A stretch of 64,000 bases of DNA from assembly GCF_038087665.1 (NCBI RefSeq), contig NZ_CP149925.1:2852870-2916869 (forward strand), written 5' to 3'. How positions within the stretch are numbered: the first letter of the stretch is position 1; every line of letters starts with the position of its first letter. A program made the translations under genes and the position numbers. Below are positions 1 through 64,000 of this stretch, in pieces. A model generated the notes under the pieces. That model had not been told where the DNA came from. It saw nothing but the letters and a program-made list of their open reading frames with translations, and searched no databases. Source of the stretch: Gallaecimonas sp. GXIMD4217. GTDB lineage: Bacteria > Pseudomonadota > Gammaproteobacteria > Enterobacterales > Gallaecimonadaceae.

Positions 1-884
1 GCCCCAACGGCGCCGGCAAGTCCACCCTGATCAAGTTCCTGGCCGGTGAGCTGCCGGCCCTGGCCGGCGAAGTGGTCCAGGCCCAGGGCCTGAAGGTGGG
101 CTACTTCGCCCAGCACCAGCTCGAACACCTGGACGCCGGCGCCAGCCCGCTGCTGCACCTGCAGCGCCTGGCCCCGGAAAAACGCGAGCAGGAGCTCAGG
201 GACTTCCTGGGCCGCTTCGATTTTCGCGGCGACAAGGCCAAGGAAGCCATAGGCCCCTTCTCCGGCGGCGAGAAGGCCCGCCTGGCCCTGGCGCTGATCG
301 TCTGGCAGGCCCCCAACCTGCTGCTGCTGGACGAGCCCACCAACCACCTGGATCTGGAAATGCGCCAGGCCCTGACCCTGGCCCTGCAGGGCTTCGAGGG
401 CGCCATGGTGATCGTCTCCCACGACCGCCACCTGCTGCGCACCACCACCGACGACTTCTGGTGCGTGCTGGACGGCGCCGTACGCCCCTTCGAGGGCGAC
501 CTGGACGACTACCACCAGTGGATCCTGAGCCGCGAGCGCCAGGCCAACGCCGGCAACCAGGCCGAGGCCAAGGCCCATTCCGCCCAGTCCCGCAAGGACC
601 GCAAGCGCCTGGAGGCGGAGCACCGCCAGAAGACCAGGCCGCTGCGCAACCGGCTGGACAAGCTGGATCAGGCCATGGCCAGGGCCGGCCAGGCCCTGGC
701 GGACATGGAGCAGCGCCTGGGCGACACCGGCCTCTACGACGCCGCCCGCAAGGCCGAGCTCACCCAGCTGCTCCAGCAACAGGCCGAGGCCAGGGCGGCG
801 CTGGAGGAGGCTGAGCTTGAATGGATGGACATCAGCGAGGAGCTGGAGGCCCTGGACAGGGCCTTTGCCGAGGAAGCCCAATGA
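1..884 (+). CDS. yheS: ABC-F family ATPase YheS, C-terminal part (5' end outside window)
   Basis: Only the second half of the gene is in the window. The open frame starts at base 3 inside the Walker A loop of the second ATPase domain (PNGAGKST). The signature SGGEKARLALAL, a Walker B ending LLLLDEPTNHLDL and the H-loop VIVSHDRHLL follow. The Walker B continuing into TNHLD is typical of ABC-F proteins, which act on the ribosome and are not transporters. The C-terminal 110 or so residues are charged and coiled-coil like, as in YheS. The GTG at 72 is internal and is not a start. The stop codon overlaps the next ATG as ATGA, so translation is probably coupled. In E. coli the gene neighbours yheT/yheU, which also occur here. 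Confidence 0.93.
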   Translation, partial: PNGAGKSTLIKFLAGELPALAGEVVQAQGLKVGYFAQHQLEHLDAGASPLLHLQRLAPEKREQELRDFLGRFDFRGDKAKEAIGPFSGGEKARLALALIVWQAPNLLLLDEPTNHLDLEMRQALTLALQGFEGAMVIVSHDRHLLRTTTDDFWCVLDGAVRPFEGDLDDYHQWILSRERQANAGNQAEAKAHSAQSRKDRKRLEAEHRQKTRPLRNRLDKLDQAMARAGQALADMEQRLGDTGLYDAARKAELTQLLQQQAEARAALEEAELEWMDISEELEALDRAFAEEAQ

Positions 885-1297
885 GCGAGACCTTCTGGGA
901 CTACTGCCTGCAGCAGTATCCGCGCCATGAGAAGCAGCTGCTGGCCTGGCAGGACAGCCATGGCCTGGACGTCAATCTCTACCTGCTGGCCGCCTGGCTG
1001 GACGAGGAACAGCTCTACCTGGGCCAGGCCAGCTGGCTGGCACTGCTGGCCGAAAGCCGCCGCCTCCAGGCCCAGCTGCTTGACCCCTTCAGGAGCCTGC
1101 GCCGGGCCCTGAAGGCCGAGCTGGACAAGGACGGCTACGCCGAACTCAAGACCATGGAGCTGCGCCTGGAAAAAGAGGCCCAGCGCCAGTACCTGGCCCT
1201 GGTGGCCAGGGATCCCGCCAGCGCCGCCTTCCCGGAACCCGCCGACAACGGCCTCAACCTGCCCAGGCTGCTGGCCTTCTACCGGCTCAAGCCCTGA
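881..1297 (+). CDS. TIGR02444 (DUF2390) family protein
   Basis: A 138-residue soluble protein beginning MSETFWDYCLQQY. The ATG at 881 overlaps the yheS stop (ATGA), which favours it over an upstream in-frame start at 821. The protein is rich in Leu, Ala and charged residues, has no signal peptide or membrane segment and looks all-helical. Proteins of this size and composition directly after yheS belong to the gammaproteobacterial TIGR02444 family of unknown function; this assignment is from recognition, not a search. It overlaps the convergent MFS gene by about 11 bases. Confidence 0.8.
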   Translation: MSETFWDYCLQQYPRHEKQLLAWQDSHGLDVNLYLLAAWLDEEQLYLGQASWLALLAESRRLQAQLLDPFRSLRRALKAELDKDGYAELKTMELRLEKEAQRQYLALVARDPASAAFPEPADNGLNLPRLLAFYRLKP

Positions 1298-2477
1298 CCG
1301 CCACAGGCGCCGGCTCCCGGAGCCGGGCCGCCAGCGCCAGGGTCACCAGGCACACCGCCAGCGACGCCGCCACCACCCCGGGCCAGCCCCAGCCCTGCCA
1401 GAAAGGGGTCAGGTAGAGGCTGCCGGTGCTGGCGCCGAGATAATAGAACACCAAATACAGGGACGAGGCACTGGCCTTGGCGCCTTGGGCCTGGCGGCTC
1501 ACCCAGCTGCTGGCGTTGGCATGGCAGAGGAAGAAGCCGAAGGCGCTGAGCAAAAAGCCCAGCACGATCAGCGCCAGGGGCGCGGCCAGGGTCACCAGGC
1601 TGCCCGCCATCATCAGGCCTATGCCGGCCATCATGGCCCCGGGCTGGCCCCAGCGCCGGGCCAGGGGACCGGACAGGGTCGAGGCCAGGGTGCCGCTCAG
1701 GTAGGTCAGGAACAGCAGCCCCAGCAGGCTGGGCGGCAACCCGTAGGGCGCCTCGGCCAGGCGGAAGGTGGCCATGCTGTACTGGTTGACGAACACCATG
1801 AAGTTGAGGCCGCCGATAAGGTAGCTGGCCAGCAGCACCGGCCGCCCCAGGTGCCCCAGCAGCCCCGCCGCCATGGCCTTGGCCGCCAGCGGCTTGGCCA
1901 CGAAACCCCGGGACGGCGGCAGCAGCCGCCAGAACACCGCCAGCAACGCCAGGCTCAGGGCCCCCAGCACCAGCAGGGTATCCGACCAGCCCAGCCAGCC
2001 CCCCAGGCCGCCGCCGATCAGCCGCCCCCCTATGCCGCCCAGGCTGTTGGCGCCTATATAGAGGCCCACCGCCGTCACCAGCGCCGGCTGTTCGAACTCG
2101 TCGTTCATATAGGCGATGGCGATGGCCGGTAGTCCCCCCAGCAGCAGCCCCTGCAGGGCCCGCAGCGCCAGCAGCACCGGGTAGCTGTCCGCCTGGGACA
2201 GGGCCAGGGTGCAAAGACAGACGCCGCTCATGGTCACCAGCATGATGCCGCGCCGGCCCAGGGCGTCGGAGAGGGGCCCGTAACAGAGCAGCGAGCAGGC
2301 CATGGCCGCCGGAGTGATGTTGAAGGCCCAGCTGGCCGCCAGCGGCGACAGCGAGAAACGCTGGGCCAGCAGCGGCAGCAGCGGCTGGGTCACGTAGAGG
2401 TTGAAGAAGATCAGCAGGGAACCCAGGCTCAGGGCCCAGGTGGCCCGCCAGTAAGCGGCGCTGCCCAAGGTGATCAT
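1287..2477 (-). CDS. MFS transporter, YnfM-like
   Basis: A 396-residue major facilitator with about 12 hydrophobic segments. The first loop after TM2 carries a motif-A-like sequence (GPLSDALGRRG), and the N-terminus FFNLYVTQPLLPLLAQ resembles the YnfM branch of drug/arabinose-type exporters. The ATG at 2477 gives a normal N-terminus. It is divergently transcribed from a LysR gene starting at 2574, the usual layout for a LysR-controlled exporter. The substrate cannot be read from the sequence. Its 3' end overlaps the TIGR02444 gene. Confidence 0.85.
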   Translation of the reverse strand: MITLGSAAYWRATWALSLGSLLIFFNLYVTQPLLPLLAQRFSLSPLAASWAFNITPAAMACSLLCYGPLSDALGRRGIMLVTMSGVCLCTLALSQADSYPVLLALRALQGLLLGGLPAIAIAYMNDEFEQPALVTAVGLYIGANSLGGIGGRLIGGGLGGWLGWSDTLLVLGALSLALLAVFWRLLPPSRGFVAKPLAAKAMAAGLLGHLGRPVLLASYLIGGLNFMVFVNQYSMATFRLAEAPYGLPPSLLGLLFLTYLSGTLASTLSGPLARRWGQPGAMMAGIGLMMAGSLVTLAAPLALIVLGFLLSAFGFFLCHANASSWVSRQAQGAKASASSLYLVFYYLGASTGSLYLTPFWQGWGWPGVVAASLAVCLVTLALAARLREPAPVAVRA

Positions 2478-2525
2478 GACGACGTCCCACGGCTAAGGTG
2501 CCGTCACTATAGGGCTGGCTTTTTC

Positions 2526-2549
2526 ATAAGAAAAATATATCTTTTTTAT
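2526..2549. promoter_or_regulatory. AT-rich dyad in the MFS/LysR intergenic region
   Basis: The 96-base gap between the divergent MFS and LysR starts changes abruptly from GC-rich to AT-rich. It contains an imperfect dyad (ATAAGAAAAA...TTTTTTAT) of the T-N11-A kind bound by LysR regulators. It would cover the promoters of both genes. This is inferred from position and symmetry only. Confidence 0.35.
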
Positions 2550-2573
2550 AAAGTTGATAATCAAATCTTATCC

Positions 2574-3461
2574 ATGGAAAGCAAGGCCCTGCGTTACTTC
2601 CAGGCCGTGGCCCGCCATCTCAGCTTCACCCAAGCGGCCAGGGAGCTGAACCTGGCCCAGCCGGCCCTGAGCATGGCCATAGCCCGGCTGGAGCAGGAGC
2701 TGGAGCTGGCCCTGTTCCACCGCCACGACAGGCGCATCAGCCTCAGCGACGAAGGCAAGGTGCTGCTGGCCCATGCCGACAAGGTGCTGCGGGATCTGGA
2801 CGACGCCCGCCAGGCCATGGCCGAACTCCGGGAGCTGGAGCGGGGCCAGGTGCGGGTGGGGCTGTCCAACATGCTTGGCTCCTACTATTTCCCGCCGCTG
2901 CTGATGGCCTTTCGCCTTCGCCATCCGCACCTGGAGCTGTCGGTGGTGGAAGGGGGCACCAGCGAGATCCGCCGCCAGCTGGAGGCCGGCGAGCTGGATC
3001 TGGGGGTGGTGGTGCAGGCCGATCTGCCCCCCGGCCTGGAGGGGCGGCCCTTCCTGCGCGAGCAGATGCTGGTCACCCTGCCCCAGGGTCATCCCCTGGC
3101 GGCCCGGCAGGCCATCAGCCTGGAGGACTTCTTCGCCGAGGAGCTGGTGCTGTTCCAGCAGGGCTACTTCCACCGCCAGGTGGTGGACGGCCTGGCCAGG
3201 CGCATCGGCGCCAAGCCCAGGGTGGCCTTCCAGGCCAACCTGATCCCGCTGATCACCACCCTGGTGCAACAGGGCTTCGGCATCAGCACCCTGATGGCCA
3301 TGGCCACCAGGGACGCTCCCGGCCTGGTCACCCGCCCCTTCGCCGAGCCGGTATGGCTGGACTTGACCCTGGCCTGGCGCCGGGACCGCCACCTGTCCAG
3401 GGCCAACCAGGCCTTCCTGGACTTCCTGCTGGCCCAGACCGCTACTTCGCCGTCAGCCTGA
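2574..3461 (+). CDS. LysR-family transcriptional regulator
   Basis: A 295-residue LTTR. Residues 1-60 form the winged helix-turn-helix (LRYFQAVARHLSFTQAARELNLAQPALS), followed by a linker helix and a substrate-binding domain beginning near residue 90 (VRVGLSNMLGSYYFPPLL). The ATG at 2574 gives the canonical MESKALRYF start. It probably controls the divergent MFS exporter at 1287-2477 through the AT-rich spacer. The ligand is unknown. The last 20 bases overlap the convergent sugar dehydrogenase gene. Confidence 0.9.
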   Translation: MESKALRYFQAVARHLSFTQAARELNLAQPALSMAIARLEQELELALFHRHDRRISLSDEGKVLLAHADKVLRDLDDARQAMAELRELERGQVRVGLSNMLGSYYFPPLLMAFRLRHPHLELSVVEGGTSEIRRQLEAGELDLGVVVQADLPPGLEGRPFLREQMLVTLPQGHPLAARQAISLEDFFAEELVLFQQGYFHRQVVDGLARRIGAKPRVAFQANLIPLITTLVQQGFGISTLMAMATRDAPGLVTRPFAEPVWLDLTLAWRRDRHLSRANQAFLDFLLAQTATSPSA

Positions 3462-4518
3462 GCAGGCGGCCGTTGCGCTGGTCGGTGAGCACATAGAGGG
3501 CGCCGTCCGGGCCCTGGCGCAGATCGCGGACGCGCGCGCCCAGGGCGATGCGCTCCTCGGCCAGCACCTGGGTACCGTCCAGCCGCAGCCGTGTGATCAG
3601 CCCGAACTTCAGCGAGCCCAGCAGCAGATCCCCCTGCCAGGCGGGGATGGCGTCGCCGCGGTAGAACACCATGCCGGACGGAGCTATGGACGGCGTCCAC
3701 TGGTACAGGGGCTGCTCCATGCCGGCCTTATGGGTGCCTATGCCTATCTTGCCGCCGCCGTACTGCTCGCCATAAGTGATCACCGGCCAGCCGTAGTTCC
3801 GGCCCGGCTGTGGCCTGTTCAGCTCGTCGCCGCCCTGGGGGCCGTGTTCATGGATCCACAGCTCGCCCGTGTCCGGGTGTATGGCCGCCCCCTGGCTGTT
3901 GCGGTGGCCATAGGACCAGATCCCGGCCAGGGCCCCTTCCCTGCCCACGAAGGGGTTGTCCTTGGGGATGCGGCCGTCCGGCCAGAGGCGCACTATCTTG
4001 CCGTGGTGGTTGTCGAGGCTCTGGGCATCGTCCATCTGGTGGAAGCGCTCGCCCAGGGTGATGAACAGATGGCCGCTGGGCGCCATTGCCAGGCGGGAGC
4101 CGAAGTGCAGGGAGCTGGCCACCTTGGGCTGCTGGCGGAAGATCAGCTGGCGCTGCACCAGACGGTCCCCCTGCAGCCTGGCCCTGGCCACGGCGGTGGA
4201 GTTGCCCAGCTTGCCCGGTTCGGCGTAGCTGAAGTAGAGCCAGCCGTCATGAAAGAGCAGATCCAGCAGGCCGCCCTGGCCGACGGCGCTGATCTCCGGC
4301 AGGCCGCGGATGGGCGGCCCCAGCTTGCCGCCGGACAGGCGCCGCAGCCGCCCCGGCCGTTCGCTGATCAGCAGCTCGCCGCCGGGCAGGAAGGCCAGGG
4401 CCCAGGGGTGTTCCAGCCGCTCGGCCAGGGTCTCGACCTCCAGGCTGGTCAGGTCGGTCTTCAGGGTCTCGGCCTGGGCGCTCAGGCACAGCAGGCAAAG
4501 GGCAAACAAAAGGCGCAT
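3442..4518 (-). CDS. PQQ-dependent sugar dehydrogenase (YliI/Asd-like)
   Basis: A 358-residue secreted protein. I start it at the ATG at 4518, preceded by AGGAGG and followed by a signal peptide (MRLLFALCLLCLSAQA). A much longer upstream open frame is antisense to yheT and is not real. The mature part has the GSDH/Asd beta-propeller features: LERPWALAFLPGG-like start (EHPWALAFLPGGELL), GQGGLLDLLFH, SLHFGSRLAMAP, YGHRNSQG and EHGPQGGDELN. E. coli YliI is 371 residues, so the length fits. The family oxidises aldoses in the periplasm using pyrroloquinoline quinone. No PQQ synthesis genes are visible here. It overlaps the LysR gene by 20 bases. Confidence 0.9.
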   Translation of the reverse strand: MRLLFALCLLCLSAQAETLKTDLTSLEVETLAERLEHPWALAFLPGGELLISERPGRLRRLSGGKLGPPIRGLPEISAVGQGGLLDLLFHDGWLYFSYAEPGKLGNSTAVARARLQGDRLVQRQLIFRQQPKVASSLHFGSRLAMAPSGHLFITLGERFHQMDDAQSLDNHHGKIVRLWPDGRIPKDNPFVGREGALAGIWSYGHRNSQGAAIHPDTGELWIHEHGPQGGDELNRPQPGRNYGWPVITYGEQYGGGKIGIGTHKAGMEQPLYQWTPSIAPSGMVFYRGDAIPAWQGDLLLGSLKFGLITRLRLDGTQVLAEERIALGARVRDLRQGPDGALYVLTDQRNGRLLRLTAK

Positions 4519-4599
4519 GGGCAATCCTCCTGCCCCCAGCATAGTCCGGCCCAGGGGCGGCTGTGGTAGGCTGTGGCAAAGCCCCGGAGCCAAGATGCC

Positions 4600-5577
4600 G
4601 TGATCACCGAAAGCCACTTCCGCCCCGCCCTGGGCCTGGGCAACTGTCACGCCCAGACCGTGTTCCCCCGCTACCACAGGCCCAGGCCCTGGATCCCTGT
4701 CCACAAACGGCTGCTGGCGCTGCCGGACGGCGACCAGCTGCAGCTCTGCTACCCCCAGTGGCCACAGGCGGATCCGCTCAGGCCCATAGTGCTGCTGCTG
4801 CACGGCCTGGAGGGCTCGGTGGACTCCCCCTATATCCAGGGCCAGCTGCAGGCACTGATGACGGCCGGCTTCCAGCCCCTGGTGATGCATTTTCGCGGCT
4901 GCGGCGGCCTGCCCAACCTGCTGCCCAGGGCCTACCACAGCGGCGACAGCGCCGATCCCCGCTTCCTGGCCGGCTGGCTGAGGCGTAAGTTCCCCGGCCA
5001 GCCGCTGATGGCGGTGGGCTACTCCCTGGGCGGCAACGTGCTGCTGAAATGGTTGGGCGAGGACGGCGGTGGCTCGCCGCTGAGCGCCGCCGTGGCGGTG
5101 TCGGCGCCCCTGGAGCTGAGCGCCTGTGCCAGGCGCATCCGCCAGGGCCTGTCCCGCTTCTACCAGCGCCACCTGCTGGCCAGCCTCAAGGAAAGCCTGG
5201 GCCGCAAGGCCCGGGATCCGGCCCTGGCCAGGCAGCTGCCGGATCTGAGCGACAAGACGCTGTTTGCCGATTTCTACCGCTTCGACGACGCCTTCACCGC
5301 CCCCCTGCACGGCTTCAGGGACGTGCACGACTATTACCAAAGGGCCTCATCCAAGCCGCTGCTGAAGGACATCCGGGTACCGACCCTGGTGCTGCACGCC
5401 CTGGATGACCCCTTTATCTGCCCGACGGCCGTGCCCCGGGACAACGAGGTCAGCGCCGCGGTGCACATGGAGCTGAGCCGCCAGGGCGGCCATGTGGGCT
5501 TTGTCAGCGGCAGTGCCTGGCGGCCCCGCTACTGGCTGGAGGAACGGATCCCGGCCTTTCTGGCCGAGCACAGGTAG
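4600..5577 (+). CDS. yheT: Alpha/beta hydrolase YheT
   Basis: About 325 residues, AB-hydrolase fold of the YheT/ABHD1 group. Visible motifs are GNCHAQTVFPR near the N-terminus, the oxyanion region LLLHGLEGSVDSPY, HFRGCGG, the nucleophile elbow GYSLGGN (Ser), an acid in HALDDPF and a late His in GGHVGFV, giving a complete Ser-Asp-His triad. I prefer the GTG at 4600 because GGAG lies 9 bases upstream. Another in-frame GTG at 4573 would add 9 residues. The substrate is unknown; related proteins are esterases. In E. coli yheT sits between yheS and yheU; here it is separated from both by inserted genes. Confidence 0.88.
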   Translation: MITESHFRPALGLGNCHAQTVFPRYHRPRPWIPVHKRLLALPDGDQLQLCYPQWPQADPLRPIVLLLHGLEGSVDSPYIQGQLQALMTAGFQPLVMHFRGCGGLPNLLPRAYHSGDSADPRFLAGWLRRKFPGQPLMAVGYSLGGNVLLKWLGEDGGGSPLSAAVAVSAPLELSACARRIRQGLSRFYQRHLLASLKESLGRKARDPALARQLPDLSDKTLFADFYRFDDAFTAPLHGFRDVHDYYQRASSKPLLKDIRVPTLVLHALDDPFICPTAVPRDNEVSAAVHMELSRQGGHVGFVSGSAWRPRYWLEERIPAFLAEHR

Positions 5578-5616
5578 GAAAAGCGGCGGCCCCCCGGCGC
5601 CCGAACCACTCCCCTC

Positions 5617-5646
5617 AAACAAAAAGGCCGACCCATTAGGGTCGGC
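5617..5646 (-). terminator. Intrinsic terminator of the DUF3103 gene
   Basis: GCCGACCC and GGGTCGGC form a perfect 8-bp stem with the 4-base loop ATTA. Read on the minus strand it is followed by CCTTTTTG. It lies just past the 3' end of the DUF3103 gene. Confidence 0.8.
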
Positions 5647-5685
5647 AAGGGCTTGCTGTTGGTTACAGCCGGTGGTGGGTAACTT

Positions 5686-6750
5686 TTACTGGCTCGGCTC
5701 TATGGTCTTGGGCTCCAGGGTCAGCCAGACATTGCCGGAGGCGCCCGGGTAATCCCGGTAGAGCTGGTTCTGCTCCAGGGTGTAGAAGGAATCCAGGTAG
5801 TCGTCGTCATTGGTGAACCAGTTGCCGGGCATGGCCTCGACGATCTTCTGGCCCAGACCGATAAAGGGCAGCGCCTCGGGCACGCCGCCCACCGCCAGGG
5901 CCTGGCCCAGCACCTCCAGCAGCAGGCTCACCAGCTCCTGGTAGTTGTAGTTGGCGTCCTGCTCGAAGAAGACCACGTCGGCGGCGCCCCAGCGGTAGCG
6001 GTCCCAGTACACCAGGATCTGGTTCGGGTAGTAGTTGCTGCCGTCATGGTCCAGGTAGGGCATGTCCACCACGTCCACCTGGGGCTCGTCACGGCTGGGA
6101 TCCACCCCGGCCACCACGGCAAAGACCTCCGCCTTGCCCAGCAGCCAGGGCTCTTGGTCATCGTTGACCCTGATCTGCTTGATCAGGGTGGCGGACAGGG
6201 GCTCGACGCTGGCCAGGGCCTGGCTTTCGGCCAGGTAGCCGGCCTCCTTGAGGCTGCGGCGCACCAGGTTTATGCCCGCCCTGTGGGCCTTGCGGCCGTC
6301 CTCGCCGACCACGAACACCGGCCGCTCCGGCAGGCGGTGCACGTCCAGCATGTGGCTTGAGCCGTCGGCGGCAAAGGCCTCGATGGCGCTCCACTGCTTC
6401 TCGTCACCGTCCGGGATATAGGCCACCAGCGGCGCCTTGCCCTCGGCCAGGGCAGCGCCCATGGCCGGGTGCGCCAGGCGCACCTCCAGCAGCTGATCCA
6501 TTTCCTGGCTCAGGCCGCGCTTGGCCCTGGTGGCCAGATCCCGGCGCTCGGCCAGCCGGGCCACCTGGTTGCCCAGGCCGTGCCGCGCGACCAGCTCGCC
6601 CAGGGGGGCGGCGAAATCGGGATTGGCGTCCCTGGGCTGCCAGGCCGGCAGCCGCTCGGCCAGCTCCAGGGCCAGCTCACGGTCGGCGTTGGCGGCCAGG
6701 GCCGGGGTGGACAGGGCGGCGAGGGCCGCCAGGGTAAGAAGTTTCCTCAT
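5686..6750 (-). CDS. Putative secreted DUF3103 family protein
   Basis: A 354-residue protein with a clear signal peptide (MRKLLTLAALAALSTPALA, cleavage after AlaLeuAla-like motif). The mature part is acidic and rich in aromatic residues. It contains repeated Asp/Asn patches near the C-terminus (VDVVDMPYLDHDGSNYYPNQ, FTNDDDYLDSFY) that could bind calcium. I assign it to DUF3103, found in Vibrio/Shewanella relatives, from memory of the family's pattern. No function is known. It is a single gene with its own terminator. Confidence 0.7.
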   Translation of the reverse strand: MRKLLTLAALAALSTPALAANADRELALELAERLPAWQPRDANPDFAAPLGELVARHGLGNQVARLAERRDLATRAKRGLSQEMDQLLEVRLAHPAMGAALAEGKAPLVAYIPDGDEKQWSAIEAFAADGSSHMLDVHRLPERPVFVVGEDGRKAHRAGINLVRRSLKEAGYLAESQALASVEPLSATLIKQIRVNDDQEPWLLGKAEVFAVVAGVDPSRDEPQVDVVDMPYLDHDGSNYYPNQILVYWDRYRWGAADVVFFEQDANYNYQELVSLLLEVLGQALAVGGVPEALPFIGLGQKIVEAMPGNWFTNDDDYLDSFYTLEQNQLYRDYPGASGNVWLTLEPKTIEPSQ

Positions 6751-6848
6751 TGCATTCTCCGTTATCGTTCCATGACGGGAGAGGGAGTGCCTTGAGGCTG
6801 CCTGAGGCGAACAGGCCCGACCATGTCATCCAGACAATTGACTTCAGG

Positions 6849-7727
6849 TCATTTGCCAAGCAGTTGTGCAGATTGCAGCACCGCCGCCGTCAGCCGCTCC
6901 AGGCGGCTGGCGGGCAGGCGCCAGTGGTGCCAGAACAGCGGCACCTTCATCCTGTGCCTGGGGCTCAGCTCCACCAACTGGCCGCTGTCCAGGTAGGGCC
7001 TGGCCTGGAGCAGGGGCACCAGGGTCCAGGCGATGCCGCCCAGGGCGGCATCGATAAAGCTCTGGGCTGCCGGCATGGTGTGGCTTTCCACATCCGTGTC
7101 CCTGAGCCCGAAGCCGGCCAGGAACTGGCTGACCAGCTGGTCATGGCGGCCATAGACCAGGGCGGTGGCACGGCGAAAGGCCACGGCCGGCTCGACCCCG
7201 GCGAAATCCCGCTCGGCCATGGCCGGACCGGCCACCGCCGTATAGCTCATGGTCCCCAACGGCAGCACCCGGCAGCCCTGGACGGGGCGCCCGAAGGCAC
7301 TGACCGCCGCCATCACCTCGCCGGCCTTGAGGCGGTTCAGGGTCACGTCCTGGTCCTCCACGGTCAGATCCAGCAGCAGCTCGTCCTTCACCCTGGCCAC
7401 GGCATCCAGGAACCAGGTGGCCAGGCTGTCGGCGTTGACCGCCACCTTCAGCCTGGGCCGACCGCTCTCCTGCAGCTGCGGTAACTGCACCGCCAGCTCC
7501 CGCTCCAGCAGCTGCAGCTGCTGCTGGTGCCGATACAGCTTGAGGCCCGCCTCGGTGGCCCTGACCGGCTGGCTGCGCACCACCACGGGGCAGCCGAGGC
7601 GCTCCTCCAGCTGGCGAATGCGCTGGGAGACGGTCGCCTGGGTGACGTTGAGCCGGCGCGCCCCCTGCTCGAAGCTGCCCTGCTCCAGCACCGCCGCCAG
7701 GGCGGCCAGTTGCCTGGGGTCCATCAT
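6849..7727 (-). CDS. argP: LysR-family regulator ArgP (IciA)
   Basis: About 292 residues. The N-terminus MDPRQLAALAAVLEQGSFEQGARRLNVTQATVSQRIRQLEERLG is split over a canonical helix-turn-helix, and the pattern VTQATVSQRIRQLE is typical of ArgP. Three ATGs occur at 7733, 7727 and 7724; 7727 sits 6 bases after AAGGA and is preferred. ArgP senses lysine and arginine and activates argO. The divergent gene at 7816 encodes an ArgO-type exporter, which strongly supports the identification. Confidence 0.9.
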   Translation of the reverse strand: MMDPRQLAALAAVLEQGSFEQGARRLNVTQATVSQRIRQLEERLGCPVVVRSQPVRATEAGLKLYRHQQQLQLLERELAVQLPQLQESGRPRLKVAVNADSLATWFLDAVARVKDELLLDLTVEDQDVTLNRLKAGEVMAAVSAFGRPVQGCRVLPLGTMSYTAVAGPAMAERDFAGVEPAVAFRRATALVYGRHDQLVSQFLAGFGLRDTDVESHTMPAAQSFIDAALGGIAWTLVPLLQARPYLDSGQLVELSPRHRMKVPLFWHHWRLPASRLERLTAAVLQSAQLLGK

Positions 7728-7751
7728 AAGCATTCCTTATGAGACATCTTT

Positions 7752-7770
7752 ATTTATTGATTAATTAAAT
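7752..7770. promoter_or_regulatory. Candidate ArgP operator between argP and argO
   Basis: An AT-rich dyad with arms ATTTA and TAAAT separated by 9 bases lies in the 88-base gap between the divergent argP and argO genes. It matches the T-N11-A style of LysR sites and stands out from the GC-rich surroundings. The assignment rests on position and symmetry. Confidence 0.45.
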
Positions 7771-7815
7771 ATCAAAAGCCCCTTAAGGTGACCAGCCGAA
7801 TCGAAGGAGATCCGC

Positions 7816-8421
7816 ATGCTCGCACTGGTATTTCTCAAGGGCCTGGCCACGGCGGCCGGCCTGATCATGTCCATCGGCGCCCAGAACGTCTTCGTGCTCA
7901 GCCAGGGCCTGAGACGGCAGCACCACCTGCTGGTGGCCGCCATCTGCGCCGGCTTCGACCTGCTGTTCATCGGCCTGGGGGTGGCCGGCCTGGCCGCGCT
8001 GCTGACCGGCCTGCCGGTGCTGGTGCGGGTGCTGCAGCTGGTCGGTGGCCTCTACCTGCTGTACCTGGCCTGGGAGGCGGCCAAACGCTGGCGGCAAAGG
8101 CGCAGCCTGGGCAGCGAAGCCCTGCATGCCATGAGCTGGCGCCGGGCGGCGGCAACGGCCCTGGCGGTGACCCTACTCAATCCCCAGGTGTTCCTGGAGA
8201 CCGCCCTGGTACTGGGCACCCTGGCCGATGCCCAGGGCGAGATGGGCAAGTGGGTGTTCGCCGCCGGCGCCATGACCACCTCGGTACTGTGGTTCTTCGG
8301 CCTGGGCATCGGCGCCGCCCGGCTGGCACCGGTACTGGCCAGGCCCAGCGCCTGGCGCTGGATCGACGGCCTCACCGCCGTGCTGATGACGGCCATGGCC
8401 CTGGTGCTGTTGCTGCCCTGA
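7816..8421 (+). CDS. argO: Arginine/lysine exporter ArgO (LysE family)
   Basis: A 201-residue inner-membrane protein with about six hydrophobic segments. LysE-family motifs are visible: GLIMSIGAQNVFVLSQGLRR at the N-terminus and TLLNPQVFLETALVLGT in the middle (Asn-Pro and Glu conserved in LysE/ArgO). AAGGAG precedes the ATG. It exports arginine and related basic amino acids and is normally activated by ArgP, encoded divergently. E. coli ArgO is 211 residues. Confidence 0.92.
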   Translation: MLALVFLKGLATAAGLIMSIGAQNVFVLSQGLRRQHHLLVAAICAGFDLLFIGLGVAGLAALLTGLPVLVRVLQLVGGLYLLYLAWEAAKRWRQRRSLGSEALHAMSWRRAAATALAVTLLNPQVFLETALVLGTLADAQGEMGKWVFAAGAMTTSVLWFFGLGIGAARLAPVLARPSAWRWIDGLTAVLMTAMALVLLLP

Positions 8422-8479
8422 GCTTGGCGGCGGGGGTTTTCTTGGTACACTGGTCACATGGCCGTAACCCGGTGTGCCC

Positions 8480-8716
8480 ATGATCATCCCCGTCGAACAA
8501 GTCCCAGCTGATACCCTGACCGCCATCATCGAGCACTATGTGCTGCGCGAAGGCACCGACTATGGCGAACAGGAGCTGTACCTGGCCGAGAAGGTGGAGC
8601 AGGTGCGCCGGCAGCTGATCAGCAAGGAGGTGGTGCTGGTCTGGTCCGAACTGCACGAGAGCCTGAACATCATGCCGGCCCGGGATTTCATCGACGAATC
8701 GGAATTCGGCAGCTAG
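8480..8716 (+). CDS. yheU: UPF0270 protein YheU
   Basis: A 78-residue protein starting [13 protein letters not shown]. The conserved core [24 protein letters not shown] and [15 protein letters not shown] matches E. coli YheU closely. The ATG at 8480 is preferred over a GTG at 8474 because it aligns with YheU starts. The function is unknown. It lies 12 bases upstream of prkB, as in E. coli. Confidence 0.93.
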
Positions 8717-8728
8717 CAAGGAAAGCCC

Positions 8729-9595
8729 ATGTCCAAACGCCACCCCATCATCGCCGTCACCGGCTCCAGTGGTGCCGGCACCACCACCACAGGCACCATC
8801 TTCCAGCAGATTTTCCAGGCCGAAGGGATCAAGGCCAGCTTCCTGGCCGGCGACGCCTTCCACCGCTTCACCCGCCAGGAAATGCAGGCGGCGGTGCGCA
8901 AGGCCAAGCAGGAAGGCCGCCATATCAGCCATTTCGGTCCCGAGGCCAACGACTTCGCGCGCCTGGAAGCCTGCTTCCGGGAGTACGGCGACCAGGGCAC
9001 CGGCCAGTGGCGCCAGTACCTGCACACCTTCGACGAGGCCGTGCCCCACAACCAGATGCCGGGCACCTTCACCCCCTGGCAGGCCATGGCGGCCGACACC
9101 GATCTGCTCTTCTACGAGGGCCTGCACGGCGGCGTCATCGACGGCGAGGTCGACGTTTCCCGGCACGTGGATCTGCTGATCGGCATGGTGCCCATCGTCA
9201 ACCTGGAGTGGATCCAGAAGATCAGCCGCGATACCGCCGACCGTGGCCACAGCAAGGAAAAGGTACGGGAGTCCATCGTCCGTTCCATGGACGACTATTT
9301 CGAGTACATCACGCCCCAGTTCAGCCGCACCCATATCAACTTCCAGCGGGTGCCGACGGTGGACACCTCCAATCCCTTCTCCGCCAAGGCCATCCCCTCC
9401 CTGGACGAATCCTTCGTGGTGGTGCGTTTTCGCAACATGCCGGACATGGACTACCCCTACCTGCTGCAGATGATCCACGGCAGCTTCATCTCCCGGGCCC
9501 ACACCCTGGTGGTGCCCGGCGGCAAGATGGGCCTGGCCATGGAGCTGATCCTCAGGCCGCTGATCCGCCGCCTGATGGATGAGCGCCATGGCTGA
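8729..9595 (+). CDS. prkB: Phosphoribulokinase-like kinase PrkB
   Basis: A 288-residue P-loop kinase. It has the modified Walker A GSSGAGTTT, AGDAFHRF, HFGPEAND and LLFYEGLHGG, all characteristic of the class I phosphoribulokinase family and of E. coli PrkB (289 residues). Most carriers lack a Calvin cycle, and no RuBisCO is visible here, so the physiological role is unknown. AGGAAAG precedes the ATG. It is probably cotranscribed with yheU and the Nudix gene that overlaps its end. Confidence 0.93.
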   Translation: MSKRHPIIAVTGSSGAGTTTTGTIFQQIFQAEGIKASFLAGDAFHRFTRQEMQAAVRKAKQEGRHISHFGPEANDFARLEACFREYGDQGTGQWRQYLHTFDEAVPHNQMPGTFTPWQAMAADTDLLFYEGLHGGVIDGEVDVSRHVDLLIGMVPIVNLEWIQKISRDTADRGHSKEKVRESIVRSMDDYFEYITPQFSRTHINFQRVPTVDTSNPFSAKAIPSLDESFVVVRFRNMPDMDYPYLLQMIHGSFISRAHTLVVPGGKMGLAMELILRPLIRRLMDERHG

Positions 9596-10079
9596 GGAGT
9601 GGCTGGTGCGGGTCGACGAGCAGGACAGGCCCCTGGAGGCCGTGGCCCGCTCGCGCTTTCCCTTCGGCGAGCAGATCCACAGATCCACCTTCATCTTCGT
9701 GCTGAACGACCGGGATGAGCTGTGCGTGCAGACCCGCACCGCCAGCAAGGGCTACTGCCCCGGCCTTCGGGATCTGGCCGCCGGCGGCGTGGTGGCCTGG
9801 GGCGAGGATTACCTGGAAAGCGCCAGGCGGGAGCTGTACGAGGAGCTCGGCATCCGGGCCGAGCTTGTGGCCCTGGGCCGTTTCCTGCACAGGAGCCCGG
9901 GCAACTGGGCCCATGGCGCCGCCTACCTGTGCCGCCACCAGGGGCCGCTGACCCTGCAGCCCAGCGAGGTGGCGGCGGTGCAGTGGCTGCCGCTGGATCA
10001 GGTGCTGGCCTCCCCCGGCCCGGCCTTTACCCCCGATTCCCTGGACGCCTTCCACCGCTTCCTGCTGCCGGGGCGCTGA
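9588..10079 (+). CDS. Nudix hydrolase, YfcD-like
   Basis: About 163 residues. The Nudix box is complete: GVVAWGE, then REL and EELGI in the G-x5-E-x7-REU-x-EE-x-G-U spacing (residues 64-86 or so). The N-terminal VDEQDRPLEAVARSR and RSTFIFVLN resemble the YfcD/isopentenyl-diphosphate-isomerase-like Nudix branch. I chose the ATG at 9588, inside the prkB end; an ATG at 9579 is in frame. It is translationally overlapped with prkB. The substrate cannot be deduced. Confidence 0.85.
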   Translation: MAEEWLVRVDEQDRPLEAVARSRFPFGEQIHRSTFIFVLNDRDELCVQTRTASKGYCPGLRDLAAGGVVAWGEDYLESARRELYEELGIRAELVALGRFLHRSPGNWAHGAAYLCRHQGPLTLQPSEVAAVQWLPLDQVLASPGPAFTPDSLDAFHRFLLPGR

Positions 10080-10082
10080 GCC

Positions 10083-11309
10083 TCAGGCCCTTTTTGTGGC
10101 CGCGACCGGCCCGGCCTGGCCCAGGGCCAGGAAGCTCAGCCAGGCCAGCAGGCACAGCAGGCCGCCCGCCACCAGGGCCCAGAGCGCTCCCCACAGCGCC
10201 AGCACCGACCCCGCCAGCGCCATCAGCACATTGCCCAGGCAGAAGGTGGTCACCATCAGCCCCATGACCTTGCCCTGGCCTTCCTCGCCGAAACCCTCGG
10301 AGGCGAACACCGGCAGGCCGCCGTTATAGCAGGCGATGGCCAGGCCGCAGAGCGGATAGCTGAACAGCACCAGCCACAGCGGCGGCGCCAGCGCCAGCAT
10401 CGCCACCAGCAGCCCCAGGGCCAGCATGCCGGCGGCGGTGACGCTGGTGATGCCGAAGCGGCCCTGGAGGCGGTTCAGCAGCCACAGCGAGGCCGTGACC
10501 ATCATCACCGTCTCGGCCAGGGTGACATAGCTGATGGCCGCCTCGTCGAAGCCGAAGGACTCGTACAGGTACAGGGGGGTGAACTCGTAATGGGCATTGA
10601 CCCCCAGGGTCAGCAGCAGGTACATGGCGAAGAAGGCGCGGATGCGCCCGTCCTTGAGCAGCACCAGGCTGTTGTCCTGGCGCAGCAGCGCCAGCAGGGG
10701 CTTCTTGCCGCCACTGGCCTGGTCCCGCGGCAGCACCAACCACACCAGCACCAGTGCCAGCGCCACGGCCAGGGCGGCGATCAGGAACACCGCTTCGGCG
10801 CCCAGGAAGGCGGCCTGGCCGCCGATCACCGGTCCCAGCAGCCAGCCGCCGTAGCCGGCGGCATTGAGGCGGGCGAAGGCCCGGTGGCGGGGGATCTGGG
10901 GGTGCAGCTCGGCGGTGGCGGCCCGGGCGATGGCGATGTTGCCCTCGCAGAAGCCGGTCAGCAGCCGGCCCAGGGCAAAGAGCGGGTAGCTCTCCCAGCC
11001 GATGGCCAGGGCGGTCAGGCCGTAGCCGGCCAGGGCCCCGGCCAGGGTCCACAGCAACAGGGTTCGCCGACCCCACTGATCGGACAAGGCCCCCAGTACC
11101 GCCGAACCGACCAGCACCCCCAGGGGATAGATGGCCAGCACCAGGCCCAGCAGCAGCTTGGGATCCAGGCCGGCGAAGCGGGTCAGGGGCGAGACTTCGC
11201 CGGCGAACAGCGGCGCCAGCACGGGGTATGGCAGGGCGATGCCGGCGGTGGCGATCAGGCTCAGGGTCACCAGGACCCAGAGGTGATGTTTGGCTTCTTG
11301 TTGCGACAC
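10083..11309 (-). CDS. MFS efflux transporter (TetA/multidrug type)
   Basis: A 408-residue protein with about 12 membrane segments and a clear motif A after TM2 (GALSDQWGRRTLLL). The motif-C-like region LNAAGYGGWLLGPVIGG in TM5 is typical of drug:proton antiporters. The start is GTG at 11309, preceded by GGGG at a usable distance. It ends 3 bases from the convergent Nudix gene. No regulator is adjacent, but a dyad (TAAAC-N6-GTTTA) at 11327-11342 upstream could bind one. Confidence 0.82.
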   Translation of the reverse strand: MSQQEAKHHLWVLVTLSLIATAGIALPYPVLAPLFAGEVSPLTRFAGLDPKLLLGLVLAIYPLGVLVGSAVLGALSDQWGRRTLLLWTLAGALAGYGLTALAIGWESYPLFALGRLLTGFCEGNIAIARAATAELHPQIPRHRAFARLNAAGYGGWLLGPVIGGQAAFLGAEAVFLIAALAVALALVLVWLVLPRDQASGGKKPLLALLRQDNSLVLLKDGRIRAFFAMYLLLTLGVNAHYEFTPLYLYESFGFDEAAISYVTLAETVMMVTASLWLLNRLQGRFGITSVTAAGMLALGLLVAMLALAPPLWLVLFSYPLCGLAIACYNGGLPVFASEGFGEEGQGKVMGLMVTTFCLGNVLMALAGSVLALWGALWALVAGGLLCLLAWLSFLALGQAGPVAATKRA

Positions 11310-11365
11310 GATCCTGCCCCACTAAATAAACAATTGAGTTTATATAATGAGGCGGGGCAATAAAA

Positions 11366-11383
11366 AAACAAAGTACTTTGTTT
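11366..11383 (-). terminator. AT-rich 18-bp palindrome, probable terminator
   Basis: AAACAAAGTACTTTGTTT is a perfect palindrome overlapping the stop codon of the small gene at 11382-11726. On the minus strand it is followed directly by TTTTATT, so an A/T-rich hairpin with loop GTAC plus U-tract could end that gene. It could also be an operator for the MFS gene. Confidence 0.5.
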
Positions 11384-11726
11384 AATTGGTCTCGGTGGCC
11401 AGCTCGGTACCCGATTCGCCCATGGCCAGCACTTCGGCCACGGTGAAGTCCAGGCGGCCGGAAAACAGCGCCCGGGCCAGGCTCTTGCGGCAATGGTGCC
11501 AGGTGCCATCGGACTCGCCGGTCACCGACAGGAAGTCACCCTGCTGGCAGAACAGGGCATAGGCCAGGTAGCGGTAGTCGGGCAGCTTGCCAAGGGACTG
11601 CTTCAGGGCCCAGTCCACCTGGGCGGGGCTGTAGCTGGGCTGGACGGAAAAGCGTTCCACCAGGATGGGGGGCAGCGAGCGCACCATGCGCCGGGCGCGC
11701 ATGGACTGGAAGACGTCACGTAGCAT
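11382..11726 (-). CDS. Small cytoplasmic protein, possibly DUF6559
   Basis: A 114-residue protein beginning MLRDVFQSMRARRMVRSLPPIL. The ATG at 11726 has AAGGA 7 bases upstream; an ATG at 11732 would leave almost no spacing. It is basic at the N-terminus and contains YSPAQVDWALKQSLGKL and DYRYLAYALFC. It has no signal peptide. The pattern recalls the DUF6559 family of marine gammaproteobacteria, but this is a tentative assignment from memory. No function can be assigned. Confidence 0.65.
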   Translation of the reverse strand: MLRDVFQSMRARRMVRSLPPILVERFSVQPSYSPAQVDWALKQSLGKLPDYRYLAYALFCQQGDFLSVTGESDGTWHHCRKSLARALFSGRLDFTVAEVLAMGESGTELATETN

Positions 11727-11807
11727 GTTCATGTCCTTATGAAAGAGGGCGGCCTGAACCCCAGGCTCAGGCCATAGCTTAGAACAGACAGCTTCTAATT
11801 CAAGACG

Positions 11808-11978
11808 TTATTTGCGGCCCGGTCCCAGGAAGAACCAGGCGACCACCCCGATCACCGGGAAGAGCAACACCAGCAGCACCCACAGCGCCTTGGCGCCGGT
11901 GCTGGCCGAACTCTGCACTATCTTGATGATGGCGTAGATGTCCGCCAGCAGGATCAACAGTCCCAGCAGCCCTTTCAT
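11808..11978 (-). CDS. PLDc_N (phospholipase D nuclease N-terminal-like) membrane protein
   Basis: A 56-residue protein: MKGLLGLLILLADIYAIIK, a short polar stretch, then KALWVLLVLLFPVIGVVAW and FFLGPGRK. Two hydrophobic segments separated by a polar turn, with the FPVIGxxxWFFLGP ending, are the hallmark of stand-alone PLDc_N proteins. AGGAGA lies upstream of the ATG at 11978. It follows acnA at 18 bases on the same strand and may be cotranscribed. The function is unknown. Confidence 0.85.
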   Translation of the reverse strand: MKGLLGLLILLADIYAIIKIVQSSASTGAKALWVLLVLLFPVIGVVAWFFLGPGRK

Positions 11979-11996
11979 GATGTTCTCCTCGTCGTT

Positions 11997-14651
<2,655 letters not shown>

Positions 14652-14734
14652 ATGAACTCCCTATGGGTTTGCGGACCTCCCATTCAATCTAGCACCGCCC
14701 AAGGTCGGTGGTAAAACGGCCAAAAATCAATTTT

Positions 14735-14833
14735 TTAGATGGCATTGATCAGCAGCCTGAAGGCCCCGGCCAGCAGCGCCAGGGCCGCCAGGCCGGCCAG
14801 GTAGAGGCCGAGGAACCAGAGCGCACGCCTCAT
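14735..14833 (-). CDS. DUF2474-type small subunit of cytochrome bd oxidase
   Basis: A 32-residue single-span membrane protein, MRRALWFLGLYLAGLAALAL followed by a second hydrophobic half ending LLINAI. Its ATG overlaps the cioB stop as ATGA, so it is translationally coupled. Basic N-terminus, an aromatic pair and one helix match the DUF2474 proteins found after cyanide-insensitive oxidase genes, analogous to CydX in E. coli bd-I. It probably stabilises the oxidase haem site. Confidence 0.85.
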   Translation of the reverse strand: MRRALWFLGLYLAGLAALALLAGAFRLLINAI

Positions 14834-15789
14834 CAGTAGCCCTCCTCGTAGTGCTCCACCTTGCCCTTGAAGATGCGGTAGCCCCAGAGCGTATAGCCGA
14901 GGATCAGCGGCAGGAAGATGGCGATGCCGGGCAGCATGAAGGCCAGGCTGGCCCTGGGCGCGGCGGCCTGGTAAATGTTCAGCCGACCCGGGATCAGCTC
15001 CGGGAACAACCCCACCACCAGGCCCAGGAAGCCGAGCACGAACAGCGCCATGGCCAGCCAGAAGGGGCGCTGCTCGGCGCCGGCCTGGAGACTGCGCCAC
15101 AGCCACAGGGCCACCGCCAGGGCCAGCAGCGGGATCGGCCACAGCCAGGGCAGGTAAGCCAGCCAGCGTTCGCGCACCCCGTCCACCAGGGCGAAGTTCC
15201 ACAGGCTGACCGCGGCCATGGCCAGCATCACCGCCACCAGCAGGGTGCCGGCCAGGGCCCTGGCCTTGGCCTGCAAAGCGCCGCTGGTCTTGAGGTTGAG
15301 GTAGGTGGCGCCCAGCAGGCCGTAGCCGGCCATGACCGCGAAGGCGGTGAAGACGCTGAAGGGGGTCAGCAGCCGCTCGGCGCCGCTTTCCACCAGGGTG
15401 CCCAGGATCAGGCCCTGGCAGAAGGCGGCCAGGGACGAGCCCAGGCCAAAGGCCAGATCCCACCAGCGCCTGGAGGTCTTGGCCTTGAAGCGGTATTCGA
15501 AGGCCACGCCGCGGAACACCAGCGCCAGCAACATCAGCATGATCGGCAGGTAGAGGGCCTCCAGCAGCCGGCCATAGGCGGCCGGGAAGGCGCCTAACAG
15601 GATCACCCCGCCGAACACCAACCAGGTCTCGTTGCCGTCCCAGACATGGGCCACGGCCCGCATCATCTTGCCCCTGTCCTGGTGGTCCTCGAACCAGGGG
15701 AACAGCATGCCGATGCCGAGATCGAAGCCGTCCAGCAGCACGTACATCAGGATGCCGAAGCCCAGCAGCAGGAAATACAGCAGTTCCAT
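14833..15789 (-). CDS. cioB: Cytochrome bd-type (cyanide-insensitive) quinol oxidase subunit II
   Basis: A 318-residue membrane protein with about eight or nine hydrophobic segments. It has the CydB hallmarks LDGFDLGIGMLFPW near residue 20, VWDGNETWLVFGG near residue 50, and FRGVAFEYRFK near residue 90. The ATG overlaps the cioA stop (ATGA) and the stop overlaps the next ATG (ATGA), giving three tightly coupled genes. A longer upstream open frame is antisense noise. With CioA it forms the haterodimer that reduces oxygen with electrons from quinol. Confidence 0.95.
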   Translation of the reverse strand: MELLYFLLLGFGILMYVLLDGFDLGIGMLFPWFEDHQDRGKMMRAVAHVWDGNETWLVFGGVILLGAFPAAYGRLLEALYLPIMLMLLALVFRGVAFEYRFKAKTSRRWWDLAFGLGSSLAAFCQGLILGTLVESGAERLLTPFSVFTAFAVMAGYGLLGATYLNLKTSGALQAKARALAGTLLVAVMLAMAAVSLWNFALVDGVRERWLAYLPWLWPIPLLALAVALWLWRSLQAGAEQRPFWLAMALFVLGFLGLVVGLFPELIPGRLNIYQAAAPRASLAFMLPGIAIFLPLILGYTLWGYRIFKGKVEHYEEGY

Positions 15790-17186
15790 CAGTGCCCCTC
15801 CTCTTTCAGTTGACGGACCCAGGCCAGGGCATAGCCGGGGGCCTGCATGCCCACCAGGTGTTTTTCCAGCTTGTCCATGCGCGGCGGCCCCTTGCGGATG
15901 AGCTTGCGAAAGAAATGCAGGTAGGCCAGGAACAAGACCCCGTACACCAACAGGAACAGCGCCAGGGACAGGGCCACCCGCTCCGGCGGCACCTGGCTGG
16001 CCACGTCCTTGGTGCGGATGAGGCCCTGCACCACCCAGGGCTGGCGGCCCACCTCCACCACGTACCAGCCGGCCAGGGTGGCGACGAAGCCGGCCGGGGT
16101 CAGCCAGGTCAGCAAGCGCAGCAGGCCTCTGTGGCGCCAGAAGCGGTCGCCCCGGCGCAGCCAGTTGCCCCAGAGGGCGGCCAGGATCATCAGCAGCCCC
16201 AGGCCCACCATGATGCGGAAGGAGAAGAACACCACAGGCACCGGCGGCCTGTCCTCGGGCGGCACCGACTTCAGGCCCTGCAGCTCGCCGTCGGCGCTGT
16301 GGGTGAGGATCCAGGCGGCGCCCTTGGGAATGGCGACCTCGAAGCGGTTGCGCTCGCCGGCCATGTCCGGCCAGGCGAACAGCAGCAGATCCGCCCCTTG
16401 CTCGCGGGCGGGCCAGATCCCCTCCATGGCGGCCACCTTGATGGGCTGGTGCTCCTTGACGTTGAGGCCGTGGAGGTCGCCCACCAGGGCCTGCAGCGGC
16501 GCCAGCACCAGGGCCGCAGCCAGGGCCATGGACAGCCCCTGCCGGGCGAAGGCCTGCTCCCGGCCCTGCAGCAGGTACCAGGCGCTGACCCCGGCGATGA
16601 CGAAGCTGGTGGTCAAAAATGACGCCAGCAGCATATGGGCCAGGCGGTAGGGAAAGCTGGGGTTGAAGATCACCTGCCACCAGCTGGTCACCACCAGCCG
16701 CCCTTCCTCCAAGGCATGGCCGGCCGGGGTCTGCATCCAGGAGTTGGCGGCCAGGATCCAGAAGGCGGAGATGACGGTGCCGACGGCCACTATGACGGTG
16801 GCGGCGAAATGCAGCCTTTCACCCACCCGCTGCCAGCCGAACAGCATGATGCCCAGGAAGCCCGCCTCCAGGAAGAAGGCGGTCAGCACCTCGTAGGTCA
16901 TCAGCGGCCCCACCACGGGCCCGGCCAGCTCGGAAAAGCGGGAGAAGTTGGTGCCGAACTCGTAGGACAGCACTATGCCGGACACCACCCCCATGCCGAA
17001 GGTGATGGCGAAGGGCTTGATCCAGAACTTGGCCAGTTGCAGGTAACGGGGGTTACGGGTCTTGAGCCAGAGCCCCTCCCAGATGGCGATGGCCAGGGCC
17101 AGGCCTATGGTCAGGGTCGGGAAGAGGATATGAAAGCTCAACGTCAGGCTCATCTGCAGCCTGGAGAGCAGGGCGACATCCCACAT
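15789..17186 (-). CDS. cioA: Cytochrome bd-type (cyanide-insensitive) quinol oxidase subunit I
   Basis: A 465-residue subunit I with haem ligands His19 (SFHILFP) and His184 (YRLAHMLLASF) and conserved Glu99 and Glu107 (MTYEVLTAFFLEAGF). GLNVKEHQPIKVAAMEG marks the start of the quinol loop, and VEVGRQPWVVQG is conserved. It is shorter than E. coli CydA (522) because the Q-loop is short, which places it with the CIO branch. Such enzymes resist cyanide and work at low oxygen. It starts one base after the stop of a 34-residue gene and is controlled from a region holding a sigma-54-type promoter. Confidence 0.95.
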   Translation of the reverse strand: MWDVALLSRLQMSLTLSFHILFPTLTIGLALAIAIWEGLWLKTRNPRYLQLAKFWIKPFAITFGMGVVSGIVLSYEFGTNFSRFSELAGPVVGPLMTYEVLTAFFLEAGFLGIMLFGWQRVGERLHFAATVIVAVGTVISAFWILAANSWMQTPAGHALEEGRLVVTSWWQVIFNPSFPYRLAHMLLASFLTTSFVIAGVSAWYLLQGREQAFARQGLSMALAAALVLAPLQALVGDLHGLNVKEHQPIKVAAMEGIWPAREQGADLLLFAWPDMAGERNRFEVAIPKGAAWILTHSADGELQGLKSVPPEDRPPVPVVFFSFRIMVGLGLLMILAALWGNWLRRGDRFWRHRGLLRLLTWLTPAGFVATLAGWYVVEVGRQPWVVQGLIRTKDVASQVPPERVALSLALFLLVYGVLFLAYLHFFRKLIRKGPPRMDKLEKHLVGMQAPGYALAWVRQLKEEGH

Positions 17187-17187
17187 C

Positions 17188-17292
17188 TCAGTTGCTCCTT
17201 GAACGCCAATAGCCCAGCAGGCTCGGGGCGGCCGCCAGGGCCAGGATCGACATCAGGATCAGGGCGTCGGCCATCAGGGTTGAAAACGACAT
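17188..17292 (-). CDS. 34-residue putative membrane peptide at the head of the cio operon
   Basis: The ATG at 17292 is preceded by AAGGAG at 6 bases, and its TGA lies one base from the cioA ATG. The peptide reads MSFSTLMADALILMSILALA, then AAPSLLGYWRSRSN: one hydrophobic helix with a basic C-terminus, predicted to be a single-span inner-membrane protein. I do not recognise a family. Strong Shine-Dalgarno sequence, GC-rich codon use and tight coupling to cioA argue that it is real. It could be an extra oxidase subunit or a leader peptide. Confidence 0.65.
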   Translation of the reverse strand: MSFSTLMADALILMSILALAAAPSLLGYWRSRSN

Positions 17293-17330
17293 GCGGTACT
17301 CCTTGCTACAGCGGTTTATGCCAACTTAAG

Positions 17331-17348
17331 TGGCAAGGGCCGTGCCAA
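17331..17348 (-). promoter_or_regulatory. Sigma-54 (RpoN) promoter of the cio operon
   Basis: On the minus strand the sequence TTGGCACGGCCCTTGCCA matches the RpoN consensus TTGGCACG-N4-TTGCW at all core bases except the last. GG and GC are 10 bases apart, as required for the -24/-12 elements. Transcription would start near 17321, about 29 bases before the ATG of the 34-residue gene. The divergent gene pair encodes a sigma-54 activator, which fits. Confidence 0.75.
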
Positions 17349-17360
17349 CAGCGCCAGGCC

Positions 17361-17374
17361 TTGATTTGCGTCAA
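17361..17374. promoter_or_regulatory. FNR/ANR-like binding site
   Basis: TTGATTTGCGTCAA matches TTGAT-N4-ATCAA at nine of ten positions. It lies centred about 46 bases upstream of the predicted cio transcription start. CIO operons in pseudomonads are known to be controlled by ANR, so an oxygen-responsive role is plausible. FNR itself is not encoded in the window. Confidence 0.5.
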
Positions 17375-17400
17375 GTTCCGGCCTTAAGCTGGCCAGCAAC

Positions 17401-17417
17401 TGTCAACGCTGTTGACA
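17401..17417. promoter_or_regulatory. 17-bp perfect inverted repeat, candidate activator site
   Basis: TGTCAACGCTGTTGACA has two 7-base arms around a 3-base centre. It is centred near -88 of the predicted sigma-54 start, where enhancer-binding proteins usually bind. It is also 25 bases upstream of the sensor kinase ATG; its right arm contains TTGACA, a possible -35 box for the kinase gene. Autoregulation and control of cio from one site is possible. Confidence 0.5.
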
Positions 17418-17441
17418 ATTTTCGGAGCCGAGCCGTAAACC

Positions 17442-19274
17442 ATGTTTACAAATCATAGCCTGGTGCTGGCCTTCGAGCTGGCCATGGCCGTCACCAGCCT
17501 CAGCGCCACGGGCGCCGGCCTCTGGCTGCTCAGCCGCAGCGGTGGCCAGGGCGAGCTCAAGGCCCTGGCCGGCTTCGCCCTGGCCATGGCCGCCTGGTGC
17601 CTGGGCCACCTGCTCGGCCCCTTCTGGCCGGCCCCGGCCCTGGTGCTGCTGCTGGCCAACCCGCTGATGCCCACCGCTTTCCTGGATTTCGCCTGCCGCT
17701 TCGTGGCCACGGCCGAGCCTCCGCCCTGGCTGGCCTGGCTGCAAAGGCGCATGGCCTGGTGCTACGGCGCCGCCGGCTTGGCCATACTGGTCAGCCTGGC
17801 CGATGGCGCCACACTGGCGCCCTGGCCGCCCTTCGAGCACTTTATTCACCTTAACGCCCTGGGCTGGCTCAACCTGGCCTGGACCATGGCGGTGGGTGTG
17901 CTGGCGCACCTGGTGCTGCTGTGGGGCCTGTGGCGGCACAGCGGCAACAGGCGCCGCTCCATCATCGCCATGTTCGGGGTCGGCGCCTGGGGCCTGCTGC
18001 TGGCCTCCAGCTTTATCTTTCCCTCCCTGGGTATCCGGGCCTTCCCCTGGTCCATGCTGCTGCTGCCCAGCTATGTGCTGCTGCTGGTGTTTGCGGTGAT
18101 GCGCTACCGGCTGCTGGAGGTGAACCGCTGGGCCATGAAGGGGGTGCAGTGGCTGGTGATGCTGCTGGCCCTGGGGCTGCTGATCGCCGCTCTGGGCCCC
18201 CTGGCCGGCCTGCTGGGCCTGGGCGGCCTGGCCCAGGTACCGGCCTGGCAGCTGCTGCTCTACGGCCTGCTGATCCTTGGCGCCGGCGCCTGGCTCTGGC
18301 CCAGGATCAGCACCCTGGCCAGGCGGCTGATCTTCCCCGGTGGCGAACTCCAGGAGGAACGGCTCAGGGACTGGCAGCGCCAGCTGGCCCGGGCCGCCGG
18401 CTGGGACGAGCTGATGGCCAGGGCCGGCCGGTTGCTGGGCGCCCAGCTGGGCCACCAGGTGCAGGTGGGCCTCACGGACCAGGGCGGCGACACCCCGCAA
18501 CTGCTGTGCCGGCAGCTGGACGGCCAGTGGCAGGTGGATCTGCAGCACTGGCAGGACAGCACCCCGGGCCAGCGCCTGGCCGCCGAGGTGTTCGCCTCCC
18601 TGCTGGCCTCGGCCTGCACCAACCTGGCCCAGAGCCTGGCCCTGGCCGAGCAGGAGAAGCAGCGCCTGGCCCAGCAGCATCTGGTGGAGCTGGGCGCATT
18701 GTCGGCGGCCATGGCCCATGAGTTGCGCAACCCCCTCAACATCATTGCCATGGCCGCCGCCGGCTGCGACCAGACCGTCCGCGGCCATATCCAGCAGCAG
18801 ATCCAGCGCGCCGACCTGCTGATCAAGGACATGCTGGTCTACGGCGGCGAGCTCAACCTGGCTGTCCAGCCGCTCAGGCTGGCCGGCCTGATCCGCGGCC
18901 TGGCGTTGGACGGCGTCACCCTGGCGGTGCCGGACGGGCTCGAACTTCGGGCCGATCCCTTCCGGGTCACCCAGGTGCTGGACAACCTGCTGAGCAACGC
19001 CCGCGCCTTCGCCAGGGAACAGATCCTGCTGGAGGCGGGCCGGGACGATGCTGCCACCTGGATCCGGGTCCACAACGACGGCCCGGCGGTGGCGGCGGCG
19101 ATCCGCGACCGGCTGTTCCAGCCCTTCGTCAGCAAGAGGCCAGGCGGCTCCGGCCTGGGCCTGGCCATAGTGGGCCGCATCATGGCCGGCCACGGCGGCA
19201 GCGCACGGCTGCGCACCGATCTGGGCTGGCCGGTCAGTTTCGAGATCCGCTTTCCCCTGGAGGTACATTCATGA
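17442..19274 (+). CDS. Membrane sensor histidine kinase
   Basis: A 610-residue kinase. The first roughly 290 residues are mostly hydrophobic, with about nine segments by eye, and no large periplasmic domain. A GAF-like region follows at about 300-410. The transmitter has the H-box AMAHELRNPLN (about residue 425), the N-box VLDNLLSNARAFA, the G1 box VHNDGP and the G2 box GGSGLGLAIVGRI. All catalytic motifs are present. Its stop overlaps the regulator ATG (ATGA). It is divergent from the cio operon across a 149-base control region. The multi-span input domain suggests it senses something in or at the membrane, perhaps quinone or respiratory state; that is inference. Confidence 0.9.
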   Translation: MFTNHSLVLAFELAMAVTSLSATGAGLWLLSRSGGQGELKALAGFALAMAAWCLGHLLGPFWPAPALVLLLANPLMPTAFLDFACRFVATAEPPPWLAWLQRRMAWCYGAAGLAILVSLADGATLAPWPPFEHFIHLNALGWLNLAWTMAVGVLAHLVLLWGLWRHSGNRRRSIIAMFGVGAWGLLLASSFIFPSLGIRAFPWSMLLLPSYVLLLVFAVMRYRLLEVNRWAMKGVQWLVMLLALGLLIAALGPLAGLLGLGGLAQVPAWQLLLYGLLILGAGAWLWPRISTLARRLIFPGGELQEERLRDWQRQLARAAGWDELMARAGRLLGAQLGHQVQVGLTDQGGDTPQLLCRQLDGQWQVDLQHWQDSTPGQRLAAEVFASLLASACTNLAQSLALAEQEKQRLAQQHLVELGALSAAMAHELRNPLNIIAMAAAGCDQTVRGHIQQQIQRADLLIKDMLVYGGELNLAVQPLRLAGLIRGLALDGVTLAVPDGLELRADPFRVTQVLDNLLSNARAFAREQILLEAGRDDAATWIRVHNDGPAVAAAIRDRLFQPFVSKRPGGSGLGLAIVGRIMAGHGGSARLRTDLGWPVSFEIRFPLEVHS

Positions 19275-20602
19275 GCCAACGCATCCTGCTGGTGGACGAC
19301 GAGAACGCCTTCTGCGAGCTGTGTGGCCAATGGCTGCAGAAGGACGGCTACGAGGTGGCCACGGCCGGGGATCTGGACCAGGCCCTGGCCCGGCTGGAGG
19401 ACTTCGATGCCGATCTGGTGCTGCTGGATCTGGCGCTGCCGCCGGCCTTTTCGCCCCACCAGACCCTGGCCGCCCTGCCCCGTTTCGGCGACAGGCCTGT
19501 GGTGATCCTGTCCGGCCACGGCGAGCGCAAGCTGGCCCTGGAGGCCATCAAGCTGGGGGCCTGGGACTTCCTGTCCAAGCCGGTGGATCCGGACATGCTG
19601 GCGGTGGTGCTCAGGCGCGCCCTGGTCAAGCGCCAGCTGTCCAGGGAGCTGGCCAGGCTGCGTCAGGATGAGGGCGATCTGCACGAGCTGGTCGGCCGCT
19701 CGCCGGCCATGGAGACCCTCAAGGCCCTGGTGCGCCGCATCGCCCCCACGGAAGTGCCGGTGCTGATCAGCGGTCCCTCGGGCACCGGCAAGGAGATGGT
19801 CAGCCGGGCCCTGCACCGGCTGTCGCGCCGAGCCCAGGGACCTTTCGTGTCGGTGCACTGCGGCGCCATCCCGGCTGAGCTGCTGGAGAGCGAGCTGTTC
19901 GGCCACAAGAAGGGCGCCTTCACCGGCGCCGACCGGGACAGGCCCGGGCTGCTGGCCATGGCCGACGGCGGCACCCTGTTTCTGGACGAGATAGGCGACA
20001 TGCCCCTGGGCATGCAGGTCAAGCTGCTGAGGGTGCTGCAGGAAGGCACCTTCTACCCGGTGGGCGGCCGCGAGCAGGTCCGCATCGACGTGCGGCTGAT
20101 CTCGGCCACCAATGCCGAGCTGCCGGCCAGGGTCCGGGACGGCAGCTTCCGGGAGGATCTCTACTACCGCATCAAGGGCATCAGCCTGGATACCCCGGCC
20201 CTGGACAGGCGCCGGGAGGATCTGCCGCTGCTGTGCGGGCGGCTGCTGGACGACTGGCGCCAGCGCCACGGCCGGGCCCTGCGGCTGTCCCCGGAGGCCA
20301 GGCAGTGGTTCCTGGGCCGCAGCTGGCCCGGCAATGTGCGGGAGCTGAAGAATACCCTGGAGAGCGTGGCCGCCATCGCCCAGGGCGATCAGATCACCCT
20401 GGCCGACATCCGACTGCTGCACCCGGACGAGGCCGAGGCGCCTGCCGGCCAGACCCTGGATGAACAGGTACGGACCCTGGAGATCCGCCTTATCGGCCAG
20501 GCCCTGGCCGAGAGCGGCGGCAACCGCAGCCAGGCCGCCCGCCAGCTGGGCCTGAGCCGGCAGGGACTGCTGAAGAAGATGGAGCGCTACGGCCTGGAAT
20601 GA
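19271..20602 (+). CDS. Sigma-54-dependent response regulator (NtrC family)
   Basis: A 443-residue three-domain regulator. The receiver (1-120) has DD at 9-10, the phosphoacceptor Asp53 and SKP near 103. The AAA+ domain has Walker A GPSGTGKE, the sigma-54 contact loop GAFTGA and Walker B TLFLDEIGD. The C-terminal Fis-type helix-turn-helix is GGNRSQAARQLGLSRQGLLKKM. It is coupled to the kinase by an ATGA overlap. The closest sigma-54-type promoter in the window is that of the divergent cio operon, making cio the leading candidate target. The architecture resembles PrsR-type regulators, but no exopolysaccharide or PEP-CTERM genes are nearby. Confidence 0.93.
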   Translation: MSQRILLVDDENAFCELCGQWLQKDGYEVATAGDLDQALARLEDFDADLVLLDLALPPAFSPHQTLAALPRFGDRPVVILSGHGERKLALEAIKLGAWDFLSKPVDPDMLAVVLRRALVKRQLSRELARLRQDEGDLHELVGRSPAMETLKALVRRIAPTEVPVLISGPSGTGKEMVSRALHRLSRRAQGPFVSVHCGAIPAELLESELFGHKKGAFTGADRDRPGLLAMADGGTLFLDEIGDMPLGMQVKLLRVLQEGTFYPVGGREQVRIDVRLISATNAELPARVRDGSFREDLYYRIKGISLDTPALDRRREDLPLLCGRLLDDWRQRHGRALRLSPEARQWFLGRSWPGNVRELKNTLESVAAIAQGDQITLADIRLLHPDEAEAPAGQTLDEQVRTLEIRLIGQALAESGGNRSQAARQLGLSRQGLLKKMERYGLE

Positions 20603-20672
20603 GGCCTGAGACCTTGAAACAGGTCAACGACTCTTGAAGGAGATGGCTCGCCATGGCCTGGAATAGCGGCCA

Positions 20673-20704
20673 CAAAAAAGCCCGCCGATTGGCGGGCTTT
20701 TTTT
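20673..20704. terminator. Bidirectional intrinsic terminator
   Basis: AGCCCGCC and GGCGGGCT form an 8-bp stem with loop GATT, flanked by an A-run on the left and a T-run on the right. It lies between the convergent response regulator and deaD genes and should stop both. Confidence 0.9.
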
Positions 20705-20705
20705 A

Positions 20706-22433
20706 TCAGGCGGCGTCCTGGCGGCGCAGCTTCATGGGCCGCTGGCAGATGAACACCTTCTGGAACTTGTGCTCGATCTGCTTGGGCATGTCCTTGGGCA
20801 GCATTACGGTGCTGTGATCGTCGTTGATGCGGATCTGGCCGATGTGGCGGGAATCCAGGTTGGCCTCGTTGGCGATGGCACCGACGATATGGCGCGGGGT
20901 GGCGCCATGGTTGCGGCCCACCTCCAGGCGGTAGGATTCCATGGGCACGTCGCCGTCACGGGGCTTGCGGGGACGACGGTCGCCGTCCCGCTCGAAGCGA
21001 CGCTCACCACGCTCGCCGCCGCGCTCGAAGCGCTGGCCGCGACGGTCACCGTTGCGCTCGAAGCGGTCACGGCCCTGGCGGGGACCACGCTCTTCGCGGC
21101 GCTGGTTGGGGTTCGGCATCTTGGGATCGGCGTCCACTTCCAGGGGCTGGAAGTCGGCCTGCAGGGCCAGCAGGGCGGCGGCCAGGGCCTCTGGGGACAG
21201 GCTCAGCTCGGCCTGCAGGCGGCTGGCCAGGGCCTGCTGCTCTTCGTCGATGGCCACGGCCTTGGCTTCCAGGCGGTCGCGCAGCTTGGCCAGGCGCTTC
21301 TCGTAGAGGGCCTCACGGGACGGCAGCTCGACGATCTCCACCTTCTGGCGGGTGACGCGCTCGATGCGGCCCAGCAGGTGACGCTCACGGGGGGTGAACA
21401 GCACTATGGCGCGGCCTTCACGACCGGCACGGCCGGTACGGCCGATGCGGTGCACATAGGCCTCGGGCTCGCGGGGGATGTCGTAGTTGACGACCAGGCC
21501 GATGCGCTCCACGTCCAGGCCACGGGCGGCCACGTCGGTGGCCACCACCACGTCCAGCTTGCCGGCACGCAGGGCTTCCACGGCCTGCTCGCGGTCCTTC
21601 TGGCCCAGGTCGCCGTTCAGGGCGGCACTGCGGATGCCCAGGCGGTTGAGGCGCTCGGACAGTACCAGGGTGGATTCCTTGGTACGGGCAAAGATGATGG
21701 CGGCGTCGAAGTCCTCGGCCTCCAGCACCCTGGCCAGCACGGCCGGCTTGTGTTCTTCGAAGGTCATCAGGCCCAGCTGGGCGATGCGCTCCACGGTCTG
21801 GGTCTGGGCCTTGATGCGCACTTCCTCGTGGTTCTTGAGGAAACGCTCCACCAGGCGGCGGATCACCGGCGGCAGGGTGGCGGAGAAGAGCGCGGTCTGG
21901 CGGCTTTCCGGGGTCTCGGCCAGGATGGTCTCGACGTCTTCGATAAAGCCCATGCGCAGCATTTCGTCGGCTTCATCCAGAACCACGGCCTGGATGTTTT
22001 CCAACATCAGGGTCTCGCGACGGATGTGGTCCAGCATGCGGCCGGGGGTACCCACCACCACCTGGGCGCCACGGCGCAGTTCACCGCGCTGGGGGCCGAA
22101 GGGGGAGCCGCCGTAGATGGTGGCGACGTTCAGGCCCGGCATGTGACGACCGAAGTCTTCACAGGCCTTGGCGACCTGGATGGCCAGCTCCCGGGTCGGG
22201 GCCAGGATCAGCAGCTGGGGCTCGCGACGCTCCAGGTCGATGTTGTTCAGCAGCGGCAGTGCGAAGGCCGCGGTCTTGCCGGTACCGGTCTGGGCGATGC
22301 CCAGCACGTCACGGCCGTCCAGCAGATGGGGGATACAGGCGGACTGAATAGGAGACGGAGTTTCGAAACCCAGATCGGCCAGGGCCCGCATCAGGGATGC
22401 GGACAAAGAAAGATCAGAAAAAGCTTGGGACAT
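20706..22433 (-). CDS. deaD: ATP-dependent DEAD-box RNA helicase DeaD (CsdA)
   Basis: A 575-residue helicase. It contains the Q motif FETPSPIQ, Walker A AQTGTGKT, PTRELA, TPGR, DEAD (VLDEADEML), SAT, and the second-domain motifs ARGLD and HRIGRTGRAG. The C-terminal extension has an RGG/RD-rich linker (about 440-500) followed by an RNA-binding DbpA-like fold (YRLEVGRNHGATPRHIVGAIANE). This order is that of CsdA/DeaD, which acts in ribosome assembly and mRNA decay in the cold. I start at the ATG at 22433 (MSQAFSDLSLS); an upstream extension is unlikely. Codon use is strongly biased, suggesting high expression. Confidence 0.95.
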   Translation of the reverse strand: MSQAFSDLSLSASLMRALADLGFETPSPIQSACIPHLLDGRDVLGIAQTGTGKTAAFALPLLNNIDLERREPQLLILAPTRELAIQVAKACEDFGRHMPGLNVATIYGGSPFGPQRGELRRGAQVVVGTPGRMLDHIRRETLMLENIQAVVLDEADEMLRMGFIEDVETILAETPESRQTALFSATLPPVIRRLVERFLKNHEEVRIKAQTQTVERIAQLGLMTFEEHKPAVLARVLEAEDFDAAIIFARTKESTLVLSERLNRLGIRSAALNGDLGQKDREQAVEALRAGKLDVVVATDVAARGLDVERIGLVVNYDIPREPEAYVHRIGRTGRAGREGRAIVLFTPRERHLLGRIERVTRQKVEIVELPSREALYEKRLAKLRDRLEAKAVAIDEEQQALASRLQAELSLSPEALAAALLALQADFQPLEVDADPKMPNPNQRREERGPRQGRDRFERNGDRRGQRFERGGERGERRFERDGDRRPRKPRDGDVPMESYRLEVGRNHGATPRHIVGAIANEANLDSRHIGQIRINDDHSTVMLPKDMPKQIEHKFQKVFICQRPMKLRRQDAA

Positions 22434-22502
22434 GGTACGGGCCCTGTTTGGCTCAAAAGGGCGCGCATTATACGGGTATTTTTTGTTCAATGCCCGTCTT
22501 TT

Positions 22503-22694
22503 TTACCTGTTCTGCATGGCATCGCGGATCTTTTGGTCGGTCTTGTACTGGCTGAGGGCGTAGACGGACCAGATGGCGGCCGGGATCCAGCCGATCAGGG
22601 TGATCTGCAGGATCAGGCAAATGATGCCGGAAAGGGGCCGGCCTATGGTGAAGAATTGCAGCCAGGGCAACAACAGGGCAAGTAGCAGGCGCAT
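22503..22694 (-). CDS. yqaE: YqaE/Pmp3 family small membrane protein
   Basis: A 63-residue protein with two membrane segments: LLLALLLPWLQFFTIG and GIICLILQITLIGWIPAAIW. The family pattern of two helices with GWIPA in the second is clear. AAGGAG lies 9 bases before the ATG. Its first 52 bases overlap the 3' end of the metalloprotease gene in another frame. Pmp3-type proteins influence membrane potential and salt tolerance in other organisms. The role here is unknown. Confidence 0.88.
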   Translation of the reverse strand: MRLLLALLLPWLQFFTIGRPLSGIICLILQITLIGWIPAAIWSVYALSQYKTDQKIRDAMQNR

Positions 22695-25123
22695 TCAGCA
22701 TGACTCCTTCGGGTGCGTCTCCCTAAGTTACCAAGGGCCAGCAGCCAAAGCCAGCCCAGGGCACCGCCACCGCCGCCACCTGACTGGGCCTGGGCCGGTG
22801 GCGCCACCACGCTGAGGCTGATGCGGGCAGCGGCGCTCAGCTCGCCGTCGCTGATCTGGTAATCGATGAATTCATTGCCGCTGAAGCCGGAGGCCGGGCT
22901 GTACAGCAGCGCATTGCCGTCCTGGCTGAGCTGGCCGCTGCCCTGGTAGTCGAAGGAGACCAGGGTCAGGGCGTCGCCGTCCACGTCGCTGTCGTTGACC
23001 AGGGGCTCGATGCGCAGCTGCTGGCCGGCCTGGACGCTGGCGCTGTCATCGACGGCCAGGGGGGCGTCGTTGACCGGGGTCACCTGGACGCGCAACTGGA
23101 AGAGGTTGGACAGGTGGCTGCCGTCGAAGACCCGCACCGGCACCTGCAGGGTACCGTTGAAATCCCGGTCCGGGGTGAGCCGCAAGCCGGACAGGCCATA
23201 ATTGTTCCCATCGAAGGCCTCCAGGCTGAAGCCGTCCGGGAAGGGGGTGTCGCTGTCCGAGATGAACAGCTGCGTGACCGCCAGCGACAGGGGCTGGTCC
23301 TCGGCGATGGCGAGCTGCTGCTGGCCGGTGATCACCGGCACCTCGGGGTCGACGCTGGTGGTGATGGCAAAGGCGTCCGAGATGGCGAAGAAGGGCTGCT
23401 GCAGGCAGCGCAGCCGCAGCCTGGCCTGGCTGGCACTGCCCGCCGGCAGCATCACCTCCTCGCTGCCGTCGTTGGCGGTGCTGGCCAGCAGTGGTGCGAA
23501 GAACTGGCCGTTGTCGGTGGACAAGTCCAGGGCCACCTGGCTGCAGGAAATGGGGCTGAGCTGGCTGCCGGCCGTTTGCCAGCTGGTGGTGAAGCTGCGC
23601 CCGGCCACCCAGACATTGCCGCTGGCCGGCGCCATGAAGGCCACGGGCCCGGCCGAGGCGACCACCTGCAGGCTGGTTTCCCCGGTACTGACCCCACCCC
23701 GGCCGTCCCGGGCGACGAGCCGGAAGTGCAGCACCCGGTCGGTGCTGGGCAACACCTCCCCCAATGCCGCTTGCCCCGTCAACAGGCTCTGCCGCATTGG
23801 CAGCTCCCGCTCGGCACTGGCGTTTGGCACCAGGGAGCGGAACAGCGGCCGGGTGCCGTCGTCCACCATCTCCGCCACGCCGTTGGAAACGGCGCCCAGG
23901 TCGATCTGCTCCCAGTTGAAGTCGAGGCTGTCGCCGTTATCGTCCGAGCCGCTGCCGCTGAGGGCAAAGGGGGTCTGGGCGGGGATCACCGCCGCCGCCG
24001 GCACCGACAGGCTAGGGGCGGCATTGCCGGTGACCATGACCTGACCACAGCCCAGGCCGGCCTGGAAGGCGCGGATCTGCGCTATGGAATGGCTGTGGAA
24101 ATAGGTGTCGGAGAAGCCCTGCAGGTTCTGCTCGGCGCAGATGCCGGCATAGGACATGATGGTGGAGCCGGAGCCGGGCTCAAAGGCACTGTCCGCCACC
24201 CTGTTACCGGCGCAGGCACCGGCCTGGCCGTTGAAGCTGTGCTCGGCGGCAAACTGGTGGCCGAATTCGTGGGCCACCACGTCGATATCATAGAAGCGGC
24301 CGACCGGGTTGCTGCTGCCGCTGACCCCCTCGGCCTTGAAGCCGGAGCAGGTCACACCCACCGAGGCGATGCCCCCGGAGCCGGTGTTGAAGACATGGCC
24401 AAGATCATAGTTGTCGGCGCCGATACGGTCGTTGATGACGGCCGTGACCACATCGATGTCGTCGTTGTCGTCGTTGAAGGGGTCGCTGGCCGGATCGGTG
24501 AAGATCAGCTGGTCGTTGTCCGCCACCAGCTGGAAGCGGATCCCCAGATCCCGTTCGAAGATGGCGCTGAGGTTGTTGAGGGTGGTGACAATGGCGGCCA
24601 GGGCGTCGGCCTTGCTGCCGCCGTGGAAGGCGGTGTAGCTGCTGCTGGCCGCCACCGCCAGCCGGTACTGGCGGACGGCACTGTCCTGGCGGGCCTGGCG
24701 CCTGGGGGCGGCCGTCTTGGGGCGACGCAGCTGCTCCTGCCAGCCCTCTTGTGGCCGCTGCTGGCGCCAGGAAAGGCTGCCGTCCGGCTGGCTTTGCAGA
24801 TACCAGTGGTGGCGACCGTCCATCACCAGGGCGCTCAGGCCCTGTTTGGTGAGGGTCAGCCGCCCCGCCGGCCGTAGCCCTTCAAAAATCCTGAAGCTAT
24901 GGATATCCGGGTAGCGGGCCGCCAGGGCCGGTGCCATCAGCGCCACCGGCTCCAGGCGCAGCGCCAGGGTCCGCTCGGGCAGGGGCAGGCTGAGTCGGCG
25001 CTCCGCCAGCACGCTCTGGCGCAGGGCCAGGGGGTCGGCATAGAGGCGCCCGTCCTGCTGTTGCCAGTCCAGTGCCCAGCTGCCATGGGACAGCAGCGCC
25101 AGCAACAGTGCGATCCTCGCCAT
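22643..25123 (-). CDS. Secreted metzincin metalloprotease (reprolysin-like) with GlyGly-CTERM anchor
   Basis: An 826-residue protein. A signal peptide (MARIALLLALLSHGSWA) is followed by a propeptide and a metalloprotease domain with HEFGHQFAAEH at 285-295 and the Met-turn IMSYAGIC. The zinc motif has Ala where metzincins usually have Gly. Two or three immunoglobulin/cadherin-like regions follow; the last contains VNDSDVDGDALTL, a calcium-type repeat. Near the C-terminus SGGGGGGALGWLWLLAL and RRTRR form a GlyGly-CTERM rhombosortase/type II secretion sorting signal. An unusual 21-residue Cys-rich tail follows and runs into yqaE. No rhombosortase is in the window. Confidence 0.87.
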   Translation of the reverse strand: MARIALLLALLSHGSWALDWQQQDGRLYADPLALRQSVLAERRLSLPLPERTLALRLEPVALMAPALAARYPDIHSFRIFEGLRPAGRLTLTKQGLSALVMDGRHHWYLQSQPDGSLSWRQQRPQEGWQEQLRRPKTAAPRRQARQDSAVRQYRLAVAASSSYTAFHGGSKADALAAIVTTLNNLSAIFERDLGIRFQLVADNDQLIFTDPASDPFNDDNDDIDVVTAVINDRIGADNYDLGHVFNTGSGGIASVGVTCSGFKAEGVSGSSNPVGRFYDIDVVAHEFGHQFAAEHSFNGQAGACAGNRVADSAFEPGSGSTIMSYAGICAEQNLQGFSDTYFHSHSIAQIRAFQAGLGCGQVMVTGNAAPSLSVPAAAVIPAQTPFALSGSGSDDNGDSLDFNWEQIDLGAVSNGVAEMVDDGTRPLFRSLVPNASAERELPMRQSLLTGQAALGEVLPSTDRVLHFRLVARDGRGGVSTGETSLQVVASAGPVAFMAPASGNVWVAGRSFTTSWQTAGSQLSPISCSQVALDLSTDNGQFFAPLLASTANDGSEEVMLPAGSASQARLRLRCLQQPFFAISDAFAITTSVDPEVPVITGQQQLAIAEDQPLSLAVTQLFISDSDTPFPDGFSLEAFDGNNYGLSGLRLTPDRDFNGTLQVPVRVFDGSHLSNLFQLRVQVTPVNDAPLAVDDSASVQAGQQLRIEPLVNDSDVDGDALTLVSFDYQGSGQLSQDGNALLYSPASGFSGNEFIDYQISDGELSAAARISLSVVAPPAQAQSGGGGGGALGWLWLLALGNLGRRTRRSHAECACYLPCCCPGCNSSP

Positions 25124-25166
25124 GAAATGATCCCGTCATCGCCCGGTAATAGGATCTGTATAGAAT

Positions 25167-25192
25167 AAAAAACGGGGCCGACAGGCCCCGTT
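25167..25192 (-). terminator. Intrinsic terminator after speD
   Basis: AACGGGGCC and GGCCCCGTT form a 9-bp stem with loop GACA. On the minus strand a run of six T follows. It lies just downstream of speD and upstream of the protease gene. Confidence 0.88.
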
Positions 25193-25217
25193 TTCATGTG
25201 GTCCGCTTAGCTTGCCG

Positions 25218-26033
25218 TCATTTGACGTCGGGCAGGTTCCGCGCGTAGAAGATTTCCTGCATCTCCTTCCACAGTTTCTCGCTGATCTCCTCCACCTCGT
25301 TACCGGTCAGATCCTTCTTCTTGAGGCCGAACAGGTAATGGTCCAGATCGTACTCCTTGAGCATCATCTTGGTATGGAAGATGTTTTCCTGATACACGTT
25401 CACATCCACCATCTGGTACATGTTCTTGGTATCGTCGCTGATGAAGTTCTGGATGGAGTTGATCTCGTGATCGATGTAGTGCTTGACGCCGTTCACGTCA
25501 CGGGTGAAGCCACGCACCCGGTAGTCGACGGTGACGATGTCGGACTCCAGCTGGTGGATCAGGTAGTTCAGGGCCTTCAGGGGCGAGATCACGCCACAGG
25601 TGGACACTTCGATGTCGGCCCGGAAGGTACAGATGCCTTCATGGGGGTGCGACTCGGGGTAAGTGTGCACACAGATGTGGGACTTGTTCAGGTGCGCCAC
25701 CACGGAATCCGGGGCCAGCGGGCCCGGCTTCTCGGAGGTGTCGACCTTCTGGGAGTCTTTCAGGGGTTCTTCGGAAACCAAAATGGTCACGGAAGCGCCC
25801 TGGGGCTCGTAGTCCTGACGGGCCACATTGAGGATATTGGCGCCGATGATATCGCAGACCTCGGTCAGGATATCGGTCAGACGATCCGCATTGTACTGCT
25901 CGTCAATGTACTCTAGGTATTCCTTACGCTGCTGTTCCGTCTTGGCGTAGCAGATATCGTAAAGACAAAAGCTCAGGCTTTTGGTCAGATTGTTGAAGCC
26001 GTGCAGCTTGAGCTTGGTACTGGACTCTTGCAC
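25218..26033 (-). CDS. speD: S-adenosylmethionine decarboxylase proenzyme
   Basis: A 271-residue protein very similar to E. coli SpeD (264). [20 protein letters not shown] opens it. The self-cleavage and pyruvoyl site is Lys117-Ser118 in [35 protein letters not shown] and YRVRGFTRD are intact. It makes decarboxylated SAM, the aminopropyl donor for spermidine. The start is GTG at 26033, with GAGGA 8-9 bases upstream. Unlike in E. coli no speE lies next to it. A 232-base leader with several hairpins precedes it. Confidence 0.95.
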
Positions 26034-26265
26034 TTCTGGGGTTCCTCACCTTCCCGGTCGCCAGGCGACCTCTTTCAAATCCTCCCGAGACCAGGGTCTT
26101 GGGAAACGTTCTGCCCTTGTCGGGCCTGCCGCGGCCGGCTGCTGCCGGCCACGTTGGACTGCATGCCAAGGCACTGGCTCTTTGCCAAGGCCTTGACCTG
26201 CAGTCACGATGAAGAAAGCGTGCGCCTCATCCCCTGAGGCCACTCGGCCCCGGGGAAACCCCGAA
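26034..26265 (-). promoter_or_regulatory. Structured leader region of speD
   Basis: The 232 bases between yhfA and speD hold no convincing gene but three dyads. One at 26157-26205 pairs GACTGCA with TGCAGTC, then CAAGGC with GCCTTG, then TGGC with GCCA, giving a stacked hairpin of about 49 bases. A second at 26133-26150 is GGCCGGC-TGCT-GCCGGCC. A third at 26056-26070 is GGTCG-CCAGG-CGACC, about 20 bases before the speD ribosome binding site. The pattern suggests an RNA-level control element. It does not match a riboswitch I recognise. Confidence 0.45.
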
Positions 26266-26685
26266 TTAGGCCGACGGCTCTGACTCAACGATACGGTAAC
26301 TGTGGTGTATCTCTGCGGCTTGTTCCAGCATCCTGGACACCGAGCAGTACTTGTCCATGGACAGGGCCACGGCCCGCTGCACATGAGTTTCGCTCACATT
26401 ACGCCCAGTCACCACAAATTCCAACTCGATCCGCGTAAAGACCCTGGGGGTGGTGTCGGCCCGGTCCGCCTTGACCAGCACCTCCACGTCCGCCACGTCC
26501 TGGCGGGCCTTTTTCAGGATAGACACCACATCCACAGAGCTGCATCCGCCCACGGCCATCAACACCATTTCCATGGGACTGGCGGCCTGGCCTTCGGGGC
26601 CGGAACCGTCCATGACCAGGGCGTGCCCGGAGCCGGAGGTGGCTACGAAACGCATGCCGTCCAGCCATTTCACACTTGCCTGCAT
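26266..26685 (-). CDS. yhfA: OsmC/Ohr family protein YhfA
   Basis: A 139-residue OsmC-fold protein starting MQASVKWLDGMRF, aligned with E. coli YhfA. The core SPMEMVLMAVGGCSSVDVVSILKK holds the conserved Cys. A second Cys occurs in DKYCSVSRMLE. The ATG at 26685 is preferred over an upstream GTG/ATG because it matches family starts. OsmC-type proteins reduce organic peroxides, but the YhfA branch is uncharacterised. It is divergent from crp, as in E. coli. Confidence 0.93.
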   Translation of the reverse strand: MQASVKWLDGMRFVATSGSGHALVMDGSGPEGQAASPMEMVLMAVGGCSSVDVVSILKKARQDVADVEVLVKADRADTTPRVFTRIELEFVVTGRNVSETHVQRAVALSMDKYCSVSRMLEQAAEIHHSYRIVESEPSA

Positions 26686-26849
26686 GATGCTGCTATCCCA
26701 GTGGCGGAAAAATCCGCGCAAAGATACCACATCATGGCGGCGTTGTTAGGGCCCCGGGAAAGAAAATTTCTCCAGCCCGGTCACAGGGGCAATTTCGCTT
26801 TTGTGATATGCTGCAAGGATTAGCGAGCAACTTTTTGATGAGGCTTATC

Positions 26850-27485
26850 ATGACCTTTCTGCCCCGCCTGCAAGGCGATCCGGTGCTGGAATGGTTCCTT
26901 TCCCAGTGCCACGTCAAGAACTATGGCAACAAGAGCACCCTGATCCACCAGGGCGAAGTGGCAGATACCCTTTATTACATCGTCAAGGGATCCGTCGCCG
27001 TGCTGATCAAGGATGATGAAGGCAAGGAGATGATCCTGTCCTACCTGAACCAGGGGGACTTCATCGGCGAGCTTGGCCTGTTCGAAGAGGAGCCGGTGCG
27101 CACCGCCTGGGTCAGGACCAAGAGCCCCTGCTCCATCGCCGAGATTTCCTACCAGAAGTTCCGCCAGCTGATCCAGCAAAAGCCGGAAATCCTGATGAAG
27201 GTCTCCTCGCAGATGGCCAGGCGACTGCGCCAGACCAGCCGCAAGGTGGGCGACCTGGCCTTCCTGGACGTGGCCGGCCGCATCGCCCAGACCCTGCTGA
27301 ACCTGGCCCAGCAGCCGGATGCCATGACCCATCCAGACGGCATGCAGATCAAGATCACCCGCCAGGAGATAGGCCAGATCGTCGGCTGCTCCAGGGAGAC
27401 AGTGGGCCGGGTATTGAAGATGCTGGAAGAGCAGAACCTGATCCACGCCCGCGGCAAGACCATAGTGGTCTACGGCACGCGCTGA
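26850..27485 (+). CDS. crp: cAMP receptor protein
   Basis: A 211-residue protein nearly identical in layout to E. coli CRP (210). The cyclic nucleotide domain contains [20 protein letters not shown] and [12 protein letters not shown]. The DNA-binding domain is [30 protein letters not shown], with the recognition helix unchanged. The start is ATG at 26850 ([16 protein letters not shown]). A TGTGA half-site at 26802-26806 in the yhfA-crp gap might allow autoregulation. Its 3' end overlaps tmcA by 16 bases. Confidence 0.97.
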
Positions 27486-29458
27486 ACCAGTCCCGACACT
27501 TCCTCCCGCAAGGCGGCCAGCACCGCCTTGCGGCCATTGAGGCCGAAGCCATCGGCCAGCTCACCGACCCCCAGCCGACTCAGGCTCAGGGCCACCAACA
27601 GCGGGCAGTCCAGGCCTTTCGCCGAGGCCAGCAGGGCCAGGCGGCGCAGGGCCAGCTCCAGGCTTTCCAGGGGCCTGTTACCGCGAACGAAGGCATCCAG
27701 ATCCTGCCGGTCCCAGTCATCCAGCTTCACCACCTCGGCGCCCTCGAAGAGCCCCCGCCAGATGGCAAAGGGCAGCCGCAGAGCCGGCATCTGCACCGGC
27801 AATGTGGCCCGAAAACGGTGCAGGCAGCGCGCCACCAGCTGCCGCCCGGGTTCATTCAGGCCCAGGGCCAGCATCACCGAGTAGGTACCGGAAGCCTGGT
27901 CCCTGTGGCTGCCCAGACGCACCGGCTGCCAACCCTGTCGCCGCCAGAAGGGCAGCAGCTCGGCGGTGGCGCCGAAACTGACCCCAAGCAGATCCAGCTG
28001 CCGCTCCCGGGCGGCCCGCTCCACCTCCCTTAGCAGCCGGCTGCCCAGCCCCCGGCCCTGGCGTCCCGGCAGCACGGCAATGCGCATCACCCGCCAGGCC
28101 CTTAGCCCGACCGCCTCCCTGGCGCCCAGATGGGCGGACAGGGACTGCAGGAACAGGTGCCCCTTGGGACGGCGCTGGCCCAGCCAGACCGCCTCGGCCA
28201 GTGGCTCGTCCAGGCCACCTTCCGCCACCAGGGCCACCACCCCCACCAGGCTGTCGCCCTGGAAGCCCAGCAGCAGCCTGACCTCGGGATCCTCCAGCCA
28301 GTGCTGCAGATCGCCCGGCGAGGTCTGGTAATGGGCCTGGACCAGCAGCGCCATGGCCTGGGACAGCCACTGGGGGTGCTGAACCAGCTCGGCGCCGTCA
28401 CACCACCGGAAACTCAAGGGCTCACTGCCGGGCACCGCCTGGGGCAGCTCGGCGTCCAGCAGCAGCAGGCGGTTGATCAGGGCCTCCAGGGGATCGCCAT
28501 CTGCCCAGCGCACCGGCGCCTTCAGGTGCAGCCGCTGGTACTGGGGGCAACGCCTCTTCAGCTCGGCCTGGAAACGTACCGCAAAGCCCCGTCCCGAGCC
28601 CTCATAGCCGTGCAAGGTGGTGGAGAACACCAGCCTGGCATAGTGATCCAGCATCCGGCTGAGCAGCGGCGTGGGGATGGCGGCCGCCTCGTCCACCAGC
28701 AGCAAGGCCGCCTTGGGCCTGTCCGCCAGCAGGGCGTCCGGGGCCAGGAAGCGGATGTGCTTGCCCTGCCAACTCAGGCTGTTGCCGTGGCGCTCGGCAC
28801 CGGGCAGGCCGGCTTCGGCAAAATCGAACAGGGGCGCCACCGCCTGGGGGCTGGGCGCCGTGACCAGTATGGGTCCCTCCAGCCCCGGCAGCAGCCGGGC
28901 CGCCGCCATGCCCAGGGCCGCGCTCTTGCCCCGGCCCCGGTCGGCGGTCAACACCAGGGGCCGGCGCCTGTGCCCCTTGACCACCTTGTCGATGGCCGCC
29001 AGCGCCTGCTGCTGGTCCTCGGTGGGACCGGCCAGGGATGGCCTGGCCAGGGACCGGGGGGATGACGATGGCGCCTGGTCCAGCTGCCGGACCAGCCAGC
29101 GGCTGAAGGGACTTTGGCGTTCCAGTTTGGCCAGTGGTGGTGTCAGCAGCACCAGCAGGCCGCCGCCCACCAGACAGCCACTCAGGGCCCCCAGGGCCTC
29201 GGCCTGGATGCCGTCATGCCAGTCCACCACCAGCAGATCGCATTCCCGGCCCAGCTGGTGCCGGACCTGGTTGGCTCGGACCGCTTCGAAGGCGGCCGGG
29301 GCCCCTTCGCCCAGCCAGAGTGGCCGGCCGGCGTCACCGGCCAGCTGCGCCAGCAGCTCTCCCTGGTTGGCCTTGTCCCCTTCCAGGCACAGCCAGCGTC
29401 TTTGCCAGCTGGTCCTGGCTTCCTGCCAGAGTGTCCTGGCCCGCTCTAATGTGTTCAT
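27470..29458 (-). CDS. tmcA: tRNA(Met) cytidine acetyltransferase
   Basis: A 662-residue enzyme (E. coli 671). It has an N-terminal DUF1726-like domain, an RNA helicase-like ATPase with Walker [10 protein letters not shown] near residue 178 and the DEAD-like [16 protein letters not shown] domain with [20 protein letters not shown] near residue 460 binds acetyl-CoA, and a C-terminal tRNA-binding region follows. It makes ac4C34 in elongator tRNA-Met. It lies 9 bases after the transglutaminase gene on the same strand, so it may be the last gene of that operon. Confidence 0.95.
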
Positions 29459-29467
29459 GGCGCCATT

Positions 29468-31420
29468 CTAGCGCCGGCCGGGCATGCTGCCTATCAGGCG
29501 CTTCATCCGCTCCAGTTCACCCTTGTCGCCCCCCTCCGGCTGGTAGCGCAGGCGGTTATAGAGCTGGCTGATGCGGTTGAAGTGGACGGCCAGCTCCGGC
29601 CTGGTGTCCGCCACCCGGCGGGCGAAGGCCAGGGCCGTTTCGCCGGGGCGGCGTTCAAGCCCATGGCGGGCCAGCCTGCGGCAGGCCTTGAGGTAGAGCC
29701 GGGTGGCCTCACCCTGGTGGACCCTGGGCCCCCTGTTGCTCCACCAGTTGAAGAACAGGATCAGTCCCAGCAGGGCGCCCACGAACAGCAGGCCGCCGCC
29801 CAGGATGTCGGTGCGCCCCAGCAGGCGCTGCAGCAGATCGGAGCGGCGGGCACCGTCGTAGTTGAGCACCCACCGGGTCCATTGGTAGTCCAGCAACGCC
29901 GCCTGCTGGCGCAGCCAGCGCACCAGCCCCTGGTTGCGCATCCGCATCACCATCCCCGCCTCACCGGCGAAGGCCTGGTCCTGCATCAGGCCCCGGCTGA
30001 AGCCGGCCTCGACCCGCTCCGGCGCCACCCGGGCGGTGGGATCCAGCCGCAGCCAGCCCGACTCCGGCAGCCAGGCTTCCACCCAGGCGTGGGCGTCGTA
30101 CTGGTAGACGGCGTAGAAATCCCCTTCCGGGAGGTATTCCCCCCCCTGGTAGCCGGCCACTATCCTGGCCGGGATCCCCGCCAGGCGCAGCTGGTAGGCC
30201 AGCGCCGAGGCGTAGTGGCCACAGAAGCCGCTACGGCTATCGAACAGGAAATCATCGACGCTGTCGCTGCCCAGCAGCGGCGGGGTCAGGCTGTACCTGA
30301 AGGGCGCCCGGCCGAATTCCTCCATCAGGGCCGAGATCAGGGTCCGGCCCCGCCCCAGGGAAAGTACCTGGGCCTGGATCTTGCGCCGGGTCCTGGGGTT
30401 GCCTTCCTCGGGCAGCACCAGGTTGCGTCTCAGGGTCAGGTTGTCGGCGTCTATGGCGCGTCCTTCCCCCTGGGCCAGGAAGAACTGCTGGCGCTTCAGC
30501 ACCGGAACGGTACTGAGCAGGCGGCCGTCCGTGGTCTGCATCAGGCGGCCATCCCTGCTCACGGAGCCGGCCAGGATCGGCAGCCAGCGCTGCCCCGAGC
30601 CTTCCATGATCAGCTGCCAGTCCCGGCCCCGTCCCCTGGGCCTGGGCAGCGGCGTGCGCTCTTCGCGCTGGCGCCAGGCCGCCTGGTGCCAGGCGCGGCC
30701 GTCGAAGTATTCCAGGGTCAGGGCTCGCCAGTAGAGGCTGTCCGGCGCCGGCCGCCAGGACAGGGCGGCCCTGAAGGCCAGCTCGGTGGAGCGGGACAGC
30801 TCGGCAATGTCCCCCGGGCTCATGCTGTCGGAGAGGCCGGTGGTGGCCTGCCTGGCATCCGGCATCTGCCACAGTGGCGCCAGCCTGGGGGTCAGGAGGA
30901 ACAGCAGCAGGGTCAGGGGCAGGCTGAGCAGGGCCGCCCGTCCCATTTCCCTGGCGATAAAGGACATCGACAGGCTCTTGCCGTAAAGGCTGAGCAGTAT
31001 GGCGGTATTGACTAGGGCCGCCAGCAGCAGGTAGAGGGCCATGGCCATGGACTGGTAATGGACGAAATCCGTGGCCAGCAGGAAATAGCCGATCAGCACC
31101 AGCACGTGGAGATCGCGGCTGCTTTTTATTTCCAGCAGCTTGAGGCCAAAACCCAGCACCAGCAGGCTGACCATGGCCACCAGGCTGCCCTTGCCGGGCA
31201 GGGTCACCGCCAGCAGGCCAGCACCGGCCAGGGCCAGGGCCACCAGCAGCCAGCGCGGCGGCGCCCCGCCCCGGCCCAGGCAGATGGCACTGCACCAGCC
31301 GCAACAGGCCAGGGTCAGCACCACCAGGCCGGGGCCGACCACGGAGAACAGCGGCAGCACCGCCATCAGCTGGATCAGCACCAGCAGGATCAGGATCTGC
31401 CTGGGCAGGTACCAGCGCAT
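29468..31420 (-). CDS. TgpA-type membrane transglutaminase-like protein (DUF3488)
   Basis: A 650-residue protein. About five or six membrane segments occupy residues 1-170, followed by an extracytoplasmic transglutaminase core and a final membrane segment near residue 550 (GGGLLFVGALLGLILFF). The catalytic triad is complete: Cys in SGFCGHYASAL, His in YDAHAWVEAWL and Asp in LDPTARV. A DUF4129-like tail follows. The ATG at 31420 overlaps the DUF58 stop (ATGA). MoxR-DUF58-TgpA is a conserved trio. The substrate is unknown; TgpA is essential in Pseudomonas aeruginosa. Confidence 0.93.
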   Translation of the reverse strand: MRWYLPRQILILLVLIQLMAVLPLFSVVGPGLVVLTLACCGWCSAICLGRGGAPPRWLLVALALAGAGLLAVTLPGKGSLVAMVSLLVLGFGLKLLEIKSSRDLHVLVLIGYFLLATDFVHYQSMAMALYLLLAALVNTAILLSLYGKSLSMSFIAREMGRAALLSLPLTLLLFLLTPRLAPLWQMPDARQATTGLSDSMSPGDIAELSRSTELAFRAALSWRPAPDSLYWRALTLEYFDGRAWHQAAWRQREERTPLPRPRGRGRDWQLIMEGSGQRWLPILAGSVSRDGRLMQTTDGRLLSTVPVLKRQQFFLAQGEGRAIDADNLTLRRNLVLPEEGNPRTRRKIQAQVLSLGRGRTLISALMEEFGRAPFRYSLTPPLLGSDSVDDFLFDSRSGFCGHYASALAYQLRLAGIPARIVAGYQGGEYLPEGDFYAVYQYDAHAWVEAWLPESGWLRLDPTARVAPERVEAGFSRGLMQDQAFAGEAGMVMRMRNQGLVRWLRQQAALLDYQWTRWVLNYDGARRSDLLQRLLGRTDILGGGLLFVGALLGLILFFNWWSNRGPRVHQGEATRLYLKACRRLARHGLERRPGETALAFARRVADTRPELAVHFNRISQLYNRLRYQPEGGDKGELERMKRLIGSMPGRR

Positions 31421-32361
31421 CAGGACCTCCCGTACAGGGCCAGCGCCTTGAGGCAACGCTGGACATGGGCGGCGCCGGCCCCTTCCTCGAGCTGCTGGGC
31501 GCCCAGATCCAGGCCGAAGCCCTGCTGCTCCTGGGCCGCATCCAGCACCTGCCAGCACAGCCGGGACAGGCGTTCGTCCAAGGTGCGACCCGGTATGTCG
31601 GCCAGGCGCAGCCAGCGTCCCCGGCCGGTCTCGTCGGCAAAACGCTTGGTCCACATGCCCCGGCCCTGGGCCAGTTGTTTCCAGGCCACCTGGCTGAGGG
31701 GATCGCCGGGCTGGTAGCCGGCCAGGCCCTGCCAGTCGGTGCTGCCCTGGCTGGCCTGGCGGCCGGGCTTGTCGTCACGACCGGCGGCGAAACGGGCCCG
31801 GGGCCAGCGGCTGGGCTTGGGATAGAGCAACAGCTCCTGGCCCAGATCCGGCCGGCTCCAGGCCCGGAAAAGGCCAAAGGGATAGCGGGTGGCGACCGTG
31901 AGCCGGCCGGGGCTGTGACGGCCCCTGGCCCCGGCCGGTGCCAGCACGGTCACTGTCTCCGGCTCCCGTATCCGGAACTGGCGCACCGGTCCGCCCTGAT
32001 AACCCAGCTCGATGGCCTGGTGCCGGCGCCGCCCCTGGATCCGCAGCTCCAGGTGCAGCTCGGTATCGGCGGCCTGGGCCTTGAGGGGCACCGTCTCCAG
32101 GGCCAGGCCGTTGAGGTTGCGGTGGGTCAGGTTCATGGCGGTGAAGAACAGGCTGATCATGAAATAGGCCAGCAGCAGCACCAGGTTGTTCTGGTAATTG
32201 GTGCCCAGCAGGAACACGGCCAGGGTCGCCAGCAGGTACAGATAGCCGAAGCGGGTCGGCAGTATGTAGATGTTGCCCGCCCCCAGGCGGACGCGACTGG
32301 CGGCGGGCTGGCGCCGGGCCAGGAAGGCCGCTTCCCAGCGGCGCAGGGCGGCGGTCAGCAC
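31420..32361 (-). CDS. DUF58 domain protein
   Basis: A 313-residue protein with two adjacent membrane helices near residues 35-75 (FGYLYLLATLAVFLLGTNYQ, then NLVLLLAYFMISLFF). The DUF58 signature GLAGYQPGDPLSQVAWKQLAQ is near residue 230. The start is GTG at 32361, which overlaps the moxR stop region and has GGAG 7 bases upstream. Longer upstream open frames lie inside moxR and are rejected. DUF58 proteins act with MoxR ATPases, perhaps as a von Willebrand-like scaffold. Confidence 0.9.
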   Translation of the reverse strand: MLTAALRRWEAAFLARRQPAASRVRLGAGNIYILPTRFGYLYLLATLAVFLLGTNYQNNLVLLLAYFMISLFFTAMNLTHRNLNGLALETVPLKAQAADTELHLELRIQGRRRHQAIELGYQGGPVRQFRIREPETVTVLAPAGARGRHSPGRLTVATRYPFGLFRAWSRPDLGQELLLYPKPSRWPRARFAAGRDDKPGRQASQGSTDWQGLAGYQPGDPLSQVAWKQLAQGRGMWTKRFADETGRGRWLRLADIPGRTLDERLSRLCWQVLDAAQEQQGFGLDLGAQQLEEGAGAAHVQRCLKALALYGRS

Positions 32362-32362
32362 C

Positions 32363-33271
32363 TCAGCTCTCCACCGGATCCACCAGGCCAAGCAGCTGGG
32401 CCGAATAGGCCTGGTCGCCCTGGCCTTCGCCATAAACGGGGCTGAGCCTGTGCTCGGCCACGGACGGGAAGACCGCCTGGATATCCTCCGGCAGGGCGTA
32501 GTCACGGCCGCTGAGCAGGGCCCAGGCCCGGGCGGCCGCCAGTATGGCCAGACCGGCCCGGGGCGAGAGGGGCCGGGCGATATCGGGATGGGAGCGGGAT
32601 GCCTCCAGCAGGGCCAGCAGATAGTTGAGCAGATCGTCCGAGGCGTGCACCTGATCCACCTGCCGCTGCAGGGCCTCCAGGCGCTCGGGATCCAGCACCG
32701 GCTGCACTTTCTGGTGGGCCAGGGCCTGGCCCTTGAGCAGCTTGCGCTCCGCCTCCTTGGGCGGGAAGCCCAGCTCGATGCGCATCATGAAGCGATCCAG
32801 CTGGGACTCCGGCAACGGGAAGGTGCCGGCCTGGTCCACCGGGTTCTGGGTGGCGATGACGAAGAAGGGCTCCGGCAGTTCATAGGTCTTGCCGTCGACA
32901 CTGACCTGGTGCTCGGCCATGGCCTCCAGCAGGGCGCTCTGGGTCTTGGGGCTGGCCCTGTTGACCTCGTCCGCCAGCAGCACCTGGCTGAACAGGGGCC
33001 CCTTGTGGAATTCGAACTGCTGGTCGCGCTGGTTGAAGATGGATACCCCCAGCAGATCCGCCGGCAGCATGTCGGAGGTGAACTGGACCCGCTGATAGCC
33101 CAGACCCAGGGTGGCGGCCAGGGCGTGGGACAGGGTGGTCTTGCCGGTGCCCGGCAGATCCTCGATGAGCAGGTGCCCCCTGGCCAACAGGCAGCACAGG
33201 GCCAGCCTGGTCTGCCGCGCTTTTCCCAATACAACCTTGTTCAATTCACTGACGACGGCATCCAGACTCAC
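32363..33271 (-). CDS. MoxR-family AAA+ ATPase
   Basis: A 302-residue ATPase starting (GTG) VSLDAVVSELNKVVLGK. It has Walker A EDLPGTGKTTL, Walker B VLLADEVNRASPKTQSALLEAM, the sensor FVIATQNPVDQAGTFPLPESQLDRF and the C-terminal lid. The GTG at 33271 matches family starts better than an upstream start at 33328. It is the first gene of the moxR-DUF58-tgpA(-tmcA) operon and is thought to act as a chaperone-like ATPase for its partners. Confidence 0.93.
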   Translation of the reverse strand: MSLDAVVSELNKVVLGKARQTRLALCCLLARGHLLIEDLPGTGKTTLSHALAATLGLGYQRVQFTSDMLPADLLGVSIFNQRDQQFEFHKGPLFSQVLLADEVNRASPKTQSALLEAMAEHQVSVDGKTYELPEPFFVIATQNPVDQAGTFPLPESQLDRFMMRIELGFPPKEAERKLLKGQALAHQKVQPVLDPERLEALQRQVDQVHASDDLLNYLLALLEASRSHPDIARPLSPRAGLAILAAARAWALLSGRDYALPEDIQAVFPSVAEHRLSPVYGEGQGDQAYSAQLLGLVDPVES

Positions 33272-33382
33272 GGCACTTTTCTCTTGTGGTTTTGGCTTAA
33301 GCCTACCCAAGGCACAGAACAATACCAAGGCAGGTCGCTCTCACCTAAGATAGAGGTGACAAGAAAACCACGGAGCAAGGTG

Positions 33383-34126
33383 ATGAAATCATTGCTGATC
33401 CCTACCCTAGTCCTGGCCCTGAGCGGTGTCGCCAGCGCCGAGACCCTGCGCCTGCGCGGCCCCAACTACTACCCCTATACGGGCGCGGCCGACAGCTCCC
33501 ACCCCGGTTTCATGGTGGAGGTGGCCAGGGACATCTTTGCCCTGCACGGCATCGACATCCAGTACGGGGTGCTGCCCTGGAACCGGCTGCTGGAAGGCAC
33601 CGACAAGGGCCGTTATGACTGCCTGCTGGGGATCCATCCTTCGGAGGAGCCCAGGCTGGACTACACCCAGGAGCCTTGGGCGGTGATGGCCCCCCATATC
33701 TATGTCCGCAAGGACGATCCCCTGGAATACGAGGATCTGACCAGCTTCAAGCGGCGTCGGGTGGCGGTGATCAAGGACAGCCGCATGGCCGAAGCCCTCA
33801 AGCCCTTCAAGAAGATGGCGCCGGAAAGGCTGCTGGAATTCGACGAATGGGACGGGGTCGCGGAAATGGTGCGCAAGCTGCGCCTGGGCGAGGTGGACGT
33901 GGTGGCCCTGCCCAAGGTGCAGATGGAGGCCTACCTCAATGCCACCGGCTTCCACGAGCTGGTGCGGGATGCCGGGCTGCTCACCAAGCCGGTGCCCCTC
34001 TATGTGGCCTGCACCACCGCCAAGCCCGACGCCGAGCAGTGGCTGAAGTGGCTGTCGGAGGACGTGCTGACCCTCAAGCGCGAAGGGCGCTGGCAGGAGC
34101 TGGAAACCAAGTACGGACTGAGATGA
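33383..34126 (+). CDS. Orphan periplasmic solute-binding protein (SBP_bac_3 type)
   Basis: A 247-residue protein with a signal peptide (MKSLLIPTLVLALSGVASA). The mature part follows the amino-acid-binding fold: LRGPNYYPYTG, ARDIFALHGIDIQYGVLPWNRLLEG, DCLLGIHPSEEP and the second-lobe RRVAVIKDSRMAEAL. The start is ATG at 33383, with CAAGG and GGAG upstream. No ABC permease or ATPase is nearby, so it may be a sensor partner or work with a distant transporter. Similar stand-alone proteins are common in Shewanella-like genomes. It is divergent from moxR and has its own terminator. Confidence 0.85.
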   Translation: MKSLLIPTLVLALSGVASAETLRLRGPNYYPYTGAADSSHPGFMVEVARDIFALHGIDIQYGVLPWNRLLEGTDKGRYDCLLGIHPSEEPRLDYTQEPWAVMAPHIYVRKDDPLEYEDLTSFKRRRVAVIKDSRMAEALKPFKKMAPERLLEFDEWDGVAEMVRKLRLGEVDVVALPKVQMEAYLNATGFHELVRDAGLLTKPVPLYVACTTAKPDAEQWLKWLSEDVLTLKREGRWQELETKYGLR

Positions 34127-34155
34127 AAAAGGGCCGCGTTCGCGGCCCTTTTTTT
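34126..34155. terminator. Bidirectional intrinsic terminator
   Basis: GGGCCGCG-TT-CGCGGCCC forms a GC-rich 8-bp stem flanked by AAAAA and TTTTTTT. It lies between the solute-binding protein and the convergent DUF1338 gene. Confidence 0.9.
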
Positions 34156-34171
34156 ACACTGGCAATGCCAC

Positions 34172-34984
34172 TTAGGCGTTGCACTCCACCTTGACGTTGG
34201 TGCTTTCGAAGATCTTGTCCGCGGACGCGGCCACGAAGCCGGTGTAGAGCTCGCCGCCGGGCAGGTTATAGCGCTTGGCGAACTCGTAGAAGCAGCTGGG
34301 GATCTCGAACTCGCCGTCGCTGAACTTGACCACGGCGGTGTCGGCCATGGTGGAGGACTGCTCCAGGAACACCTCGGGGCTGCCCTTGATCTCGCCGCCG
34401 GAGCTGTTCAGCACGAAGCCGGCGTCCTTCAGGGCCTGATTCACCTCTTCCAGCTTGTCGAACTTCTTCAGGTAGTTCACGGACACGGTGAAGTGGTTGG
34501 CGCGAAAGCCATAGGCGGCCATCCAGGCGGCATACTCGCTCTCGGCCAGCAGCTTCTGGTAGTCCTCATGGCTGATCTGCCAGTGGGTGCCGGAATACAG
34601 GAAGTTGTCGGCGGTCACCGCCTCGGCGTCGGCCTGGTCGACCAGGCCGTTGACGATGGCCTGCAGTTCGGGGCTGAACTGCTCCACCAGCAGCTCGGAG
34701 ATGAAGACCTTGGGCTTGGTGGGATCGGCGTGTTCGAAGTGCTTGGCGTACAGCTTCTTGGCTTCGAAGTGGTACTCGCCTTTTTCCTCGTAGCCCAGGG
34801 CCAGGAAGTGGGCGGCCAGTTTTTCCAGGCCCAGCTTGTCGCCCTTGAAGGTGCGGAAGGCGACATGGTCGTTGATGATGTCGTCATCGGTGGCCAGCAG
34901 CTCGTGTACCTTGCGGGCGCTGGGGGTCACTTCCAGGTAGTTGTCCCAGAGATGACCGAACAGGGTGTCGATGTCCTTGTGCAT
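34172..34984 (-). CDS. DUF1338 family protein (VOC fold, 2-oxoadipate dioxygenase-like)
   Basis: A 270-residue protein. NDHVAFRTFKGDKLG near residue 38 and RANHFTVSVNYL near residue 168 carry conserved His residues, and a Glu in SDGEFEIPS could complete the metal site. The family includes HglS, which decarboxylates 2-oxoadipate to D-2-hydroxyglutarate in lysine catabolism. HglS proteins are longer, so this shorter form may act on another 2-oxo acid. It sits downstream of astD on the same strand, but a terminator separates them. A link with amino-acid catabolism is plausible. Confidence 0.85.
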   Translation of the reverse strand: MHKDIDTLFGHLWDNYLEVTPSARKVHELLATDDDIINDHVAFRTFKGDKLGLEKLAAHFLALGYEEKGEYHFEAKKLYAKHFEHADPTKPKVFISELLVEQFSPELQAIVNGLVDQADAEAVTADNFLYSGTHWQISHEDYQKLLAESEYAAWMAAYGFRANHFTVSVNYLKKFDKLEEVNQALKDAGFVLNSSGGEIKGSPEVFLEQSSTMADTAVVKFSDGEFEIPSCFYEFAKRYNLPGGELYTGFVAASADKIFESTNVKVECNA

Positions 34985-35010
34985 ACAGACCTCAGGATGG
35001 TGTTATTCAA

Positions 35011-35035
35011 AAAGAGGCAGCCACAGGGCTGCCTC
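35011..35035 (-). terminator. Intrinsic terminator after astD
   Basis: GAGGCAGCC and GGCTGCCTC form a 9-bp stem with loop ACAG. On the minus strand TTTTTG follows. It separates the ast genes from DUF1338. Confidence 0.85.
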
Positions 35036-35046
35036 ATTATAGGGTC

Positions 35047-36519
<1,473 letters not shown>

Positions 36520-37548
36520 TCACTCCTTGCTCTCAAAAGGCAGGGCGCGTACGAAGTCGCCTTCGCTGACCTGCAGCGCTTGGGCGGTTTCGGCGTCCAT
36601 CACCAGGACGTCATCCAGGATGACGGCCTTGGCCAGGGTAGAACGGAAATCCTGCAGCTTGGTATTGCTGACCATGGTGGTCAGGCCTTGGCTGACATCA
36701 CCGATGCGCACCGGCAGGCGCTTGCTGTCGCGGATGGCGTGGATGTTGTCCACGTCGCATTCCACGGTCGGGCCGGCATCAAAGATATCCACATAGCCGC
36801 GCCAGCGGAAGCCCTCGGCCTGCAGCAGACGCAGGGCCGGGCGGGTCTTGTCGTGCACTTCCCCGATCACCGCCCTGGCCTCGTCGGACAGCAGGCAGCT
36901 GTAGATGGGGTAGCGGGGCATCAGCTCGTCGATAAAGGTCTTCTTGCCGAGACCCGACAGGTAGTCGGCCTTGGGGAAATCCATGCTGAAGAAGTGGTCC
37001 TGCAGCCAGCCCCAGAAGGGGGAGTCGCCGTTCTCGTCGGACACGCCACGCATCTCGGCGATGATGGTGTCGGAGAAACGCTGGCGGAACTCGGCCAGGA
37101 ACAGGAAGCGGGTCTTGGACAGCAGACGGCCGTTGTAGCCCTGGCGGTAGGGCTCGCTCAAGAACAGGGTACACAGCTCGGAAACGCCGCTGTAGTCGTT
37201 ACACAGGGTCAGCACGTCGAGCTCGTTATGTACGCCCAGCTTGGGGGAGGAATGCACCACCTTGCCCAGGCGGTAATGCCAGAAGGCGTCGCTCTGGCCC
37301 ACGCGGGCTTCCAGGGCGGTGGTGCCTACCACGGCGCCGTTGTCGGTGTCTTCCAGTACGAACAGATAACCCTGCTCGCCCTGGCGACAAGTGTCGTCAC
37401 CCAGGGCAAAGGAGGCTTCCGAGTAGGCAATCTTGGAAGCCAGCTTTTCTTCATTGACCGGCAGGGAAGTAAAACCGATCCCGGATTCTTCAGCGATGCG
37501 CACCAGGGCGCCAAGGTCCTGGCTTGCGATCGGACGTATGACCAGCAT
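36520..37548 (-). CDS. astA: Arginine N-succinyltransferase
   Basis: A 342-residue protein starting MLVIRPIASQDLGALVRIAEESG, the typical AstA opening. SLPVNEEKL, KVVHSSPKLGVHNELDVLTLC and RFLFLAEFRQRF are family blocks. It adds succinyl from succinyl-CoA to arginine, the first AST step. It lies between astC and astD. astB and astE are not in the window and must lie elsewhere. Confidence 0.96.
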   Translation of the reverse strand: MLVIRPIASQDLGALVRIAEESGIGFTSLPVNEEKLASKIAYSEASFALGDDTCRQGEQGYLFVLEDTDNGAVVGTTALEARVGQSDAFWHYRLGKVVHSSPKLGVHNELDVLTLCNDYSGVSELCTLFLSEPYRQGYNGRLLSKTRFLFLAEFRQRFSDTIIAEMRGVSDENGDSPFWGWLQDHFFSMDFPKADYLSGLGKKTFIDELMPRYPIYSCLLSDEARAVIGEVHDKTRPALRLLQAEGFRWRGYVDIFDAGPTVECDVDNIHAIRDSKRLPVRIGDVSQGLTTMVSNTKLQDFRSTLAKAVILDDVLVMDAETAQALQVSEGDFVRALPFESKE

Positions 37549-37597
37549 CAGTCGCTCCTTTCTTTTCTTGGATGGCGGTCTTGGCCGCCTGAACAGA

Positions 37598-37624
37598 CAG
37601 GGCCCACCTGTGCGGCGGGCCCTG
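37598..37624 (-). repeat. Hairpin in the astC-astA intercistronic gap
   Basis: CAGGGCCC and GGGCCCTG form an 8-bp stem around 11 bases in the 92-base gap. No U-tract follows, so it is more likely an mRNA stability or processing element than a terminator. Confidence 0.5.
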
Positions 37625-37640
37625 CATGCAAAAGGGGCTG

Positions 37641-39219
<1,579 letters not shown>

Positions 39220-39609
39220 ATGCACACCACCTGGCTGCCCCTGGCGGGGCGCATCCTGCTGGCGCTGATCTTCCTGTTGAGCGGACTCCACAAGATCGGC
39301 GGCTATGCCGACACCCAGGCCTACATGGAGCAGATGGGCGTACCCGGCCTGCTGCTGCCGGCGGTGATCATGGTGGAGGTGGGCGGCGGCGCGGCGCTGA
39401 TCCTGGGCTGGTTCACCCGCTGGGCGGCCCTGGCCCTGGCGGTGTTCACCCTGCTGGCGGCCATGCTCTTTCACGCCGACTTCAACGACCAGATGCAGTT
39501 CATCATGTTCATGAAGAACCTGGCCATCACCGGCGGCCTGCTGATGCTGGCCGCCCATGGCGCCGGCTGCTGGAGCCTGGATGCCAGGTTGAGCAAGGGC
39601 AAGGGCTGA
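39220..39609 (+). CDS. DoxX family membrane protein
   Basis: A 129-residue protein with four hydrophobic segments: LAGRILLALIFLLSGLHKIGG, LLLPAVIMVEVGGGAALILG, AALALAVFTLLAAMLFH and NLAITGGLLMLAA. The pattern of a first helix with SGLHKI and later MKNLA is the DoxX/YphA signature. The ATG at 39220 has GGAG upstream; a TTG at 39196 is less likely. The role is unknown; relatives act in redox or quinone-linked processes. Confidence 0.9.
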   Translation: MHTTWLPLAGRILLALIFLLSGLHKIGGYADTQAYMEQMGVPGLLLPAVIMVEVGGGAALILGWFTRWAALALAVFTLLAAMLFHADFNDQMQFIMFMKNLAITGGLLMLAAHGAGCWSLDARLSKGKG

Positions 39610-39617
39610 GGCCGGGC

Positions 39618-40181
39618 TCAGCCGCGAAGGAAGTTCTGCAGCAGCTGATGCCCGGCCTGGGTGAGGATCGCCTCGGGATGGAACTGTACCCCCTCCAGGG
39701 GCAGGGTCCTGTGGCGCAGGCCCATGATCTCGCCCTTGTCGGTCCAGGCGGTGATCTCGAAACAGTCCGGCAGGCCGTCCCTGTCCACCAGCAACGAGTG
39801 GTAGCGGGTGACGGTGAGCGGATCCGGCAGCGCCCTGAACACCCCCTTCCCCGCATGCCTGATCTCTGAGGTCTTGCCGTGCATCACCTTGTCGGCCCGG
39901 ATCACCCTGGCGCCAAAGCTCTGGGCCAGGGCCTGGTGGCCCAGGCAGACCCCCAATATGGGCAGCTGGCCGGCAAGGGCCTCGATGGCGGCCAGGGAAA
40001 TGCCGGCCTGGTCTGGACTGCAGGGGCCGGGGGAGATCACCAGACGATCGGGCGCCAGGGCACGGATGCCGTCCAGGTCGACGGCATCGTTGCGGCGCAC
40101 CAGCACCTCTTCACCCAGCTCCTGGAAGTACTGCACCAGGTTGTAGGTGAAGGAGTCGTAGTTGTCGATGAGCAGCAGCAT
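39618..40181 (-). CDS. pabA: Aminodeoxychorismate synthase glutaminase subunit (PabA/TrpG)
   Basis: A 187-residue class I glutamine amidotransferase. It begins [19 protein letters not shown]. The nucleophile is Cys in [13 protein letters not shown] and the His-Glu pair is in VQFHPEAIL. It supplies ammonia for p-aminobenzoate (folate) and may also serve anthranilate synthase. Its ATG overlaps the trpS stop (ATGA), making it the last gene of the rpe-gph-trpS-pabA operon. Confidence 0.94.
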
Positions 40182-41185
40182 CAGGGACGGGGTACGAAGC
40201 CCAGCACCTCATAGACCTGCTTCAGGGTGGCCTGGGCCCGGGCCTGGGCCTGCTCGGCGCCACGCTTCATGATGGCGTCCAGGGTCGGCCTGTCTTCACG
40301 CAGCTCGCGGAAGCGGGCCTGGACCGGCTCGATAAGGTCGACCACGGCGTCGGCCACGTCGGTCTTGAGGTGGCCGTACATCTTGTCGCTGTACTCGGCC
40401 TCGATCTCCGGCAGGCTCTTGCCGGTGATGGCGCTGAGGATACCCATCAGGTTGGACACCCCTGGCTTGTTGTCGACATCGAAGGCCACGCGCGGCGGCT
40501 CTTCGGAGTCGGTGACAGCGCGTTTGATCTTCTTGGCGATCTTCTTGGGCTCTTCCAGCAGACCGATGAAGTTGCCCTGGTTCTCGTCGGACTTGGACAT
40601 CTTCTTGGTGGGATCCTGCAGGCTCATGATGCGGGCGCCAACCTTGGGGATGAAGGGCTCCGGCACCTTGAAGATCTCGCCGTAGAGGTTGTTGAAGCGG
40701 GTGGCCACGTCCCGTGACAGCTCCAGGTGCTGCTTCTGGTCGTTGCCCACCGGCACCTGGTCGGCGCCGTACAGCAGGATGTCCGCCGCCATCAGTGCCG
40801 GGTAGGTGAACAGACCGGCGTTGATGTTGTCGGCGAAACGGGCGGACTTGTCCTTGAACTGGGTCATGCGGCTCAGTTCGCCGAACTGGGTGTAGCAGTT
40901 CAGGATCCAGGCCAGCTGGGTATGCTCGGGCACGTGGCTCTGTACGAACACGGTGGAACGCTCGGGATCGATGCCGCAGGCCAGGTACAGGGCCAGGCTG
41001 TCCAGGCTCGCCTCATACAGGCTCCTGGGATCCTGGCGCACGGTGATGGCGTGCAGATCGACGATGCAGTAGAGGCAATCATATTCATCTTGCATCCGGT
41101 CCCACTGCCGCAGGGCACCAAGATAGTTCCCCAGGGTCAGTTGGCCGGAGGGCTGGGCGCCACTCAAGACGATAGGCTTGGACAT
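40181..41185 (-). CDS. trpS: Tryptophanyl-tRNA synthetase
   Basis: A 334-residue class I synthetase (E. coli also 334). The HIGH-equivalent is [16 protein letters not shown] and the KMSKS loop is [18 protein letters not shown], GDxTQ-like [14 protein letters not shown] and [11 protein letters not shown] are typical. The ATG at 41185 is chosen because it gives [14 protein letters not shown]; an upstream extension is in gph. It is coupled to gph (17 bases) and pabA (ATGA). Confidence 0.97.
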
Positions 41186-41202
41186 GCTCTGATTACCTCT
41201 AT

Positions 41203-41868
41203 TCAGTTCGAAATGGGAAGACCGGGGAGCCGTCGCAGCTCGGTGACGGCATCGAGCACCCAGTCTGGCTCGCAAAGACGGATATCTTCCCCGTAGTTGT
41301 AACCGGCCGTCAAGCCGGCGCTGGCGCATCCGGCCGCCTTGGCGGCCTGGATGTCGTTCCTGGAATCCCCCACCATCAACAGCTGCTCCGGGGTCAGTTG
41401 CCATTGCTCACACAAATGCAGCAGCGGCGCCGGGTGGGGTTTCTTTTCGGCCAGGTCGTCGCCGGCCAATACCAACTCGAAGTACTGGGCCAGATCCAGG
41501 CCGGCCAGCAGCGGCTCGGTAAAACGCCTGGCCTTGTTGGTGATCAGGGCCAGGCGGATGCCCTGGCCGTGCAAGTCCGCCAGCAGCTCCCGCACGCCCT
41601 GGTAGGGCCGGGTGCCGGACACCAGATGAGCCCGGTAATGGATCTGGAAGCTGTCCAGTCCCTGCTCGAACAGGCCGGCGTCGGGCTCCCCGCCCAGAGC
41701 ACGTTTGACCAGGGTCGAAATGCCATTGCCGACCCAGTGGCCCACCTGGGCCTGGCTCTGGGTGTCCCTGCCCAGCTCCGCCAGCATGGCGTTGGTGGCC
41801 TGGGCTAGGGCGGGCAGGGAGTCGACCAGGGTGCCGTCCAGATCGAAGGCGATGTAGCGGTAGCTCAT
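41203..41868 (-). CDS. gph: Phosphoglycolate phosphatase
   Basis: A 221-residue HAD hydrolase. Motif I is [10 protein letters not shown], motif II is ALITNK, and motifs III/IV are KPHPAPLL and [16 protein letters not shown]. It removes phosphate from 2-phosphoglycolate formed in DNA repair. Its ATG overlaps the rpe stop (ATGA), keeping the rpe-gph-trpS order of E. coli. Confidence 0.95.
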
Positions 41869-42536
41869 TTCACCTCGGCCAGCTCGGCGCGCATGGCGTC
41901 GATGACGGCCTTGTAGTCGGGCTGGCCGAAGATGGCGGAGCCGGCCACGAACATGTCGGCACCGGCGGCAGCGATCTCGCGGATGTTGTCTACCTTGACG
42001 CCGCCGTCGATCTCCAGGCGGATGTCATGGCCGCTGGCCTCGATGCGGCGACGGGCCTCGCGCAGCTTGTCCAGGGTGCCGGGGATGAAGCTCTGGCCGC
42101 CGAAGCCAGGGTTGACGGACATCAGCAGGATCACGTCCAGCTTGTCCATCACGTGATCGAGATAATGCAGGGGCGTGGACGGATTGAACACCAGGCCGGC
42201 CTTGCAGCCCTGCTCCTTGATCAGACCCAGGGTACGATCGATATGCTCCGAGGCTTCCGGGTGGAAGGTGATGTAGCTGGCACCGGCCTTGGCGAAGTCG
42301 GGAATGATGCGATCCACCGGCTTGATCATCAGGTGCACGTCTATGGGGGCCGTCACGCCGTGGTTGCGCAGGGCATCGCAGACCAGGGGGCCTATGGTGA
42401 GGTTGGGCACATAGTGGTTGTCCATGACGTCGAAGTGCACCACGTCGGCACCGGCGGCCAGCACATTGTCCACCTCCTCGCCAAGTCGAGCAAAGTCGGC
42501 GGACAGGATGGAGGGGGCGATCAGGAAATCTTTCAT
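41865..42536 (-). CDS. rpe: Ribulose-phosphate 3-epimerase
   Basis: A 223-residue TIM barrel very close to E. coli Rpe. It starts [21 protein letters not shown] and has [33 protein letters not shown] and EIDGGVK. It interconverts ribulose and xylulose 5-phosphate in the pentose phosphate pathway. I start at the ATG at 42536; a GTG five codons upstream is also in frame. In E. coli dam lies directly upstream; here an amidotransferase, gabD and others intervene. Confidence 0.97.
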
Positions 42537-42572
42537 TTTTAGGGGTTCCACGGCGGTTTGGGCGCCGTCATT

Positions 42573-43268
42573 TTATAACCAGTCGGCCAGCAGAGAAAAC
42601 AGCAGTGGCCCCTGATGTGATCTGGCCAGGCTGGCCAGGGCCTGTCGATAGGCCGTTTCGCCGATCTCGGCGCGGCGTTTCTCCAGCAAGGCGGCCAGGT
42701 AGTCACTACTGAACTCCGGATGCGGCTGCATCGTCAGGATCTGCTTGCCATAACGAAGGCCGGCGTAGGGACAGGACTCGTGACGCAGCCAGACTTGGCC
42801 GCCGCTGGGCAGGCTTTGCACCTGATCCCGGTGGCTGGCCAGCAGCCGCAAGGTGGCGGGTAGGCTCAGGCCTGGCAGCACGGCCTCACGGCGATAATCC
42901 AGGGCCCCCAGCTGCCAGCCCTGTGTGGCACGCGCCACCCGGGCCCCATGGAGCCTGGCGATAAGCTGATGGCCGAAGCAGATCCCCAGCAGCTGCTGCC
43001 CTTGGCCGATGCGGGCTTCCAGCCAGTCCAGCAACCTCAGCAGCCAGGGCTCATCGGCAAAGGCATCGGCCTTGGAGCCGGTCACCAGCACCAGTTCGAA
43101 CCGCTCATCCAGTGGCGGCAGGGTGCCCAGCACGGCATTGCAGCTATGGACCTCGCAACCCGGCCATGCCGATAGCGCCCGACGCATCATCAGTGCATAG
43201 CTGCCATGCTTCCCCGCCAGGGCCCGGGGCAGCACGTCACAATCCATGATCAGCAGCGACCTCGTCAT
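42573..43268 (-). CDS. Class I glutamine amidotransferase-like protein
   Basis: About 231 residues. The nucleophile elbow is LLGICFGHQLIARLHG and the His-Glu pair is in MQPHPEFSSDY, so the triad is complete. LLIMDCDVLPR opens it. The type is GMP-synthase/YfeJ-like and stands alone without a synthase partner. Start choice is uncertain between 43268 and 43280. It is divergent from gabD (57 bases), which could hint at gamma-glutamyl or GABA metabolism, and it leads directly into rpe at 36 bases on the same strand. Confidence 0.82.
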   Translation of the reverse strand: MTRSLLIMDCDVLPRALAGKHGSYALMMRRALSAWPGCEVHSCNAVLGTLPPLDERFELVLVTGSKADAFADEPWLLRLLDWLEARIGQGQQLLGICFGHQLIARLHGARVARATQGWQLGALDYRREAVLPGLSLPATLRLLASHRDQVQSLPSGGQVWLRHESCPYAGLRYGKQILTMQPHPEFSSDYLAALLEKRRAEIGETAYRQALASLARSHQGPLLFSLLADWL

Positions 43269-43325
43269 TGAGCCCCCCATTGCCCCTTGCTACCTTTGAA
43301 AAATGCCGATTAAAGGAAACTTCTC

Positions 43326-44774
43326 ATGCATTTAGAGGATAGCGAACTGCTGCGCAGCAAGGCCTATGTCAACGGCCGTTGGCTGGATGCCGATACCCGA
43401 GCGTCGGTCATGGATCCGGCCACCGGCCAGGAGCTGGCCCAGGTGCCCATGCTGGGTGAAGAAGCCGTCCAGCAGGCCATCGACGCCGCCGAGCTGGCCT
43501 TTCACGGCTGGCGCACCCTCAGCGGCCATGAGCGCGCCAGGCGCCTGTACCGCTGGTATGAACTGATGCATGAGCATTTGGGCGATCTGGCACAGATCAT
43601 GACGGCCGAGCAGGGCAAGCCCCTGGCCGAGGCCAAGGGCGAGATCCGCTACGCCGCCTCCTTCGTGCAGTGGTTCGCCGAGGAAGCCAAGCGCAGTTAC
43701 GGCGATATCATCCCTTCCCCGCGGCCCGGCCAAAAGCTGCTGGTCAGCCGCGAGCCGGTTGGCGTGGTGGCCGCCATTACCCCCTGGAACTTCCCGGCCG
43801 CCATGATCACCCGCAAGGTGGCGCCGGCCCTGGCCGCCGGCTGCACCGCCGTGGTCAAGCCGGCCCTGGAAACCCCGCTCAGCGCCCTGGCATTGGCGGA
43901 GCTGGCCGAGCGGGCCGGGATCCCGGCCGGCGTCTTCAACGTGGTCACGGGGGACGCCGAAGTCATCGGCAAGGTGCTGACCTCCAGCGCCAAGGTACGC
44001 AAGCTGTCCTTCACCGGTTCGACCCGTATCGGCAGCCTGCTGATGGCGGCCTGCGCCCCCGACATCAAGAAGCTTTCCCTGGAGCTGGGCGGTAACGCCC
44101 CCTTTATTGTCTTCGACGACGCCGATTTGGACGCGGCCATTGAGGGGGTGATGGCGGCCAAGTTTCGCAATGCCGGCCAGACCTGCGTCTGCGCCAATCG
44201 CATCTACGTACAGGATCGCATCTACGACGACTTTGCCGAGCGCCTGGCCATCGCCATGAATACCCTGACCCTTGGCAAGGGTACCGAGCCCGGCGTCACC
44301 ACGGGCCCCCTGATCAACCAGGCCGCCGTCGACAAGGTCCGGGCCCATATCGCCGACGCCACCAGCAAGGGAGCCAACATCCGGCTGGGCGGCCAAGCCC
44401 ACGAGAAGGGCCCGCTGTTTTTCCAGCCGACCCTGTTGACGGACATGAACAAGGAGATGCGCATCGCCGCCGAGGAAACCTTCGGCCCGGTGGCGCCACT
44501 GTTCCGATTCATCGATGAGGCGGACGCCATCGCCGCCGCCAACGACAGCCCCTTCGGACTGGCAGCCTATTTCTATACCACCGACCTGGCGCGGGCGTTC
44601 AGGGTCGCCGATGCCCTCGAGTCCGGCATGGTGGGCGTCAACACCGGCCTGGTATCCAACGAAGTGGCCCCCTTTGGTGGCGTCAAGGCATCTGGCCTGG
44701 GACGGGAAGGCTCCAAGTACGGCATGGAGGAATATCAGGAGCTCAAGTACATCTGCCTGGATGGCCTTGGCTAG
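43326..44774 (+). CDS. gabD: Succinate-semialdehyde dehydrogenase
   Basis: A 482-residue aldehyde dehydrogenase. It contains ITPWNFPAAMITRKVAPALAAG, VKPALETPLSALALAELAE, the catalytic Glu in LELGGNAPFIVFDDAD and the catalytic Cys in RNAGQTCVCANRIYVQ. The ending GGVKASGLGREGSKYGMEEYQ is typical of GabD. It oxidises succinic semialdehyde to succinate, the last step of GABA and putrescine catabolism. No gabT is adjacent. A terminator follows at 44838. Confidence 0.93.
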   Translation: MHLEDSELLRSKAYVNGRWLDADTRASVMDPATGQELAQVPMLGEEAVQQAIDAAELAFHGWRTLSGHERARRLYRWYELMHEHLGDLAQIMTAEQGKPLAEAKGEIRYAASFVQWFAEEAKRSYGDIIPSPRPGQKLLVSREPVGVVAAITPWNFPAAMITRKVAPALAAGCTAVVKPALETPLSALALAELAERAGIPAGVFNVVTGDAEVIGKVLTSSAKVRKLSFTGSTRIGSLLMAACAPDIKKLSLELGGNAPFIVFDDADLDAAIEGVMAAKFRNAGQTCVCANRIYVQDRIYDDFAERLAIAMNTLTLGKGTEPGVTTGPLINQAAVDKVRAHIADATSKGANIRLGGQAHEKGPLFFQPTLLTDMNKEMRIAAEETFGPVAPLFRFIDEADAIAAANDSPFGLAAYFYTTDLARAFRVADALESGMVGVNTGLVSNEVAPFGGVKASGLGREGSKYGMEEYQELKYICLDGLG

Positions 44775-44803
44775 CAACTGAGTGAATTACCGCCAATTAG
44801 ACT

Positions 44804-44816
44804 TTGGTCTTACCAA
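44804..44816. promoter_or_regulatory. PdhR/LldR-like operator copy 1
   Basis: TTGGTCTTACCAA is an inverted repeat TTGGT-N3-ACCAA, the core recognised by FadR-type GntR regulators such as PdhR and LldR. It lies just after gabD and recurs exactly at 44991. Confidence 0.4.
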
Positions 44817-44837
44817 ACGTTTTCCTTGTTAATGATG

Positions 44838-44870
44838 GGTGAACTCAAACCTCCGAGTTCACCTTTTCTT
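44838..44870 (+). terminator. Intrinsic terminator of gabD
   Basis: GGTGAACTC and GAGTTCACC form a 9-bp stem with an 8-base loop, followed by TTTTCTT. Confidence 0.85.
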
Positions 44871-44990
44871 AACCACAAGCCATGAAACACAACAGCCAAC
44901 GCCGACCAGCTCACGGTTTTCATATTTCTGCTTGATTACGAAATTCCTCATCCGTAGATTCGAAGGTTCCACCTCATCCGAATGGGTAAG

Positions 44991-45009
44991 TTGGTCTTAC
45001 CAATATAAT
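44991..45009 (+). promoter_or_regulatory. PdhR/LldR-like operator copy 2 abutting a -10 box
   Basis: The same 13 bases TTGGTCTTACCAA are directly joined to TATAAT (45004-45009), about 28 bases before the GTG of the TorF-type gene. A repressor bound here would block RNA polymerase. PdhR responds to pyruvate and LldR to lactate, so central-carbon control is predicted. The regulator gene is not in the window. Confidence 0.5.
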
Positions 45010-45036
45010 TAGTAATTTAGATGTGAGGACAACGAC

Positions 45037-45714
45037 GTGAGCAAGTTTTACACTCCGTTAGTCTTGGCCCTGGGCCTGACTTCCTATGCCCAGGCAACTG
45101 AAAGTCAGTTTGTCGACAACCTGGAAGTGACCAACACCCTGACCTTTGCCAACAACTATGTGACCCGTGGTATCAGCGGCTCTTCCAACGAGCCCGTGAT
45201 CCAGGGTGCCATGGATGTCGCCCACAGCTCTGGCGCCTATGCCGGTGTCTGGGCCACCAGCGGTGATGCCAGAGGTGAGATCGACTGGTACGCCGGTTAC
45301 GTCTATGAACTCAACGAAGATTTTGCACTGGATGTCGGTGCCGCCCGCTTCTACTACCCGGGAGAGACCGGCCACCAGACCGAAGGTTATGTCACCCTGA
45401 TGACGCCCTGGGTCAAGGTGACCGCGCGCCATGACTGGCAGTATGGCCACAACTACTACGAGCTGAACAAGGCCATCCCCCTGGCCGATCGTCTCGATAT
45501 GCAGCTGCACCTGGGTTACAAGAACTATGGTGAGAAGAAGTACGAGACCAGCCACTGGGCCTACGGCAAGGAATACGCCGATGCCTCCGTCAAGTTTGGT
45601 TACAAGCTGAGCGACAAGCACACCGTTTTCGCCGGCTACAGCTGGCACGAAGACGACAACGACGACCACGCCACCGAAGGCAAGGTCCTGCTCGGCATCA
45701 CCGCCAGCTTCTAA
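45037..45714 (+). CDS. TorF family putative outer-membrane porin
   Basis: A 225-residue protein with a signal peptide (MSKFYTPLVLALGLTSYAQA). The rest is a beta-strand pattern of alternating residues: TNTLTFANNYVTRGISGSSNEPVIQG is the Gcw_chp/TorF opening, and the C-terminus ends in Phe (LLGITASF), as outer-membrane barrels do. The start is GTG at 45037, with GAGG upstream. Codons differ from the very GC-rich neighbours, more like highly expressed genes. The substrate is unknown. It stands alone between two terminators. Confidence 0.85.
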   Translation: MSKFYTPLVLALGLTSYAQATESQFVDNLEVTNTLTFANNYVTRGISGSSNEPVIQGAMDVAHSSGAYAGVWATSGDARGEIDWYAGYVYELNEDFALDVGAARFYYPGETGHQTEGYVTLMTPWVKVTARHDWQYGHNYYELNKAIPLADRLDMQLHLGYKNYGEKKYETSHWAYGKEYADASVKFGYKLSDKHTVFAGYSWHEDDNDDHATEGKVLLGITASF

Positions 45715-45733
45715 CGTTGTGAGGCAAGACGAA

Positions 45734-45759
45734 AACGGCGCCCTGGGGCGCCGTTTTTT
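45734..45759 (+). terminator. Intrinsic terminator of the TorF-type gene
   Basis: CGGCGCCC-TG-GGGCGCCG forms an 8-bp stem preceded by AAAA and followed by six T. Confidence 0.9.
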
Positions 45760-45760
45760 G

Positions 45761-45790
45761 TTGGCGACAAAGTAGTCAGATTGTTATACT
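45761..45790 (+). promoter_or_regulatory. Sigma-70-type promoter of the 91-residue gene
   Basis: TTGGCG (45761-45766) and TATACT (45785-45790) are 18 bases apart. They start right after the preceding terminator and end 31 bases before the GTG of the next gene. Confidence 0.55.
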
Positions 45791-45821
45791 CGTACACAAC
45801 TTTGTCACCCTGGAGTCAGAC

Positions 45822-46097
45822 GTGCAGTTTGCAAAGCGGCTGATGGGACCGGCCTTACTGTCCCTGTGCGCCCTGATGGTCAATTCATCTAGCGATGAGC
45901 AGGTACTGCTGTATGCCTGCAGTTGTGTACAGCCGGGTCAGGCCGGAGTTTGCAGTGACCGCCAGGAAGTGAGTTGGGGACAATGGTTCAGTGGCAACAG
46001 TCGCTCCACCCAGATGCACTTTCTTGATCTGCTGGAACTGCTGAACCGCAGCACCTCCGGCAAGGAACGCAATGCCCGCTTCTCCCACCAAGGCTAA
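45822..46097 (+). CDS. Small hypothetical protein with N-terminal hydrophobic segment
   Basis: A 91-residue protein with GTG start at 45822. It opens MQFAKRLMGPALLSLCALMV, possibly a signal peptide or anchor, then has YACSCVQPGQAGVCSD with three closely spaced Cys and the polar HFLDLLELLNRSTSGKERN. I do not recognise a family. The Cys pattern could bind metal or form disulphides in the periplasm. It overlaps the DUF2970 gene by 26 bases, so the two are one operon. Confidence 0.65.
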   Translation: MQFAKRLMGPALLSLCALMVNSSSDEQVLLYACSCVQPGQAGVCSDRQEVSWGQWFSGNSRSTQMHFLDLLELLNRSTSGKERNARFSHQG

Positions 46098-46269
46098 GCG
46101 CAGCCTGCTGCTCAGTGTGGCCGGCGCCTTGTTCGGCGTGCAGAGCAGCGCCCGCCATTCCCAGGACTTCCAGTCCAGTTCCGCCCTGCCCTATATCCTT
46201 GCCGGCATCATCGGCGTTGTCACCTTTGTGGTGGGCCTGATGCTGGTGGTCAAGCTGGTCCTGGCTTAA
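46072..46269 (+). CDS. DUF2970 family membrane protein
   Basis: A 65-residue protein. A short basic N-terminus (TKAKRSLLLSVAGALFGVQSS) leads into DFQSSSALPYILAGIIGVVTFVVGLMLVV, one membrane helix. AFGVQS, then DFQ and PYILAGI is the DUF2970 pattern. The function is unknown. It overlaps the convergent dam gene by 4 bases. The weak initiation site fits coupling to the upstream gene. Confidence 0.85.
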   Translation: MPASPTKAKRSLLLSVAGALFGVQSSARHSQDFQSSSALPYILAGIIGVVTFVVGLMLVVKLVLA

Positions 46270-47078
46270 CCCGGGTACAGCGCCAGCAATTCATCCACCT
46301 TCTGCCGACCGGCGCCGTTACGGCTGATGGTCCGTTTTACCTGCACCACATCCAGCTCGGCCCCCTGGTAAAGCAGCCGGGTCAATGGCGTGTCGTGGTT
46401 GGAAATCAACACGGGTACGCCGCGGGCGGCGGTTTCCCTGGCCTTGTCTGCCAGCCCTTCCTGGTCCTTCAGGCTGAAGCCGTGACTGGCATAGCTGGTG
46501 AAGTAGGCCGACGTAGACAGGGGGGCATAAGGGGGATCGCAGTAGATCACGGCGCCGTCTTTGGCCGAGTCCATGCATGTATCGTAACCCCGGGAGGTAA
46601 AGGTGGCCTTGCGCGCCTTCTCGGCAAAAAACCACATTTCCTCTTCCGGAAAATAGGGCCTCTTATAGGAGCCAAAGGGAACGTTGAAACCACCTTGACG
46701 GTTGTAACGGCACAGGCCATTGAATCCATGGCGGTTCATGTAGAGAAAAAGCTGGCTGCGTCTGTAACTGTCTCTACTGGCATTGAACTCGTTGCGCAGC
46801 TGATAGTAACAATGGCGATCGTTATATTCGGAGCGGAACAGCTCGCGGCTGTCACGGATGAACTTTGCCGGAGCCCTGGCCAGGTGCCTGTACAGGTTGA
46901 TGAGATCCTGGTTGATGTCGTTGAGCACGTAGCGTTCAAAATCGCTATTCAGGAATACCGAGGCCGCCCCCACGAAGGGTTCGACCAATACGTCGGCTTC
47001 GGGAAGGCGACGACAGATATCCTCGGCCAGCGAGTATTTTCCGCCGGCCCATTTCAGAAAAGCGCGGTGTTTTTTCAT
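46266..47078 (-). CDS. dam: DNA adenine methylase (GATC)
   Basis: A 270-residue methylase (E. coli 278). The SAM-binding FLKWAGGKY near the N-terminus, the FVGAASVF block, and the catalytic DPPYAPLS are all in the Dam order. The target-recognition region SRDSYRRSQLFLYMNRHGFNGLCRYNRQGGFNVPFG is well conserved. It methylates GATC for mismatch repair and replication timing. It lies at the end of aroK-aroB-damX-dam. Confidence 0.96.
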   Translation of the reverse strand: MKKHRAFLKWAGGKYSLAEDICRRLPEADVLVEPFVGAASVFLNSDFERYVLNDINQDLINLYRHLARAPAKFIRDSRELFRSEYNDRHCYYQLRNEFNASRDSYRRSQLFLYMNRHGFNGLCRYNRQGGFNVPFGSYKRPYFPEEEMWFFAEKARKATFTSRGYDTCMDSAKDGAVIYCDPPYAPLSTSAYFTSYASHGFSLKDQEGLADKARETAARGVPVLISNHDTPLTRLLYQGAELDVVQVKRTISRNGAGRQKVDELLALYPG

Positions 47079-47116
47079 GTTTCGGATGTGCTCAAGTGCA
47101 GACCGTCATTCTAACG

Positions 47117-48337
47117 TTATCCCTGTGGCTTTACCGCAATTTCTGCCATCACCTTCTCTCCGGACTTGATCCAGGCACCGGCTTTTCGGAAACGCTCGGG
47201 AAGGGCCGCCAGGGCAGCCCTGGCTGACGCCTTGTCGGGGTAGTCACCATAGATCACCACATACCAGGGCTGACCATTTCGCCTGGCTTCATAGAGATAC
47301 CAACCGGTTACCCCGGAACCCTGCATGGACTCGCGAAGTCCTTTTTCCTGGGTACCGGCTGCCAGCTGCAGGGTGTAATGGTCGCCGGCGATGGAGAAGG
47401 CAGGCTTGGCTGGGGCCTCGGGCTCGGGCAGAGACACCTCTTGCTCCCCTTCCGATGACGCCGGTTCAATAAGCTCAACAACGCCGTCATCGACCGCCAT
47501 AACGATTTGAGGAGCCACGGACTCGGCGGCCGCTTGGTCCCCCACTTCCTCGCTGATGGCGCTGCCTGCTGTCGGCTCAGGATCCGCAACCTCTGGTTGG
47601 GGCTGCTCTGGGGCCTGCTCGACGGTGACGGTCCGCTCCTGTTCAGCCTGGAGATCGGCAGGGTGGACCTCTGCAGCCCGGGCTGGAGCTTCAACGGGTT
47701 TAGGTGACGGTGACAGGACGATCGGGACCGGGACCGCTTCGGGCGTAGGGGGCTGTGAATACGTCAGGTACAGCATGAGCCCCATCACCACCAGCACCAG
47801 GGGCGCCATGAGCCAGGGCTTGATTGGCCTGGCTGCTGCCGCATCTGAGGGAAGGGCCGGCGCACCCGTACCAAGCACCACCATACCTTTTTGGCCGCAG
47901 GCGTTGATAAAGTTCGCCGAAGCCGGCCCCAGCATGAGCAGCCTGCAATCGCCCCCCTGGCTGAGCAGCCAGCGCCTGAGTGCCAGTAGCTCATCAATGA
48001 ACTCGGTTGGCAGTACATCCACCACTTCGATGATGGCCAGCACTTGGGAGCCGCCCCCCATGCGGGCATAGCTGTCCAAGAGGCTGTCATCGGGGTTGAA
48101 CAGGGGGTCGCTGAACCATTGCGCCAAAAGTTCGGAGCGAAGCTTGCGCACCCCGCTGCCTTTAGCGGCCTTGATCAGTGCCGCATTGCACTGGGTTGGG
48201 AGGACATCGACCAGACGGCCGAACAGATGTTGGCGTTCTTCTCTCTGGCCGGAAACAAAGGCAACGGGATCACGCCCATAATGCAGCAAGTACTTGAGGC
48301 GCGAATACCAATCCACGGTATCGGTGGCTGCCGTCAT
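47117..48337 (-). CDS. damX: Cell-division protein DamX (SPOR domain)
   Basis: A 406-residue protein. The N-terminal cytoplasmic part (1-170) is followed by one membrane helix near 173-193 (PWLMAPLVLVVMGLMLYLTY), a long Pro/Glu-rich periplasmic linker, and a C-terminal SPOR domain near 320-400 (HYTLQLAAGTQEKGLRE, WYVVIYGDYPDKASARAALA). SPOR binds denuded peptidoglycan at the septum. Order and length match E. coli DamX (428). Confidence 0.93.
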   Translation of the reverse strand: MTAATDTVDWYSRLKYLLHYGRDPVAFVSGQREERQHLFGRLVDVLPTQCNAALIKAAKGSGVRKLRSELLAQWFSDPLFNPDDSLLDSYARMGGGSQVLAIIEVVDVLPTEFIDELLALRRWLLSQGGDCRLLMLGPASANFINACGQKGMVVLGTGAPALPSDAAAARPIKPWLMAPLVLVVMGLMLYLTYSQPPTPEAVPVPIVLSPSPKPVEAPARAAEVHPADLQAEQERTVTVEQAPEQPQPEVADPEPTAGSAISEEVGDQAAAESVAPQIVMAVDDGVVELIEPASSEGEQEVSLPEPEAPAKPAFSIAGDHYTLQLAAGTQEKGLRESMQGSGVTGWYLYEARRNGQPWYVVIYGDYPDKASARAALAALPERFRKAGAWIKSGEKVMAEIAVKPQG

Positions 48338-48352
48338 TGTTCACCATTAGCC

Positions 48353-49429
48353 TTAGCGTTGCTGGGTTGCCCCTATGGCGGCCAGGATCTCCTGCCCGGA
48401 GGCGTCGTCAATGACCTCGGCACGACCCAAGCCCCGGGGCAAAACCAGCCGCAACTTGCCTGAAAGCACCTTCTTGTCACGCATCATCAGGGGAAGATAG
48501 GCCTCGGGAGCCATTTCATCCGGCCCCTTTACGGGCAGCCCACAGGCCTCTAACAGGCTCAGAAGCCGTTGTCTTTCCTCATCTTTCAGCATGCCCCGCG
48601 AAAAGGCAAGCTCGGCGGCCATCATGGTACCGGCGGCAACGGCTTCGCCGTGCAACCACTGCCCAAAGCCCTGATGGGCTTCGATGGCATGGCCGAAGGT
48701 GTGGCCAAGATTCAGCAGCGCCCTGACGCCCCGTTCTTGTTCATCCTGGGCAACCACCTCGGCCTTGACGGCAAGAGAGCGCTTGATGGCATGGATCAAG
48801 GCCCGCTCATCGCGGGCCATCAGTTGCTCGGCATGTTCTTCCAGCCAACGGAAAAATTCGGCATCGGCAATGACACCGTACTTGATCACCTCGGCCAGGC
48901 CGGCACTGAGTTCCCGGGCCGGCAAGGTATCAAGCCACTTCACATTGACGAAAACGGCCTTGGGTTGGTGGAAGGCGCCGATAAGGTTTTTGCCCAAGGA
49001 ATGATTGACCGCCGTCTTGCCACCGACGGCCGAATCAACCTGGGCCAACAGTGTGGTCGGCAGCTGAATAAAATCGATGCCCCTGTGGAAACAGGCTGCC
49101 GCGAAGCCGGCCAGGTCCCCCACGACACCGCCGCCGAAAGCCAGGATCAAGGCATCCCGACCCAGCCCGGCCTCGATCATGGCCGTGGTCAGCTTTTCAA
49201 GTTGCACCAGGGATTTCGCCACTTCGCCATCGGGAAGGAGGTACCGATGAAGACCGGCGGCAGAGGCAAGGTGAGGTAGTAGATCCGGGAGGTGGGCGGC
49301 GGCTATGGCTTCCTGTGTAACAACCATCAGCTGCCGCCCATGCACCAGGGCACTCAGAGCAGGGGCAATCTGGTTTGCAATGAAAATGGGGTACTGTCGC
49401 CTCCCCAATCCAACGTCTATCTGCTCCAT
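48353..49429 (-). CDS. aroB: 3-dehydroquinate synthase
   Basis: A 358-residue enzyme of the shikimate pathway. LPDGEVAKSLVQLEKL, LAFGGGVVGDLAGFAAACFHRG, TTLLAQVDSAVGGKTAVNHSLGKNLIGAFHQP and LLNLGHTFGHAIEAHQGFGQWLHGEAVAAG hold the NAD, substrate and zinc sites. It converts DAHP to 3-dehydroquinate. It lies 18 bases after aroK and 15 before damX. Confidence 0.97.
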   Translation of the reverse strand: MEQIDVGLGRRQYPIFIANQIAPALSALVHGRQLMVVTQEAIAAAHLPDLLPHLASAAGLHRYLLPDGEVAKSLVQLEKLTTAMIEAGLGRDALILAFGGGVVGDLAGFAAACFHRGIDFIQLPTTLLAQVDSAVGGKTAVNHSLGKNLIGAFHQPKAVFVNVKWLDTLPARELSAGLAEVIKYGVIADAEFFRWLEEHAEQLMARDERALIHAIKRSLAVKAEVVAQDEQERGVRALLNLGHTFGHAIEAHQGFGQWLHGEAVAAGTMMAAELAFSRGMLKDEERQRLLSLLEACGLPVKGPDEMAPEAYLPLMMRDKKVLSGKLRLVLPRGLGRAEVIDDASGQEILAAIGATQQR

Positions 49430-49447
49430 GGCCCCGCGTGTTCCGGG

Positions 49448-49963
49448 CTAGAAGCCCAGTTGGTCAATGATTTGGTTGGCAACGACCCGGGCGCTCTGCT
49501 CGTCGGTCTTGACGACCACATCGGCGATTTCCTCATAGAGAGGATTACGTTCCTTGGCCAGATCTTCCAGGATGTTGCGTGGCTCACCGTTCTGCAGCAG
49601 GGGACGACGCTTGTCCTTTTGGGTACGAGCGAGCTGCTTGTCGATGGTGGTTTCCAGATAGACCACGATTCCCCGAGCGGACAGGCGATTGCGCACATCT
49701 TTGTTGATCACGGCACCACCGCCCGTGGCAAGCACGATACCTTGCATCTCGCTCAGTTCATCGATGACCTTGTATTCGCGGACACGAAAGCCTTCTTCGC
49801 CTTCCACGTCAAAAACCCAGCTGATATCGGCGCCGGTGCGGCGCTCAATTTCCTGGTCGGAGTCAAAAAATTCCAGGTGCAGCTGCTGTGCCAGGTGACG
49901 GCCGATGGTGCTTTTACCGGCCCCCATGGGACCTACGAGAAAGATATTTCGTTTTTCTGCCAT
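49448..49963 (-). CDS. aroK: Shikimate kinase I
   Basis: A 171-residue P-loop kinase. Walker A is [43 protein letters not shown] binds shikimate, and VLATGGGAV follows. The length matches AroK (173). It starts the aroK-aroB-damX-dam operon after a terminator that closes pilQ. Confidence 0.97.
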
Positions 49964-50085
49964 ATTCGTACTACGTCTGAATACTCGAGTTCGCTGGGCT
50001 CAGCCCTGGTAAAGATTCCCCACAGGTCAGGCTGAATGGACAGGGGATTATCGCAGTTGTCGCCTGGCCAGGCAACCGGCAACAG

Positions 50086-50108
50086 AAAAGGCGGCCGAGG
50101 CCGCCTTT
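50086..50108 (-). terminator. Intrinsic terminator after pilQ
   Basis: AAAAGGCGGCC-GA-GGCCGCCTTTT is a near-perfect dyad. On the minus strand it follows the pilQ stop by about 20 bases and ends in TTTTC. Confidence 0.88.
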
Positions 50109-50126
50109 TGTTATCGAAGCCGGAGC

Positions 50127-52175
50127 TTACAGTGGCTCTGTGATGATCCGCGGGGTCACGAAGATCAGCAGCTCCGTCTTGCTGGCTTGATCGGAAGTGT
50201 TGCGGAACAACCAGCCGACGCCGGGGATGTCGCCCAACAGTGGTACCTTGGAGACGACCTTCTTCTTCTCCTGCTGGAAGATGCCGCCCAGAACTATGGT
50301 TTCGCCATTATCGACCAGCACCTGGGTTTCCAGCTGCTTGGTGTCGATGGCGGTCGCGGGGCCTGTTGCGGTCTGCACCGTTTCGCCCTTGGTGTCCTCG
50401 GTAATCACCAAATCCAGGATGACCTTGTCGTCCGGGGTGATCTGCGGCGTCACCTTCAGACTCAACACCGCCTTTTTAAAGGTGACGGAAGTGGCGCCGG
50501 AAGAGGTGCTCTGCACGAAGGGGATCTCGGTACCCTGCTCTATGTAGGCTTCCTTCTGGTTGGCCGTGGTCACGCGGGGACTGGAGATGACCTCACCCTT
50601 GTTCTCCTGTTCCAGAGCGGAAAGCTCCAGATCCAGCAGGGCCCCGTCGGCCAGCTTGGCGATATGGAAGCCGATGGAGGCAGCCTGGCCGCCAGCGGGC
50701 AGGTCCAGGTTCAACCGGTCGGCCAATGCAGCGTTGGCAGCATCCTGGGCACCTTCCAGGGTACCGGAGATGCCGTTGTTGCCATTCTGGTCACTGAAGC
50801 CCAGGCGCACGCCCAGATCTTCGGTGACATCGTCATTGACGGTGACGATACGGGACTCGATCAGCACCTGGCGCACCGGTACATCCAGCACCTCGATCAG
50901 TTTCTTGATCTCGGCCAGCTTGGCTTCGGTGTCCTGCAGCAGCAGGGTGTTGGTACGTTCGTCTATGGTGACGGTACCGCGGTCGGACAGCAGGCTGGCT
51001 TCACTGGTCTTGAGCAGCTCCGCGATGTCGGTCGCCTTGGCGTAGTTGACCTGCAGGAACTCGGAGTAGACCGGGACCAGATCCTCGACCTTCTTCTTGG
51101 CTTCCAGTTCCTGGGCCTCGCGGGCAGCCAGCTCCTTGGCCGGTGCTACCATCAGGATATTGCCTTCGACGCGCTTATCCAGGCCCTTGACCTTGAGTAC
51201 CACGTCCAGCGCCTGGTCCCAGGGTACGCCGTCCAGGCGCAACGTGATGTTGCCGCTGACGGTATCGGCCGTAACCAGGTTGAAGTTGTTGTAGTCGGCA
51301 ATGATCTGCAGCACGGTGCGCACAGGAATATCTTGGAAATTCAGCGACATGCGTTTGCCGTCATAGCTGACCTTTTCCTTTTCCTGCTTGTCCTTCTGCT
51401 CCGGCACCACTTCCAGGGTAAAGAGGTTGTTGGTCTGCTGGTAGCGGAAGGTAAATCCGCCGCTGGGCTTGACCACGACCCGGGTCTTGTCCGCATCCCT
51501 GAAGGTTTCAATGCTCTGAACAGGGGTGCCAAAGTCCACGACGTCGAGCTGGTAAATCAGGTCATCGGGAATACCGGTGTTGAGGAATTCGGCTACGATG
51601 CGGGAGCCCTGCTGACGGACATCGACAGCGGCCGAGGTACTTTCCATGAAGACCAGCATGCGCCCTTCGCCCATCTTGCCGCGACGGAAATCGATGGCCT
51701 TGATCTTGTTGATCTGGCCACCTTCTTCGCCACCACCGGCGATGGCCTGGCCCAGGGACACTATGTAGCTGTTGTCTACCCGGCGGGTTTCATAGGACAC
51801 CAGTTTGTCCAGGTGCAGCGTTGCCCGGATACCGTCGTTGATACCGGTCGTCGAGATGTGATCCAGGCCACCGGCCTTGATATCCATGTCGGACATGACC
51901 AGGCCGGAGTCGACACCGCGGAAATCGATGAACAGCTGGGCCGGGTTGTAGGAGATGCGGGTACGCGGTTCAATGAAATCGCCATCGACCACGAACTCCA
52001 GCTCAACCCCCTTCTTGCCTACCGTGTTTTGGCGGACTTCCTTGAGAGTGGCAGCCAGGGCCATCTCCGCAGGCAGAATAAACATCATGGCGCACAGCGC
52101 CCCCTTGGAAGCCCAGGCGCCCAATCTTTGCAGCCTGGAACTTCCTTTGGTGTGAGATTGGCAAGCAATATTCAT
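50127..52175 (-). CDS. pilQ: Type IV pilus secretin PilQ
   Basis: A roughly 682-residue protein. A long signal peptide (to LALA near residue 43) precedes two AMIN-like domains (about 45-240), a secretin STN domain near 285 (LNFQDIPVRTVLQIIADYNNFNLV), an NolW repeat (EFLQVNYAKATDIAELLKTSEA) and the C-terminal secretin core with VLIESRIVTVNDDVTEDLGVRLGF and VDNGETIVLGGIFQQEKK. It forms the outer-membrane pore for pili. A GTG just upstream at 52178 is an alternative start. It is the last gene of pilMNOPQ. Confidence 0.96.
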   Translation of the reverse strand: MNIACQSHTKGSSRLQRLGAWASKGALCAMMFILPAEMALAATLKEVRQNTVGKKGVELEFVVDGDFIEPRTRISYNPAQLFIDFRGVDSGLVMSDMDIKAGGLDHISTTGINDGIRATLHLDKLVSYETRRVDNSYIVSLGQAIAGGGEEGGQINKIKAIDFRRGKMGEGRMLVFMESTSAAVDVRQQGSRIVAEFLNTGIPDDLIYQLDVVDFGTPVQSIETFRDADKTRVVVKPSGGFTFRYQQTNNLFTLEVVPEQKDKQEKEKVSYDGKRMSLNFQDIPVRTVLQIIADYNNFNLVTADTVSGNITLRLDGVPWDQALDVVLKVKGLDKRVEGNILMVAPAKELAAREAQELEAKKKVEDLVPVYSEFLQVNYAKATDIAELLKTSEASLLSDRGTVTIDERTNTLLLQDTEAKLAEIKKLIEVLDVPVRQVLIESRIVTVNDDVTEDLGVRLGFSDQNGNNGISGTLEGAQDAANAALADRLNLDLPAGGQAASIGFHIAKLADGALLDLELSALEQENKGEVISSPRVTTANQKEAYIEQGTEIPFVQSTSSGATSVTFKKAVLSLKVTPQITPDDKVILDLVITEDTKGETVQTATGPATAIDTKQLETQVLVDNGETIVLGGIFQQEKKKVVSKVPLLGDIPGVGWLFRNTSDQASKTELLIFVTPRIITEPL

Positions 52176-52205
52176 CACGTGATCGTCCCTACGAGAATCT
52201 CTTTC

Positions 52206-52733
52206 TTATTCGCTGACCAGTTCGAGGGTTGCTTCCCTCTCCTGCCAACAGCCAGCACCGTCCGGTACCAATTCCCTGAGCAACAGCCCCTTGCGGGAAA
52301 CCTGCTCGATTCGGCCGTGGTAAAGCCCCAGGAAATTCCCCGTTGTGATCCGGTAAAGGTTGCCATCGCCAGCGGCAACCAGGGCCCACAGCTCCCCATC
52401 AGCACCCAGGGTCCCTTTCATGGACAGGGTATCCAACGGGAACTGTTCGAGCGGCTCTTTCATGCGATCCATATCCGGCTGGAGGCAATCGGGATTGCGG
52501 GTGGCAGCCGCCTCGGCCAACAGTTCGGGATCGGGCGGCGCAAATGGGCTGCGACGTTCGCCCGGCTCATAGCGGAAATGTTCGAAGGGTTTCAACTCCG
52601 GCATGGGCTCGATCCCCGGCACCGGCCGTTGTTTGACTTCCTGAACAAAGGCCTCGAGGTCACTGGTGTCGTCGTTACAACCGGCAAGACCCAGTACCGT
52701 CAATGCGATCAGGAGGTTAGCCTTTCTTAACAT
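52206..52733 (-). CDS. pilP: Type IV pilus lipoprotein PilP
   Basis: A 175-residue lipoprotein. MLRKANLLIALTVLGLAGC contains a lipobox (LAGC). The body has RSPFAPP, LDTLSMKGTLGADGELWALV and GNFLGLYHGRIEQV, the HR-domain fold. The ATG at 52733 overlaps pilO by 17 bases. An upstream extension is within pilO and is rejected. PilP links the PilMNO platform to PilQ. Confidence 0.94.
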   Translation of the reverse strand: MLRKANLLIALTVLGLAGCNDDTSDLEAFVQEVKQRPVPGIEPMPELKPFEHFRYEPGERRSPFAPPDPELLAEAAATRNPDCLQPDMDRMKEPLEQFPLDTLSMKGTLGADGELWALVAAGDGNLYRITTGNFLGLYHGRIEQVSRKGLLLRELVPDGAGCWQEREATLELVSE

Positions 52734-53304
52734 CAGCACTACCCTCCTTGTATTTATAAGTCTTGGCTTGGAGCGACATGGACAGGCGGCCTTCGGACAC
52801 CGTCTTGATGTTGAAATCATGGAGAGTCACGATACGGGGCAAGGCCGCCACATCACTGACGAAGGTGCCCAGCTGATGGTAATCCCCCGACACCTGGATA
52901 TTGATCGGCAGTTCGATGTAGAACTCCTTCTCCTGAGGCGCACTCCATTCGATCACCTGGAAATCCAGGCCACTGGCGGTGCCGACGAAGTTGATATCGT
53001 CCAGCAGGCCCGCCGTTTCGTCTTCGGTCGGCAATTGTTTCAGGAACTGGGCCAAGGTCATTTCCAGCTGTTCCATCTGCTCGCGATAGGCTTCCAGGTT
53101 GGCGGCCAGTCTCTGCTTGGCTTCAAAGGTCTTTTTGAGTTTCTGCTCTTCCTGTTGAACCCGGTTCAGCTCATCCCATTGCTGTTCAATTACCGCGAAA
53201 TACATGCCGACGGTCACCAATACACAGACCAAGGCGATAAAGATGGCCTTGGCCGGCGCCGGCCAGTTGCCGATTTCGGACAGTTCCAGTTCATTGACAT
53301 TCAT
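52717..53304 (-). CDS. pilO: Type IV pilus assembly protein PilO
   Basis: A 195-residue bitopic protein. A membrane helix near 19-39 (AKAIFIALVCVLVTVGMYFAV) is followed by a coiled coil (about 45-90) and a ferredoxin-like periplasmic domain. IELPINIQVSGDYHQLGTFVSDVA is typical of PilO. It pairs with PilN in the alignment complex. It lies 3 bases after pilN. Confidence 0.95.
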   Translation of the reverse strand: MNVNELELSEIGNWPAPAKAIFIALVCVLVTVGMYFAVIEQQWDELNRVQQEEQKLKKTFEAKQRLAANLEAYREQMEQLEMTLAQFLKQLPTEDETAGLLDDINFVGTASGLDFQVIEWSAPQEKEFYIELPINIQVSGDYHQLGTFVSDVAALPRIVTLHDFNIKTVSEGRLSMSLQAKTYKYKEGSADVKKG

Positions 53305-53307
53305 CTG

Positions 53308-53877
53308 TTACTGCCCTCCATTGGTAATTTCATTGATACCTTCCAGGCGCACCCTGATGCCGATATCGAAGTCAGACAACGGCGCCTTGGCTCCGCTTGA
53401 CTTGATGCGGCGAGGCTCTGGGTTGGACAACCAGTCGGATTCCTTGATATAGCGGATCAGCGTCGAAACCCTGTTGTTGGACTCCGTCTTGCCCTTGGCA
53501 TTGAGATCGTCACCTTGGCGAACCAGGGTATTGAAATACATGCCAGGCGGGACGGCATCGGCGACGGTATCAAAGATATGGGCCGTTACGTTACGGCTGG
53601 CCCGCAGGCGGGCAATCAGCCGCATGCGCTGTTCCAGGTCGGCCTTTCTTTTCTTCAGCTGGTTGATCTCGCTGATGGCCCTTTCCAATACTTGGATCTG
53701 CGCCTGCATATACTGGTTACGCTTGAGCTGACCATCGATATATTGGCCGATGACCCAGTTCACTCCCAGCGCCAGGACCAGAGTCAATGCCACCATGACA
53801 AACAGCGAGACAAGGAACTCCTTCTGGCGACGCTCCCTCGCCTCTTCACGCCAGGGCAGCAGGTTTATGTTTGCCAT
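53308..53877 (-). CDS. pilN: Type IV pilus assembly protein PilN
   Basis: A 189-residue bitopic protein starting MANINLLPWREEARERRQKEF; the INLLPWR motif binds PilM. One membrane helix (about 25-45) is followed by a coiled coil and a periplasmic fold. The start overlaps the pilM stop by 13 bases, indicating coupled translation. Confidence 0.96.
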   Translation of the reverse strand: MANINLLPWREEARERRQKEFLVSLFVMVALTLVLALGVNWVIGQYIDGQLKRNQYMQAQIQVLERAISEINQLKKRKADLEQRMRLIARLRASRNVTAHIFDTVADAVPPGMYFNTLVRQGDDLNAKGKTESNNRVSTLIRYIKESDWLSNPEPRRIKSSGAKAPLSDFDIGIRVRLEGINEITNGGQ

Positions 53878-54944
53878 GTGCCGAAACTCCTCAGAGCCAG
53901 TCCCGTGGCCAATGCCAGCCCTGGACCGTATTTTTCGATATCTTTCTTGTTGGCGTCAGAGCCCAGCTTCATGCCGGCAAAGGGATCCAGAACTGCGCAG
54001 GGTACGCCCATTTCCGCCGCAAGCATGTCGCTCAGGCCCTCCAGGTTAGCCGCGCCACCGGTCAACACCAGAGCATCGACGTCGTCATGGCCACTGGAGG
54101 TGCAAAAGAGTTGCACGGCCCGACGGACCTGCTGTGCCAATTCCTTATGGAAAGGCTCCAGCACTTCCAGCGATGCGGAACCGGGTAATTCGCCCCTCAG
54201 CTTGACCCGTTCCGCCTCGTCGGCGCTCATCTCGTATGCATTCTGGATGTGCTGGTTGAGGTTTTCACCACCAAAGGCATCTTCCCTGGTGTAGACCACT
54301 TCGCCGTCCAGCAGGACCGACAGCGTCGTCACACGACAGCCGATATCCAGGATGGCCACCAGCTTGGCACCCGCCAGCTCCGGTATCTTGGGCATGGCAG
54401 TGGTGACGGCTCGGCCCAACGCATAGGCTTCGATGTCCATCACCAGAGTATCCAGGCCGGCGATATCCATGGCACTGACCCTTGCCTCCACCGACTCGGA
54501 CCGTGCGGCCGACAGCAGCACGTCGTTCCGGGAAGGATCACTGGCATTGGCTCCCAGCTTTTCGAAATCGAGGTTGATCTCGTCCAGGGGGTGGGGAATG
54601 AGGTTTTCCGCCTCCACCTCGATCTGACTCATCATTTCATCATCGTTTAAGGATGCGTCCATGAAAATGACCTTGGTCATGACCGAAGACCCGGCAACCG
54701 CCATGGCGGTGGCCTGGGCTTTGGAAGGCAGGCGGCGAACGAGGCGGCGCAATGCCTCCCCGACCGGCTCTATATCTTGGATTTCATGGTCGACTACGGC
54801 TCCCCTGGGGGTAGGTTCGACGGCCACAGATTCCACCTTGTACGTGTTACCATGCTTTGCAAGCAACACGGCCTTGATGGACTGTGAGCCGATATCAACA
54901 CCAACCATGTTGGGAGTCTGTCGACGAAACAATTTGGCAAGCAT
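53865..54944 (-). CDS. pilM: Type IV pilus actin-like ATPase PilM
   Basis: A 359-residue actin/FtsA-fold protein. MVGVDIGSQSIKAVLL is the phosphate-1 loop, ILDIGCRVTTLSVLLDG phosphate-2, and LTGGAANLEGLSDMLA the adenosine motif. It is cytoplasmic and binds the PilN tail. It is the first gene of pilMNOPQ and is divergent from mrcA across 136 bases, as in E. coli hofM/mrcA. Confidence 0.96.
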   Translation of the reverse strand: MLAKLFRRQTPNMVGVDIGSQSIKAVLLAKHGNTYKVESVAVEPTPRGAVVDHEIQDIEPVGEALRRLVRRLPSKAQATAMAVAGSSVMTKVIFMDASLNDDEMMSQIEVEAENLIPHPLDEINLDFEKLGANASDPSRNDVLLSAARSESVEARVSAMDIAGLDTLVMDIEAYALGRAVTTAMPKIPELAGAKLVAILDIGCRVTTLSVLLDGEVVYTREDAFGGENLNQHIQNAYEMSADEAERVKLRGELPGSASLEVLEPFHKELAQQVRRAVQLFCTSSGHDDVDALVLTGGAANLEGLSDMLAAEMGVPCAVLDPFAGMKLGSDANKKDIEKYGPGLALATGLALRSFGTWQT

Positions 54945-55080
54945 ATCCGTCGTTAATTATTTGTTATGGGCAATCAAAGAATAGTGGGCTTTTACCTGCG
55001 GGTCTAGTAAGACTCTTCTGGTTTTGCCGCTTAATCAAACAGATAATAGGCCAGAACAGGGGTGCAATGCGAGGTGATTA

Positions 55081-57669
55081 GTGAAGTGGTTGGTTAGAAT
55101 TTTGTTCGTTTTTTTCCTGCTAGGCCTGTTGGGCCTTGGCGGGATAGTGGGTATGTACTATCACTTCAAGCCCGAGCTGCCCAGCGTTGAGGTCCTGAAA
55201 GAAGTCCGCCTGCAGACCCCCATGCGGGTCTACAGCCAGGATGGCGAACTGATCTCCCAATTCGGTGAAAAGCGCCGGATCCCCCTGACCCTGGACGAGA
55301 TGCCCCCCAAGCTGATCCAGGCCTTCCTGGCCACCGAGGATAACCGCTTCTACGAGCACCCCGGCATCGACTTCATCGGCGTCGCCCGCGCCGCCTTTAC
55401 CCTGCTGACCACGGGGCAGAAGAAGCAGGGGGCAAGCACCATCACCATGCAGCTGGCACGGAACTTCTTCCTGACCCGGGAAAAAACCTATATTCGTAAG
55501 ATCAAGGAAATCTTCATTGCCTGGCACATCGAGCAGCTATTAACTAAAGACGAAATACTTGAGCTTTATCTAAATAAGATAGAGCTGGGCAACAGGGCCT
55601 TTGGCGTCGGTGCCGCCGCCCAGGTTTATTACGGAAAAGAGGCCAAGGATCTCACCCTGGCCCAGATCGCCGTCATCGCCGGCCTGCCCAAGGCCCCTTC
55701 CACCCTCAACCCCATCGCCTCGCCGGAGCGGGCCAAAGCCCGCCGGGCCGTAGTGCTGGGACGCATGCTGGAAACCGGCTATATCACCGACCAGGAATAC
55801 CAGCAGGCCAAGGCCGCTCCCATCACCGCCAAGTACCACGGCGCCCAGATAAGCCTGGGTGCGCCTTATGTGGCAGAAATGGTCCGTCAGCAGATGGTAC
55901 AGCTGTTTGGCGAGGAAAACGCCTATGGTGAGGGCTATCAGGTCTATACCACCATCAGCGGCGACCGCCAGCGCGCCGCCGAAGCCGCGCTGATAGACAA
56001 CCTGCTGGCCTATGACAGCCGCCACGGCTGGCGCGGCGCCGTCGAGAAAATTGCCGATTGGCCCTTGGACGATGCCGCTATCGACAAGCTGCTCAAACGC
56101 AAGGCCTCCTATAAGCCGCTGGTGCCGGCCGTGGTAATCCGGGTCGAGGAGCAGCAGGCCCACGTCCGCATCAAGGACCAGGGGAACGCCATCCTGGCCT
56201 GGGATGCCATCGCTTGGGCCAGGCCCTACATCAACGACAACAAGCAGGGCCCAAACCCCAAGACGGCCTTGGAGGTACTGGCCGAGGGCGACCTCATCTA
56301 TGTCCGGCCGACGGAAACCGGCTGGTGGCTGGCGCAGCTTCCGGACGCCAACGCCGGCCTGGTGGCCCTGAACCCGGAAGACGGCGCCATCGAGGCCCTG
56401 GTGGGCGGCTTCAGCTTCAAGCTGAGCAAGTACAACAGGGTCGAGCAGGCCAAGCGCCAGGTGGGCTCCAACATCAAGCCCTTCGTCTATGCCGCCGCCT
56501 TCGAGCGCGGCTTCACCCTGGCCAGCCTGATCAACGACGCGCCCATCAACCAATGGGATCGCAGCCAGGGTTATGCCTGGCGGCCCAAGAATTCACCGCC
56601 CGTCTACAACGGCCCGACCCGGCTGCGCCTGGGGCTGGCCCAATCCAAGAACGTCATGTCGGTGCGGCTGCTCAGGGCAGTGGGCATAGACAATGTGATA
56701 GAGCAGCTGACCAGATTCGGCTTCGCCCGTGAAGAGTTGCCCCGCAACGAATCCATCTCCCTGGGTTCTGCCTCGCTGACGCCCCTGGAAGTGGCCAGGG
56801 GCTTCGCGGCCTTCGCCAATGGCGGTTTCCTGGTGGAGCCCTACCTGATCAGCCGCATCGAGGACGGCTACGGCAAGCTGATCTGGCAGGCCTCGCCCAA
56901 GCTGGCCTGCCTGAGCTGTGAACAGGCCCTGGCCAGGGAAGAATGGGTGGATCCGCTGCAGGCCAACGAGGCCGAGCTGCAGGAACAGCTGCAACCGGAC
57001 GCCATGACCACACCGGAAATGGACGCAGGCTGGCCAAGGCAGTGCCCCATTGCCCCCATCGGCATCAACAAGCTGGCGCCCAGGGCCATCAGTGCCCAGA
57101 CCGCATTCCTGGTCAGCCAGGCCATGGAGAGCGTGATCTGGGGTGGCGGCAACTGGAACCAGGGTACCGGTTGGAACGGCACCGGCTGGCGGGCCCAGAA
57201 GACCGTCAAGCGCCACGACATCGCCGGCAAGACGGGCACCACCAACGAGGCCAAGGACGCCTGGTTCTCCGGCTTCAATCCCGAACTGGTGGCCACCAGC
57301 TGGATCGGCTTCGACGACCACAGGCGCGAGCTGGGCAAGGCCACCCGCAACCCGGCCGTCAAGGGCGATCAGATCTTCGGCAAGGAATTCGGCGCCCGCA
57401 CCGCCCAGCCGGCCTGGAATGCCTTCATGGCCAAGGCCCTGGAAGGTATCCCGGAGCAGGAGCTGCCCATGCCCACCGGCATCGTCAGCATGCGCATCGA
57501 CAGGGCCACCGGCAAGCTGACCCGCCGCCGTGACCACAGCAGCCGCTTCGAATATTTCGCGGCCGGCACCGAGCCCAAGGAGTTCATTCGCGACAGCCTG
57601 GCCAACCCCTTCGACGGACCAGCCTTGCAAGTGACTGAAGACGAAACGGAAAGCGAAGAGCTCTTTTAA
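55081..57669 (+). CDS. mrcA: Penicillin-binding protein 1A
   Basis: An 862-residue bifunctional peptidoglycan synthase (E. coli 850). One N-terminal membrane anchor (FVFFLLGLLGLGGIVGMYYHF) precedes the glycosyltransferase domain with EDNRFYEHPGID and GASTITMQLARNFFL. An OB-like insert follows. The transpeptidase domain has Ser463 in GSNIKPF (SxxK), SKN in LAQSKNVMS and Lys717 in AGKTGTTNEAKDAW. The start is GTG at 55081, with GAGG 6 bases upstream. A terminator lies right after it, at the start of bfd. Confidence 0.97.
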   Translation: MKWLVRILFVFFLLGLLGLGGIVGMYYHFKPELPSVEVLKEVRLQTPMRVYSQDGELISQFGEKRRIPLTLDEMPPKLIQAFLATEDNRFYEHPGIDFIGVARAAFTLLTTGQKKQGASTITMQLARNFFLTREKTYIRKIKEIFIAWHIEQLLTKDEILELYLNKIELGNRAFGVGAAAQVYYGKEAKDLTLAQIAVIAGLPKAPSTLNPIASPERAKARRAVVLGRMLETGYITDQEYQQAKAAPITAKYHGAQISLGAPYVAEMVRQQMVQLFGEENAYGEGYQVYTTISGDRQRAAEAALIDNLLAYDSRHGWRGAVEKIADWPLDDAAIDKLLKRKASYKPLVPAVVIRVEEQQAHVRIKDQGNAILAWDAIAWARPYINDNKQGPNPKTALEVLAEGDLIYVRPTETGWWLAQLPDANAGLVALNPEDGAIEALVGGFSFKLSKYNRVEQAKRQVGSNIKPFVYAAAFERGFTLASLINDAPINQWDRSQGYAWRPKNSPPVYNGPTRLRLGLAQSKNVMSVRLLRAVGIDNVIEQLTRFGFAREELPRNESISLGSASLTPLEVARGFAAFANGGFLVEPYLISRIEDGYGKLIWQASPKLACLSCEQALAREEWVDPLQANEAELQEQLQPDAMTTPEMDAGWPRQCPIAPIGINKLAPRAISAQTAFLVSQAMESVIWGGGNWNQGTGWNGTGWRAQKTVKRHDIAGKTGTTNEAKDAWFSGFNPELVATSWIGFDDHRRELGKATRNPAVKGDQIFGKEFGARTAQPAWNAFMAKALEGIPEQELPMPTGIVSMRIDRATGKLTRRRDHSSRFEYFAAGTEPKEFIRDSLANPFDGPALQVTEDETESEELF

Positions 57670-57672
57670 GGT

Positions 57673-57701
57673 TTGTAATAAGAACGGTTCGCATTTATAA
57701 T
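57673..57701 (+). promoter_or_regulatory. Promoter of bfd, with a possible Fur site
   Basis: TTGTAA (57673-57678) and a perfect TATAAT (57696-57701) are 17 bases apart. Transcription would start near 57708, inside the left arm of the mrcA terminator. The spacer and flanks (AATAAGAACGGTTCGCATTT) weakly resemble a Fur box, which would suit an iron-starvation gene. Confidence 0.6.
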
Positions 57702-57703
57702 TC

Positions 57704-57732
57704 GGCCCAAGTCGTTTGATTTGGGCCTTTTT
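57704..57732 (+). terminator. Intrinsic terminator of mrcA, ending next to the bfd start
   Basis: GGCCCAA and TTGGGCC form a 7-bp stem with a 10-base loop, followed by TTTTT. Only one base separates the T-run from the bfd ATG. Confidence 0.75.
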
Positions 57733-57733
57733 C

Positions 57734-57940
57734 ATGTACGTCTGCCTCTGCCACGGTGTCACCGACAAAGCCATCCGCAAAGCGGCGGCCGCCGGCTGCT
57801 CCAGCCTGGCCCAGCTGCGCAGCGAGCTGAAGGTGGCCAGCCAGTGCGGCAAGTGCGCCCGCCAGGCCCGCCAGGTCCTGGATCAGAGCGAGCAGGCCAC
57901 CAGGCAGCAAACGCTTCTCATTACCCAACAGGCTGTTTGA
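57734..57940 (+). CDS. bfd: Bacterioferritin-associated ferredoxin
   Basis: A 68-residue [2Fe-2S] protein. Four Cys ligands appear as YVCLC at the N-terminus and SQCGKC near residue 38-41, the Bfd spacing. Bfd delivers electrons to bacterioferritin to release stored iron. No Shine-Dalgarno sequence is visible because the mrcA terminator fills the space before the ATG. It lies 56 bases upstream of bfr. Confidence 0.93.
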   Translation: MYVCLCHGVTDKAIRKAAAAGCSSLAQLRSELKVASQCGKCARQARQVLDQSEQATRQQTLLITQQAV

Positions 57941-57996
57941 CAAGCCCAAATTCCCTTCCAACACTTCCCCTTTAGGCACCCAAACCGGAGCTCGTC

Positions 57997-58479
57997 ATGA
58001 AAGGGGATAAAAAGGTCATCCAGCACCTCAACAAGGTGCTCGGCAACGAACTGGTCGCCATCAACCAGTACTTCCTGCACGCCCGCATGCTGAAGAATTG
58101 GGGACTGCCCCATCTGGCGGAGAAGGAGTATCACGAGTCCATCGACGAGATGAAGCACGCCGATACCCTCACCGAGCGCATCCTGTTCCTGGAAGGCCTG
58201 CCCAATCTCCAGGATCTGGGCAAGCTCAATATCGGCGAAGACGTGGAAGAGATGCTCAAGAGCGATCTGGAGGTCGAGCAGAAGGCCATTCCCGACCTCA
58301 AGGACGCCATCGAATACTGTGAGAGCATCCGCGACTACGTCAGCCGGGACATCCTCACCGCCATACTCGACGGCGAGGAGGAGCACGTGGACTGGCTGGA
58401 GACCCAGCTGGAGCTGATCGGCAAGGTCGGCCTGCAGAACTACCTGCAGACCCAGATGAAGCCGGCCGACGAGGAGTGA
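57997..58479 (+). CDS. bfr: Bacterioferritin, copy 1
   Basis: A 160-residue four-helix ferritin. Ferroxidase ligands Glu18, Glu51, His54, Glu94, Glu127 and His130 and the haem ligand Met52 are all present. It stores iron in a 24-mer. It is followed by a nearly identical copy. A GC-rich dyad at 58477-58495 overlaps its stop codon but lacks a U-tract. Confidence 0.96.
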
Positions 58480-58495
58480 GGGGCCTGGCCCCTCA
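58477..58495. repeat. GC-rich dyad at the bfr copy 1 stop codon
   Basis: TGAGGGGCC-T-GGCCCCTCA has 9-base arms around one base. No T-run follows, so it is more likely an mRNA end-protecting or processing hairpin than a terminator. Confidence 0.5.
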
Positions 58496-58520
58496 GCCCC
58501 TAAGCAAGAATGAAAAAGAG

Positions 58521-58575
58521 AACCTTTTTCAGTAACTAAACTTTTGTTTTAAAAAAGGTTTTTCCACCCTATACT
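58521..58575 (+). promoter_or_regulatory. AT-rich promoter region of bfr copy 2
   Basis: AACCTTTTT (58521-58529) and AAAAAGGTT (58552-58560) form an inverted repeat, with a T-run after it. TATACT at 58570-58575 is a good -10 box, 30 bases before the ATG. The region is much more AT-rich than the flanks. It could be a weak terminator for copy 1 and a separate promoter for copy 2. Confidence 0.5.
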
Positions 58576-58604
58576 GGCGCTTCAGCCTATCGCACGGAGC
58601 CGAC

Positions 58605-59084
58605 ATGAAAGGGGACAAGACCGTCATCGCCCACCTCAACAAGGTGCTGGCCAACGAGCTGGTGGCCATCAACCAGTACTTCCTGCATGCCCGCATGCTC
58701 AAGGACTGGGGCTTCAAGCACCTGGCCGACAAGGAGTACCACGAGTCCATTGACGAGATGAAGCACGCCGACTGGCTGGTGGAGCGCATCCTGTTCCTGG
58801 AAGGCATCCCCAACCTGCAGGACCTCGGCAAGCTCAATATCGGCGAGGATGTGGAAGAGATGCTCAAGGCCGACCTGGCCGTCGAGCAGAAGGCCATCCC
58901 GGATCTCCGCGACGGTATCGCCTACTGCGAAAGCGTCCGCGACTACGTCAGCCGCGACCTGCTGCAACGCATTCTCGACAGCGAAGAAGAGCATACCGAC
59001 TGGCTGGAAACCCAGCTAGGCCTGATCGACAAGGTCGGCCTGCAGAACTACCTGCAGACCCAGATGGTCAACGCCAACGAGTGA
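58605..59084 (+). CDS. bfr: Bacterioferritin, copy 2
   Basis: A 159-residue bacterioferritin differing from copy 1 at about 25 positions by eye. The six ferroxidase ligands and Met52 are again complete, unlike many two-gene systems in which one subunit loses one site. It has its own AT-rich promoter region and a terminator at 59124. The two may form mixed shells. Confidence 0.96.
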
Positions 59085-59123
59085 ACCTCGAGATCGCATC
59101 ACGGATGCGAGGCAGGCAAAAGC

Positions 59124-59146
59124 AAGGGGCCCTAAGGCCCCTTTTT
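59124..59146. terminator. Intrinsic terminator between bfr copy 2 and argH
   Basis: AAGGGGCC and GGCCCCTT form an 8-bp stem with loop CTAA, followed by TTT on the plus strand. On the minus strand CTTGCTTTT follows, so it may also end argH. Confidence 0.85.
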
Positions 59147-59150
59147 CATT

Positions 59151-60977
59151 TCACAGCCGGTATTCCATGGCCACCTCGTCGCAGTTCTGCTGGCGCGGGC
59201 AAAGGGCGCAGTCCTTCATCACCTTCTCCGGCAGGCTGTCCTTGCCGATAACCTCGAAGCCCAGCTTGGCGAAGAAGGGCGCCACCCGGGTCAGCACTAT
59301 GACCCGCTGCAACCGCAGCTCCCTGGCCTCCTCCAGCAGTTCCATGACCATGGCCTGGCCCAGACCCTGGCCCTGGCCGGCGTCGAACAGGCCCAGGGAG
59401 CGGATCTCCGCCAGGCCGGTGGAGTAGATGTAGAGGCTGGCGCAGCCCACCACCTGGCCGTCCAGCTCCGCCACCACGAAATCCTGGATGGAGTGGATGA
59501 TTTCCTCCCGGCTTCTCGGCAGGTTCTCTCCCTGCCCCGCCCAATGGCCCACCAGGGCGCCGATGGCGTCCAGGTCGTCCATATGGGCCCGGCGCACCTT
59601 GTGGCCGGCCAGGCGCACCGCCATGGCCTTGACCGCCTCCTGCTGCCTGGCCTGGGACACGCCGCCCTTGGCGCAGCGTTTCTCAAGGGCCTCTAACAGA
59701 TCCAGGGCCGGGTAAACGTCCTCATCGATCTGCGGGCAAACCGCCTGCAGTTCGGCCAGGCTGAGGCCTTCCAGGGGTTTGCCGGCTTCCAAGGCGCTGC
59801 GCACCAGCACCCCCACCAGGTGGTGCGCCTCCCTGAAGGGGATGCCCTTGGCCACCAGGTAGTCGGCCAGCTCGGTGGCGTTGGAGTAGCCGCCGCCGGC
59901 GGCCCGGGCGCAGGCGTCCAGGTTCACCTCCAGGCCGGTCAGCACCTCCCGGGTCAGCAGCAGGCAGTCGCTGAGGCTGTCCAGGGCGTCGAACAGCGGC
60001 GCCTTGTCCTCCTGCATGTCCTTGTTGTAGGCCAGGGGCAGGGCCTTGAGGGTCATGGCAAAGCCGGCCATGGCACCGAAAACCCGGCCGCACTTGCCGC
60101 GGATCAGCTCCAGGGCGTCCGGGTTCTTCTTTTGGGGCATCAGTGAAGAGCCGGACGACACCGCATCGGCGAAGCGCACGAAGCCGGCCTCGCCGCTGCC
60201 GAAGAAGATCAGGTCCTCGGCCAGGCGCGACAGGTGCAGCAGGCAGGTGGAGGCCGCCTGCATCAGCTCCAGCACATGGTCCCGGTCGGATACCGCATCC
60301 AGGCTGTTGTGGCTGGCCCGGTCGAAGCCGAGCCTTTTGGCCAGGGCCTCCCGGTCGATGGCGTAGGCGGTGCCGGCCAGGGCGCCGCTGCCCAGGGGGC
60401 AGACATTGAGGCGCTTGAGCGCGTCCAGCAACCGGCTCCTGTCCCGCTCCAGCATCTGGCCGTAGGCCATGGCCCAGTGACCCAAGGTTACCGGCTGGGC
60501 CCGCTGCAGGTGGGTGTAGCCCGGCATCAGGGTGCCCACATGGGACTCGGCCAGGGCCAGGATCACCGCCAGGGTATCATCGACCTCCGCCAGCAGCTGC
60601 CGGCCGGTCTTGCGGCACCATAGCCGCAGATCCGTGGCCACCTGGTCGTTGCGGGACCGCCCCGTATGCAGTTTCTTGCCGAGTTCGCCCAGTTCGTTGA
60701 TGAGCCAGACCTCCACGAAGGCATGGATATCCTCTTCGCCGCTCTGGTGCAACGGCGTCGGATCCGCCGCCAGCTGGCCGGCCAGCTTGGCCAGGCCCAA
60801 ATCCAGGGCCTGCTGCTCCTCGGCCGTCAGCACCCCCACCTCGGCCAGGGCCTTGGCCCAGGCCCGGGAGCCGGCGATGTCTTCTTCCCAGAGCCGCCAA
60901 TCCACCGGCAGCGAGGCATTGAACCTGGCGAAGGCGTCACTGGCGCCGCCCTCGAACCGACCACCCCAAAGTGCCAT
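59151..60977 (-). CDS. argH: Argininosuccinate lyase fused to GNAT acetyltransferase, ArgH(A)
   Basis: A 608-residue fusion. Residues 1-455 are argininosuccinate lyase, with [17 protein letters not shown] and the signature [11 protein letters not shown] near 276-286. Residues 461-608 form a GNAT domain with an acetyl-CoA loop [10 protein letters not shown] near 535 and a Cys cluster ([10 protein letters not shown]) near the end. Such ArgH(A) fusions are known from Moritella and Vibrio, where the added domain gives N-acetylglutamate synthase activity. The ATG at 60977 is one base after the argG stop. It is the last gene of the arg operon. Confidence 0.95.
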
Positions 60978-60978
60978 C

Positions 60979-62184
60979 TCAGTGCCCTCCCTTGAGTGCC
61001 TTGATCCGGGACGGCAGGGAATAGAGGCGGATAAAGCCGGCCGCATCCTTCTGGTCGTAGACCTGGTCGGCGCTGAAGGTGGCGAAGTCCTCGTCGAACA
61101 GGCTGTGCTCGGACCGGCAGCCCAGCACCTTGACCTGGCCCTTGTACAGTTCCACCTTCACCTCGCCGCTGACGGACTGGTTCAGGCTCTGCACCCCGGC
61201 CACCAGGGCGTCGCACAGGGGGGTGAACCAGCGGCCGTCATAGAGAAGCTGGGCGAAGGTCTGGCCCAGGGCCTTGAGGTGCTGGTGGCAATCCTTGTCC
61301 AGCACCAGGTGCGTCAGGCCCTGGTGGGCGGTCAGCAGCACGGTACCGGCCGGGGTCTCGTAGCAGCCCCTGGACTTCATGCCCACCAGCCGGTTCTCCA
61401 CCAGATCCACCCGGCCCACGCCATGGGCGGCGGCGATCTCGTTGAGGCTGGCGATCAGCACCTCGAAAGGCAGGAGCTGGCCGTTCAGGGCCACCGGCTT
61501 GCCGGCCTCGAAGCTCAGGGTCAGCTCCTGGGCCTGCTCCGGCGCCTGTTTGGGATCCACAGTCCAGGCCCAGACGGCACTGCCGGCCGGGGTCCAGGTG
61601 TCCTCCAACTCGCCGCCCTCGGTGGAGATGTGCCAGAGATTGGCATCCCGGCTGTAGATCTTCTCGGCGCTGGCGGTGGTGGGAATGCTGCGCTCGGCCA
61701 GGTAGGCCAGCAGATCTTCCCTGCCCTTCATGTCCCACTCCCGCCAGGGGGCGATCACCGCCAGGTCGGGGGCCAGGGCCGCAAAAGCGGATTCGAAACG
61801 TACCTGGTCGTTGCCCTTGCCGGTACAGCCGTGGGCCAGGGCGTCGGCGCCCACCTTGCGGGCCAGCTCCACCTGGGCCTTGGCGATGATGGGCCTGGCC
61901 ACGGAGGTACCCAGCAGGTAGACATCCTCATAGACGGCCTCGGCCTGCAGCATGGGCAGGATGTAGTGCTCGGCCAGCTCACTCTTCAGGTCCACCACGT
62001 GGCATTCGCTGGCACCTGAGGCCAGGGCCTTGTCCTCGACCCCCTCCAGCTCCTCGGCGCCCTGGCCCACGTCGGCCACGAAGGCGATCACCTCGCAGCC
62101 GTAGTTTTCCTTCAACCAGGGGATGATGGCGGAGGTATCCAGGCCGCCCGAGTAGGCCAGTACGACTTTGTTTACAGCTTTCAT
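60979..62184 (-). CDS. argG: Argininosuccinate synthase
   Basis: A 401-residue enzyme joining citrulline and aspartate. [17 protein letters not shown] is the ATP loop, [14 protein letters not shown] and the citrulline-binding [20 protein letters not shown] are intact. The ATG overlaps the argF stop (ATGA). The length and start match the type I ArgG of Shewanella-like species. Confidence 0.97.
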
Positions 62185-63071
62185 CAGTTGGACTCCTTGA
62201 GCAGGGTGAGCAGCAGGGCTTTTTGAACATGGAGGCGGTTCTCCGCCTGGCGCAAAATCTGGGACTGGGGACCGTCGATGACCTCGGCGCTGACCTCCAG
62301 GCCCCGGTAGGCCGGCAGGCAGTGCATCACGGCCTTGGCGCCGGTGGCCTGCATCAGCGCCTCGTTGACCTGGTAGGGTGAAAAGCTGGCCTTGATGGCG
62401 GCCGGGTCGGCATCGTCGCCCATGGAGATCCAGGTGTCGGTGTAGATGGCATCCACCCCTTCCAGCATCTTGAGGTCATGACTGACCTTGGCGCCGCTGG
62501 CGGCAGTGATGTCGGCATCGGGCGCGAAACCTTCAGGGGTGACCACGGTCATCTGCACGCCCAGCAGCTTTGCCAACAGCATCAGCGAATGGCTGACATT
62601 GTTGCCGTCGCCCACATAGCCCAGCTTGATGCCGTCCAGCTTGCCGAAGATCTCGAACAGCGACAGCATGTCCGCCAGCCCCTGGCAGGGGTGGAAGCGG
62701 TCGGACAGGGCGTTGATGACGCTGGCACTGCCGGTGGCGGCCAGCTCGTCGATGGTGGCCTGGCTGAAGGTCCGCGCCACTATGGCGTCCACCCAGCAGG
62801 ACAGGTTGCTGGCGAAATCCGCCACCGGCTCCCGCTTGCCCAAGGCGCCGTGCTGCTGGTCCAGGTAGACCACATGGGCCCCCAGTTGCTGCACGCCCAG
62901 CTCGAAGGTCACCCTGGTGCGCAGGGAGGGCTTCTCGAACAGCAGCGCCACGGATTTGCCTTCCAGGGCCCTGGCATAATCGGCCGGGAATTGCTTGACG
63001 GTGGCCGCCAGCTGCAGCAGGGATTGCAGCTGCTGGGGCTGCCAGTCGAAGTCGGATAACAGGTGTTTCAT
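62184..63071 (-). CDS. argF: Ornithine carbamoyltransferase
   Basis: A 295-residue transcarbamoylase. The carbamoyl-phosphate site is [11 protein letters not shown] (SxRTR with Leu), followed by HPCQGLADM and the late HCLPAYRG. The ATG at 63071 has GAGAG about 6 bases upstream. An ATG at 63086 overlapping the argB stop would add five residues. It lies inside the arg operon, as in Shewanella. Confidence 0.94.
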
Positions 63072-63082
63072 CTTGGTCTCTC

Positions 63083-63844
63083 TCATGCGCTGATCAGGGT
63101 GCCGAAGGGGCTGTCGCCACAGGCCATGGCCTGGAGCTGGTGGGGCTGGCGCCAGCTGGCCAGGCGCACGCCCTGCCCCAGGGTCTTGGCCGCGTCCAGG
63201 GCCGCCTCCACCTTGACCACCATGCCGCCGCTGATGACGCTCTGGGCCTTGAGGCTGGCAATGGCCTGGCCGTCGAGCCGAGGCAGCAGCTGGCCCTTGC
63301 CGTCCAGCACACCGGTGACGTCGGTGAGCAGCAGCAGATCGGCCTGCAGCAGCTCGGCCACCTTCACCGCCGCCTCGTCGGCGTTGATGTTGAGCAGCTT
63401 GCCTTCAGCATCGGCGCTGATGGAGCTGACGAAGGGCACGAAGCCGCCGTCCAGCATCAGGGTCAGGGGCGCCGGGTTGCCGCCGACCAGCTTGCCGACC
63501 GCGCCCCAGTCCTCGCCCAGGGGCTCGGCCTGGGCGATACCGTCCGCCAGGGACAGGCCGATGGGCTCCAGGCCCAGGCTCCTGGCCTTGGCCACCAGCT
63601 TCTTGTTGACCTCGCCGGCCAGGGTGCCCGCCACCAGCGGCAGGGACTGCTCGCAGGTGATGCGCTTGCCGTTCTTTTTCTGGGGCTCAATGCCGGCCTG
63701 CTTGAGCACCTCGTCCACCCGGCGGCCGCCGCCGTGGACCAGCACCCAGGGGCGGGGCAGCTCATTGAGGGCCAGCAGCAGCTTCTCGAGCACGGGGATG
63801 GCGTCCAGGGCACTGCCGCCCAGTTTTACGACCAAGGGTTTCAT
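63083..63844 (-). CDS. argB: Acetylglutamate kinase
   Basis: A 253-residue amino-acid kinase. VVKLGGSALD and LVHGGGRRVDEVL at the N-terminus bind phosphate; LNINADEAAVKVAELL and LLLTDVTGVLDGKG follow. It makes N-acetylglutamyl phosphate. The ATG overlaps the argC stop (ATGA) and the stop overlaps an ATG of argF. Confidence 0.96.
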   Translation of the reverse strand: MKPLVVKLGGSALDAIPVLEKLLLALNELPRPWVLVHGGGRRVDEVLKQAGIEPQKKNGKRITCEQSLPLVAGTLAGEVNKKLVAKARSLGLEPIGLSLADGIAQAEPLGEDWGAVGKLVGGNPAPLTLMLDGGFVPFVSSISADAEGKLLNINADEAAVKVAELLQADLLLLTDVTGVLDGKGQLLPRLDGQAIASLKAQSVISGGMVVKVEAALDAAKTLGQGVRLASWRQPHQLQAMACGDSPFGTLISA

Positions 63845-64000
63845 CAGGCCTCCCAGGCCGGTCCGGGCACCGGCGTCAGCTGAAAATCAAAGTGAATGTT
63901 TATGCACTCAAGGGCCTGACTGGCAGCGCCCTTGAGCAGGTTGTCGATGGCGCTGACCACCAGCAGCAGCTGTTTGTCGGGATCCAGGGCCCAGCCAAGC
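63844..64000 (-). CDS. argC: N-acetyl-gamma-glutamyl-phosphate reductase, C-terminal end (cut by window edge)
   Basis: Only the last 52 or so codons are present. The conserved [19 protein letters not shown] is the ArgC signature near the C-terminus. The frame ends [10 protein letters not shown] before TGA, which overlaps the argB ATG. The start and promoter lie outside the window. Confidence 0.9.

Follow-up and report, generated by a model that had tools for sequence, protein, structure and literature searches.

A conserved single-helix membrane peptide encoded before cioA occurs together with a divergently encoded sensor kinase

Small membrane proteins of bd-type oxidases and of sensor kinases

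Oxidases of the bd and cyanide-insensitive types have repeatedly revealed unannotated one-helix proteins, which have so far been read as subunits. CydS of Geobacillus is one single-helix protein bound to a bd oxidase. In E. coli bd-I, CydX and YnhF (named CydY in the structure paper of 2019 and CydH by others) are likewise bound single-helix proteins. Allen and colleagues (2014) sought small proteins downstream of cydB and named CydY and CydZ (DUF2474); they also noted a further hydrophobic protein, left unnamed, that is encoded ahead of long-Q-loop cydAB operons without cydX. The DUF2474 proteins of cyanide-insensitive oxidases were described by Degli Esposti and colleagues. CioY of Campylobacter jejuni, the CydY of Allen and colleagues (2014), binds CioA by co-immunoprecipitation. 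CydP precedes the bd-I cydA in Burkholderia, as in cydPABX of Burkholderia cenocepacia, and the paper that named it reports that CydP was not found outside Burkholderiales. The first gene of the Chromobacterium cio operon encodes a MarR-family repressor. A small membrane protein of a different kind is MgrB, which inhibits PhoQ, the kinase of its own regulon.

The window analyzed here, 64,000 nucleotides of the Gallaecimonas sp. GXIMD4217 genome, contains a cio operon headed by a gene for a 34-residue peptide that can be compared with each of these systems. CydP (NCBIfam NF045611), as described, is also a small membrane protein encoded upstream of the gene for bd-oxidase subunit I, but it belongs to bd-I operons. 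None of 70 members of the peptide family (70 of the 79 distinct peptides) matched NF045611, which has a cut-off of 29.6 bits, even at E up to 1, and hhalign gave a probability of 0.4 percent for the family against four CydP-like ORFs. In the window's own genus, a frame of 61–63 amino acids of the CydP kind precedes a bd-I type cydA at four loci (L013, L014, L016 and L017). The one at L017 matches NF045611 at 38.9 bits and the other three align with it, so the range of CydP is wider than Burkholderiales.

The DUF2474 proteins (CydZ or CioZ, PF10617) are, by their descriptions, one-helix proteins of cio operons like the peptide, but they are encoded after cioB and their predicted orientation is opposite: the DUF2474-like proteins at these loci have on average 3.46 Lys plus Arg before the helix and 1.18 after it, with the larger number before it in 66 of 74. 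The same 70 of 79 distinct peptides gave no match to PF10617 at E up to 1. CioY is described as a 34-residue helix of a cioAB operon, like the peptide, and it is encoded downstream of the oxidase genes. MgrB has 47 residues and is likened to the peptide by its mode of action; as described, it is a small membrane protein in the regulon of the kinase on which it acts, which is the role proposed below for the peptide, with a partner that is deduced from distribution and context. Among the papers listed by searches of the open literature, with most subscription papers outside their scope, none was recognized as linking a kinase to a small protein encoded ahead of cioA.

The peptide gene and its conservation

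The operon runs in the order peptide, cioA, cioB, DUF2474-like ORF (Table 1). An earlier note on this DNA, made from the sequence alone, had placed a small protein on each side of the oxidase genes, and both are present. The DUF2474-like ORF scores 16.1 bits with Pfam against a curated cut-off of 26.6, and ORFs at its position in relatives share a similar WF-Y-G core. The cioA gene in the window is the only cydA-type gene of its genome at E 1e-60; the four genus relatives have two to four.

Table 1. Features of the cio operon and of the divergent regulatory genes (window positions)
Feature	Position	Strand	Evidence or remark
Conserved 34-residue single-helix membrane peptide gene, unnamed family	17188..17292	-	sequence, conservation, predicted structure
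Shine-Dalgarno of peptide gene, AAGGAG	17299..17304	-	6 nt spacer to ATG
Shine-Dalgarno of cioA, AAGGAG, within final codons of peptide gene	17195..17200	-	read from sequence
cioA, cytochrome bd subunit I, cyanide-insensitive type	15789..17186	-	Pfam Cyt_bd_oxida_I, 1.1e-169
cioB, cytochrome bd subunit II	14833..15789	-	Pfam and relatives
DUF2474-like (CydZ/CioZ-like) single-helix protein, 32 residues	14735..14833	-	sub-threshold Pfam; relatives
Sigma-54-like promoter upstream of peptide gene, TGGCAC-N5-TTGC	17333..17347	-	only exact match in window, 0.28 expected
Perfect inverted repeat TGTCAACGCTGTTGACA, divergent promoter region	17401..17417	.	0.04 expected when as many as 2 mismatches are allowed
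Membrane sensor histidine kinase, divergent to operon, co-occurs with peptide	17442..19274	+	domains, searches
NtrC-type response regulator: receiver, sigma-54 activator (GAFTGA) and HTH_8 domains	19271..20602	+	domains, alignment

The peptide ORF consists of an ATG start, 34 codons in all and a TGA stop, and its translation is MSFSTLMADALILMSILALAAAPSLLGYWRSRSN. A single base (17187) separates the TGA (17188–17190) from the ATG of cioA (17184–17186). The Shine-Dalgarno of the peptide gene is also AAGGAG in three of the genus relatives (G001, G003 and G004) and AAGGTG in the fourth (G002). Because the Shine-Dalgarno of cioA sits in the final codons of the peptide gene, the conservation of C-terminal Arg codons is partly explained by it. 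AlphaFold2 predicts a single helix over residues 3–33, with a mean pLDDT of 87.6. The strong Shine-Dalgarno, the one hydrophobic helix and the stop one base from cioA that had been pointed out in the earlier note therefore agree with both the sequence and the structure prediction. Lys and Arg average 0.01 before the helix and 3.0 after it, and the C-terminal side has more in 78 of 79 peptides; this excess predicts an N-out, C-in orientation. By the positive-inside rule, the peptide would be a small inner-membrane protein with its N-terminus outside and its C-terminus inside.

The peptide had been called unrecognized, and the family searches agree. The window peptide has no match in Pfam or NCBIfam. 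Among the 70 members scanned against the same collections there were only scattered weak matches, the best at E 0.022, and no family was matched by more than 7 of the 70. These members make up alignment A3, in which two starts were trimmed; five of the 79 distinct peptides were excluded from it because they carry an insertion of 4 residues, and four others because they are near-copies. Against solved structures the family profile gave one irrelevant match (E 0.24), and no bd-oxidase chain was listed among PDB matches at E up to 10, a list from which filters can drop weak matches.

The peptide ORF is a real protein-coding gene of a conserved family. A counterpart precedes cioA in all four other genomes of the genus that were compared and at 79 of 80 loci from named relatives, which are the yield of scanning named genomes with a CioA alignment; with the window this makes 84 of 85 loci of one CioA clade. 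The genera in the titles of these genomes include Zobellella, Oceanisphaera, Oceanimonas, Rheinheimera and Marinomonas, along with Marinobacterium, Oceanospirillum, Oceanobacter, Nitrincola and Mangrovitalea. In the four genus relatives the best-matching CioA is 69–75% identical to that of the window, and each has an uninterrupted frame of 30 residues at the corresponding position. The peptides of the genus are only 37–50% identical pairwise, and when the window peptide was used as a query against the genus, with E up to 1 allowed, one of the four orthologs was recovered (G001, E 0.014); two weak matches in G002 fell elsewhere. Since plain similarity is this weak, orthology of the peptides rests on position and shared columns.

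A fixed rule was applied to the regions upstream of cioA: an ORF starting with ATG no more than 335 nt before cioA, 28–42 amino acids long and with a Kyte-Doolittle 17-mer above 1.6. It scored 84 of the 85 clade loci and 3 of 60 loci with a more distant CioA, and the family motif was found at none of those 60 (one of which had only 230 nt upstream). Two columns are invariant in all 79 distinct peptides, one acidic (Glu in 66, Asp in 13) and one Pro, and a further column is Ala in 71 of the 79.

The earlier note had proposed that a translated gene heads the operon and had suggested synonymous-site conservation in relatives as the check. In 24 non-overlapping, independent pairs, pN/pS was 0.21 in the peptide frame (bootstrap 0.16–0.25), against 0.98 and 2.79 for the two out-of-frame readings, and substitutions at codon positions 1, 2 and 3 numbered 82, 34 and 186 (186 of 302 at the third position). 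Frameshifts or stops in close relatives, which the note had named as evidence against a gene, are absent from all four genus genomes, and stops or loss of the peptide are seen only farther off, at four Oceanisphaera-type loci. The distance from the peptide stop to cioA varies among loci from an 11-nt overlap up to 201 nt, so the ORF is a gene and more than a mere coupling device.

Distribution across the CioA clade and joint loss with the kinase

The peptide family is restricted to one CioA clade in this sample. In a tree of 147 CioA proteins, made with a quick search and with several long branches outside the clade, the family is present in 85 of the 87 rows of that clade (SH-aLRT 100) and in none of the 60 rows outside it; the tree omits 14 of the 16 order loci L018–L033, which likely come from species already represented by named loci. 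Annotated plasmid-borne cioA records do not belong to the peptide-bearing clade, all 301 matches being below 60% identity. In three of these plasmid records (Pseudomonas aeruginosa, Acinetobacter and Mycetohabitans) no small gene is annotated before cioA on the same strand in the PLSDB gene tables, which are incomplete, and one of the three has a 102-base gene on the strand opposite cioA. Under a looser rule (three start codons, 22–60 amino acids, hydropathy above 1.3), one of these records has no such frame and two have frames judged by eye to be unrelated.

Within the clade, the peptide occurs with the divergent sensor kinase. Apart from the window, 83 of 84 clade loci have the kinase divergently upstream. 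The exception, Candidatus Oceanisphaera merdipullorum (L052), has no kinase and is the only one of the 84 with a broken peptide gene. The order was sampled with 394 genomes; a related cioA was found in 138 of them (E 1e-110) and the kinase in 20 (E 1e-45). These 20 are 20 of the 21 genomes with a clade-type cioA, and the one remaining (G379) has a broken peptide gene.

Family- and genus-wide searches supplied further loci, to give 176 loci of which 114 distinct ones were counted. By an automatic rule, 109 of these had both kinase and peptide, one the kinase without the peptide, two the peptide without the kinase, and two neither. Three rows were reassigned by eye: at L213, scored as lacking the peptide, a family peptide is present in a frame that exceeds the 42-residue limit, and the two supposed peptides without a kinase were judged to be the tail end of a symporter-like frame that lies upstream. 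After this correction, the peptide is present at 110 of the 110 distinct loci with the kinase and at none of the four without it. A long frame lies upstream of cioA at L027 and L052, two of the kinase-less loci, where both kinase and regulator are missing; it resembles a sodium-dependent symporter.

All four kinase-less loci retain cioA, cioB and the DUF2474-like ORF. Three of them have a remnant of the peptide gene with an early in-frame stop, and the fourth (L187) has at most a short resembling stretch. A search at E 1e-20, in which two controls matched, found no kinase in the four genomes, one of which (G780) is a draft that is 93% complete. Peptide and kinase are thus both gone from a lineage in which the oxidase genes persist. 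The four loci group together as a clade (support 81/94), so the loss of peptide and kinase is best read as a single joint event. Such a one-off loss could also reflect collateral decay, in which the regulator went and the promoter and first gene became useless, with no direct partnership between peptide and kinase.

Candidate roles of the peptide and control of the operon

The preferred reading, to which we give a probability of roughly 0.45, is that the peptide is the first product of a kinase-controlled, probably sigma-54-dependent operon and acts in the membrane on the kinase as MgrB acts on PhoQ. Sigma-54 and the divergently encoded response regulator would drive the promoter of the peptide-cioA-cioB-DUF2474 operon, so that the peptide would be made in step with the oxidase. 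The peptide would then bind the membrane domain of the kinase through its invariant acidic residue and Pro, and the bound peptide would set or shut off the output of the kinase in a feedback loop of the MgrB-PhoQ kind. A more specific version, in which the peptide physically couples the terminal oxidase to its own sensor kinase and represents a new family of about 30–40 residues, is less likely. If true, the kinase would read the amount or activity of the oxidase and tune the operon, and the peptide would be in effect a respiratory MgrB.

The strongest rival, close behind action on the kinase, is that the peptide is an accessory subunit of the CioAB oxidase of this clade, packed on CioA and serving haem insertion, stability or gating, with the kinase as no more than a regulator of the operon. 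This is a serious possibility, though held at somewhat less than even odds. The peptide is encoded in the same operon, before cioA at 84 of 85 loci, has a single helix, and accompanies 85 of the 87 CioA rows that make up its clade. There are described precedents in CydP of Burkholderia, in CioY on CioA in Campylobacter, and in CydX and CydY/YnhF of E. coli bd-I, and those small membrane proteins of bd operons whose role has been tested are described as subunits. On the other side, the peptide was lost, jointly with the kinase, from a lineage where cioA, cioB and the DUF2474-like gene remain; the operon already has a gene for a canonical small subunit downstream of cioB; and the peptide is missing from all 60 CioA rows outside the clade. 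The suggestion in the earlier note that the peptide may be a new accessory subunit stands as far as the peptide gene adjoins cioA, but four loci of one lineage do without it while keeping the oxidase genes and the DUF2474-like ORF. A subunit role is therefore possible but not favored by the distribution, which points to the regulator instead of the oxidase.

Evolutionary distances give a mixed picture. They were compared at 72 of the 84 loci, those with a full-length kinase frame, an intact cioB and a DUF2474-like ORF. Rank correlations with peptide distances were 0.64 for the kinase membrane region, 0.59 for CioB, 0.53 for the kinase domain and 0.46 for CioA. The DUF2474-like protein served as a control at the same 72 loci, with correlations of 0.65 for CioB, 0.59 for CioA, 0.58 for the kinase membrane region and 0.50 for the kinase domain. 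When the taxa were halved 300 times, the peptide correlation with the kinase exceeded that with CioA by 0.19 (0.08 to 0.28) and that with CioB by 0.06 (−0.03 to 0.13); the corresponding differences for the control were −0.01 and −0.07. Within Marinomonas the peptide fits the kinase best (0.83, against 0.77 for CioB), while CioB fits better within Rheinheimera (0.87, against 0.79 for the kinase) and leads with Rheinheimera left out (0.77 against 0.72), as a subunit might. The distances thus lean towards the kinase over CioA but fail to separate the kinase from CioB.

It is improbable that the ORF is a leader or uORF whose translation, and not its product, matters, by delivering ribosomes to cioA or by attenuation. 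The stop one base before the ATG of cioA in the window and the cioA Shine-Dalgarno inside the ORF are what a leader would have, but the amino acids are under selection (pN/pS 0.21) with two invariant residues, and a stop-to-cioA distance that runs from overlap to 201 nt means that the coupling is not conserved. Short ORFs are common, and 3 of 60 control upstream regions hold a hydrophobic ORF of such size, but a chance open frame has next to no probability here and is ruled out by conservation, given 84 of 85 clade loci, the same pN/pS and a motif seen in none of the 60 controls.

If the peptide does act on the kinase, it would connect a terminal oxidase, at the molecular level, to its controlling kinase, with two residues already defined, and would show that small membrane proteins may be mistaken for subunits when they are judged by genome context alone. 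For its operon, the promoter region suggests that transcription is probably driven by sigma-54 and the divergently encoded response regulator. The element at 17333–17347 resembles the sigma-54 consensus. A looser sigma-54-like element lies 25–110 nt before the peptide ATG at 54 of 84 loci, compared to 0.85 in shuffles, and was found at none of the 22 Rheinheimera-titled loci. Of the 79 regulators of relatives that could be aligned, 73 extend as far as the GAFTGA position; 71 of them have GAFTGA, one has GTFTGA and one is cut off after GA. Rheinheimera-titled loci such as L084, L089 and L104 keep GAFTGA in the regulator despite having no sigma-54-like element before the peptide gene.

The perfect inverted repeat in the divergent promoter region is a possible activator site. 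Its form GTCAA-N5-TTGAC occurs at 8 of 84 loci, including all five of the genus, and with so few loci the palindrome was rejected as a general feature of the operon. Between the kinase and peptide genes lies TTGATTTGCGTCAA (17361–17374), which presumably resembles an FNR/Anr box; as judged from this stretch of sequence, oxygen control of the operon is plausible.
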